Below are positions 1 through 39,560 of a DNA stretch of 39,560 bases, one piece after another (within the stretch, counting starts at the first letter, position 1; each line of letters opens with the position of its first letter). Where the stretch lies: assembly GCA_018819925.1 (NCBI GenBank), contig JAHJPG010000131.1, positions 1 to 39,560 of the forward strand, in the 5' to 3' direction. The notes beneath the pieces are model-generated. The model saw nothing but the letters and a program-made list of their open reading frames with translations, had not been told where the DNA came from and ran no database searches. The position numbers and the translations under genes were made by a program. This stretch comes from Pseudomonadota bacterium. GTDB taxonomy: Bacteria > Desulfobacterota > Desulfarculia > Desulfarculales > Desulfarculaceae.

Positions 1-397
1 CCACCATGGCCGGCAACAGCGCCCTGGTCATGGCCTGGGCCGAGAGAAGGGTAAGCTCCACCGCCTGGCGCCAAGCCGCCTCGTCCAGTTCCAAAAAGGT
101 TCCGGCGGGCGGGCCGCCGGCGTTGTTCACCAGGATGTCCACCCCGCCGAAGCGAGCCGCCGCCTCCCGGGCGAAGCGCGCCGCCGCGCCGGGCGCGGCC
201 AAATCCACCGGCCGGGCGAAAACCTCCACCCCGAAATCGGCCCTGATCTTTTCCGCCGCCGCGTTCAGCTTGGCCTCGGTGCGGGCGCACAGGGCCAGGT
301 TGCAGCCTTCGGCTGCCAGACCCCTGGCCACGGCCAATCCCAGGCCCTGGCTGGCCCCGCCCACCAGGGCGGCGCGGCCCTCAATCCCCATTCGCAT
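1..397 (-). CDS. Short-chain dehydrogenase/reductase (SDR), partial
   Basis: NAD(P)-dependent oxidoreductase of the classical SDR family; only the N-terminal ~132 residues are present because the gene runs off the left edge. The visible part has the glycine-rich cofactor motif (GGASQGLG, about residues 13-20), an acidic VDLA strand end and the NNAG motif. The catalytic Ser/Tyr/Lys would lie outside the window. The ATG at 397 has a perfect AAGGAGG six bases upstream; a second in-frame ATG at 391 is less well placed. The start overlaps the end of the upstream ABC transporter gene by 17 bases, so it is the last visible gene of the exporter operon. The substrate cannot be read from this fragment. 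Confidence 0.88.
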   Translation of the reverse strand, partial: MRMGIEGRAALVGGASQGLGLAVARGLAAEGCNLALCARTEAKLNAAAEKIRADFGVEVFARPVDLAAPGAAARFAREAAARFGGVDILVNNAGGPPAGTFLELDEAAWRQAVELTLLSAQAMTRALLPAMV

Positions 398-2522
398 GGT
401 GATCCTCCTTGTTCTTGAGCCGTTGCAGACGCACCAGGCGGGCATAGAGCCCGTCCGCGTCCATGAGTTCTTGATGCCTTCCCTGCTCCACCACCCGGCC
501 CTGGTGCATCACCAGGATATTGTCGGCCCGGCGGATGGTGGACAGGCGGTGGGCCACCACCAGGCTGGTGCGCCCGGCCATGACCCGGGGCAGGGACTTT
601 TGGATCAGGCGTTCGCTCACCGGGTCCACGCTGCTGGTGGCCTCGTCCAAGACCAGCACCCGGGGATCCCCGGCCACCGCCCGGGCCAGGGCCAGGAGCT
701 GGCGTTGCCCCGCGCTCAGGCGGCGGGCCCCCTCGCCCAGTTGGGTGTCCAGGCCATGCTCCAGATGGCCCACGAACTCCGCCGCCCCACTCACCTCCAG
801 GGCCCGCTCCAGGTGCTCCTGGTCCACCTCGGGGCGGTTCAGGGTGATGTTCTCCTTCACCGTGCCCGAGAGCAGAAACACCTCCTGGGACACCATGGCC
901 ACCCGCTTGGCCACGTCTTTGCGGTCCATGTCCCTGAGGTCCACCCCGTCGATGAGCACGCTGCCCTGGTCCGGGTCGTAGAGGCGCATGAGCAAGTTCA
1001 CCAGGCTGGTCTTGCCCGCCCCGGTGGGACCCACCACGGCCCAGCTCTCCCCGGGGGGAATCACCAGGTTCAGATCGCGCACCACGGGCCGGCCGGGCTC
1101 ATAGCCAAAGGTGACCCCGCGAAACTCCACCCGCCCGGGGCCCGCTTGGGCCGGGGCGGGGGTGCGGGGGGCGGGCAGGGCCTGGGGATCGTCCAGCAAA
1201 TGGAAGATGCGCTCGCCCGAGGCCATGGCCGCCTGCATGATGTTGTATTTCTCGGCCAGGTCGCGCACCGGGCGGAAGAACATCTGCATGTAGGAGAGGA
1301 AGGCCACCAGGGTGCCCAGACTGAGTTGGTCCTGCACCACCCGGCCACCGCCGTAGTAGATGATGAGCGCCATGGCCAGGGCGCTGAGAAGCTCGGTGAT
1401 GGGCAAGAACACCGCGAAGACCTTGACCTGGCGCATGCCCGCGTCGAAGTAGCCGTCGTTTAGCCGGCGGAACTGCTTCTGCCCGGCTCCCTCGGCCCGG
1501 AAAAGCTTTATGACCGCCAGGCCGTCGAGGGTTTCGCCCAGCCAACTGTTTATGCGCCCCAGGTGGCCCTGCAGACGGCGGAAGGCGTCCCGGGCCAGGC
1601 GGGAGAAGGCCCAGGCCAGGCCGCCCACCACCGGGGTGAGGGCCAGGCAGACCAGGGCCAATTTAAAATCCAGCCACAGAAGCACCACCACGATGCCCAC
1701 GATGACGAAAACGTCCTGGAACAGCGACACCAGGGCGCTGGTGAACATCTCGTTGAGGTTCTGGATATCGTTGGTCAGGCGGGTGACCAGCTTGCCCACC
1801 GGATTGCGGCTGAAGAAAAATTCGTCGCGGCCCAGCAAATGGCGGTAGAGCTGCTGGCGCATGGCCAGCATCATTTCCTGACCGGTGCGCTCCAAGAGCA
1901 TGGTCTGAAAATAGCCCAGGCCGAACACTCCGGCGGCGGCCAGCAGAAACAACAAGGCCAGGCGGGCCATGCCCCAGGCATCCGGGGCGCGCAGGGCCCG
2001 CAGCTCCTCGCCCGGCAGGCGGGCCAGGTCCGGAGTTGCCACCACCCAGCGCTCCCCGGCTTTGACAAAAAGCTCCGGGTGCAGGCGGGCCAATCTGTCG
2101 GCCTCCGGGGTGGGCGGCGCCAGGTAGAAGGGGTGCTCGCCCACCGCCCCGGCGGCGCGCAGCCGGGCGGTCAGCTTGTGGTCCAGCTTGCGCCAGGCGG
2201 TCTCGGGCACGAAAACCGCCTGGCCCCGGCCGGGCAGAAACTCCGCCCCCGCCTCTTGCCGCAGGGCCCGGACCAGCTCGGGCGGGGCCGCCTGGGGCCG
2301 CACCTCCAGGGCCTGGCGCACCATGTAACGGTCGATGGCCAGCCGGGTGATGTAGGGCAAGGTCAATTCCAGCCCCGTGGCCATCAAGGTGAGCAGAGAT
2401 GCGAAGAGGATCACCGCCAGGTGGGGCCGCCCGTAGGAGGCCAGGCGTTTGAGCAGCCTGACGTCATAGGGCTTGCCCAGCTGGTCCCCTTCCATGTAGC
2501 CGTAGTCTGCGGGGAATGACAT
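381..2522 (-). CDS. ABC exporter half-transporter with large TM1-TM2 insertion (catalytic-site partner)
   Basis: 713-residue fused membrane/ATPase half-transporter of the multidrug/lipid exporter type. TM1 is about residues 35-58 and TM2 begins near 184; the ~115 residues between them (68-182) form a hydrophilic, probably extracytoplasmic insertion, making the protein longer than the usual ~580-600. The nucleotide-binding domain has Walker A GPTGAGKT (498-505), an altered signature LSAGQ (602-606), Walker B VLVLDE with the catalytic Glu627, and His658 in the switch. The start is ATG 2522, two bases after the stop of the partner gene; the long in-frame extension upstream is low-complexity shadow sequence inside that gene. 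It probably forms a heterodimer with the product of 2525-4273. The exported substrate is unknown. Confidence 0.93.
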   Translation of the reverse strand: MSFPADYGYMEGDQLGKPYDVRLLKRLASYGRPHLAVILFASLLTLMATGLELTLPYITRLAIDRYMVRQALEVRPQAAPPELVRALRQEAGAEFLPGRGQAVFVPETAWRKLDHKLTARLRAAGAVGEHPFYLAPPTPEADRLARLHPELFVKAGERWVVATPDLARLPGEELRALRAPDAWGMARLALLFLLAAAGVFGLGYFQTMLLERTGQEMMLAMRQQLYRHLLGRDEFFFSRNPVGKLVTRLTNDIQNLNEMFTSALVSLFQDVFVIVGIVVVLLWLDFKLALVCLALTPVVGGLAWAFSRLARDAFRRLQGHLGRINSWLGETLDGLAVIKLFRAEGAGQKQFRRLNDGYFDAGMRQVKVFAVFLPITELLSALAMALIIYYGGGRVVQDQLSLGTLVAFLSYMQMFFRPVRDLAEKYNIMQAAMASGERIFHLLDDPQALPAPRTPAPAQAGPGRVEFRGVTFGYEPGRPVVRDLNLVIPPGESWAVVGPTGAGKTSLVNLLMRLYDPDQGSVLIDGVDLRDMDRKDVAKRVAMVSQEVFLLSGTVKENITLNRPEVDQEHLERALEVSGAAEFVGHLEHGLDTQLGEGARRLSAGQRQLLALARAVAGDPRVLVLDEATSSVDPVSERLIQKSLPRVMAGRTSLVVAHRLSTIRRADNILVMHQGRVVEQGRHQELMDADGLYARLVRLQRLKNKEDHHANGD

Positions 2523-2524
2523 CT

Positions 2525-4273
2525 TTAGCCGTCCCCCAACTCGGCCAAAAGGGCCTGCTCGGCGAAAAGGTCGTGATACATGCCCTGGAGGGCCATGAGC
2601 GAGCGGTGGTCGCCCTGCTCCACCACCTGGCCCCGGTCCAACACGTAGATATGGCTGGCAAAGGCCACGCTGGCCAGGCGGTGGCTGACCACCAGGGTGG
2701 TGCGCCCGGAGCGCAGGCGGGCCAGGTTGGCCAGGATGCGGGTTTCGGTGCCGGTGTCCACCGCGGACAGGGGATCGTCCAGCACCAAAACCGCCGGGTT
2801 CAGGAGCAGGGCCCGGGCCAGGCACAGGCGTTGGCGTTGGCCTCCGCTGAGGGTGTGGGCCCGCTCGCCCAGTTCGGTGGCCAAGCCCCGGGGCAGCTCG
2901 CGCACCTCCGGGGCCAACTCCGCCGCCTCCAGGGCGGCCCACATTTCCTCCTCGCTGGCCCCGGGGCGGCCCAGGGCCAGGTTGTGGGCCAGGCTGTCCG
3001 AAAACAGAAAGGCCTCCTGGGGCACCTGCACCACCTGGGACCGCAGGTCGCGTTGGCGCAGGTCGCGCACGTCCAGGCCCTCCACGAACACCGATCCCCG
3101 GGGCGGCTCGTAGAGGCGGCCCAGCAGGCGCAGCAAGGTGGATTTTCCGCTGCCGATGGGCCCCACCAGGGCGGTAAGCTGGCCCGCCGGGGCGGCCAGG
3201 CCCACTCGGCTCAAGGTGTCGGAGGCGGCCCCGGGATAACGGTAGGTGAGCGCCCTCACCTCCACCCCCAGGTCGGGGCGATCTGGCAGGCGGGCCGGAT
3301 GGTCGGCATCCTGCACCGCCGGCTGGGCCAAGAGCACCTCGCTCACCCGCTCCAGGGAGGCGCGGGCCCGCTGCATCAGGCTGACCACCCAGCCCAGGGC
3401 CATCATGGGCCAGGTGAGCATGCCCAGGTAGGCGGTGAAGGCCACGAAATCGCCCGGAGTGATCTGGCCGAACACCGCCAAGGGCCCGCCGGCCCCCACC
3501 ACCACCGCCAGGCTCAGGTTGGTGAAAAAGACCATGAGGGGAAAGAACATGGCCATGATGCGGGCCAGGTTTAAATTTGCCTTGAGATAACCCCGGGCGC
3601 TGACCTCCAACCGGCGCTCCTCGGAATCGGCCAAGGCGTAGGTCTTTATCAAACGCGCCCCGCTTATAACCTCGCGCACCTGCTCGGTCATGGCCGAAAA
3701 AGCCTCTTGCACCTTGGTGTAGCGGCTGTGGAAGTGCCGGCTCTGCTGGCGGGTGAGGATGACGATGGCCGGCATGGGCAGGATGGCCAATAGGGCCAAG
3801 ATGGGGCTGATGTAGATCATGAAGGCGATGGCGGCCAGGCCCATGAAGGTCCCGTCCACCGCGGCCACCAGCCCGATGCCCGTGGCCATGCGGATGTTGT
3901 TAAGGTCGTTGGTGGCCCGGGCCATTAGTTCGCCCGGCGGGTTGTCGTCCAGATAGCCCAGGTGCATTCTCTGGAGGTGGTCGAAGAGTTCGCTGCGAAG
4001 CTGGCGCTCCACCTCCCGGGAAAAGCCCATGAGCAGGGGACGCCACACCATGCGCAGCGCGGCCATGACCAAGGCCAAGACCAGCACCCCTCCGGCGATA
4101 AGCAACAACCGGTGGGCGTCGGCCCGGCCATAGGTGAGATCATCCACCGCGAACTTGATGAGGCGGGGGATGTACAGCTGGGTCACGTCCACCAATATCA
4201 GGGCGGCGAAGCCGATGCCCAAGCCCAATGCCTTGCGCCGGGCCAGGGCGCGAACCAAATCCATGCCGCTCAT
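2525..4273 (-). CDS. ABC exporter half-transporter with degenerate Walker B (regulatory-site partner)
   Basis: 582-residue half-transporter: six membrane spans in roughly residues 15-300, then an ATPase domain. Walker A is GPIGSGKST (371-379), the signature is a canonical LSGGQ (475-479), and His531 is in place. Walker B reads VLVLDD (495-500), with Asp500 where the catalytic Glu normally sits. This is the known pattern of the degenerate-site subunit in heterodimeric exporters such as MdlA/MdlB, BmrC/BmrD or TM287/TM288, and the neighbour carries the complementary changes. The ATG at 4273 is preceded by GAGG at good spacing; a longer reading back to 4513 would be antisense-like sequence inside the thioredoxin gene. 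The gene lies 31 bases downstream of the TlpA-like gene and 2 bases upstream of its partner. Confidence 0.93.
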   Translation of the reverse strand: MSGMDLVRALARRKALGLGIGFAALILVDVTQLYIPRLIKFAVDDLTYGRADAHRLLLIAGGVLVLALVMAALRMVWRPLLMGFSREVERQLRSELFDHLQRMHLGYLDDNPPGELMARATNDLNNIRMATGIGLVAAVDGTFMGLAAIAFMIYISPILALLAILPMPAIVILTRQQSRHFHSRYTKVQEAFSAMTEQVREVISGARLIKTYALADSEERRLEVSARGYLKANLNLARIMAMFFPLMVFFTNLSLAVVVGAGGPLAVFGQITPGDFVAFTAYLGMLTWPMMALGWVVSLMQRARASLERVSEVLLAQPAVQDADHPARLPDRPDLGVEVRALTYRYPGAASDTLSRVGLAAPAGQLTALVGPIGSGKSTLLRLLGRLYEPPRGSVFVEGLDVRDLRQRDLRSQVVQVPQEAFLFSDSLAHNLALGRPGASEEEMWAALEAAELAPEVRELPRGLATELGERAHTLSGGQRQRLCLARALLLNPAVLVLDDPLSAVDTGTETRILANLARLRSGRTTLVVSHRLASVAFASHIYVLDRGQVVEQGDHRSLMALQGMYHDLFAEQALLAELGDG

Positions 4274-4304
4274 GGCCACGCCTCGAACCGCCGGTGCAGG
4301 GGGG

Positions 4305-5696
4305 TCACCGCTTTTGGGAAGCCAACAGGCAAGGGCGCGGCAGCACGAACTCCTTGCTGCGGGCCACCACGCTCTTTTGGGGGCCGATGAGCACCGTGAG
4401 CCACACCCGCATCCGGCCGCCCTCGGGCAGCTCGGGCATTTGGTCGCAGCGCACGAACAACAGGTAGTCATCCAGGAAGGTGCTGTCCACCCGGTGATAG
4501 AGGCTCTCGGCATCGCCGGTGGGGGACAGGGACCTGCCCTGGGCGTCCTCGGGCCAGAGGTTCACCGCCATCCACAAGCCCTGGTCGGTGGGCAAATCGC
4601 CAAGCTTGGCGTTGACTCTGAACATCACCCCGGGTTTGTCCTGGTGCACCTCGTTGTCGCTGATGGCCAAAGATTTTATGCGCCCTTGGGCCGCGTCCAC
4701 CGCAACCACCCGGCTGTCCCTATCCGGCAGGGGGGACATCTCCGGCGGGGCTTGGGAGGAGGACGGGGGGGCCTGGAACTTCTGGGGCTCGGGCACGGAG
4801 CGGGCGTAACTGGCGCCGCCGGCGCCGCACTGGGCGGCGATGGGGAACTGCTGGCTGGACTCCATGGCCCTGTGGTCCTCGTTCAATATCGACACCCGGG
4901 CCACGTAGGCCGGCGAGTCGCCCAGGGGCGGAAATTGATCGCAGGCCACGAACATCACGAAATACTCGGTCAACACGTCGTCGATGCGCAGGTACAGGGT
5001 CTTGGTCTGCCCTCCGTTTCGGGGAGCGATGTCCAGGGCCAGCCACAGGCCGCGCACTGCGTTGAGGTCGGTGACGTTCACCACCACGTGGACGTAAAGG
5101 CCGTCTTTGCCCTGCAATTGTTCGCCATCGGTGACCCAAAGATCCACGAAGCGGGGGTCGCCCGGCTGGCGGCGCTTGACCTTGGCCTCGTCCGGCACCG
5201 GACTCTTGGCCTGGGCAAGGTAGGGACGCACCGCGCTGGCCAGGTGCATCTCGGAAACCGAGCCCTCGAAGCGATGCACCACCCTGCCCCGGGGGTCTAT
5301 GACCAGGGTGGTGGGCAGCACCTGCACCCCAGCGTGAATTTGCGCCCACTTCACGTCGCCCAGCACCACCGGCATCTGCAATCCCAGGCGGGCCACGAAA
5401 GGTTTGACCAACTGGCGGCCTCCCTGGTCCACGCTGAAGGCGATGGCGCTGACCCCGCGGGAGGCGTACTTTTTGGCGAAGCTGTCCAGTTTGGGCAGGG
5501 CCCGTTTACAGGGGCCGCACCAGGTGGCGAAGAACTCCACCACCACCACCCGGCCCCGAAATTGGCTCAGGCTCAGGCGCCCCCCCTCCAGGGCGGGAAG
5601 GTCGAAATCCAGCCGTGGGGGCGGCGCGGCCTGGGCGGGCAAGATCATTCCCAAGAGCGCCAGGCAGATTACAAAAGCGGACAGGGCCTTAGCCAT
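4305..5696 (-). CDS. Secreted TlpA/ResA-like thioredoxin with duplicated C-terminal domain
   Basis: 463-residue protein with a Sec signal peptide (hydrophobic 7-20, AQA-A cleavage near 23) and a thioredoxin-fold domain (about 27-160). That domain has the redox motif WCGPC (C60, C63) and cis-proline segment VLPTT (P128), typical of periplasmic TlpA/ResA reductases. The remaining ~300 residues hold two copies of one unknown ~105-residue domain (about 183-288 and 339-455), joined by a Pro/Ser/Gln-rich linker. The copies share GLWxAxx, a YxRxD segment and a V-x-CDQ-x-P signature. The ATG at 5696 follows GGGAG. It is the first gene of the exporter operon and could handle disulfides or cofactors outside the membrane; that role is inference. 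Confidence 0.85.
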   Translation of the reverse strand: MAKALSAFVICLALLGMILPAQAAPPPRLDFDLPALEGGRLSLSQFRGRVVVVEFFATWCGPCKRALPKLDSFAKKYASRGVSAIAFSVDQGGRQLVKPFVARLGLQMPVVLGDVKWAQIHAGVQVLPTTLVIDPRGRVVHRFEGSVSEMHLASAVRPYLAQAKSPVPDEAKVKRRQPGDPRFVDLWVTDGEQLQGKDGLYVHVVVNVTDLNAVRGLWLALDIAPRNGGQTKTLYLRIDDVLTEYFVMFVACDQFPPLGDSPAYVARVSILNEDHRAMESSQQFPIAAQCGAGGASYARSVPEPQKFQAPPSSSQAPPEMSPLPDRDSRVVAVDAAQGRIKSLAISDNEVHQDKPGVMFRVNAKLGDLPTDQGLWMAVNLWPEDAQGRSLSPTGDAESLYHRVDSTFLDDYLLFVRCDQMPELPEGGRMRVWLTVLIGPQKSVVARSKEFVLPRPCLLASQKR

Positions 5697-5725
5697 ACAG
5701 TCTCCCTATAGGTTGACAATCAAAG

Positions 5726-5753
5726 ATAATACCATCTGCCGGTCCCTGGGCAA
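5726..5753 (-). promoter_or_regulatory. Candidate sigma70 promoter for the TlpA/ABC/SDR operon
   Basis: On the minus strand TTGCCC and TATTAT are separated by 16 bases, about 30 bases upstream of the thioredoxin start. The match is moderate and was read by eye. Confidence 0.35.
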
Positions 5754-5754
5754 G

Positions 5755-5784
5755 TTGACACCTCACCCTGGCCGCCTGTAGACT
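5755..5784 (+). promoter_or_regulatory. Candidate sigma70 promoter for the RNB-domain ribonuclease gene
   Basis: A perfect TTGACA (5755-5760) and TAGACT (5779-5784) are separated by 18 bases. This predicts a leader of roughly 25-30 bases before the ATG at 5818. It overlaps the -35 region of the divergent operon promoter. Confidence 0.5.
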
Positions 5785-5817
5785 CAGCTACCCACCATCT
5801 GGGAAAGCCAAAGTATC

Positions 5818-7803
5818 ATGAGCGACCACATAGGCCAGCTAGTCGAATTCATCGAAAAAAACCGCGTGGAATTGGGCCTGGCCCTGACTGACAAGAAAGG
5901 CCGCCTCAATCTGCTCACCACTGCGGGCCGCCAGGCGTCGCTCAACACCAACCGGGCCCTGTTCATGTCCCCTGGGGCCATGGGCCCCGAGTCGTCCCGG
6001 GCGGCCCAACAGGAATATCTGGAGGAGTTGCAGGCGCGCCGGGAGGAGCTGGCCGCCCAAGTGGATGTCGGCGAGCTGTGGGAGTTGGTGCATGAAGAGG
6101 CCGAGCCGCTGCCCCTGCGCGATTTGGCGCAACTGGCCTTTGGCCGCCCCCTGAACGACGACCAGATCTCGGCCACGCTGCGGGCCCTGTTCAACGAACG
6201 CATCCACTTCCGCCTGGCGGGCAACCAGTTCTTGCCCTTTAGCCCCGAGCAGCTGGAGGCCAAACGCATCCAGGCAGAGCGGGAGCAGGCCCGCCAGACC
6301 CAGGTGGCCGCCGGGGTGGACTTCCTCAAAGGCCTGCCCAGCGACGGCCCCATGCCCGAGGCCCCGCCGGAGCTGGCCCAAATGCTCGTCGAATACCTGG
6401 TGTTCCAGGAGGACGCCTCCCAGGCCAAACTGGCCAAGGAGGTGGTGTCCGGGGCCGAGGTGGGCGGTCCCAAGAAGCTCTACCGCCTGCTGGTGGACCT
6501 GGGGGTTTTGCAGCCCCACCACAATCTAGAGCTTATCCGACAGGGCATCAGCCAGGAGTTTTCCCCCGAGGTGGCGGCCCAGGCCGACGCCTTGGACCCG
6601 GCCCAGTGCATGGGCCAGGAGCGCACCGACCTCACCAGCCTGTACACCTTCACCATCGACGGCAACTTCACCACCGATTTTGACGACGCCCTGTCCTTTG
6701 AGCCCGACGCGGGCGGCGGAGGCACGGTGGGAGTGCATATCACCGACGCCGGGGCCATCATGCCGGCCCAGGGCCCCCTGGAGGACGAGGCGCGCCTCAG
6801 GGCCACCTCCCTGTACCTGCCCGACGACCGCCTGCCAATGCTGCCCCCGCGACTCAGCGAAGACCAACTCTCCCTGCGCCAAGACGAGCTGCGCCCCGCT
6901 CTTTCGGTGTTGGCCCGCCTGGACAGCGAGGGCCGTCTCATCGACTATCGCCTGGAGCGCAGCCTGCTGAAGGTGCATAAGCGCCTGACCTACGACGAAG
7001 CCGACGGCATGCTGGAGAGCGATCCGCGCCTGGCCGGACTGCACGCCCTGTGCCACGCCCTACGCCGCCGCCGGGGCGAGGCGGGAGCCTATTTCCTGCC
7101 CCTTCCCGAGGTGCTGGTGGGGGTGGACCCGGCCACCAAGGAGGTGTGGGTGCGCCGGGTGGACCGCAACGGCCCCAGCCGGGAAATGGTGGCCGAAACC
7201 GCCATCCTGGCCAACTGGCTCTTCGCCCTGTTTTTGGCCGATTCCGGCGCGCCGGCCCTGTTTCGCACCCAGGCCAAGCCATCCGAGCCCATCGAGGATG
7301 GCGATCCTAGCGACATCTACCACCATTTCAAGCAGCGCCGCCTGCTTAACCGGGTGGAGATAACCACCAAGCCAGGCCTGCACTCCAGCCTGGGAGTGCA
7401 TCCCTACACCCACGCTACCAGCCCCATCCGCCGTTACCTCGACCTGGTGATGCAGCGTCAATTGGGCAGCATCCTATGCGGAGGCCCGCCCACCTACAGC
7501 GCCAAGGAGTTGGAAGAAGTGGCCATGGAGGTGGGACCCGCGGTGCGCCGGGCCATGCGGGTGCGCCAGGTGCGCCAGCGCTACTGGCTCTTGCAGTGGC
7601 TGCGCCAGCGCCAGGACCAGCCCCAACCGGCGGTGGTCATGGAGCGCCAGATGCGGCGCTGGCAACTGCTGCTCACCGACATCATGATGCTGGTGAACAT
7701 CCCCATCCGCTCCGGCCAACAGATGGCTCCCGGCCAGGAGGTGGAGCTGATGGTGGAGCGGTCGGACCCCTTCGAGGACATCCTCAGGGTGAAGCTGGTC
7801 TGA
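5818..7803 (+). CDS. RNB-domain exoribonuclease (RNase II/R family)
   Basis: 661-residue 3'-to-5' exoribonuclease of the RNase II superfamily. The active-site signature is complete: D281, D287, D289 and D290 have the same spacing as the four metal-binding aspartates of E. coli RNase II. The conserved THATSPIRRYLDL block near the C-terminal end of the RNB domain is also present. The first ~270 residues do not look like the paired cold-shock domains of RNase R; they are probably small winged-helix or OB-like modules, as in the shorter RNB proteins of cyanobacteria and deltaproteobacteria. Only a short segment follows the RNB domain, so a full S1 domain is doubtful. The gene is monocistronic and divergent from the exporter operon. 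Start ATG 5818 has only a weak Shine-Dalgarno. Confidence 0.92.
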   Translation: MSDHIGQLVEFIEKNRVELGLALTDKKGRLNLLTTAGRQASLNTNRALFMSPGAMGPESSRAAQQEYLEELQARREELAAQVDVGELWELVHEEAEPLPLRDLAQLAFGRPLNDDQISATLRALFNERIHFRLAGNQFLPFSPEQLEAKRIQAEREQARQTQVAAGVDFLKGLPSDGPMPEAPPELAQMLVEYLVFQEDASQAKLAKEVVSGAEVGGPKKLYRLLVDLGVLQPHHNLELIRQGISQEFSPEVAAQADALDPAQCMGQERTDLTSLYTFTIDGNFTTDFDDALSFEPDAGGGGTVGVHITDAGAIMPAQGPLEDEARLRATSLYLPDDRLPMLPPRLSEDQLSLRQDELRPALSVLARLDSEGRLIDYRLERSLLKVHKRLTYDEADGMLESDPRLAGLHALCHALRRRRGEAGAYFLPLPEVLVGVDPATKEVWVRRVDRNGPSREMVAETAILANWLFALFLADSGAPALFRTQAKPSEPIEDGDPSDIYHHFKQRRLLNRVEITTKPGLHSSLGVHPYTHATSPIRRYLDLVMQRQLGSILCGGPPTYSAKELEEVAMEVGPAVRRAMRVRQVRQRYWLLQWLRQRQDQPQPAVVMERQMRRWQLLLTDIMMLVNIPIRSGQQMAPGQEVELMVERSDPFEDILRVKLV

Positions 7804-7822
7804 CTAGAGGTTGGTTTACACC

Positions 7823-7838
7823 GACCCACTTAGGGGTC
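7823..7838 (+). terminator. Weak terminator-like hairpin after the ribonuclease gene
   Basis: GACCC and GGGTC form a short stem around a 6-base loop about 20 bases after the stop codon. It is followed by TTAAG rather than a long T run. Confidence 0.3.
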
Positions 7839-7917
7839 TTAAGAGTAAAGAAAAAACCTGAAAGCCGGCTGACGCTTGGGCAACGAATCGCTGTCCCCTG
7901 CAAGAGTCCGACGTACG

Positions 7918-7954
7918 GGCAAAGACAGTCATGACAGGCAAAGGAGTTCATGAC
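7918..7954 (+). repeat. Imperfect 19-base tandem repeat
   Basis: Two copies of GGCAAAG-NNNN-TCATGAC start at 7918 and 7937, with 14 of 18 positions identical. The first copy contains the palindrome GTCATGAC. Confidence 0.5.
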
Positions 7955-8213
7955 CCCCCAGCCCGCCTAACACCCGCGTCCAACGCGGCCATCGGTGCCG
8001 GACGGCGGGACGGGCGGCGGCCAGAGTGGCGGGCCAACCCCAAACCGCGTTTTCCCCTTCCCTACCTCTTTTCTTGGAAGCTATCCTGTCGGCGGACTTA
8101 CTCGTTACCGGTCCAAAGGACGCCAAGTCCTTGTGCCTGGAACGATACCCCAGCCTACATCGAGGCCTGAGCGATGCCGGCAACGCAGCCCACGGGCGTC
8201 CGGCGAAGCCGGG

Positions 8214-8684
8214 CTACTCCATCTGATTTTGCTTGCCGCTGAGGTGCTCTATCTCAATGCGGATCACGGCCAGGCCCTTGACCTTCTCCGGGGGAAAACT
8301 CATGTCGCCGTCATAGCCGCACTGGCGGGCGATGGCCTCCAGCCCGGCGTTCTTCTCGGCCATGTCCTCCACCAGCGAGGCCCGGCCCAGGCCCACCACG
8401 CTGCGGTAACGGACGTCCCACTTGCAGGGGTTGGGAGCGCTCATCAACTCCACCGTCTCCATCACCGTGAAACTCACCTGGGGGTTTTCGGCCAGGATCT
8501 CCATCTTCAGGCCCTTGGGGCCGGTGTGCATGTAGATTTTGCCGTCCAGGCAGCCGTAGTTCATGGGCACCACGTAGGGCTGGCTGCCTTGACACATGGC
8601 CAGGCAGAGGATGTTGCCCCGCTCCAGGATGGCCTGGGCTTGCTCGTTGAACTGCTTGTCGGTCTTGCGCAAGGGCCGCCGCAT
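8214..8684 (-). CDS. Pyridoxamine 5'-phosphate oxidase-like (NimA-type) flavin-binding protein
   Basis: 156-residue split-barrel protein. The N-terminal part (about residues 18-50) carries the pattern of a PNPOx/NimA-family strand pair, ending in a VPMNYGCLDGKIYMHT-like segment, with a downstream K-x-E-x-L block. Relatives bind FMN, F420 or heme, and some reduce nitroimidazoles; the substrate here is not known. The ATG at 8684 follows a GGAGG located inside the end of the upstream glycosyltransferase gene, and the two genes are 2 bases apart, so it is the last gene of the hisHF operon. Longer upstream readings in the same frame are shadows of the glycosyltransferase. Confidence 0.85.
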   Translation of the reverse strand: MRRPLRKTDKQFNEQAQAILERGNILCLAMCQGSQPYVVPMNYGCLDGKIYMHTGPKGLKMEILAENPQVSFTVMETVELMSAPNPCKWDVRYRSVVGLGRASLVEDMAEKNAGLEAIARQCGYDGDMSFPPEKVKGLAVIRIEIEHLSGKQNQME

Positions 8685-8686
8685 TC

Positions 8687-9823
8687 TCAGGCCTCCTTCA
8701 TGGTCTGTTGAATTATTTTTTGCCAGGCCGGGGCCTGGGCTTGCCAGGTGAATTTTTCGGCCAGGGGCCGGTAGTTTTCGCGCCGCGTTTGCTCGGGCAG
8801 CCGGGCCAGCGCCTCCAAGGCGGGCAGGAGCTGCCCCGGCTGGTACCGGAAACGCTCCGGATAAAGCTCCGGGTAGACCAGGGCGTCCGGCGCCAGGGGC
8901 CGGCAGCCGGCCCATACCGCCTCGGCCACGCTCAGTCCAAAATACTCCTGCCGGGCGGTGGAAACCACCACGTCGGCCCAAAAAAGCCAGCGCCAATATT
9001 CCGCCCTATCCTCCGCGTGACCCCATTGCACAATGTGTCGTCCTAGGGTCTTTTGGGCCGAGGCAAACACGGCAGGAGGCTTGGCCGGGGCCGGGCCCAA
9101 CACCGCCACCTGGAAATCCAAGCCATCGGCGGCCAGCCTCTCCAAGGCGGCGAAGAACTGCTCCGGGTCCTTGTCCTGGGCCCAGCGATGGTTCCACACG
9201 ATACGCAGCGGGCCGGTGCGGGGCTCACGGACTTGACCGTTTGCCTCGGTGGGATCGATGGGCATGGGCAGGGCGCCGCTCTTGGCCTCGATGTTGGCCG
9301 CCAAGCCCAAGGGCCGCATATCCGGCAGGCGGCTCACCAGCTCACGGGCCGCGCGCAAGAACTGGTCGCGATGGAAATTGGAGTTGAACACCACCCGGTG
9401 AGCGGCCCGGGCGCTGGTCAGGTTGCTGAAGGCCAGATACAGGTCGCGGTCCTGCTGGCTCTGGTCAGCCCGGCCCGGGGCGGGATAGGCCAGCTGGTTT
9501 TCGTGGAACACCACCAGGGCGGGCGCCTTGGCCAGGCTGGGGACCAGGCCTCTGAGTTCGGCCAGGCCCAGCATGTCCGAGCACACCAGACCCTCCCAGG
9601 GCCGGGCCAGGACTTCGGCCGCCTGATCGGCCAAAAAAGCCGCCGCCCCGCGCAGCCGCCAGCGCCAGTGCCGGCCGGGCAGGCCCAGCAGTGTCCAGCG
9701 GGCCGGAACATGAGCCATTAATCCCTGGGCGAAGGCGGCATGGGAGGCGGTGAGGTAGGGCTCCACAAACAAAAGACGCGGGCCGCTGGAGCCCACGTCT
9801 TGAATAAGCAGGTCGTTGGCCAC
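8687..9823 (-). CDS. tRNA-queuosine alpha-mannosyltransferase (QTMAN/GTDC1)-like glycosyltransferase
   Basis: 378-residue glycosyltransferase matching the family first known as DUF3524, whose animal member GTDC1 (QTMAN) mannosylates queuosine in tRNA-Asp. Recognisable blocks are EPYLTASH (21-28), WRWRLRGAA (about 53-61), CSDML (81-85), FHENQLAYP (106-114), FNSNFH (146-151) and a GT4-like TARQEYFGLSVAEA segment near 290-303. The family call is strong; that the bacterial protein acts on queuosine tRNA is inference, and no queuosine biosynthesis gene is in the window. The start is GTG 9823, three bases after the preceding stop, with no clear Shine-Dalgarno, suggesting translational coupling. It sits in the hisH-hisF operon. 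Confidence 0.85.
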   Translation of the reverse strand: MANDLLIQDVGSSGPRLLFVEPYLTASHAAFAQGLMAHVPARWTLLGLPGRHWRWRLRGAAAFLADQAAEVLARPWEGLVCSDMLGLAELRGLVPSLAKAPALVVFHENQLAYPAPGRADQSQQDRDLYLAFSNLTSARAAHRVVFNSNFHRDQFLRAARELVSRLPDMRPLGLAANIEAKSGALPMPIDPTEANGQVREPRTGPLRIVWNHRWAQDKDPEQFFAALERLAADGLDFQVAVLGPAPAKPPAVFASAQKTLGRHIVQWGHAEDRAEYWRWLFWADVVVSTARQEYFGLSVAEAVWAGCRPLAPDALVYPELYPERFRYQPGQLLPALEALARLPEQTRRENYRPLAEKFTWQAQAPAWQKIIQQTMKEA

Positions 9824-9826
9824 AGG

Positions 9827-10630
9827 CTAGCGTATTACGCTCTTGGGCTTGTAATATCCGCCGGGCACGCTGGTGCAGGGGGCCACCAGACAGCCCCGGC
9901 CCAGTACGGTGCCCGGATTGGTCACGCTGTTGCAGCCGGTCTGGCAAAGGTCGCCCATGATGGCCCCGAACTTGCGGCGGGCCACGTGGTACATGGAGTC
10001 ACCGGCCTTGAGATGATAAGGCCGCTCCAAAATTTTCAGGTTGGCCAGCTTGGTGCCCGCCCCCAGGTTCACCTCCCGGCCCAGGATGGAGTCGCCCAGG
10101 TAGGCGAAGTGGCCCGCCTTGGCCCCGTCCATCAGGATGGAATTTTTGATCTCCGTGGTGTGGCCCACCACGCAGCCCGCCCCCACCAGGCAGCCGCCGC
10201 GCAAATAGGCCCCCTGGCGCACCTCGCTGCCCGGGCCTATGTAGGTGGGGCCCTTGAGCAGGGCCCCGGGCTCCACCACCGCCCCGGGGGCTATGTGCAC
10301 CTGGTCGTCCATGAACACCGCCCCGGCGTAGACCACCGCCGCGTCGTCCACTTCCTGGTCGTTCAACAAAACCCGCATTTGGCCCTTGGTGGGGTCGCCG
10401 CCCAGCAGCTTGAAGTCGCAGTCGAAAACCATCCCCCGATGTAATACCACGGTGCGGGGCAGCACTTCGCCGCCCCCGTGCAGCAGGGCGCCGGTGTGCC
10501 CGGCATGGTCCACCAAATCGCTGGTGTAGGCCTTGATGCGGTCCAGGGCATCCCAGACCAGGTCCATCCCTTTGAAAAGTTCCTTGAAGGTGGCCTCTTC
10601 CAGGTCGAACAGGTCTGCCGGAGATACCAT
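9827..10630 (-). CDS. Left-handed beta-helix (hexapeptide-repeat) protein, GlmU-C-like
   Basis: 267-residue protein. An N-terminal helical segment (about 1-50) and a short beta region precede many imperfect hexapeptide turns from about residue 95 to the end. These form a left-handed beta-helix like the acyltransferase half of GlmU-type enzymes (GAVFMDDQVHIAPGA, YIGPGSEVRQGAYLRGG, NLGAGTKLANLK). There is no nucleotidyltransferase domain. The C-terminal GYYKPKSV-type end and the NLGAGT block recall sugar-phosphate acetyltransferases, but the acceptor is unknown. The ATG at 10630 follows GGGAG. The gene lies 9 bases after hisF and 3 bases before the glycosyltransferase. Confidence 0.82.
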   Translation of the reverse strand: MVSPADLFDLEEATFKELFKGMDLVWDALDRIKAYTSDLVDHAGHTGALLHGGGEVLPRTVVLHRGMVFDCDFKLLGGDPTKGQMRVLLNDQEVDDAAVVYAGAVFMDDQVHIAPGAVVEPGALLKGPTYIGPGSEVRQGAYLRGGCLVGAGCVVGHTTEIKNSILMDGAKAGHFAYLGDSILGREVNLGAGTKLANLKILERPYHLKAGDSMYHVARRKFGAIMGDLCQTGCNSVTNPGTVLGRGCLVAPCTSVPGGYYKPKSVIR

Positions 10631-10639
10631 GACTTCTCC

Positions 10640-11419
10640 CTACCAGTATTTGCGGACCTTGATGCCCCGCTCGGATAAATAGTCCTTGATCTGAGCCACG
10701 CTGTAGTGGCCGTAGTGGGTCATGGAGGCGATAAGGGCCGCGTCGGCCTTGCCCTCGGTGAGCACCTCGGCCAAGTGCCGGGGCTCCCCGGCCCCGCCGG
10801 AGGCGATCACCGGAATGGAAACTTGGCTGCTAATCAAGGCGGTGAGGGTCTTCTCGTAACCCTCCTGGGTGCCGTCGGCGTCTATGCTGTTCAGGCATAT
10901 CTCGCCGGCTCCCAGGCGCTGGGCCTCCCGGGCCCACCACAGGGCGTCTATGCCCATGTGCTTGCGGCCGCCGTGGATGACCATCTCGTAGCCGCTGGGG
11001 ATCTTCTCGCTCACCGGCACCTGGAGCACGTCCATGCCCAGCACCACGCACTGGCTGCCGAACTGCCGGGCCCCCTCGGCGATGATCCGGGGGTTGGTGA
11101 CCGCCGAGGAGTTCACGCTGACCTTCTCGGCCCCGGCCATGAGCACCGCGCGCATGTCCTCCACGGTGCGCAGGCCGCCGCCCACCGAGAAGGGAATGAA
11201 GATGCGCTCGGCCACCCGGCGCACCACCTCCAGCATTATGTCCCGGGCCTCGTGGCTGGCGGTGATGTCGTAGAACACCAGCTCGTCGGCGCCCTCCCGG
11301 TAGTAGAACTCGGCCATCTCCACCGGGTCGCCGATGTCCACGTTGCCCTTGAACTTGATGCCCTTGGTGAGCTTGCCGTCGCGCACGTCCAGGCAGGGGA
11401 TGATCCGCTTAGAGAGCAT
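10640..11419 (-). CDS. hisF: Imidazole glycerol phosphate synthase cyclase subunit HisF
   Basis: 259-residue (beta-alpha)8 barrel that takes ammonia from HisH and converts PRFAR to imidazole glycerol phosphate and AICAR in histidine biosynthesis. The two catalytic aspartates are at the expected positions, D11 (IIPCLDV) and D130 (GMDV). The SVGGGLRT and IASGGAG phosphate-binding loops are present. The ATG at 11419 has AAGGAGG six bases upstream and overlaps the end of hisH by 11 bases, as expected for subunits made in equal amounts. Length and motifs are standard, and nothing suggests the O-antigen-type HisF variant. Confidence 0.98.
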
Positions 11420-12056
11420 CGCCGGCCTCCTTGCCGTCCCAGGCCAGGAAGTTGTCCAGGAGCTTCAGCCCGGGCCGTCCCGACTTCTCCGGGTGGAACT
11501 GCACCGCCACCAGCGAGCCCCGGGCCACCGCTGAGGCGAAGGGGAAGCCGTAGTCAGTGACCCCGGCCACCAGATTATCGCCGTCCGGTTGCAAATAATA
11601 GGAGTGCACGAAGTAGAACTCCGCCTGTTCGGGGATGCCCGCGAACACGGGGTGCCGCTTTTTCCAACTCACCCCGTTCCAGCCCATGTGAGGCACCTTG
11701 AGGGGGTTGCCCGCCGTGTCGCGGTGGTCCACCGGGAAGCGCACCACCTTGCCGGGCATGAGCCCCAGGCAGCCGGTGAGGTCCTCCTCGCTGTAGTCGA
11801 AGATGATCTGGGTGCCGAAGCAGATGCCCAGAAACGGCTTGCCTTGGGCCACGGTATCGGCCAGCACCCGGTCCAGGCCCAAACGGCGCAGGCTGGCCAT
11901 GCCCGCCCCGGCCCGGCCCACCCCGGGCAAAATCACCCGCTGGGCCTGGGCGATGAACCCCGGGTCCCGGCTGATGGCGCAGTCCGCCCCCAGGGAGCGC
12001 AGGGCGCGCTCCACGCTGGTGAGGTTTCCGGCGTCATAGTCGATGATGGCGATCAA
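11409..12056 (-). CDS. hisH: Imidazole glycerol phosphate synthase glutaminase subunit HisH
   Basis: 215-residue class I glutamine amidotransferase supplying ammonia to HisF. The catalytic triad is visible: C79 in GICFGTQ, and H188 and E190 in FHPEKS. The start is TTG at 12056, giving the canonical [11 protein letters not shown] beginning, with AAAAGGAG seven bases upstream. A longer frame beginning at an ATG at 12092 would run through that ribosome site and is not favoured. The gene has its own likely promoter (12109-12137) and overlaps hisF by 11 bases. No other his genes lie nearby, so the histidine genes of this genome are probably dispersed. Confidence 0.97.
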
Positions 12057-12108
12057 GGTTGTTCTCCTTTTGGCTTGCCGGAACCAAAGCATCCGGCCAA
12101 GCTTAAGG

Positions 12109-12137
12109 AATATATCACACCCCTAGCCCTGGGTCAG
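12109..12137 (-). promoter_or_regulatory. Candidate extended -10 promoter of the hisHF operon
   Basis: On the minus strand CTGACC lies 17 bases from TATATT, which is preceded by TG at the extended -10 position. The -35 element is inside the last codons of the upstream membrane-protein gene. Confidence 0.5.
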
Positions 12138-12803
12138 CGCCTCCGGCGGGCGGGCCGCCTCCACCGCCCGGGCGGCGGTAAAGAACATGCGGACCGCGAT
12201 CACGATGAAATATATACCAATGACGATGCCGGTGATTTCAAACGGCTGCGTAGGTATGACTCGTGGAGCTAAATAATCCCCTAGACTCGCTTTGTCCGCG
12301 ACAAACAAAACCCACATAAATATATCCGGGACCACCACAACACCCGTGCATGCGAGCGTTACAAACAAACTGATAGACAGTTTCCTGCTATAACCAAAAA
12401 TATCTACCGGCTTTTTTAGTAGGATCCAAATAGCATATAAATATAAAACTGACCTGATAAAATCTAATAACCAACCAAAATAAATCGGCAAATAAGCTAC
12501 CTTAATAATAGATAAGCCTATGGCAATTAGGGGTTCTAATAAGAAAGCCACCAAAAGCAGGTTTATAGTCAGGTCAAGCTTTTTAAAGGCGAAAAATTCG
12601 TTAAGCAGGAGGCGAAAAATAAGGAGCACGCAAATAAATAATGCGCTTAGTATCAGCAAGTAAACATCATACCACTTATCAACGAAAATATCCCTCAGCG
12701 CTCCAGTGACGCGGTATTTCAACGCGGGTCCAGATATCCCCAACACTGCCGCCAAAATAACCATCCAACCAGCGGCTCTCAGCTTGCCAGCCGTTAGCTC
12801 CAT
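12123..12803 (-). CDS. AT-rich multi-span membrane protein of unknown function
   Basis: 226-residue integral membrane protein with about five or six hydrophobic helices (near residues 12-28, 47-68, 78-100, 105-128, 140-165 and 188-212) and no catalytic motif. I do not recognise a family. It is a paralogue of the adjacent broken gene: both begin MELTA-x-KLRAAG, share FRLLLN-x-x-FAF-x-KLD-x-x-INLL in the middle, and end RMFF-x-AAR...ARPPEAL. The ATG at 12803 follows AAGGGGGG. The interior is visibly poorer in G+C than the flanking genes, while the first and last ~50 bases are GC-rich and conserved between the copies, suggesting lateral origin or fast divergence. Confidence 0.75.
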   Translation of the reverse strand: MELTAGKLRAAGWMVILAAVLGISGPALKYRVTGALRDIFVDKWYDVYLLILSALFICVLLIFRLLLNEFFAFKKLDLTINLLLVAFLLEPLIAIGLSIIKVAYLPIYFGWLLDFIRSVLYLYAIWILLKKPVDIFGYSRKLSISLFVTLACTGVVVVPDIFMWVLFVADKASLGDYLAPRVIPTQPFEITGIVIGIYFIVIAVRMFFTAARAVEAARPPEALTQG

Positions 12804-12888
12804 GCTTTCCCCCCTTTATTCACCAACAAATTTGAACCTAGTATTTTAGAATTCCCGGCTGGTCTTTCCCCCCAGCCATTCTTGGCCC

Positions 12889-13581
12889 CTAACCAGTGGC
12901 CAGCGCCTCCGGCGGGCGGGCTCGGTCCATCGTCCGGGCGGCGGCAAAGAACATGCGAACCAAAACCACGACAAAATATACAGCGGCAACAAAGGCCGCA
13001 ATACCGGCAAGAAACATCGGGATGAAGAATAACGGTGGCAACTTATCCAGGCTTGCCTCGTCAAAACTGGTCATCAAGTAGGCCACACCCATAGTGGCCG
13101 CCATAACCAAAATGCCCCCGAATGAGGCCAACGAACTGACAGCCAACTTCTTGCTATCGCCGAAAAGATTTACCGGTCCCTTTAAAACGACGAAACTAAT
13201 ATAAACATCTACAATCGTCATAAAAATCATAATTATCCACTGAACCCACTCCAGCAAAACCGTTAGGTGGAACGCAGCCAAACCCAACGTAAGAGCAGAT
13301 TGCGCAACGGTCGCGATGATGAGAAGATTTATCGCCGAGTCAAGTTTTCCAAAGGCGAACCAATGATTGAGCAGCAGACGGAAGACCAGCAAAATGTAGA
13401 CACAGATCACCGTCGATATCACTAAATTTGCATTAACAAATAAATTATTGAGAGTTTCCGCCTGTGCCTTGGCACCGCCAACCTTCATCACGGTAAGAAC
13501 TATCACCGAAAAAAATGTCAGGGCTATCGCGAGAATAATCAGCTACCCCGCGGCCCTCAGCTTGCTAGCTGTCAGCTCCAT
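12889..13581 (-). pseudogene. Paralogous membrane-protein gene interrupted by an in-frame TAG at codon 13
   Basis: Read from ATG 13581 (preceded by GGGGGG), the frame begins MELTASKLRAAG and then meets TAG at 13543-13545, exactly where the intact paralogue has Trp (TGG). After the stop the same frame is open to 12889 and encodes ~217 residues with four or five membrane helices and the shared FRLLLN...FAF-x-KLD core and RPPEAL end. A single G-to-A change explains the break. Restart at a later GTG (13506) or ATG is possible and would lose most of the first helix. The gene is AT-rich like its neighbour. Because the rest of the frame is intact, the mutation appears recent, or a shortened protein is still made. 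Confidence 0.7.
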
Positions 13582-13611
13582 TTTTCCCCCCAATATGTAA
13601 ATGCGGTGCAG

Positions 13612-13634
13612 AACCCTGGAACGCGCCCAGGGTT
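13612..13634. terminator. Hairpin upstream of the broken membrane-protein gene
   Basis: AACCCTGG and CCAGGGTT form an 8-bp stem with a 7-base loop, followed by TT on the plus strand. It lies in the 112-bp gap between the 3-hydroxyacyl-CoA dehydrogenase and the membrane-protein genes. Confidence 0.35.
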
Positions 13635-13649
13635 TTAAGGTCGAACCGC

Positions 13650-13683
13650 AATAGTTCCCCGTGGCAAGCCACGGGGAACTATT
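13650..13683. terminator. Perfect 34-base palindrome, probable terminator of the 3-hydroxyacyl-CoA dehydrogenase transcript
   Basis: Two 15-base arms (AATAGTTCCCCGTGG and its complement) flank a CAAG loop without mismatch, 11 bases after the dehydrogenase stop codon. The A/T-rich outer ends allow action in both directions; the following T tract is short. Confidence 0.6.
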
Positions 13684-13693
13684 GTTTCAAATC

Positions 13694-14542
13694 CTAGTAC
13701 TGGTAGAAGCCCCGGCCGGTCTTGCGTCCCAACCAGCCCTGGTCAACGTATTTCTTGAGCAAGGGGCAGGGGCGGTACTTGCTGTCGCCCAGCTCCCGGT
13801 GCAGCACCTCCATGATGGCCAGGCAGGTGTCCAAACCGATTAGGTCGGCCAGGGCCAGCGGGCCCATGGGGTGGTTCATGCCCAGCTTCATGATGGTGTC
13901 GATGTCCTCGGGCTGGCCCACCCCTTCCATCACGCAGTACACCGCCTCGTTTATCATGGGCAGCAGGATGCGGTTGGCCACGAAGCCGGGGTAGTCGTTG
14001 GCCGGCACCGGCACCTTGCCCATCTGCTTGGCCAACTCCATCACCGCCTCGAAGGTTTCGTCGCTGGTGGCCAGGCCCCGGATAACCTCCACCAGTTTCA
14101 TCATGGGCACCGGGTTCATGAAGTGCATGCCGATGACCAGCTCGGGCCGCTTGGTGACGCCGGCGATCTTGGTGATGCTGATGGAGCTGGTGTTGCTGGA
14201 CAGGATCACCCCTTCGGGGCAGATGGCGTCCAACTGGCGGAAGATGTCCAGCTTCAGGTTCACGTTCTCCGTGGCCGCCTCCACCACCAGGTCGGCCCCG
14301 GCCATGTCCTTGAGGTCCGTGGTGGTCTTGATGCGCCCCAGGATGGCCTCCTGGTCGGTGGCGGTGATTTTTTCCTTTTTGACCAGGCGGGCCAGGCTGC
14401 CGGAGATGGTGTCCATGCCGCGCTGGCAGAACTCCTGCTTGATGTCGCTCATGATTACGCCCAGCCCGGCGGCGGCCGCCACCTGGGCGATGCCGTTGCC
14501 CATCTGACCGGCGCCGATGACGCCGATGGTCTTGATTGCCAT
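13694..14542 (-). CDS. 3-hydroxybutyryl-CoA / 3-hydroxyacyl-CoA dehydrogenase
   Basis: 282-residue NAD-dependent L-3-hydroxyacyl-CoA dehydrogenase, interconverting acetoacetyl-CoA-type and 3-hydroxyacyl-CoA compounds in fatty-acid or butyrate metabolism. It has the Rossmann motif GAGQMG (10-15), the SSNTSS substrate loop (115-120), catalytic His140 (GMHFMNP) and the C-terminal HPMGPL and GRGFYQY segments. The length is that of stand-alone Hbd/PaaH enzymes. The ATG at 14542 has AGGAAAGG at good spacing; an in-frame GTG three codons earlier falls directly on the ribosome site. It lies 34 bases after the phosphatidyltransferase gene on the same strand, so it may be co-transcribed with it. Confidence 0.95.
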
Positions 14543-14576
14543 TTGTCGCACCTTTCCTTAAATTATTTTTCCCCGC

Positions 14577-15293
14577 CTAGGCGGAGGTTTCGTCAAAGCG
14601 GCCGTGCCACCAGTCGCGGTAGTAAATGACGCTGGCCATGACTCCGGCCAAAATGGATACCCACATTAAAACCTTGGCGCTTATCATCAGCCAGGGCCAG
14701 CCGGCCCAGGCCGCGATTATTTGCAGACCCAGCCCCCAGGCCAGGCCAAAGGTCTTGTATTTGCCCAGACGGCTGGGCTTGACCTTGGGGGGAGGCCACA
14801 GGGGTTCTTGCCGCCTGGACTGGCGGAGCATGTGCAGCAGGGGAATGACCAGGGCGTGGGCCTCCACCGCCAATATGGCGGCCAGGGCCCAGCCGGTGAG
14901 CACGCCGTGGTGCAGCAGCACCAGGGTGGCGCTCAGGGCCAGCACCTTGTCGCCCAGGGGATCCAGGAAGGCCCCCAGCTTGGTCACCTGGCCCCGGCGG
15001 CGGGCCACCGCCCCGTCCAACAAGTCGCTGAACCCGGCGGCCAAGCCCAGGATGATCGCCCACCCCAGGTAGTCGCCGGCCATGCCCACCACCCCCATGG
15101 CCACGGCGCAGGCCAGGCGGAACAAACTGATTTGATTGGGGCTGACCTTGGCCGGAACCAGGGACACTATCCTGGCCCCGAAACCGCCGCCCTGGGCGGC
15201 TTGGCCGCCGTTGGTGGGAATTGACTGCAAAAACACTCTCCCCCCCGCCTCTGCCCGAAGCGGAGCGCGGGACCCTAAGCCTCGCTTTCTCAT
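14577..15293 (-). CDS. CDP-alcohol phosphatidyltransferase family protein (PgsA-like)
   Basis: Integral membrane enzyme that joins a CDP-activated lipid to an alcohol; relatives make phosphatidylglycerophosphate and similar phospholipids. The complete CDP-OH-P signature is present: D90, D93-G94, A97-R98, G107, D111 and D115, in an SDLLDGAVARR...GAFLDPLGD segment, followed by hydrophobic helices. The acceptor alcohol cannot be read from the sequence. The ATG at 15293 gives 238 residues but lacks a clear Shine-Dalgarno; a GTG at 15236, just after GGGGGGGAGA, would give 219 residues and is an alternative start. It lies downstream of mnmG on the same strand with a ~50-bp gap. Confidence 0.9.
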   Translation of the reverse strand: MRKRGLGSRAPLRAEAGGRVFLQSIPTNGGQAAQGGGFGARIVSLVPAKVSPNQISLFRLACAVAMGVVGMAGDYLGWAIILGLAAGFSDLLDGAVARRRGQVTKLGAFLDPLGDKVLALSATLVLLHHGVLTGWALAAILAVEAHALVIPLLHMLRQSRRQEPLWPPPKVKPSRLGKYKTFGLAWGLGLQIIAAWAGWPWLMISAKVLMWVSILAGVMASVIYYRDWWHGRFDETSA

Positions 15294-15342
15294 GTGTTTT
15301 TCAAGGCCGGACTATAGCGCAAGCCCCTCATGGGAGCAAGGG

Positions 15343-17235
15343 TTAATCCGCCGCCCGGGCCATCCGGTGCAGGGTCAGCTGCAACACGGCCAAGGCCGCT
15401 GGAGTAACCCCGCTGATGCGCGCCGCCTGGCCCAGGCTGGCCGGGCGCACCCGGGCCAGCTTTTCCTTTACCTCATGGCTCAGGCCCTCGATGCCCTGAT
15501 AGTCCAGGTCTGAAGGCAGGGCCAGGGACTCCTTGGCCCTGAAGCGCTCCACCTGCTCCCGCTCCCGTTCTTCGTAGCCGGAATAGGCCGCCTTGACCTC
15601 CACCTGTTCGGTGGCCGCCGGGTCCAGATGGGCCAACTCGGCCAGGGCCGGGAGCAGGGTGGCCACTTGGGCCAGATCCATGCCGGGCCGGCGCAGAATC
15701 TCCTGGGCCGTGTGAGGCCGGCGCAACGGGGCGCTGCCCAGCCCGGCCAGGCGGCCGTTCACCTCGGCGGTGGGGTTCAGGCGCACCGAGGCCAGCAGAT
15801 CCAGGGCACGCTCCACCTGGGCCCGCTTGGCCTGGAAGGCAGCCCAGCGCCGGTCATCCACCAGGCCCAGCTCCCGGCCCAGGGGGGTCAGGCGCAGATC
15901 GGCGTTGTCCTCGCGCAGGGTGAGGCGAAACTCGGCCCGCGAGGTGAACATCCGGTAGGGCTCCTGGGTGCCCTTGGTGACCAAATCGTCAATCAGTACG
16001 CCGAGATAAGCCTGAGAGCGGTCCAGAATCACCGGCTCCAGCCCTTGGCTGCCCCTGGCGGCGTTTATGCCCGCCCACAAGCCCTGGGCCCCGGCCTCCT
16101 CATAGCCGCTGGTGCCGTTGATTTGGCCGGCCATATACAGCCCGGCCAGGCGCTTGGACTCCAGCCAGGGGGTCAGGTCCCGGGGGTCGCTGTAGTCGTA
16201 CTCGATGGCATAGCCGGGCCGCACGATCACCGCCCTCTCGCAACCGGGCAAGGTCCGCACCATCAGGTGCTGCACCTCGGCGGGCAGGCTGGTAGGGATG
16301 CCGTTGGGGTAGATGAGCGGCGAGTCCAGGCCCTGGGGCTCCAAAAACACCTGGTGGCTGTCCTTGTCCGGAAAGCGCACCACCTTGTCCTCCAGGGAAG
16401 GGCAGTAGCGAGCCCCCACCCCGGTGATGACCCCGGCGTACATGGGGGCCTGGTCCAGGTTGTCGCGGATCAGGGCGTGGGTGGCGGGGGTGGTGTGAGA
16501 TAGCCAGCACACCCGCTGGGGCAGCACCGGGGCAGTGTTCAAGAAGCTGAACATGCGCGGGTTGTCGTCGCCGGGCTGTTGGGGCAGACCCTCCAGGTCC
16601 AGGCTTTTCATGTCCAGGCGGGGGGTGGTGCCGGTCTTGAGCCGCCCCAGGTTGAAGCCCAGTTCCTTGAGCTGGGCCGAAAGGGCGTCGGCCGGCGGAT
16701 CGCCCATGCGCCCGCCCCGGGACTGGGTGAGCCCCACGTGGATCACCCCGCGCAGGAAGGTGCCGGTGGTCAGAACTACCGCCTTGGCCGCGATCTCCCC
16801 TCCCCGGCCCGGCCGGATGCCGGCTACCCGGCCCTGGCGCACCACCAGGCCCGCGACCTCGTCGTCCAGGAGCCACAGGCCGGGTTGATCGGCGCACACC
16901 CGGGCCATGCGGGCGGGGTAGCGGTCAATGTCCACCTGGGCCCGGCTGGACCACACCGCCGGGCCCTTGCCCTGGTTGAGCAGGCGAAACTGGATGCCCG
17001 TGGCGTCGGTGTTGAGCGCCATCTCCCCGCCCAGGGCGTCGATCTCCTTTACCAAATGGCCCTTGGCCAGGCCGCCCACGGCGGGGTTGCAGCTCAGGGC
17101 GGCGATGTGGGCCAGGTTGATGGTGGCCAGCAGGCACTTGGCTCCCAGACGGGCTGCGGCCAGAGCCGCCTCGCACCCGGCGTGGCCCGCGCCCACCACC
17201 ACCACGTCGAAGCTCTGGGGGAGATTCGGGCTCAC
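15343..17235 (-). CDS. mnmG: tRNA uridine-5-carboxymethylaminomethyl modification enzyme MnmG
   Basis: 630-residue FAD protein that with MnmE makes (carboxymethyl)aminomethyl-uridine at the wobble position of several tRNAs. Family marks are the dinucleotide motif GAGHAG (15-20), SCNPAVGG near residue 50, the FAD-domain TGTFLRG block and the helical C-terminal domain. The start is GTG 17235, overlapping the stop of the flavin reductase gene as GTGA, with AAGG upstream, so translation is probably coupled. It is the third gene of the ydcF-like / flavin reductase / mnmG run. No mnmE is in the window. Confidence 0.97.
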
Positions 17236-17723
17236 CTTAGCCCCAAATAGGCGTGGTCAAACTCGTCGGTGCCCAGCACCGGCCCGCCCCGCCACAGGGC
17301 CCCCGAGGGGCGCACCAAGAGCAACTCATGATCTCCCGGGCGGCTGTTGTCCAAGACCCGGCAGCCGATGGCGCCGGGCCCCTGAGCCAGGACCGGCAGG
17401 CCCAGGGGGCCCTCCACGAACTTAATGCCGTCCCAGCGCAGCTCCGGCGGGCGGCCCAAGGCGGCGGCCAGATCCATGTCCCCGGCAGGCAAAAGGTTCA
17501 GGGCCAGTTCGCCCTGGGCCAGAATCTCGGGCAAAAGCCCCCGGTTGTGGCGCACCGCCACCTGGATGAGAGGCGGGTCGCCGCTGACCTGGCTGACCCA
17601 GGAGACCAACATGCCCCGGGGTTGGTCCAGGCTGCCGGTGGTGAGGAAATACAGGCCGTAAACCAGGCCGCCCAGGGCGGCGGCCATGTCAGGAGTCAGG
17701 TTTTTGCTTCTGGCGGCGTTCAT
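17232..17723 (-). CDS. Flavin reductase-like / FMN-binding split-barrel protein
   Basis: 163-residue protein of the flavin reductase-like domain family, which binds FMN and often reduces free flavin or acts with a partner oxygenase or redox protein. The N-terminal [14 protein letters not shown] segment, the Met-x-x-SWVSQVS-x-DPP block and a VAVRHNR strand match the family pattern. The ATG at 17723 is preceded by AAAGGAAG. The start overlaps the ydcF-like stop as ATGA and the end overlaps mnmG as GTGA, so all three genes are coupled. The biological partner is not evident; supplying reduced flavin to a neighbour is only a guess. Confidence 0.87.
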
Positions 17724-18529
17724 GGTGTCGCTTCCTTTGGGGTTCCGCCTAGGTCCTGCTTAAGCCGCAGCCAAGCCAGGCCCATGTATTCGTGTAATGC
17801 GTCCTCGCAGTTCCTGAGGCCGCTGGCCGAGGGCATGAAGGAGAACAGGCTCCAGCGCCACCCCTTGGTGCGAAAGTCGCAGGGCGCGGCCACGGGGTCC
17901 AGCCCGTAGCCCCTGAACAGAGCCAGGGAGCGGGGCATGTGGCAGGCCGAGGTGACCAAGGCAAAGGGCCGGCCATTCAAATACCGCTTCAGCTCCCGGG
18001 CCTGGTCCTCGGTGTCCCAGGAGGCCTTCTCCAACACCAGCGACTGCCCGGGCACGCCCAGGTCCCGGGCCATGGCGGCCATGGCCTCGCCCTCGCTCAT
18101 GCCGCCGTTGAAGCCGCCGCCGGAAAGCACCAGCTTGGCCCCGGGCATCAGCTTGAACAGGCGCACGCCTTCGAGCAAACGCTTGAGGCTGCCCGGCGAA
18201 AGCCGGTCTGCCGCGCTGAGATCTCCCCTGCCGGAGCCTCCGCTGAGTACAACAATATCGCTCACACCCTTGGCGCTCAAGGTGGTGGGAGCGGCGTAGT
18301 GCCAATTGCTAAGTTCCAACTGCTGCAAAAGCCACCACCCGGTGGGGGGCATGGACAGCACCAGCAGCCACAGGCCGGCCAGGAACATCAGCCAAGGCCC
18401 CAGGCGTTTGGATGGACGCCGCCACCAAAGCAGGGCTCCGGCCAGCCACAACACCAGCACCTGCCCCAGCGGCAGCAGCGACCGGCTGATTATCTTTTTG
18501 ACCATGAATCCCAGCAAGGCCCCCTCCAC
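17720..18529 (-). CDS. YdcF/ElyC-family (DUF218) membrane-anchored envelope protein
   Basis: 269-residue protein with two N-terminal membrane spans (about 14-35 and 42-60) and a DUF218 domain from about residue 88. The domain has the family strands DIVVLSGG, LVLSGG, a WDTEDQARE loop and LVTSACHMPRSLALF. The E. coli relatives ElyC and SanA act in envelope integrity, including peptidoglycan or lipid-carrier metabolism. The N-terminus LKK-like...SLLPLGQVLVLW closely parallels ElyC. The start is uncertain: GTG 18529, a TTG four codons later, or ATG at the ninth codon (MVKK) are all possible. A likely promoter with an extended -10 lies at 18558-18586. It heads the coupled set with flavin reductase and mnmG. 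Confidence 0.88.
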   Translation of the reverse strand: MEGALLGFMVKKIISRSLLPLGQVLVLWLAGALLWWRRPSKRLGPWLMFLAGLWLLVLSMPPTGWWLLQQLELSNWHYAAPTTLSAKGVSDIVVLSGGSGRGDLSAADRLSPGSLKRLLEGVRLFKLMPGAKLVLSGGGFNGGMSEGEAMAAMARDLGVPGQSLVLEKASWDTEDQARELKRYLNGRPFALVTSACHMPRSLALFRGYGLDPVAAPCDFRTKGWRWSLFSFMPSASGLRNCEDALHEYMGLAWLRLKQDLGGTPKEATP

Positions 18530-18557
18530 TCTCCCGTGGGGTTGTTGCGCGCCTCCA

Positions 18558-18586
18558 ATTATGCCAGGCCCGGCGGCCAGGGGAAA
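18558..18586 (-). promoter_or_regulatory. Candidate extended -10 promoter of the ydcF-like/mnmG operon
   Basis: On the minus strand TTTCCC is 17 bases from CATAAT, which carries an upstream TGG forming an extended -10. It lies about 30 bases before the proposed start. Confidence 0.45.
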
Positions 18587-18633
18587 GCAACGGAAGAAAA
18601 CCGCGGGTCCAGTTTGTCACCCCGGGGCTGCGG

Positions 18634-18639
18634 TATAAT
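18634..18639 (+). promoter_or_regulatory. Consensus -10 box of the cupin gene
   Basis: A perfect TATAAT sits 26 bases before the cupin ATG. No strong -35 lies at the optimal distance; TTGTCA is 14 bases upstream, a short spacing. Confidence 0.45.
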
Positions 18640-18665
18640 TTCTAGCAACCCCCATTGGAGGAAGC

Positions 18666-19028
18666 ATGGAAAAGCCTGAGCTGCTAAAAAACATCGTCTT
18701 TGCCCAACCCCTCGATTTGAACGGCCTGGTGGAGTACCAACAAGGCCAGGTGGTGAGCCGCACCCTGGCCCAGAACAACTTCCTCAGCCTGACCCTGTTC
18801 GCCTTTGAAGCGGGAGAAGGCATCAGCGCCCATACCGTGTCCGCCGACGCCCTGGTGCATATTTTTGACGGCGAAGCCGAGGTGAACATCGACGGCCAGG
18901 TGATGACCGTGGCCGCCGGCCAGGTGGTGGCCATGCCCGCGGGCAAGCCCCACGGCCTCACCGCCCGCAAGCGCTTCAAGATGCTCCTGACCGTGGTGCG
19001 CCCTCCCCAGCAGACCTTGAGCCTCTAG
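18666..19028 (+). CDS. Small single-domain cupin protein
   Basis: 120-residue cupin. The second half has a VHIFDGEAEVNIDG strand pair followed by GQVVAMPAGKPHGL, matching the two conserved cupin motifs. The usual first-motif His cluster is reduced (SAHTVSADALVHIF), leaving H50-type, H60-type and PHG histidines as possible metal ligands. Related proteins are common in anaerobes as sugar-, metal- or signal-binding proteins of unknown role. The ATG at 18666 follows GGAGGAAGC. The gene is divergent from the ydcF-like operon, monocistronic, and followed by a hairpin at 19076-19112. Confidence 0.9.
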   Translation: MEKPELLKNIVFAQPLDLNGLVEYQQGQVVSRTLAQNNFLSLTLFAFEAGEGISAHTVSADALVHIFDGEAEVNIDGQVMTVAAGQVVAMPAGKPHGLTARKRFKMLLTVVRPPQQTLSL

Positions 19029-19075
19029 ACAGGCGGCTGCGCCAGGCACCGGCATACTGCGTTATCGGCGGCTCT

Positions 19076-19112
19076 AAAGCCTGGACGTAGCTTCTGCTAC
19101 GCCTCCGGCTTT
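19076..19112 (+). terminator. Long imperfect hairpin downstream of the cupin gene
   Basis: AAAGCC...GGCTTT forms the outer stem and CGTAGC...GCTACG the inner stem around a TTCT loop, with 4-5 mismatched bases between them. It could terminate the cupin transcript or be a repetitive extragenic palindrome. Confidence 0.45.
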
Positions 19113-19248
19113 CGCTTGCCCAGCGCGCCGCTGGCGGCGGACCGGGTCGAGTAGCCAAGGTGCTCCCACATACGGTGACTGCTCCCGTTGAAGCTCCTTG
19201 GCAGCCCAAGCCTTGGGTTGCCTTGTCTGCCGTCGCCTGACTTTGCCG

Positions 19249-21390
19249 CTATTTCCCCTGGGCCTCGGCCAGGGCCTGGGCCAGGTGGCGCACCCTGATG
19301 GGCGAGCCCCTATGGTCCAAGCCGCCCTCCAGTTGCAGCACGCAGCCGGGGCAGTCGGTGACCAAGAGCTCGGCCCCGGTGGCCGTCACCTGCTTTAGCT
19401 TGCGCTCCAGGATGGCCGCCGACAACTCGGGGAAATCCAGGGAATAGGAGCCGCCGAAGCCGCAGCACACCTCCTCGTCCTCATAGGGCCGGTAGTCGTA
19501 GCCCGCCCCTTGCAGCAATTGGCGGGGCGCCTGGTGAACCCCCAGGCCCCGGCACAGATGGCAAGGCGCGTGGTAAGCCGCCTTAGCCCCTCGCCCGGCC
19601 ACCGGCTCCAGGCCCACTTCCTTTTGCAGAAAGCTGGCCAGGTCGATGACCTTGGCGGCCATGTGCTCGGCCCGCTGGGTCCAGGCCGGGTCATCGGCCA
19701 GCAGGCGGGGGTAGTGTTTCAGATGGGAAGCGCAGGAGGCGCACAGGGTGAGAACGTAGTCGTAATGCTCGGCCTCCAGGGCGGCCAGATTTTGCCGGGC
19801 CACCTCCCGCGCGGTTTCCTCCTCGCTGGCCATGGCCGCGGGCAGGCCGCAGCAGCTCTGGCCCAGGGGGTAGTCCACCTGGATGTCCCGGCCCGCCAGC
19901 AGCTTGAGCATGGCCTCGCCCTGCTCGGGGTACACGAAATCCGTCAGGCAGCCGCCGAACAGGGCCACCTTGAGGCGCGGGTTGGACACCCTGGGAGCCA
20001 GGCGCTGCCAGCGGTCGCGCAAAGGCTCGGCGGCCACCACCGGCAGGCTGCGGAACTCCTGGTCCGGGGCGAAGAACAGGGGCAAATGGCGGATCAGGCG
20101 GCCACCCCGGGCCAGGGGCTTTTGGGCCAGATAGGCCCGGCGCAGCAGGAAATGGAACAGGGGCCGGTTGGTGAGCACCCGGCGCATGAGCTGGTTCTTG
20201 AGTGGGCGGCCCTGTTCGGCCATGACCAGGCCGGCGGTCTTTTTGATGAGCCCCGGCAGGTCGATGCCCGCCGGGCAGTTCACCTTGCAGGCCTGGCAGT
20301 TCAGGCAGTTCTTCACCAACTCCCGGGCCGCCTCCCGGCCGTGATAGAAGTAGGTGAGGATCAGGCCGATGGCCCCGATGTACACGTGGCCGTAGGTGTG
20401 GCCTCCCACCTTGCCGAATATGGGGCACACGTTGGCGCAGGAGCCGCAGCGCACGCAGCGCAGGGCCTGACTGAACACCGGGTCCTGGGAAAGGGCCAAG
20501 CGGCCGTTGTCCAGGAACACGATGTGCAGATCCTTGCGCCCCCCGGCGGCGGCGCACTCCACCGCCCCGGTGATCCAGGTGACATAGGTGCTGATGAGCT
20601 GGCCGGTGGCTGAGCGGGGCAGCAGGCGCAGAATCTTCAGGGCGGTGTTCAGATCGGGCACCAGCTTTTCCAGGCCCACCAGGGCCACATGCACCCGAGG
20701 CAGGGTGGTGACCAACCTGGCGTTGCCCTCGTTGGTCACCGTGGCGATGGTGCCGGTGGAGGCCAGGGCGAAGTTGGCCCCGCTGATGCCCATGTCCGCT
20801 TCCAGCATGGCCCGGCGCAGGCGGCTACGGGCCACCTCCACCAGGGCGGCGATGTCCTCGGGGTCCTGCTTTTGGCCAGTGACCTGGGTGAACAGCTCGG
20901 CCACCTGGCTGCGCGACAAGTGGATGGCCGGAGCCACCATGTGGCTGGGCCCCTCGCCGCGCAGTTGGATGATCCACTCCCCCAGGTCGGTCTCGGTGAC
21001 CTGGAGACCCTGGGCCTCCAAATGTCGGTTGAGGTGAATCTCCTCGCTGGTCATGGACTTGGACTTGACGATGCGCCGTGAGCCGGTCTGGGCGGCGATG
21101 TCGGCGATGATCTCCCGGGCGTGGGCCGCATCCGCGGCCAGATGCACCTGGGCCCCCGCCGCCTCGGCCTGGGCCTTGAACTGCTCGTAAAGCTCTTCCA
21201 GACGCCCCAGGGCCGCGTCCTTGGCCGCGCCCACCTCGGCGGCCAGGGCCGGAAAATCCATGCCCGCGAAACCGGCCTCACGCGAACCACGGTAGTTGCC
21301 CTGAAAACGGGCCAGAGTCTGGCCCAAAAAGCGGTTGTCCAGGGCCTCCTTGAGGCGCTGGTGATACTCACGGCGGGAGGCGCGGCTCAT
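19249..21390 (-). CDS. ldhH: L-lactate dehydrogenase iron-sulfur subunit LdhH (LutB-LutA fusion)
   Basis: 713-residue fusion of the LutB and LutA parts of the LutABC L-lactate oxidation system, as found in sulfate reducers. Residues ~60-290 form a LUD (LutB-type) domain with a SKSMTSEE segment. Two [4Fe-4S] motifs follow (C312-C315-C318-C322 and C362-C365-C368-C372). Two CCG domains near 475-560 and 600-700 come next (GQSCCGLPAA; YHAPCHLCRG, EEVCCGFGGSY, TDCPGCVLQ). It oxidises L-lactate to pyruvate and passes electrons to membrane quinone or other carriers. ATG 21390 overlaps the lutC stop as ATGA. The gene is the second of a two-gene operon, opposite a GlcD/GlcF pair. Confidence 0.93.
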   Translation of the reverse strand: MSRASRREYHQRLKEALDNRFLGQTLARFQGNYRGSREAGFAGMDFPALAAEVGAAKDAALGRLEELYEQFKAQAEAAGAQVHLAADAAHAREIIADIAAQTGSRRIVKSKSMTSEEIHLNRHLEAQGLQVTETDLGEWIIQLRGEGPSHMVAPAIHLSRSQVAELFTQVTGQKQDPEDIAALVEVARSRLRRAMLEADMGISGANFALASTGTIATVTNEGNARLVTTLPRVHVALVGLEKLVPDLNTALKILRLLPRSATGQLISTYVTWITGAVECAAAGGRKDLHIVFLDNGRLALSQDPVFSQALRCVRCGSCANVCPIFGKVGGHTYGHVYIGAIGLILTYFYHGREAARELVKNCLNCQACKVNCPAGIDLPGLIKKTAGLVMAEQGRPLKNQLMRRVLTNRPLFHFLLRRAYLAQKPLARGGRLIRHLPLFFAPDQEFRSLPVVAAEPLRDRWQRLAPRVSNPRLKVALFGGCLTDFVYPEQGEAMLKLLAGRDIQVDYPLGQSCCGLPAAMASEEETAREVARQNLAALEAEHYDYVLTLCASCASHLKHYPRLLADDPAWTQRAEHMAAKVIDLASFLQKEVGLEPVAGRGAKAAYHAPCHLCRGLGVHQAPRQLLQGAGYDYRPYEDEEVCCGFGGSYSLDFPELSAAILERKLKQVTATGAELLVTDCPGCVLQLEGGLDHRGSPIRVRHLAQALAEAQGK

Positions 21391-21941
21391 GAGCTTTCCT
21401 CCAGCAACAGGATGTGCAACTGGCGGGGGCCGTGGGCCCCCAGGGTGAGCACCAACTCGATGTCGCCGGTGCGGCTGGGCCCGGAGATAAAGGCCAGATA
21501 GCCCGGCGCCCGCCCCAGGGTGCGGTTCACTTCATCTTCCAAGGCGAACAGGTCGGCCCTGAGGTTGGCCGCCGGCAGGACGGCCACGTGCATCTCCGCG
21601 AGCATGGTGGCCAGGCGCAGGTCCTCGGAGGCCGAATCCACCACGATGGTGCCGGTTTCGGCCACCCCCCACTGGGCCCGGGTGAGCCCGGTGTGGAACT
21701 GGCCGGCTCGCTCGCGAAGGCCCTGGGTTATCAACTCCAGGCCCTCACGCTCACAGGCGGCCTGTAGGGCGGCCAGTTCGCCTGGCTCCCAGCCCGGCGC
21801 GGCCAGGCAAGCCCCGCCCTGCTCCCGGGTCAGCCGGGCGGCCTGGGCAAAGGCATCCTCCAGGCTTTCCACGGTCTTGACCACCGCCGAAACCGCCTCG
21901 GCCCGCCGGGAAAACTCTTGTCGCAACTGAGGCTGGCTCAA
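21387..21941 (-). CDS. lutC: LutC-like LUD-domain lactate utilization protein
   Basis: 184-residue LUD-domain protein that works with the LutB/LutA partner in L-lactate oxidation. Its core carries the family blocks WGVAETGTIV and a LAEMHVAVLP strand, ending with FISGPSRTGDIE-x-x-LTLGAHGP, the LutC signature near the C-terminus. The start is TTG 21941 with GGGAG six bases upstream; no ATG is better placed. It overlaps ldhH by four bases (ATGA), so the subunits are coupled. The upstream region is shared with the divergent glcD-like gene and contains a perfect palindrome (22012-22026). Confidence 0.92.
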   Translation of the reverse strand: MSQPQLRQEFSRRAEAVSAVVKTVESLEDAFAQAARLTREQGGACLAAPGWEPGELAALQAACEREGLELITQGLRERAGQFHTGLTRAQWGVAETGTIVVDSASEDLRLATMLAEMHVAVLPAANLRADLFALEDEVNRTLGRAPGYLAFISGPSRTGDIELVLTLGAHGPRQLHILLLEESS

Positions 21942-22011
21942 GGTTTTCTCCCTTTTGAAAGGTTCCTAATTTTATCAGATCAGGCCGCCGAGCGGGTCCA
22001 AGCAGTCCATA

Positions 22012-22026
22012 ACGTTTTCAAAACGT
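22012..22026. promoter_or_regulatory. Palindromic operator candidate between divergent lactate operons
   Basis: ACGTTTT and AAAACGT flank a single C in a perfect 7-1-7 palindrome. It overlaps the -35 region of the candidate glcD promoter and lies between the two lactate oxidation operons, as expected for a shared regulator site. Confidence 0.55.
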
Positions 22027-22043
22027 CCGAGACCGCATATAGT
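22015..22043 (+). promoter_or_regulatory. Candidate promoter of the glcD-glcF-like operon
   Basis: TTTTCA (-35) and TATAGT (-10) are separated by 17 bases, about 40 bases upstream of the ATG at 22081. The -35 element is inside the palindrome, so a bound protein would block it. Confidence 0.4.
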
Positions 22044-22080
22044 AATAGGGTCCAACCAAACAACCTCGCCCGGAGGTAAG

Positions 22081-23463
22081 ATGAGCACCGACGCCCTGCA
22101 CAAAGAGTTCTGCCGCATAGCCGGCCCGGAAAACGTCTTCAGCGACGCATCGGACCTGCTCACCTACTCTTACGACGCGGCCCTTTTGCCCAGCCAGCCC
22201 CCCGGCCTGGCGGTGCGGCCCACCACCTTGGAAGCCCTGGGCCAGGTGGTGCGCCTGTGCAACGGCCAGGGCACGCCGCTCACCGTGCGCGGCGCGGGCA
22301 CCAACCTCAGCGGCGGGACCATACCTTCCCAAGGAGGGGTGGTGGTGGTCACCACCGCCCTGAACCGCATCTTGGAGATTAACCAGGAAGACCTCTACGC
22401 GGTGGTGGAGCCGGGGGTGATAAACGCCCGTTTGTTCGCCGCGGCCCAGAAGCAGGGGCTGTTCTACCCCCCCGACCCGGGCAGCCAGGCCGTGTCCACC
22501 CTGGGGGGCAACGTGGCCGAAAACTCCGGCGGCCTGCGGGGCCTCAAGTACGGCGTCACCCGCGACTACGTTATGGGCATGAGCTTTTTCGACACCGAGG
22601 GCCAACTCATCAAGACCGGCTCGCGCACCGTGAAATGCGCCACCGGCTACAACCTGGCCGGGCTCATGGTGGGCTCCGAAGGCACCCTGGGGGTGTTCGG
22701 CCAAATCATCCTGAAGCTCATCCCCCCGCCGGCGGCCAGCCGGGCCCTGCTGGCCGTGTTCGACCGGGTGGAGGCGGCCAGCGAGACCGTGGCCGCCATC
22801 ATCGCCGCGCGCATCGTGCCCGCCACCCTGGAGTTCATGGACAACTTCACCATCCGCACGGTGGAGGAGTTTTCCGGGGCCGGTCTGCCCACCGACGCGG
22901 CGGCACTGCTTTTGATAGAGGTGGACGGCCACCCGGCCCAGGTGGCCGAGGAAGCCGAAAAGGTGCAGGAAATTTGCCGGGCCCAGGGGGCCACCCTGGT
23001 TCGCCCGGCGGCCGACGCGGCGGAAAAGGAGCGCATCTGGACCGCCCGGCGGGCGGCTATCCCCGCCCTGGCCCGTCTGAAGCCCTCGGTGGTGCTGGAG
23101 GACGCCACGGTGCCCCGCAGCAAGGTGCCCGAGCTGGTGCGTTTCATCACCGATCTGGCTCGGCGCCACGACCTGACCATCGGCACCTTCGGCCACGCCG
23201 GGGACGGCAACCTGCACCCCACCATCGTCTTTGACCAGCGCGATGCCGATCAGAAGCAGCGGGTGCATCAGGCGGTGGAAGAGCTTTTCGACAAGGCCCT
23301 GGAGTTGGGGGGCACCCTGTCCGGCGAGCACGGGCTGGGCCTTAGCAAGACCCGCTTTTTGGTCAAGGAGGTGGGCCCGGCCACCATCGCCTGGTCCCGG
23401 CGGCTCAAACGGGCCATGGACCCCAAGGGCATCCTGAACCCCGGCAAGATCGTGGGAAGTTAA
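22081..23463 (+). CDS. FAD-linked D-lactate/glycolate oxidase subunit (GlcD/Dld-like)
   Basis: 460-residue flavoprotein of the vanillyl-alcohol-oxidase/PCMH family that oxidises 2-hydroxyacids such as D-lactate or glycolate. The FAD-binding half (about 35-215) has VRGAGTNLSGG, PPDPGSQAVSTLGGNVAENSGG-like loops and GSEGTLGV. The C-terminal cap carries the catalytic-region blocks FGHAGDGNLHP and GEHGLG. The ATG at 22081 follows CCCGGAGGTA. The Fe-S partner begins one base after its stop. The neighbouring L-lactate module suggests D-lactate as substrate, but glycolate cannot be excluded from sequence alone. Confidence 0.92.
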   Translation: MSTDALHKEFCRIAGPENVFSDASDLLTYSYDAALLPSQPPGLAVRPTTLEALGQVVRLCNGQGTPLTVRGAGTNLSGGTIPSQGGVVVVTTALNRILEINQEDLYAVVEPGVINARLFAAAQKQGLFYPPDPGSQAVSTLGGNVAENSGGLRGLKYGVTRDYVMGMSFFDTEGQLIKTGSRTVKCATGYNLAGLMVGSEGTLGVFGQIILKLIPPPAASRALLAVFDRVEAASETVAAIIAARIVPATLEFMDNFTIRTVEEFSGAGLPTDAAALLLIEVDGHPAQVAEEAEKVQEICRAQGATLVRPAADAAEKERIWTARRAAIPALARLKPSVVLEDATVPRSKVPELVRFITDLARRHDLTIGTFGHAGDGNLHPTIVFDQRDADQKQRVHQAVEELFDKALELGGTLSGEHGLGLSKTRFLVKEVGPATIAWSRRLKRAMDPKGILNPGKIVGS

Positions 23464-23464
23464 G

Positions 23465-24757
23465 ATGAGCGGCATCACCCAACTGGCCCGCCTGCTGGGG
23501 CAGCTTGAAGAGCAGCTCATCACCTGCATGCGCTGCGGTTTTTGCCAGAGCGTGTGCCCCCTCTACGGCGAAACCGGCCGCGAGGCCGACGTGGCCCGGG
23601 GCAAGCTGGCCCTTTTGGACGGTCTGGCCCAGGAGTTGTTAAAGGACCCCCAGGCGGTGCAGGAGCGCCTGGAGCGCTGCCTGCTTTGCGGCTCCTGCGC
23701 GGCCAACTGCCCCAGCGGAGTGAAGGTGCTGGACATCTTCCTGAAGGCCCGGGCCATCCTGAGCGGCTACTTGGGCCTGCCCCCGGCCAAGAAACTCCTG
23801 TTCCGCCAGGTGCTGGCCCGCCCCGCCCTGTTCAACAAGCTCCTGTCCCAGGCCCCCCGCTTCGAGAAGCTGGTGGCCAAGCCGGTGGACAGCCTGCTGG
23901 ACACCTCCTGCGCCCGCTTCGTCTCCCCCCTGGGCCAGCGCCACTTCAAGCGCCTGGCCCGGGTGCCCCTGCACCGCCTGGAGCCTCCCCGCTCCACCCA
24001 GGCGGGCTCATCGGGGCTCAGGGTGGCCTTTTTCGCCGGCTGCCTCATCGACAAGCTCTACCCCGGGGTGGGTCAGGCCGCGCTGAGGGCCCTGGAGCAC
24101 CACGGGGTGGGGGTGGAGATGCCCGCCCAGGAGGCCTGCTGCGGCATACCGGCCCTGTCCGCCGGAGACACCACCACCTTCAGCAAGCTTCTGGCCCACA
24201 ACCTGGCCCGCCTGGACCCGGACAAGTTCGACTACATGGTCACTGCCTGCGCCACCTGCGCCAGCACCATAAGCAAAATGTGGCCCCTGATGTGCGGCTC
24301 CCTGGCCCCGGCCGGCCGGGAAAAGGCCCAGCGCCTGGCCGCCAAGACCAGGGACGTTAGCCAGTTCTTGCTAGAGACGGGGCTGGTGGGGGGAGAGCCT
24401 CCCCAAGCGGCGGAGGGTGCGATCCCCCTGACCTATCACGACCCCTGCCACCTGAAGAAATCCCTGGCCGTGGCCGACCAGCCCCGCCGCCTCATGGCGG
24501 CCAACCCGGCCTGGCGACTGGTGGAGATGAACGAGAGCGACTGGTGCTGCGGCCTGGGAGGGAGCTTCAGCCTGGAGCACTACGACCTTTCCCAGCGCAT
24601 AGGCCGGCACAAGCTGGAGCACATAACCGCCAGCGGAGCCCGGGCCGTGGCCACCGGCTGCCCGGCCTGCATGCTCCAGATCAGCGACCTGCTCTCCCAG
24701 GCGGGCCAAAGGGTGGCGGTGAAGCACTACCTGGACATATACGCCGAAACGCTTTAA
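23465..24757 (+). CDS. Iron-sulfur subunit of lactate/glycolate oxidase (GlcF-like, CCG domains)
   Basis: 430-residue electron-transfer partner of the FAD subunit. Two [4Fe-4S] motifs are at C21-C24-C27-C31 and C72-C75-C78-C82, each followed by CP. Two CCG (DUF224) domains follow, with FFAGCLIDKLYP and QEACCGIPA in the first, and YHDPCHLKKS, DWCCGLGGSF and TGCPACMLQ in the second. The composition matches GlcF and the heterodisulfide-reductase-like CCG proteins. Its ATG lies one base after the glcD-like stop, so the two are strictly co-expressed. A strong terminator follows at 24773. Confidence 0.92.
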   Translation: MSGITQLARLLGQLEEQLITCMRCGFCQSVCPLYGETGREADVARGKLALLDGLAQELLKDPQAVQERLERCLLCGSCAANCPSGVKVLDIFLKARAILSGYLGLPPAKKLLFRQVLARPALFNKLLSQAPRFEKLVAKPVDSLLDTSCARFVSPLGQRHFKRLARVPLHRLEPPRSTQAGSSGLRVAFFAGCLIDKLYPGVGQAALRALEHHGVGVEMPAQEACCGIPALSAGDTTTFSKLLAHNLARLDPDKFDYMVTACATCASTISKMWPLMCGSLAPAGREKAQRLAAKTRDVSQFLLETGLVGGEPPQAAEGAIPLTYHDPCHLKKSLAVADQPRRLMAANPAWRLVEMNESDWCCGLGGSFSLEHYDLSQRIGRHKLEHITASGARAVATGCPACMLQISDLLSQAGQRVAVKHYLDIYAETL

Positions 24758-24772
24758 CGCTTCGCCAAATAT

Positions 24773-24803
24773 AAGGGACGGCCCCCATGGGCCGTCCCTT
24801 TGT
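24773..24803 (+). terminator. Strong rho-independent terminator after glcF-like gene
   Basis: A perfect 12-bp stem (AAGGGACGGCCC paired with its complement) has a CCAT loop and ends in TTTGTT. It lies 15 bases after the stop codon. The A-rich left side could also serve the convergent minus-strand gene. Confidence 0.85.
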
Positions 24804-24847
24804 TGCCGCGTTTGCCCTACTCCCATCGCTGGGCGGGAGCCGGCGCT

Positions 24848-25666
24848 TTAAAAGGTGATGTCCGTGGACAGCAACTGGTTGTCAACCTCGGTGACCCCGG
24901 CGTGGGCCGCGGCGATGTTGCCCGCCCTCTTCACCGCCTCCTTGTCCAGCACCGCGCCGGTGAGCACCAGGCGGCCCTGGCCCAGGCTCTCCACCTCCAC
25001 GTCCCGGGCCGGGAAGGTGGGCACCTTCTTCTTGATAAGAGCCTCCACCTCCTTGGCCAGGGCCAAGCCGGCGAAGACGGCCTTTTGCTGATCGCTGATG
25101 GGGCCCAGCTCCCTGGCCGCCAAACAGATGGTGTCCACCACCAATTTCTGGGGAAGGTCGGTGGTGTTGAGCACCATGTCGTAGAGGCTCCAGTCGTTCA
25201 GGTCCACCTGGAAAATGCTCTCGATGAGGGAGCGGCGCTGGCGGTCATAGCGCCGCACGTAGTCGGCGGCATCATCCTGGCTTATGCCCTTGCGCTGGGC
25301 CACGCGCTCCACCCGCACCCGGAAGGGAGCCACGATGCGGGCCTTTAGCACCGCCGGCTGCTTGGCCAAAACGATCTGGGCGCCCCGCCCCAGGATAACC
25401 GCGTCGCCCATGGCCGCCTGCTGGTATACCAGGGAGGCGAAGAGGCTGGACCCCGCCGGGTCGCGGAAAAATATGCGTTCGAAAAAGCCGGCCGGCATCT
25501 CGGTTTCAAAGGTCCGGCAGACATCGGACAGCTCTTTGTCGCACTCCAGGGCCAGCCGGTGAATGTCAGCCCCGCCGATCACCTTGATACCCAACTGCTT
25601 GGCCGCCTGTTGAGCGATTTCGTCTCCCAGGCTGCCCACCTTGCGCGAGATAGTCACAATAGCCAT
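24848..25666 (-). CDS. Cytidylate kinase-like protein with C-terminal BON domain
   Basis: 272-residue protein. The first ~190 residues match the cytidylate-kinase-like family: the beginning AIVTISRKVGSLGDEIAQQ corresponds to its modified P-loop region, and there is a GDAVILGRGAQ strand and Arg-rich lid (RRYDRQRRSLIE). The P-loop is not a classical GxxxxGK[ST], as in other members of this family. The last ~65 residues form a BON domain (RLVLTGAVLDKEAVKRAGNIAAAHAGV), a module that usually binds membranes or ligands. The ATG at 25666 follows GGAAGGTG. A canonical CMP kinase role is doubtful; nucleotide binding coupled to a sensory module is an inference. Confidence 0.85.
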   Translation of the reverse strand: MAIVTISRKVGSLGDEIAQQAAKQLGIKVIGGADIHRLALECDKELSDVCRTFETEMPAGFFERIFFRDPAGSSLFASLVYQQAAMGDAVILGRGAQIVLAKQPAVLKARIVAPFRVRVERVAQRKGISQDDAADYVRRYDRQRRSLIESIFQVDLNDWSLYDMVLNTTDLPQKLVVDTICLAARELGPISDQQKAVFAGLALAKEVEALIKKKVPTFPARDVEVESLGQGRLVLTGAVLDKEAVKRAGNIAAAHAGVTEVDNQLLSTDITF

Positions 25667-25753
25667 ATTTCACCTTCCGCTATATATCCGTCCCTAGTTC
25701 AACAACCGGTAATCACCCTATTGGTACAGCTTTCCAGCCACCAGGCTGGAATT

Positions 25754-25833
25754 GAATGTTAGCAGATAAGCGCTTGCAAGGGAATGATCGGCCTCGGCCC
25801 CCTTGGGGCAATCCGCCGAATGTGCTAACGTTC
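25754..25833. repeat. Split inverted repeat upstream of the nitroreductase gene
   Basis: GAATGTTAGC (25754-25763) and GCTAACGTTC (25824-25833) are inverted copies matching at 9 of 10 positions and separated by 60 bases. They could be paired regulator half-sites. Confidence 0.35.
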
Positions 25834-25883
25834 ATTAAGAAGTTAAACGCAAGACCAAAGCCTAGCGGCCAGGAGGAATATTC

Positions 25884-26423
25884 ATGGAACTGATGGATGC
25901 GATCCGCCAGCGGCGCAGCATACGCAAATTTGAAGACCGTCCGGTTCCCGACGAGGTGGTGCGGGAGTTGATGGACGCGGTGATGTGGTCCCCCTCCTGG
26001 GCCAACACCCAGTGTTGGGAGCTGGTGCAAGTGAAGGACCCCGCCCGGCGCGAGCAGTTGCAGCAAACCATGGGCAAGGGCAACCCGGCCACCAAGGCTA
26101 TTGTCAGCGCCCCGCTTTTGTTCGTAGTCTGCGCCCGCCTGAAAGGCGCGGGATATTACAACGGCGTGGTCACCACCAAGTTCGGCGATTGGTTCCTGTT
26201 CGATCTGGGCATCGCCAGCCAAAGCCTGTGCCTGGCCGCCCAGGACAAGGGCCTGGGTACGGTCATCGTGGGCCTGTTCGACCACGACGCCGCGGCCAAG
26301 GCGGTGGGTCTGCCCGAAGGTTACGAAGTGGTGGCCATGATCCCGGCCGGCTACCCCGCCCAGGAGGTCAAGGCCCCCAAACGGCGGCCCACCGAGGAGT
26401 TCCTCAGGGTGGATAGTTTCTAG
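25884..26423 (+). CDS. Nitroreductase-family FMN oxidoreductase
   Basis: 179-residue member of the nitroreductase fold, normally an FMN-dependent homodimer using NAD(P)H. The start MDAIRQRRSIRKFEDRPV is the characteristic FMN-phosphate-binding segment. The SPSWANTQCWELV block and the C-terminal VVAMIPAGYPAQE-type motif complete the family pattern. The short length fits the minimal nitroreductases of anaerobes. The substrate is unknown. The ATG at 25884 is preceded by a strong GGAGGAATATTC. A ~215-bp upstream gap separates it from the divergent kinase-like gene and contains a split inverted repeat. Confidence 0.93.
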   Translation: MELMDAIRQRRSIRKFEDRPVPDEVVRELMDAVMWSPSWANTQCWELVQVKDPARREQLQQTMGKGNPATKAIVSAPLLFVVCARLKGAGYYNGVVTTKFGDWFLFDLGIASQSLCLAAQDKGLGTVIVGLFDHDAAAKAVGLPEGYEVVAMIPAGYPAQEVKAPKRRPTEEFLRVDSF

Positions 26424-26437
26424 CCCAAGCCGGGCTA
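26421..26437 (+). terminator. Short hairpin at the nitroreductase stop codon
   Basis: TAGCCC and GGGCTA form a 6-bp stem around AAGCC. It begins at the stop codon and overlaps the -10 box that follows. There is no T tract, so it is a weak call. Confidence 0.25.
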
Positions 26438-26441
26438 TAAT
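26436..26441 (+). promoter_or_regulatory. Consensus -10 box upstream of the class II aldolase gene
   Basis: A perfect TATAAT is 66 bases before the ATG at 26508, with no convincing -35. The intervening leader carries a GCCGCC-CGT-GGCGGC hairpin (26465-26479). Confidence 0.4.
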
Positions 26442-26464
26442 AGCCGAAGGAATAAAATACCCCC

Positions 26465-26479
26465 GCCGCCCGTGGCGGC
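26465..26479 (+). other. Small GC hairpin in the aldolase leader
   Basis: GCCGCC pairs with GGCGGC across a CGT loop, about 20 bases upstream of the Shine-Dalgarno. It could stabilise the mRNA 5' end. Confidence 0.35.
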
Positions 26480-26507
26480 AAGGTTCCCGACGAGAAAGGA
26501 TGAGGGT

Positions 26508-27794
26508 ATGCAAACTACCTATGCCCAAGATTTCGCCAAAGCGCTCCAAGTGGGGCGTCCGCCCAACATCACCCGCCTTTTCCCCAACTCCAAGGCCCTC
26601 ATCGTCAGCGGCAAGGTCATTGACCGGGCCATGCTGGCCAAGGGCGGAGCCATGACCATCGCGGCCAATGGGCGCAATCATTTCGTGATTCGGGGCGCGC
26701 TAAAGGCGGCCCAGCGGGCCAACGCGGCCATCATCCTGGAAATCGCCAAGAGCGAGGGCGGCCGGAGCGCCTACTGCGCGGTGAACTACTGGAACCTGGC
26801 CCGCCAGGCCGACCAGGTCATCAACGAGCTTGGCATAACGGTTCCCGTGGCCATCCACGCCGACCACTACGGCATCAAAAACGCCAAGGACCTGAGCGAG
26901 GCCAAAACCGAGGTTCCCTCCATGTTCGAGGCGGGCGTCACCTCCATCGCCGTGGACGCCTCCCACCTGCCGGACGCCGAGAACCTGCTGGCCAGCCTGG
27001 AGTTGGCCCCGCACATCCCCTCCTGGGCCGGCCTGGAGACCGAGGTGGGCGAGATCAAGGGCAAGGAAGGCCTCTCCACGGTCAAGGAGGCGCTTTTCCT
27101 CATCCAGGGGCTCAACGCCCACGGAGTGTTCCCCGACTGGATCGCTCTGAACAACGGAACCGCCCACGGCATCCAGACCTCGGACCAGGGCATTCAGGTG
27201 GAGCTCACCGCCGAGATTCACCAAGCCCTGAAGCCCTACAAGGTGTCCGGGGCCCAGCACGGCACCAGCGGCAACACCTCCGAGCGCCTCTTGCGCATCG
27301 CCGCCGAAACCAATACCACCAAGGCCAACGTGGCCACCGCCCTGCAAATGATCTCCTGGGGGGTCAAGGTCGACGCGTTCGGCAACGCCGAGTTGGACGG
27401 CGAAGGCAACTTGATCAAGCTGCCCGGCCAGGGGATGAGCGAGGAGATGTGGGCCCAGATGCAGGCCTACGCCGCGGAAAAGGGCTTTAAGAGCGGCGAC
27501 TACAAGAAGCTCAACCTGCCCTTTGAAAACAAGCTCCTGGCCCAGCCGGCCTCGGTGCGTCACCGCATGGTGGATGGTGTGGAGCGGTTTGTCTACGAGC
27601 TGACAACCAAGGTCTTCAACGCCCAGGACACCGCGCCCTTGGGGGTGGAGGCCATACTTAAGGCCAACAGCTTCGACCTGGGCCCCAAGGGCAACCGTCT
27701 GCAAGACCCGGGCAAGTGGAGCGAACAATACATCCGAGCCACCGGAAGCCAGGTGGGCGGGGACAAGGGGCCCAAGGGCGACTTCGACGACTAG
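26508..27794 (+). CDS. Class II (zinc) fructose-bisphosphate aldolase family protein
   Basis: 428-residue class II aldolase that would split a ketose bisphosphate such as fructose 1,6-bisphosphate. Metal and active-site residues are recognisable: HADH (H117, D119, H120), ETEVGE around E182, His220 in NGTAHG and His251 in GAQHGTSG. It is longer than E. coli FbaA (359 residues) because of a C-terminal extension of about 90 residues ending in a charged Gly/Lys/Asp tail. The chosen ATG (26508) follows AAAGGATGAGGG; the 12-codon upstream extension has no ribosome site. Whether the substrate is fructose bisphosphate or another ketose is not certain. The downstream tRNA has its own promoter. Confidence 0.9.
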   Translation: MQTTYAQDFAKALQVGRPPNITRLFPNSKALIVSGKVIDRAMLAKGGAMTIAANGRNHFVIRGALKAAQRANAAIILEIAKSEGGRSAYCAVNYWNLARQADQVINELGITVPVAIHADHYGIKNAKDLSEAKTEVPSMFEAGVTSIAVDASHLPDAENLLASLELAPHIPSWAGLETEVGEIKGKEGLSTVKEALFLIQGLNAHGVFPDWIALNNGTAHGIQTSDQGIQVELTAEIHQALKPYKVSGAQHGTSGNTSERLLRIAAETNTTKANVATALQMISWGVKVDAFGNAELDGEGNLIKLPGQGMSEEMWAQMQAYAAEKGFKSGDYKKLNLPFENKLLAQPASVRHRMVDGVERFVYELTTKVFNAQDTAPLGVEAILKANSFDLGPKGNRLQDPGKWSEQYIRATGSQVGGDKGPKGDFDD

Positions 27795-27805
27795 AAGCCC
27801 AGGTA

Positions 27806-27834
27806 TTGACAGGCCTAAGTGGGGGGACCATAAT
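27806..27834 (+). promoter_or_regulatory. Strong sigma70 promoter of the tRNA-Met gene
   Basis: A perfect TTGACA and CATAAT are separated by exactly 17 bases. The predicted transcript start is ~12 bases before the mature tRNA 5' end. Confidence 0.7.
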
Positions 27835-27852
27835 AACAGTTTCTGAAGACGC

Positions 27853-27928
27853 GGGCCCATAGCTCAGTTGGTAGAGCCTCCGGCTCATAACCGGATAGTC
27901 CCTGGTTCGAGGCCAGGTGGGCCCACCA
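27853..27928 (+). tRNA. tRNA-Met (anticodon CAT), CCA encoded
   Basis: A 76-base cloverleaf: acceptor stem GGGCCCA/TGGGCCC with A73 and encoded CCA; D-arm GCTC...GAGC; anticodon stem TCCGG/CCGGA with loop CTCATAA (anticodon at 27886-27888); T-arm CCTGG/CCAGG. The fully paired first base pair rules out an initiator tRNA, leaving elongator Met or, less likely, the lysidine-modified Ile(CAT). The T-loop reads TTCGAGG, with G where position 60 is usually a pyrimidine. A ~90-base trailer runs to a terminator at 28021. Confidence 0.92.
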
Positions 27929-28020
27929 CCTTTTAGCTGGGAGAGCATCCTATGCGAGTATGCCTCGCACCCTGCCCTAAGGCCGGGGCGGGAAAACGCA
28001 AAATGCACAGGGCTCTTTAC

Positions 28021-28053
28021 GGGCGCCCCAGTAAAGGGGTGCCCTCTTCTTTT
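28021..28053 (+). terminator. Rho-independent terminator of the tRNA transcript
   Basis: GGGCGCCCC and GGGGTGCCC form a 9-bp stem (one G-T pair) around AGTAAA, followed by TCTTCTTTT. It ends only 14 bases before the proposed start of the nif3-like gene. Confidence 0.8.
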
Positions 28054-28067
28054 GATTGTATGGGCTA

Positions 28068-29210
28068 ATGCCAGGCAAGCCGGCCACAGTCGGAGACATA
28101 ATGCGGGTGATGGAGCAGTGGGCTCCCGCCTGGTGCGCCGAAAGCTGGGACCATGTTGGCCTGCAGGTAGGCGACCCCAGCGCCCCCGCCCCCAAGGCCT
28201 GGACCGCCCTGGAGCTTAACGAAAAGCTTCTCGAAGAGGCCCTGGAAGCGGGAGCGGCCATGCTCCTGGTGCATCACCCCGTGCTGTTCCAGCCCCTGGA
28301 ACAGCTGCGGTCGGACCAGCCGGAAACCGCCCGCCTGATAAAAGCCGCCTGCGCATCCATGGCCATATTCGCCGCCCACACCAACCTTGACTCCGCCCCC
28401 GGCGGAGTCAACGACGTTTTGGGGGGCTGTTTGGGCCTTCAAGAACTCACCCCCTTGGTTCCCGCCAAGGCTGGCCACGAGGCCAAGCTGGTGGTGTTCA
28501 CCCCGCCCGAGACCCTGGATGAGATTTCCGCGGCCCTTTTTTCCGCCGGGGCCGGGCGTACCGGCAAATACCGCGAATGCTCCTTCGCCGGAGTGGGGGT
28601 GGGCAACTTCCTGGCTCCCAAGGACGGCGACCCCTACATGGGCCGCCCCGGACAAAAGGAGATGGTGGAGGAGCTGCGCCTGGAGGTGGTGGTGCCGGTG
28701 AACCGAATCCCCCAGGCCTTGGAAGCGGTGCGCCGGGTCCATCCCTACGAGGAGCCGGTGGTGGACGTGCATTACCTGCGCCAGCCCCCCAAGGGCTTCG
28801 GCCTGGGCCGGGTGGGACGCCTGAAAGCCCCCGAAGAGGCGGGCTCCCTGGCCCGCCGGGCGGCGGCCGAGTTGGGGGCCGGCTGGGCTCATATGGGCGG
28901 CCGGCCGCCCCGCAAAATAGAGCGGGTGGCCGTGGTGGGCGGCTCCGGCGGCGACCTTCTGCCCCAGGCGGCCTCGGCCGGCGCCCAGTTGCTCATTACC
29001 GGCGAAGCCCGCCACCATGTCTCCCAACAAGCGGCGGACCTGGGCCTGGGCATCCTGTGCCTGGGCCATTACCAAACCGAGGCGGTGATCGTGGAGCCCT
29101 GGGCGCACCGCCTGTCGCGTGAATTGGCCAGCCAGGGCCTGAATTGCATCGTTGAACCATACACCGGCGGGAGAGATCCTTGGCAGCCGGTTGTCCCAAA
29201 GGAGGATTGA
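28068..29210 (+). CDS. Nif3-like dinuclear metal-centre protein (YqfO/YbgI family)
   Basis: 380-residue NIF3-family protein, usually a hexamer with a two-metal centre and of unsettled biochemical role (GTP cyclohydrolase-like fold; hydrolase activity suspected). Family marks are ESWDHVGLQVGD near the N-terminus, the metal-binding HHPVLF, HTNLDSAPGGVND, and the C-terminal TGEARHH...LGHYQTE block. About 100 residues between the two halves form the extra YqfO-type domain (with VNRIPQALEAVRRVHPYEEP). ATG 28068 gives the normal family N-terminus; a later ATG at 28101 has a better GGAGA but would remove the first conserved helix. It is followed after 2 bases by the zinc-ribbon gene. Confidence 0.93.
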   Translation: MPGKPATVGDIMRVMEQWAPAWCAESWDHVGLQVGDPSAPAPKAWTALELNEKLLEEALEAGAAMLLVHHPVLFQPLEQLRSDQPETARLIKAACASMAIFAAHTNLDSAPGGVNDVLGGCLGLQELTPLVPAKAGHEAKLVVFTPPETLDEISAALFSAGAGRTGKYRECSFAGVGVGNFLAPKDGDPYMGRPGQKEMVEELRLEVVVPVNRIPQALEAVRRVHPYEEPVVDVHYLRQPPKGFGLGRVGRLKAPEEAGSLARRAAAELGAGWAHMGGRPPRKIERVAVVGGSGGDLLPQAASAGAQLLITGEARHHVSQQAADLGLGILCLGHYQTEAVIVEPWAHRLSRELASQGLNCIVEPYTGGRDPWQPVVPKED

Positions 29211-29212
29211 CC

Positions 29213-29941
29213 TTGTTTGATCAGCTGCGTCTTTTGGTAAGGCTGCAAGCCATGGACAAAACCCTTTTTGACCTGGCTCAGGAAAGGGACGTGATCCCCG
29301 GCCGCCTGGCGGACTTGACCCAAGCCGAGCAGGCCTTGCAAAACGAACTGGCAACCCACCAAGCCCAATTGGACCTGTTGCTCAAGCGTAGGGCCGACCA
29401 GGAAGAGATCGCCGACAACATCCGCGCACGCCTGCGCCGGGCGGAAAACCGCCTGATGGGCTCCAAAAGCACCAAGGAGTACCAGGCGGCCAACGCGGAG
29501 ATCGATGACGGCAAGGACTCCCTCAAAGACAACGACAGTCAGCTGTTGGAGGTGATGGAGCAGGTCGAGGCCCTGGAGCAGAAGGTGTCGGCCCTGGGCC
29601 AACGCTTCAGCGAGTTGGCGGCCGCCTCCAAGGAAGAGCGGGGTCAACTGGAGGAGCGCTACCACAACGTGGACAGCGAAATCTCACGTTCGCAGAACAA
29701 GCGCCAAAAATTGGCCGGCCAGGTGGACAAGGCCCTGCTCAAGGACTACGACTTCATCCGCCAGGCCCGCGACGGGGTGGCCCTGGCCGCAGTGAGCGAG
29801 GGCGTCTGCACGGTGTGCCACATGGGCATCCCGCCGCAGCAGTTCAACGAACTGCAACGCATGGACAAGATCATGTCCTGCCCCTCCTGCCGCCGGCTCA
29901 TCTACTGGGCCGAAGCCGAGCAGCTCAAGCAGGACCTGTGA
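29213..29941 (+). CDS. Coiled-coil protein with C-terminal C4 zinc ribbon
   Basis: 242-residue protein of the DUF164 / C4-type zinc-ribbon family. Residues ~5-185 are heptad-rich and strongly charged (a long antiparallel coiled coil), followed by a zinc ribbon with C199-x2-C202 and C223-x2-C226. It resembles proteins proposed to bind nucleic acid or act as adaptors. The start is TTG 29213, with AAAGGAGG seven bases upstream; a TTG six bases earlier is too close to that site. It is spaced 2 bases from the nif3-like stop and overlaps the RNase H start by four bases. The partnership with Nif3-like and RNase H genes recurs in other phyla. Confidence 0.9.
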   Translation: MFDQLRLLVRLQAMDKTLFDLAQERDVIPGRLADLTQAEQALQNELATHQAQLDLLLKRRADQEEIADNIRARLRRAENRLMGSKSTKEYQAANAEIDDGKDSLKDNDSQLLEVMEQVEALEQKVSALGQRFSELAAASKEERGQLEERYHNVDSEISRSQNKRQKLAGQVDKALLKDYDFIRQARDGVALAAVSEGVCTVCHMGIPPQQFNELQRMDKIMSCPSCRRLIYWAEAEQLKQDL

Positions 29942-30351
29942 GTTCCGCTGGCCTCAGTCTGACCCTGCACACCGACGGCGGCTCCCGGGGCAACCCCGGG
30001 CCTGCCGGCGCCGGAGCGGTCATCTACGATGACGAGGGCCGGGAGGTGGCGGCCCTCAGCCGTTATCTGGGCCGCACCACCAACAACGAAGCCGAATATC
30101 AGGCCCTGCTCCTTGGCTTGGCGGAGGCCCGGCGCCTGGGGGCGGCCCGGCTAACGGTGAAGATGGACTCCGAACTCATCGTGCGCCAACTCGAGGGTCA
30201 GTACCGGGTCAAGGCCCCGGGGCTCAAGCCCTTGTACGCCGAGGCCAAGTTGCTGCTAAAGGATTTTTCCTCGGTGACCATCTTGCACGTGCGGCGCAAT
30301 CTCAATCAACGGGCCGATGAGTTGGCCAACCAAGCCATGGACCAGCGTTAA
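29938..30351 (+). CDS. Ribonuclease HI family protein
   Basis: 137-residue RNase H-fold enzyme that cleaves RNA in RNA-DNA hybrids. The four catalytic acidic residues are recognisable: D13 (TDGGSRGNPG), E53 (NNEAEYQAL), D77 (KMDSEL) and D127 (NQRADELAN). It lacks the basic protrusion of E. coli RNase HI, as in the archaeal/Gram-positive-like RNase HI subgroup. The start is GTG 29938, overlapping the zinc-ribbon stop as GTGA with AGGA just upstream, so translation is coupled. The RNase P RNA gene begins about 30 bases after the stop. Confidence 0.94.
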   Translation: MSSAGLSLTLHTDGGSRGNPGPAGAGAVIYDDEGREVAALSRYLGRTTNNEAEYQALLLGLAEARRLGAARLTVKMDSELIVRQLEGQYRVKAPGLKPLYAEAKLLLKDFSSVTILHVRRNLNQRADELANQAMDQR

Positions 30352-30365
30352 GTCCACAAATCAGT

Positions 30366-30371
30366 TATAAT
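30366..30371 (+). promoter_or_regulatory. Consensus -10 box of the RNase P RNA gene
   Basis: A perfect TATAAT is ~15 bases before the P1 helix. The -35 region lies in the last codons of the RNase H gene and is not a good match. Confidence 0.5.
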
Positions 30372-30380
30372 TGAGGGGCC

Positions 30381-30756
30381 GGGACGGAGTCGGCCGGATG
30401 GTCGCCGGCCCCCCTTGGGGGGCGGGAGGAAAGTCCGGGCACCGCAGGGCAGGGTGCTGGCTAACGGCCAGGGGGGGCGACCCCACGGAAAGTGCCACAG
30501 AAAACAAACCGCCTCCGCTTGTTGAGCGGCGGTAAGGGTGAAACGGCGAGGTAAGAGCTCACCGCTGGGGCGGCGACGTCCCAGGCACGGCAAACCCCAC
30601 CCGGTGCAAGACCAAATAGGGGAGCGATACGAGGGCGGCCCGCCCCAGCTCCCGGGTAGGTCGCTGGAGGCGGCGGGTAACCGCCGTCCTAGATGAATGG
30701 CCATCGCCCGGCCTTTTGGCCGGGAACAGGACCCGGCTTACAGGCCGGCTCCGCTC
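30381..30756 (+). ncRNA. rnpB: RNase P RNA, bacterial class A
   Basis: The catalytic RNA that matures tRNA 5' ends. P1 is formed by GGAGTCGGCC (from 30386) and GGCCGGCTCC (to 30752), which pair perfectly. Universal blocks are in order: GAGGAAAGTCCGGGC near 30426, AGGGCAGGGTGCTGG, the CCACAGAAAACAAACCGCC segment near 30496, a GGTAAGGGTGAAACGGCGAG stretch, AAACCCCACCCGG, CCAAATAGGGG and the AGATGAATGGCCATC block near 30691. The L15-type GGCTTACAGG tail is present. The ends are estimated to within a few bases. It follows the RNase H gene directly and precedes the GNAT gene by ~25 bases. Confidence 0.96.
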
Positions 30757-30780
30757 CGGTTCCTTACGCGGAAAAAGCCC

Positions 30781-31269
30781 ATGTCCCTGGACTACCGCAT
30801 CAGGCCCGCCCTATTTTCCGACGCCGAGCAGCTGTGCCAGATTCTGGAGTCTCTGGGCTGGTTCCCGCACCTGGACGGCAGCGGTTTCAGCCGCAAGGGC
30901 ATCGCCGGCCAATTGGCCCTTTGCCTGGCGGACGCCGGCCACCGGCTGCTGGTGGCCCAGACTGACCCCGGCCGCCTTTTGGGCTATGCCTCCCTGCACC
31001 GCAACCCGTCTTTGTTTTTGACCTCGCCAGAAGCCTACCTGGCCGAGTTGTTCGTGCATCCCGAGACCAGGGGCGTGGGGGTGGGAACCCGCCTGCTGGA
31101 GGAAGCGGAGCGCTGCGCCCAGCAGTGGGGCTGCTCGCGCATGACGCTGGTCAACAACCGCCAGCGTAAAGCCTACCGGAACGGCTTCTTCCTCAAGCGG
31201 GGCTGGCGGGAGCGGGAGAACATGGCCAACTTCGTGTTGCCCCTGCCCCGGCCGGCGGGCGATGAGTAA
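30781..31269 (+). CDS. GNAT-family N-acetyltransferase
   Basis: 162-residue acetyl-CoA-dependent acyltransferase. It starts YRIRPALFSDAEQLCQIL, typical of the first GNAT strand and helix. The acetyl-CoA pyrophosphate loop is ETRGVGVGTRLLEEAE (Q/R-x-x-G-x-G/A type), followed by VNNRQRKAYRNGFFLKRGW, the usual C-terminal strand-helix. The acceptor is unknown. ATG 30781 has only a modest GGAAAAAG ribosome site; earlier in-frame ATGs lie inside the RNase P RNA and are rejected. The last codons overlap the ATP-grasp gene by 8 bases, so a joint pathway is likely. Confidence 0.9.
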   Translation: MSLDYRIRPALFSDAEQLCQILESLGWFPHLDGSGFSRKGIAGQLALCLADAGHRLLVAQTDPGRLLGYASLHRNPSLFLTSPEAYLAELFVHPETRGVGVGTRLLEEAERCAQQWGCSRMTLVNNRQRKAYRNGFFLKRGWRERENMANFVLPLPRPAGDE

Positions 31270-32053
31270 GCCCCTGGTGGCCATCGGCGCGCGCCTGAGC
31301 CGCTACCCCCAGTTCACCACCCTGGGCCCCCGCCCCAATCTGGACGATTACCCACACGAGCATCTGCGCCTGATACGGGAGGCCTCGGTGGTCTATTACC
31401 CCACCGAGGCCCTGGCCCCCCAATTGGCCGCCCTGGGCAAGCGCCTGTTCCCTTCCCTGGCCTGCCACCTGCTTGAAGGCGACAAGATCAAGCAGACCAA
31501 CTTGTTCAAGTTGCTGGGCCTCCCCCACCCCCGCACCCGGGTTTTTTATGGCCGCCAGCGCCAGGCCATTCTGGAGCACTTCTCCTTTCCCTTCGTGGCC
31601 AAAAAACCCCGGGCCTCGTCCCGGGGGCGGGGGGTGCATCTCATCGAAAACCAGGCCCAGTTGGACGCCTACCTGGCGGACAACAAGGTAGCCTACATCC
31701 AGGAGCGCCTGCCCATAGACCGCGACCTGAGGGTGGTGGTCATCGGCTTCGAGCCGGTGTGCGCCTATTGGCGGCTGCCCCCGCCCGGGGAGTGGCGCAG
31801 CAACGTGGCCCGGGGCGCAACGGTGGATTTCGCCGGCGTGCCGCCCCAGGCGGTGGAGCTGGCCGTGGCCGCCGCCCGGGCGGCGGATTTGGACGAGGTG
31901 GGCCTGGACCTGGCCATGGTGGACGGCAAGCCGCTTCTGCTAGAATTTAACGTGAAGTATGGCCGGCAAGGCCCCAGCCAGGCGGGCCTGGATGTGGTGG
32001 ATTACGTGGCCCAAGGCATTTTGGCGGGCAAGCTGCCGCCCCCAAGGGAGTAG
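31262..32053 (+). CDS. RimK-like ATP-grasp ligase
   Basis: 263-residue ATP-grasp enzyme, which would join a carboxylate to an amine (or thiol) through an acyl phosphate. Visible blocks are the lid/ATP lysines in FPFVAKKPRASSRGRGVHL (about residues 107-125), YIQERLPIDRDLRVVVIG, VARGATVDF, and the metal-binding DEVGLDLAMVDGKPLLLEFN near 220-237 (D, E and N metal ligands). It resembles RimK/LysX-type ligases but is shorter at the N-terminus. The ATG at 31262 overlaps the GNAT stop; the next gene follows after 3 bases. The substrate is unknown; a modified amino acid or peptide made with the GNAT enzyme is an inference. Confidence 0.87.
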   Translation: MSKPLVAIGARLSRYPQFTTLGPRPNLDDYPHEHLRLIREASVVYYPTEALAPQLAALGKRLFPSLACHLLEGDKIKQTNLFKLLGLPHPRTRVFYGRQRQAILEHFSFPFVAKKPRASSRGRGVHLIENQAQLDAYLADNKVAYIQERLPIDRDLRVVVIGFEPVCAYWRLPPPGEWRSNVARGATVDFAGVPPQAVELAVAAARAADLDEVGLDLAMVDGKPLLLEFNVKYGRQGPSQAGLDVVDYVAQGILAGKLPPPRE

Positions 32054-32056
32054 GAC

Positions 32057-32398
32057 ATGAGCCGTTGGATGCAGATAAGAGTGCGGGTGGAGCCGGTTTA
32101 CAAGACCACCTTTGCCAAGGAGTTCCCCAAGCTCTACCAGGTGGCCATCGGCCTGGACAACAGCCTGATCGGCCAGAACCCCTCGCTCATGGACCTGGTG
32201 CCGGTGGTGGTGCGCCTTAGCCAGGAAAAGGAGCTGGCCCCGGGCCTGTCGGGGGCCATAGAGCACTACGGCCCCAAAATCGTGGCCCTGCACCGCCAGA
32301 TCACCGAGGCCATCGGCGGCTGGAAGCTCAGTGACGCCGAAACCCTGCTCTACGAGTTGGAGGACAACTTCGTGTCTTTTGAGAAGGAGCTGGGCTGA
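32057..32398 (+). CDS. Small protein of unknown function in the GNAT/ATP-grasp operon
   Basis: 113-residue soluble, mostly helical protein without a recognised domain, signal peptide or cysteine motif. The start MSRWMQIRVRVEPVYKTTF and the C-terminal ETLLYELEDNFVSFEKEL segment are its most distinctive parts. ATG 32057 is preceded by GGGAGTAGG and lies 3 bases after the ATP-grasp stop, so it is the third cistron of that operon. It might be a substrate, carrier or partner of the ligase, but nothing in the sequence proves this. Codon use is like the neighbours. Confidence 0.75.
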   Translation: MSRWMQIRVRVEPVYKTTFAKEFPKLYQVAIGLDNSLIGQNPSLMDLVPVVVRLSQEKELAPGLSGAIEHYGPKIVALHRQITEAIGGWKLSDAETLLYELEDNFVSFEKELG

Positions 32399-32452
32399 GG
32401 TTTTCGCGAGATACATGTAGGGGAGATAAATTCATAGCAATCTGGGGGAGGC

Positions 32453-33088
32453 ATGACCAACTACGAAGCACCGGCTTGGCAGAAAGACGCCTTTAACTGC
32501 CCGCATTGCGGAGCTTTTGCTTCACAAACCTGGTGGGACATAGAGAGGACAAATTTCAGCAACTCTACCCGTCTAACAGAATGGGGCCTCGCCCTATGTA
32601 GTAGATGCAGAAACTATTCAATGTGGTGCGACGAAAAAATGATTATCCCTTCATCAGGCAATTCGCCGCTCCCCCACCCCGACATGCCAGAAAATGTTAG
32701 CGTAGTTTTCCAAGAAGCTAGAAGTATTGCCAACCTAAGTCCAAAGGGGGCAGCAGCGCTTTTAAGGCTGGCTTTGCAACAACTCTGTATTGATCTGGGG
32801 CAAGAAGGGAAAAATATTAACAAAGATATAGGAGAGTTGGTTAAAAATGGATTGCAAGTTGAAGTTCAGCAAGCGCTCGACGTAGTTCGCGTGGTCGGCA
32901 ACAACGCGGTCCATCCCGGAGAAATACGACTCGATGACAGCCCGGAGGTTGCCAACTCTCTTTTCGAGCTAATCAACTACATCGTGGACCGTATGATCTC
33001 GCAGCCTAAAAAACTATCCGAGCTGTACGCCAGCCTGCCCGCTGGAGCCCTTGAGGGAATAAAGAAAAGGGACGGCGAGGCTTCTTAG
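32453..33088 (+). CDS. DUF4145-type protein with N-terminal zinc-binding motif
   Basis: 211-residue soluble protein. The N-terminus has CPHC (near residues 16-19) and CSRC (near 49-52), a likely zinc knuckle. It is followed by a helical region with AAALLRLALQQLCIDLG and VVRVVGNNAVHPGEI, the hallmark of DUF4145 proteins that occur in defence islands, restriction-like systems and as stand-alone genes. The base composition is clearly more AT-rich than the neighbours, suggesting lateral acquisition. ATG 32453 follows GGGGGAGGC. It is separated by 54 bases from the preceding operon and followed by inverted repeats. No nuclease or methylase gene is adjacent, so a defence role cannot be claimed. Confidence 0.82.
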   Translation: MTNYEAPAWQKDAFNCPHCGAFASQTWWDIERTNFSNSTRLTEWGLALCSRCRNYSMWCDEKMIIPSSGNSPLPHPDMPENVSVVFQEARSIANLSPKGAAALLRLALQQLCIDLGQEGKNINKDIGELVKNGLQVEVQQALDVVRVVGNNAVHPGEIRLDDSPEVANSLFELINYIVDRMISQPKKLSELYASLPAGALEGIKKRDGEAS

Positions 33089-33130
33089 TAGACTCTTTTT
33101 TTCAAGACCTCCTAACGGCCACCAATAAAG

Positions 33131-33176
33131 TGCCGGTTATCCAGCGGCCCTTATGAGGCCCACCGAATAACCGGCA
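33131..33176 (+). terminator. Nested inverted repeat after the DUF4145 gene
   Basis: TGCCGGTTAT (33131-33140) pairs perfectly with ATAACCGGCA (33167-33176). The 26-base interior has its own GGCC...GGCC hairpin. It may act as a terminator or mRNA 3' stabiliser. Confidence 0.45.
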
Positions 33177-33194
33177 TAATCATCCTAAATTTTA

Positions 33195-33220
33195 TTCCCG
33201 GAAAAACTGTCTCCCGGGAA
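33195..33220 (-). terminator. Hairpin downstream of the PagL-like gene
   Basis: TTCCCGG and CCGGGAA pair across a 12-base loop, about 20 bases past the minus-strand stop codon. An A/T-rich but not T-only tail follows. Confidence 0.4.
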
Positions 33221-33241
33221 AGCCGCCCCCCACAAAACCGC

Positions 33242-33796
33242 CTAGAAGGCCCAGGCGATGCCGATCTGAGCCTGGTTGCTGGTCACCCCGTGGTTGCGCT
33301 CGTCCATGCCCGCGTTGCTGATATGGCGAATGCGGTAGCCGAACTCGATGCTGAAGTTGTCCTTCATGGGGATGCGCAGGCCCACCCCGCCGTAAGACAG
33401 GAAGTTGAAGCCCATGCCCAGCTCTTGGATGTTCAGGCCGTTGTAGGATGGCCCGATGCCACCTTCGATATAAGGGATCACCGCAGCTTTGCCGATGTAC
33501 AGGCGCAGGGCCGGCACCAAGGCCACCTCCACCCCGTTGCCGTAATCCCAGAAGCCGCCCACCAGGCCTTCCAGGCGGAAGTCCAGGCGCACGTCGGCGT
33601 TGTCCACCAGGGGCATGGCGATGTGGCCGATGATGCCGCCTTCATACAAGTCGCCCTCGTCGATGTCCATGGCCAGGTTGCCAAAGGCGGTGAGGCCCCA
33701 TTCCTTGAAGCGCAGGCCCTCGGCGCCGGCCGGCGCGGCCAGGGTTATCAACATCAGAGCCAACAAGGGCACGATCAGATACAAGCGTTTGGCCAC
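33242..33796 (-). CDS. PagL-like outer-membrane beta-barrel (acyloxyacyl hydrolase family)
   Basis: 184-residue protein with a Sec signal peptide (hydrophobic 5-20, AGA-E near 25) and eight or so amphipathic beta-strands ending in a terminal Phe (GIAWAF), the outer-membrane barrel signature. The block GYRIRHISNAGMDERNHG matches the lipid A 3-O-deacylase PagL, giving the catalytic His and Ser (HIS). The Glu that completes the triad in P. aeruginosa PagL, 14 residues after the His, is Thr here. The enzyme may use another residue, or the protein may be non-catalytic. The start is GTG 33796 with AAGGAGG five bases upstream. A promoter lies at 33888-33916. Confidence 0.78.
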   Translation of the reverse strand: MAKRLYLIVPLLALMLITLAAPAGAEGLRFKEWGLTAFGNLAMDIDEGDLYEGGIIGHIAMPLVDNADVRLDFRLEGLVGGFWDYGNGVEVALVPALRLYIGKAAVIPYIEGGIGPSYNGLNIQELGMGFNFLSYGGVGLRIPMKDNFSIEFGYRIRHISNAGMDERNHGVTSNQAQIGIAWAF

Positions 33797-33887
33797 GTTT
33801 TCCTCCTTACGTCGCCGTGAATTTACATTGTCCCCCTCGCCGCCGCCAAGCGCGGCGAACCCCGCGAGCAGGCTTTAAGCCTCCATG

Positions 33888-33916
33888 ATAGTGCAAGAGT
33901 AAGCCCTGAGTGTCAA
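33888..33916 (-). promoter_or_regulatory. Candidate promoter of the PagL-like gene
   Basis: A perfect TTGACA is 17 bases from CACTAT on the minus strand, with TATCAT a few bases on as an alternative -10. The leader would be ~85 bases. Confidence 0.45.
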
Positions 33917-33939
33917 GTGCCAGGGCAATTCCGGCAGGT

Positions 33940-33968
33940 TTGACTTTGCCTTCGGATTAGCGTATCTG
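33940..33968 (+). promoter_or_regulatory. Candidate promoter of the GT81-like gene
   Basis: TTGACT and TATCTG are separated by 17 bases, about 52 bases upstream of the ATG at 34021. It is back to back with the PagL-like promoter. Confidence 0.5.
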
Positions 33969-34020
33969 TAAACCGTAAATAAGTTTTCAACCACGGGACG
34001 CCACCAACGAGGAGACCTCG

Positions 34021-35244
34021 ATGAATGAGGTGCACCTAGAGGAAAATCCACAAAACATTACTTCAGCCCAGATGGTGGTGGCCATCCCTTCCTACAGGGA
34101 AGCCAAACTCATCGGCTACCCCACCACCCAGGCGGCTCAAGGTCTTAAACGGTTTTTCGGCGACAAAGACTGCGTTATCATCAACTGCGATAACAATTCC
34201 GACGACGGCACCAAGGAAGCTTTTTTCGCCGCCGAGACAGAGGACGTGCCCCAGATTTACATCTCCACCCCCCCCGGGGTGCGGGGCAAGGGCAACAACT
34301 TCCAGAATCTGTTCCGCAAGGTGGTGCAGCTTGGCGCCGAGGCGGTGGTGGTGGTGGACGCGGACCTTAAATCCATCACCCCGCAATGGATCAGGCACCT
34401 GGGCGAGCCCCTTTTCAACGACTTCGGCTATGTGGCCCCCCTGTACGTGCGCCACAAGTACGACGGCACCATAACCAACTCCATCGCCTATCCCCTCACC
34501 CGGGCCCTGTACGGCCGCCGGGTGCGCCAGCCCATAGGCGGCGATTTCGGCTTCTCCGGCGAGTTGGCCCGCATCTATCTGGCCAGCCCCTCCTGGACCG
34601 AGGCGGTGAGCCAGTTCGGCATCGACATCTGGATGACCACCCTGGCCATGAACAACAACGTACCCATCTGCCAGGCCTTCATGGGCAGGCCCAAGATACA
34701 TAAGCCCAAGGACCCGGGCTCGGACCTGGGCCCCATGTTCAGCCAGGTGGTGGGCACCATCTTCGAGCTCATGGTGCACAGCGCCGGCTACTGGATGCGG
34801 GTGAAGTGGTCCAAGCCCACCTCCATCTACGGCTTCGGTCTGGGCGAGGTGGAGATGCCGCCGCCGGTGAAGGTGAACCAGGACAAGCTGGCCCAACACT
34901 TCCGCCAGGGCATGGGAACATATCGCGAAGCTTGGCGGGAAATCCTCACCGAGCCCATCTTCCGCAAGGTGGAGGAGGTGGCCAACCTGCCCGAGGAGCA
35001 TTTCGACTTCCCCACCCAAACCTGGGCCAAGCTTCTGTTCGACTACGCCGAAGCTTATAATAGAAAAATAATGGATTCCCAACATCTGTTGGATTCGCTG
35101 ATACCGCTCTATTTCGGCAAGACTTTGTCTTACGTGCGCAAGACCGAGCGGATGAGCGTGCAGCAGGCCGAGGATTTCATCGAAAACGAGTGCATGGTTT
35201 TCGAAGAGACCAAGCCCTACCTGGTGGATCACTGGGTGGCCTAA
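34021..35244 (+). CDS. GT-A glycosyltransferase, GT81 (glucosyl-3-phosphoglycerate synthase)-like
   Basis: 407-residue cytoplasmic glycosyltransferase. The GT-A fold starts VVAIPSYREAK, has NCDNNSDDGT, and the DxD metal motif D113-A-D115 (VVVDADLKS). The acceptor-side blocks YVAPLYVRHKYDG...NSIAYPLTRALYG and PIGGDFGFSGEL resemble the GT81 family (GpgS/MpgS type), which makes glucosyl- or mannosyl-glycerate compatible solutes and related glycolipid primers. The helical C-terminal ~130 residues are also of that type. The exact donor and acceptor are not determined. ATG 34021 follows GAGGAG. A response regulator gene lies 19 bases downstream on the same strand. Confidence 0.82.
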   Translation: MNEVHLEENPQNITSAQMVVAIPSYREAKLIGYPTTQAAQGLKRFFGDKDCVIINCDNNSDDGTKEAFFAAETEDVPQIYISTPPGVRGKGNNFQNLFRKVVQLGAEAVVVVDADLKSITPQWIRHLGEPLFNDFGYVAPLYVRHKYDGTITNSIAYPLTRALYGRRVRQPIGGDFGFSGELARIYLASPSWTEAVSQFGIDIWMTTLAMNNNVPICQAFMGRPKIHKPKDPGSDLGPMFSQVVGTIFELMVHSAGYWMRVKWSKPTSIYGFGLGEVEMPPPVKVNQDKLAQHFRQGMGTYREAWREILTEPIFRKVEEVANLPEEHFDFPTQTWAKLLFDYAEAYNRKIMDSQHLLDSLIPLYFGKTLSYVRKTERMSVQQAEDFIENECMVFEETKPYLVDHWVA

Positions 35245-35263
35245 AAGACCTGAAGGTGAAAGC

Positions 35264-35632
35264 ATGGCCAAAATACTGATAGTCGACGACGAAGAGCACA
35301 TCCGCTTTCTCTACTCCGAGGAGCTGGCCGACGATGGCTACGACGTGGCCACCGCCGACAGCGGCTACCAGCTCTTGGAGCTCATCGAGAAGGAAAAGCC
35401 CGACTTGGTGGTTTTGGACATCAAGATGGTTGATTACAACGGGCTGGACCTTTTGCAGGACATTCGCAACAAGTACTACGACCTCCCGGTGATACTCTGC
35501 ACCGCCTACGACACCTTCAAGGAGGACATGAAGTCCATCGCCGCGGACTTCTACGTCATCAAATCCTTTGATCTGACCGAACTGAAAAACAAGATCAAGA
35601 TGGCCTTGGAGACCAAGCTTCCGGCGGAGTAG
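35264..35632 (+). CDS. Single-domain response regulator (CheY-like receiver)
   Basis: 122-residue receiver domain with no output domain. All the phosphorylation residues are in place: D8 and D9 (IVDDEE), phospho-acceptor D52 (VVLDIKM), T80 (LCTAYD) and K100 (IKSFD). It therefore acts by binding a partner protein rather than DNA. Histidine kinase and chemotaxis genes are absent from the window. ATG 35264 follows AAGGTG and lies 19 bases after the glycosyltransferase stop, so the two are probably co-transcribed. A strong terminator follows. Confidence 0.93.
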   Translation: MAKILIVDDEEHIRFLYSEELADDGYDVATADSGYQLLELIEKEKPDLVVLDIKMVDYNGLDLLQDIRNKYYDLPVILCTAYDTFKEDMKSIAADFYVIKSFDLTELKNKIKMALETKLPAE

Positions 35633-35651
35633 ACCCGCCAAGCGCCCAAAG

Positions 35652-35685
35652 ACACCGCCCTCCGGTTTGGCCGGAGGGCGGTGTT
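35652..35685. terminator. Strong bidirectional terminator
   Basis: A perfect 14-bp stem (ACACCGCCCTCCGG and its complement) with a 5-base loop sits between the convergent response regulator and DVU0772-family genes. The T tract is short on the plus strand. Confidence 0.75.
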
Positions 35686-35703
35686 GCGTTACAAGCGCCC
35701 GGC

Positions 35704-36069
35704 CTAATGGCGGGTGGCGCCCAACTCGTCCTTGAGCCAGGCCTCGATCTCCGGGGTGAGGCCGTACACGCCCTTGTGACCGCCCCAGGTGTCCTGGAAG
35801 TGCCGGCGCAGCCCATCGGGCAGGGGGATCACCGCCAACTCCTCGGCGCCGTTGATGTCGCGGCGCACGAAATGCAGCACCGGCCCGTCTTCCCAGGAAT
35901 AGACCACGAAATAGTAGGATTCGTCAGCGGCCGATCGCACCATGCGCACGCCATGGTTCCAGCCGTTGCCCCATTCCAAATACAGCGACACCGCCTTTTC
36001 AGGGGTCATCTCCCAGTCGATTTCATTAATCAGACGCTGGTCGCCGCGAATATCTTCCAGGTTCAGCAT
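35704..36069 (-). CDS. DVU0772-family small conserved protein
   Basis: 121-residue soluble protein that I recognise as the DVU0772 family, conserved in sulfate-reducing and related deltaproteobacteria, with no known function. It begins MLNLEDIRGDQRLINEIDWEMTP, has LEWGNGW and SYYFVVYSWE in the middle, and ends in a GVYGLTPEIEAWLKDEL helix. No catalytic or metal motif stands out. The ATG at 36069 has GGAGGGG at good spacing; an ATG four codons earlier lies on that site. It has a good promoter of its own (36105-36132) and stands alone. Confidence 0.82.
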   Translation of the reverse strand: MLNLEDIRGDQRLINEIDWEMTPEKAVSLYLEWGNGWNHGVRMVRSAADESYYFVVYSWEDGPVLHFVRRDINGAEELAVIPLPDGLRRHFQDTWGGHKGVYGLTPEIEAWLKDELGATRH

Positions 36070-36104
36070 GTGCCCCTCCATCTTCGATAATAATTCCTAA
36101 TATT

Positions 36105-36132
36105 ATTATAAGGCCTGGTTGGACAAAGGCAA
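36105..36132 (-). promoter_or_regulatory. Candidate promoter of the DVU0772-family gene
   Basis: TTGCCT and a perfect TATAAT are separated by 16 bases on the minus strand, about 35 bases upstream of the start. The -10 lies in an AT-only stretch that stands out in this GC-rich window. Confidence 0.55.
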
Positions 36133-36172
36133 GGGCCTTGTTGCGGGGCCAGGGCGTGTTTGGGTTGTTTGG

Positions 36173-36194
36173 AAAAAACCGGGGCTAGCCGCGG
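36173..36194 (-). terminator. Probable terminator of the lptFG operon
   Basis: On the minus strand CCGCGGC and GCCCCGG form a stem with one mismatch and a short loop, followed by six T residues. It begins 3 bases after the lptG stop codon. Confidence 0.6.
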
Positions 36195-36197
36195 CTA

Positions 36198-37277
36198 TTA
36201 TTGCCTTACGTGGGTGAACATAAACACCCCCACCAGGCCGAAAAAGAGGTTGGGCAGCCATGCGGCGATGACCGGCGGCAAGACCCCGGTGTAGCCGAAA
36301 ATGCTCTTGGTGTAGCTGAAGCCCACCCAATAGAACAGGGCCACCCCCAGGCCGATGAGCACCGCAGCTGGCAAAAAGCGCCCTTTTTCCTTGAACATGG
36401 CCAGGGGTATGCCAATGAGGGCCATTATCAGGCACACGAAGGGGAAAGAGAGCTTGGCCTGCATGTCCACCCGTTGACGCAAGGGGTCAAAACCCAGGCG
36501 CTCCTGCTTGGCCACGTAGTGGGCCAACTCGCCCAGGCTCATTTCCTCGCTGGGCTTGTTCAGGCGGCTGAAGTCGGCGGGTTTTTCGGGCAATGCCACT
36601 TCGAGTTGGTCGAATATTTGGGCGCTGTAGCCTCCCCCGGGCAGGCGGCGCTGGTAAAGGCCGTCAAAAAACATCCACTTGCCGCCCAGGTAGCGGGCCC
36701 GCTTGGCGTCTATTCGCTCGTTCATGGTGAACTGGGGCCCAAAGCGGTAGCAGGTGACCTCGGCCAGGCTTTGGCTGTCGGGCTGATAAAAGCCCACCTG
36801 GTAGATGGAGTTCTGGCCCTTGTACCAAAAACGCTCCTTTTGATAAAGCTTGCCCGGCTGCTTCTCCACCCGCACGTTCCATATGAAATTGGTGCGCGAC
36901 TTGGTGATGGGCAGGACCACCTCGTTTATCAAGGCCACCCCCAAGGCCAGGACCAGGGACAGCAGCACGATGGGCATGCTTAAGCGGAAGATGCTGATTC
37001 CGCTGGATTTAACGGCCACGATCTCGTTTTTCTTGGCCATGAGCCCCAGGGAGAGGATGCTGGCCATGAGGATGGCCATGGGAATCATGAGGGCGGTGAC
37101 CTCAGGCACCTGCAACAGGAAGTAACTGAGCATGGCCGAGCCGGGCACCCCGGCCTCCATGAAGTTGTCCACCTTTTCGATGAAATCGAACAGGCTGAAT
37201 ATGGCCACGAAACCCACCACCAAAAAGGCGAAGAGCTTAAGGAACTCCCGGGCCACGTATAGGGCTAGGATGCGCAC
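36198..37277 (-). CDS. lptG: LPS export ABC transporter permease LptG
   Basis: 359-residue inner-membrane permease of the YjgP/YjgQ family. With LptF and the ATPase LptB it extracts lipopolysaccharide from the inner membrane for the Lpt bridge. The arrangement is typical: helices near residues 10-32, 50-75 and 98-118, a large periplasmic beta-jellyroll domain (~130-265), then three helices (about 275-355), with KNEIVAVKSSGIS after the second helix. The start is GTG 37277, directly adjoining the lptF stop codon with no gap. LptF/LptG distinction rests on order and length. No lptB or lptC is in the window. Confidence 0.93.
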   Translation of the reverse strand: MRILALYVAREFLKLFAFLVVGFVAIFSLFDFIEKVDNFMEAGVPGSAMLSYFLLQVPEVTALMIPMAILMASILSLGLMAKKNEIVAVKSSGISIFRLSMPIVLLSLVLALGVALINEVVLPITKSRTNFIWNVRVEKQPGKLYQKERFWYKGQNSIYQVGFYQPDSQSLAEVTCYRFGPQFTMNERIDAKRARYLGGKWMFFDGLYQRRLPGGGYSAQIFDQLEVALPEKPADFSRLNKPSEEMSLGELAHYVAKQERLGFDPLRQRVDMQAKLSFPFVCLIMALIGIPLAMFKEKGRFLPAAVLIGLGVALFYWVGFSYTKSIFGYTGVLPPVIAAWLPNLFFGLVGVFMFTHVRQ

Positions 37278-38465
37278 TCAGGCCTCCCTGGCTCCGCGCC
37301 GGCCCAGGGCCCGCAGACGGCGGATGAGAGCGGGCAGGCGGTTCAACTTGTCCAGCAGGGGGATGGGCGCCTCATTGAGGGATTGGCGGAACAACAATAC
37401 GCCCACCAGGGCAAAAACTATGTTGGGCACCCACATGCCCACGATGGGCGGATAAAAGCCGCCCTCCCCAAAGGACCACGCCGCCGAGAGCAGCAGGTAA
37501 TAGGCCAAAAACACCACCAGGGCCACGGCCACCCCCCAGGAGCGGCCGCTGGTGGAGCCGATGCCCAGAGGTAGGCCGATGAGGGCCATGACCAGGCAGG
37601 CGAAAGGCAGGCTGAACTTCTTCTGCAACTCCATGTCCAGCAGGTAATACCGTTTGGAGTCGGAAGGCTGTTTGGCCATGGCCGCCAGCAACTCGGAGGC
37701 GTACATCTCCTTTTCGTGCTTTTCCTGGCGCTGCCTGGCCACGAAGGCCCCGGCGTCCAAGGTGACGTCGTAGGTATCGAAGCCGGCGGTCTGGGCCGAG
37801 CGCCGGAGCTCGTCCACCGCGTAGATGCCGCCCTCGTACAGGCGCAGGATCAGCTTGCCCCGCTTGGCCGGAAAAAACTTGCCCCGCTTGGCCACGATGG
37901 TGTGCTGCTTCTTGGGATCGCGCTGATCCACTATGAACACGTCCTTGAGCACCCCGCCGCCAGGCAGCTTGTCTATGTAAATCACCAGGTTGGGAAAAGT
38001 GTCTATGAAGGCCCCTTCCTTGAGGGCCAACTCGGCCTGGTGGGAGGCCACCTGGTAGATGAGATTCTCAAAGCGGTTGTTGCCCCAGGGCAGGGCCCAC
38101 AGGGCCAAGGCGCTGGTGACCAGCCAGGAGAACAGGGCCAGGGCGGCCACCGGGGGCAGCAGCTTGGCGAGGCTGATGCCCGCCGCCTTGAGGGCCACCA
38201 CCTCGTTGTCCGAGGAAAGGCGCAAGAAGGCGATGAGAACCCCCAGCAGGGTGGCCATGGGGATGGTGAACACCAGGAAGTAAGGCATGGTGTACATGAG
38301 CAGGCGGCCCACCACGTCCAGCCCCACGCCCCGGCTCACCACCAGGTCGGTAAGCTCCATGATCTTGGCCATGAGCAAGACGAAGGTGAAAACCCCCAAG
38401 CTCACGACGTAGGGCGAAAGCATCTCCAAAAAGAGATAGCGGTGGATTATCCTTGCCTTGAACAT
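37278..38465 (-). CDS. lptF: LPS export ABC transporter permease LptF
   Basis: 395-residue partner permease of LptG with the same layout: three N-terminal helices, a periplasmic jellyroll domain (about 130-285) and three C-terminal helices, plus a basic cytoplasmic tail (RRLRALGRRG). The SSDNEVVALKAAGIS segment after the second helix is the conserved coupling region contacting LptB. The ATG at 38465 has no clear Shine-Dalgarno; the promoter found at 38473-38501 predicts a transcript beginning at or next to the ATG, so the message may be leaderless. It is divergent from the dGTPase gene with only 47 bases between start codons. Confidence 0.93.
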   Translation of the reverse strand: MFKARIIHRYLFLEMLSPYVVSLGVFTFVLLMAKIMELTDLVVSRGVGLDVVGRLLMYTMPYFLVFTIPMATLLGVLIAFLRLSSDNEVVALKAAGISLAKLLPPVAALALFSWLVTSALALWALPWGNNRFENLIYQVASHQAELALKEGAFIDTFPNLVIYIDKLPGGGVLKDVFIVDQRDPKKQHTIVAKRGKFFPAKRGKLILRLYEGGIYAVDELRRSAQTAGFDTYDVTLDAGAFVARQRQEKHEKEMYASELLAAMAKQPSDSKRYYLLDMELQKKFSLPFACLVMALIGLPLGIGSTSGRSWGVAVALVVFLAYYLLLSAAWSFGEGGFYPPIVGMWVPNIVFALVGVLLFRQSLNEAPIPLLDKLNRLPALIRRLRALGRRGAREA

Positions 38466-38472
38466 GCAAGGG

Positions 38473-38501
38473 AGTCTAAAGCTTGGAGGTGAGTTTGTAA
38501 A
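38473..38501 (-). promoter_or_regulatory. Candidate sigma70 promoter of lptFG
   Basis: TTTACA and TAGACT are separated by 17 bases on the minus strand. The -10 ends only 7 bases before the lptF ATG, and the -35 overlaps the AAAGGAG ribosome site of the opposite gene. Confidence 0.55.
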
Positions 38502-38512
38502 GGAGAGTGGTG

Positions 38513-39560
38513 ATGAGCCTTAGAGAACAACGCGAGGCCCTGGAGGAGCAGATCCTGAGCCCCTTCGCCGCCCGCTCGGCGGCCAGCAAGGGCCGGGAGC
38601 GCCCGGAGCGCGAGGACACCCTGCGGCCAGCCTTCCAGCACGACCGCGACCGCATCCTCTATTGCAAGGCATTCCGCCGCCTAAAGCACAAGACCCAGGT
38701 CTTCCTGGCCCCCACCGGCGACCACTACCGCACCCGGCTGACCCACACCCTGGAGGTGTCCCAGATCGCCCGCACCATGGCCAGGGCCCTGAGGTTAAAC
38801 GAGGACCTCACCGAGGCCATCGCCCTGGGCCACGACCTGGGGCACACCCCCTTTGGCCATGCCGGCGAAACGGTGCTGGACCAGGTTTTGCCCGGCGGCT
38901 TTCAACACCACCAGCAGTCGCTCAGGGTGGTGGAATTGCTCGAGAAAAACGGCAAGGGCCTCAACCTGACCCTGGAGGTGCGCCAGGGCATCGCCGGCCA
39001 CTCCAAGGGCAAGGGGCCCTTTTTGCCCAAGCGGGGGGAAAAGGCCAAGCTGACTCTTGAAGGGCAACTGGTGCGCGCCGCCGACGTGATGGCCTACATC
39101 GCCCACGACACCGAGGACGCCATCCGGGGCGGAGTCATCAAGCGCAGCCAGATACCCCGCCCGGTAATCAAGGTGTTGGGGGCCGCCCTAAGCCGCCAGA
39201 TAAACACCATGGTGCGCGACCTAATCACCCAGAGCCTGGCCGCCGGGGGCGGGGTGTTGGCCATGCGGCCGGAGGTGGAAGAGGCCATGAAGGAGCTCAG
39301 GGCCTTCCTCTACCAGCGGGTCTACGACAACATGGTGGTGCACGAGGACTTCATCAAGGCCTCCAAGGTGGTGCGGGAGCTGTTCGAGATGCTCTGCGAC
39401 CCCAAGTACGACAAGACCTACCGGCAGTACCTGGGCGCAGCGCCGCCCACCGACATGGCCCAGCGCCAGCGGGCCGCCGCCGACTACATAGCGGGCATGA
39501 CCGACCGCTACGCCTTGAACATGTACCACAGCGTGTTTTTGCCCCATCCCTGGGGGAGGA
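38513..39560 (+). CDS. dGTP triphosphohydrolase-like HD-domain protein, partial
   Basis: Deoxyguanosinetriphosphate triphosphohydrolase family protein, which removes triphosphate from dNTPs. 349 codons are present and the frame runs off the right edge near its natural end (MTDRYALNMYHSVFLPHPW). The HD metal residues are visible: H78 in THTLEVSQIAR and H107-D108 in GHDLGHTPFGH, with a later Asp in RAADVMAYIAHD. The AFRRLKHKTQVF and TGDHYRTRL blocks are characteristic of this family. ATG 38513 has AAAGGAG seven bases upstream. Relatives with this length are often dNTPases regulated by dNTP binding; the exact nucleotide preference is not known. Confidence 0.93.
   Translation, partial: MSLREQREALEEQILSPFAARSAASKGRERPEREDTLRPAFQHDRDRILYCKAFRRLKHKTQVFLAPTGDHYRTRLTHTLEVSQIARTMARALRLNEDLTEAIALGHDLGHTPFGHAGETVLDQVLPGGFQHHQQSLRVVELLEKNGKGLNLTLEVRQGIAGHSKGKGPFLPKRGEKAKLTLEGQLVRAADVMAYIAHDTEDAIRGGVIKRSQIPRPVIKVLGAALSRQINTMVRDLITQSLAAGGGVLAMRPEVEEAMKELRAFLYQRVYDNMVVHEDFIKASKVVRELFEMLCDPKYDKTYRQYLGAAPPTDMAQRQRAAADYIAGMTDRYALNMYHSVFLPHPWGR

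Follow-up and report, generated by a model that had tools for sequence, protein, structure and literature searches.

Animal tRNA contains mannosyl-queuosine, a nucleoside described so far in animals and thought to tune decoding there. Whether a bacterium could make a nucleoside of this kind is the question raised by one gene in a stretch of 39,560 nucleotides (hereafter the window), which derives from a contig of the Desulfarculaceae. A sequence-only reading had assigned this gene to the family of animal QTMAN (GTDC1). Its coordinates for the gene, 8687-9823, proved exact, and the gene was located on the minus strand. The frame is intact, with no internal stop. The four sequence blocks that had led to the assignment were all found in the 378-aa protein: EPYLTASH (residues 21-28), CSDML, FHENQLAYP (106-114) and FNSNFH (146-151).

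QTMAN_N (PF12038) is the Pfam model of the N-terminal domain of tRNA-queuosine mannosyltransferase. It matched residues 17-189 of the window protein over profile positions 2-168 of 168. The match is not a chance one, its score being 181 bits (E = 1.7e-53) where the cut-off is 25. The C-terminal half of the protein gave weak GT4 matches. QTMAN_N was also matched by 60 of 60 relatives, and the placement in the QTMAN family is borne out by these matches together with that of the window protein. Judged from its sequence, the window gene is a bacterial member of the family of the animal queuosine-mannosylating enzyme. Pfam already groups bacterial proteins with QTMAN; the family is thus known, and the gene adds a new bacterial member to it. 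Comparison with five relatives (62-79% protein identity) gave a dN/dS of ~0.35-0.38, which indicates that the gene is under selection and maintained.

Genomic neighbourhood of the QTMAN gene

The genes around the QTMAN gene are listed in Table 1. Their order on the minus strand is hisH, hisF, the hexapeptide-repeat gene, the QTMAN gene and the PNPOx-like gene. The spacers from hisF onward are 9, 3 and 2 bp, and the PNPOx-like gene probably closes the run. The QTMAN gene had been described as holding a stable position inside the hisHF operon. The stability of the position was confirmed, in Desulfarculaceae-like bacteria only, but the gene lies downstream of hisHF. The run of hisF, hexapeptide gene and QTMAN gene is present in all seven of the Desulfarculaceae-like loci that were examined (L021, L025, L028, L030, L031, which is the window, L033 and L034), and the PNPOx-like gene follows the QTMAN gene in L021 and L025 too. 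Within GlmU-type enzymes, the hexapeptide-repeat protein matches only the acetyltransferase part, and this neighbour was absent from all loci examined outside the seven. MnmG, which had been mentioned as another wobble-base modifier, is indeed encoded in the window; the base that it modifies is a different one from that of queuosine, and its presence is not linked evidence.

Table 1. Coordinates of features in the window and of the TGT gene of a Chloroflexota carrier (last line).
Feature	Coordinates	Strand	Remarks
PNPOx-like protein	8214..8684	-	PF12900, 84.7 bits; ATG 2 bp past QTMAN stop
QTMAN-family GT4 glycosyltransferase	8687..9823	-	378 aa, GTG start
Hexapeptide-repeat, left-handed beta-helix transferase-like protein	9827..10630	-	267 aa; 3 bp upstream of QTMAN gene
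hisF	10640..11419	-	TIGR00735, 354 bits
hisH	11409..12092	-	TIGR01855, 210 bits; overlaps hisF start
Membrane protein	12123-12803	-	No Pfam match
Membrane protein	12889-13506	-	No Pfam match
MnmG	15343-17235		
GT-A glycosyltransferase-like protein (by eye)	34021-35244	+	407 aa; no Pfam match at 1e-5
G824 TGT	L180:1750-2988	+	Pocket GGSLG, ~30-residue insert

Two other features of the window were observed. The adjacent membrane proteins upstream of hisH share 38% identity and form a tandem duplicate. The protein on the plus strand has the look of a GT-A glycosyltransferase, with a DAD-like motif.

Across phyla, the neighbours of QTMAN-family genes are diverse and form no cell-surface clusters; GT4 enzymes account for 3 of 54 downstream neighbours. 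With tgt and queA from the genome of the window as queries, no queuosine gene was found in the DNA flanking the QTMAN gene in 110 loci, and no such linkage was seen in 20 Chloroflexota neighbourhoods either. At seven Actinomycetota loci (L066, L086, L093, L105, L114, L118 and L119), thiI immediately precedes the QTMAN-family gene, and the distance between the two is -20 to +3 bp. The product of thiI is the tRNA 4-thiouridine (s4U8) synthase, another tRNA modifier. The adjacency is a conserved pair of tRNA-modification genes at these seven actinomycete loci.

Distribution and predicted fold of the family

A scan of named genomes yielded at least 577 relatives, 80 of which were retained. These 80 include Desulfobacterota, Planctomycetota, Zixibacteria, Actinomycetota, Chloroflexota and Nitrospirota, and also Bacteroidota, Acidobacteriota, Myxococcota, Spirochaetota, one Bacillota strain and Marinobacterium. 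Culturable bacteria with the gene include Marinobacterium iners DSM 11526 (L097), Desulfopila aestuarii DSM 18488 (L101) and Geothermobacter hydrogeniphilus HR-1 (L084). QTMAN_N carriers made up 41 of 297 genomes in the Desulfobacterota sample (control genomes, 0 of 14), 17 of 396 in the Actinomycetota sample and 31 of 301 in that of Chloroflexota. The QTMAN family is widespread and patchy in bacteria, and not a local oddity. Six phage records showed partial general-GT matches only, at 28-31% identity, and the search for plasmid carriers gave no match.

An AlphaFold model of the window protein (pLDDT 94.6, pTM 0.93) confidently predicts a GT-B (GT4) fold. The best structural matches of the model were GT-B retaining GT4 enzymes, with Z up to 32.2. 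Two enzymes that use GDP-mannose, PimA (Z 25.1) and PimB' (Z 25.9), were among the matches, and so was 7qsg, a mannosyltransferase of methylmannose polysaccharide (Z 29.9). The list mixes UDP- and GDP-sugar enzymes, WaaG and glycogen synthases included, and neither donor nor acceptor is readable from the predicted fold. Sequence-based searches of the PDB, by phmmer and by profile, found no solved QTMAN structure.

Conservation was analysed in an alignment of 60 relatives with 33-67% identity to the window protein. Residues S27, H28, R56, H107, E108, Q110, Y113, P114 and N147 are invariant, as are W210, R213, W214, D217, K218 and others. The conserved motifs are H28, HEN (107-109), NS (147-148), WNHRW (210-214), DK (217-218) and E293/E301 (E-x7-E), in which E301 is nearly invariant and E293 is replaced by D in some relatives. 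The window protein has the GT4 catalytic features, an Arg/Lys pair (R213, K218) and E-x7-E. From the general GT4 pattern, we take R213, K218 and E293-x7-E301 to be the likely residues for the phosphate and the donor sugar.

Queuosine genes in the carriers

Absence of a queuosine pathway or tgt from the genome had been named as grounds to reject the role in queuosine glycosylation, and this refutation fails. In the genome of the window (G000), tgt (498 bits), queA (324 bits) and queH (199 bits) are all present, and queA is directly upstream of tgt, with 17 bp between its end and the start of the tgt match. The TGT pocket reads GGLSVG, near the preQ1-type GGLAVG of E. coli; the queuine-salvaging TGTs have GG[LS][AS]G (PMC11570991). 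These three genes and the pocket indicate that the Q-tRNA substrate should exist in this bacterium. The best match to GluQ-RS in the same genome scored 255.8 bits, below the TIGR03838 cut-off of 276.7, and was within a 492-aa frame of GluRS length. On the donor side, a match to TIGR01479 (GDP-mannose pyrophosphorylase-like) with 303 bits covers the nucleotidyltransferase part only, the bifunctional cut-off being 373. A clear TIGR01479 match is missing from several actinomycete carriers.

Co-occurrence of the QTMAN gene with queuosine genes was scored in raw genome counts, uncorrected for shared ancestry. In Desulfobacterota, QueA was over the cut-off in 38 of 41 carriers vs 34 of 39 non-carriers (p = 0.48). 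As QueA is nearly universal in this phylum, the comparison has no discriminating power and only fails to refute the association. QueA or QueH was present in 41 of 41 sampled Desulfobacterota carriers, and QueH or QueG was over the cut-off in 40 of 41. Named carriers from many phyla had a QueA match in 42 of 45 cases, 39 of them over the cut-off. In Actinomycetota, 17 of 17 carriers vs 33 of 63 non-carriers had QueA (Fisher p = 1.3e-4; kinship uncorrected). The pattern was reversed in Chloroflexota, with 10 of 31 carriers vs 35 of 49 non-carriers (p = 0.001; kinship uncorrected). The Chloroflexota carriers without QueA include G824, G854, G870, G902 and G974. Two genomes, G300 and G322 (loci L039 and L075), have QTMAN and QueG without a QueA match, which may reflect assembly gaps or an unusual queuosine route.

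Mutual exclusion of QTMAN and GluQ-RS was considered and rejected, GluQ-RS being present in 6 of 41 carriers vs 5 of 39 non-carriers in Desulfobacterota. The six genomes with both a QTMAN-family gene and GluQ-RS over the cut-off are G267, G244, G285, G095, G123 and G151. As the two are not mutually exclusive, the two decorations may share or divide tRNAs in some bacteria.

Because of the reversed QueA pattern in Chloroflexota, one QueA-less carrier, G824, was searched for TGT. Within the 1.4 Mb searched, a TGT was found with 493.7 bits, against an NCBIfam cut-off of 306.75. The Val of the preQ1-type pocket lies against the queuine diol. The pocket of G824, read ungapped, has Gly at this position; compared with the queuine-type motif, its S and the decisive Gly fit, whereas the fourth residue, L, does not. 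Such a Gly-type pocket makes Q-tRNA by queuine salvage plausible in G824, and the enzyme is a candidate for a TGT that salvages queuine in a bacterium other than the known intracellular pathogens. In the tree, the G824 gene is placed beside QueA-bearing lineages, and ten other QueA-less Chloroflexota sequences form a clade of their own. For this main QueA-less clade, G878 gave no TGT match in 0.8 Mb, a part of the genome that is uninformative on TGT presence. The clade is the main gap in the argument for queuosine as acceptor.

Proposed function and comparison with known systems

Sequence and model together make it probable that the window gene encodes a cytosolic enzyme that transfers a hexose to Q34 of tRNA, the product probably being mannose on tRNA-Asp. 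The enzyme would be a cytosolic, retaining GT-B glycosyltransferase of the GT4 type. The acceptor would be queuosine at wobble position 34 of a tRNA with a GUN anticodon, most probably tRNA-Asp, and the enzyme would attach a hexose to a hydroxyl of the queuosine cyclopentene-diol. Mannose donated by GDP-mannose is the most likely hexose. The transfer would take place after Q-tRNA has been made by TGT, QueA and QueH. We infer the bacterial acceptor, sugar, tRNA and product, the donor and tRNA by homology only with animal QTMAN, which adds mannose to the allylic hydroxyl of queuosine in tRNA-Asp (PMC12518689, PMC12313893, PMC8654956). The reading is favoured by the QTMAN_N matches, the fold model, the queuosine genes of the window's genome, the QueA counts in Actinomycetota and in the named carriers, and the pairing with thiI. 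The reversed QueA pattern of Chloroflexota, the lack of queuosine genes next to the QTMAN gene and its coexistence in 6 of 41 carriers with GluQ-RS, a user of the same base, speak against it.

The sugar and the tRNA could differ from those of the animal enzyme, with Q34 glycosylated by another sugar or in another GUN tRNA (Tyr, His or Asn). This is a sub-case, and competes only with the detail of mannose on tRNA-Asp. GT4 donor choice is not readable, the Z-score list being a mixture of UDP- and GDP-sugar enzymes. GluQ-RS in E. coli uses tRNA-Asp, and carriers that also have GluQ-RS may glycosylate a different tRNA or only part of the tRNA-Asp pool. Such a departure seems somewhat unlikely, given that the characterised animal members are described as mannose-specific and as acting on tRNA-Asp (PMC12518689, PMC12313893).

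The acceptor itself could also be another one. The protein may be an envelope, glycolipid or polysaccharide GT4 enzyme whose likeness to QTMAN goes no further than the fold and the N-terminal domain. Most bacterial GT4 enzymes serve in envelope, glycolipid or polysaccharide synthesis, and the presence of WaaG, PimA and glycogen synthases among the fold matches, the few GT4 enzymes found downstream and the lack of QueA in most Chloroflexota carriers would fit such a role. We regard it as unlikely, since the neighbours across phyla are diverse without cell-surface clusters, H28, HEN, NS, WNHRW and DK are strongly kept family-wide, and QueA is associated with the gene in Actinomycetota. A substrate other than mature Q-tRNA, either a precursor of queuosine or a relative of it (preQ1, epoxyqueuosine or free queuine), would agree with the two named carriers that have QueG and no QueA match, and with the Chloroflexota carriers, which are mostly without QueA. 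However, preQ1 has no diol by established chemistry, gaps in MAGs are common, and the candidate queuine-salvage TGT of G824 would give Q-tRNA directly; a precursor substrate is very improbable.

If the window enzyme is a Q34 hexosyltransferase, it would be open to study in simple hosts. The balance tips slightly towards a wide and patchy set of bacteria, including some queuine-salvaging Chloroflexota, carrying a sugar on tRNA queuosine, with counterparts of the animal enzyme across phyla. The distribution of hexosyl-queuosine in bacteria could then be related to codon use, and bacterial tRNA surveys that targeted only Q or glutamyl-Q would have overlooked one form. In the literature searched, whose scope did not include the original QTMAN paper (Cell 2023), no report of glycosylated queuosine in bacteria was found. 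A demonstration of mannosyl-queuosine in a bacterium would be new.

PimA, PimB' and other GT4 mannosyltransferases resemble the window enzyme in GT-B fold and GT4 catalytic residues, and GDP-mannose users are among its closest folds, but they act on lipids and are not reported here as members of QTMAN_N. GluQ-RS (YadB) is a bacterial decorator of the Q34 cyclopentene-diol, the moiety on which the window enzyme would act; it adds glutamate, however, is aminoacyl-tRNA-synthetase-like, and has no match over the cut-off in the genome of the window. Hexosylation of Q34 in tRNA, the activity proposed here, is carried out by the queuosine galactosyltransferase QTGAL (B3GNTL1), a separate enzyme which acts on the homoallylic hydroxyl in tRNA-Tyr (PMC12518689). 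Animal QTMAN (GTDC1), compared via the Pfam model only, has in common with the window protein the PF12038 N-terminal family, a GT4 C-terminal half and a cell that contains queuosine. They differ in the host, which for the window gene is a bacterium that makes its own queuosine, whereas the animal depends on queuine salvage.
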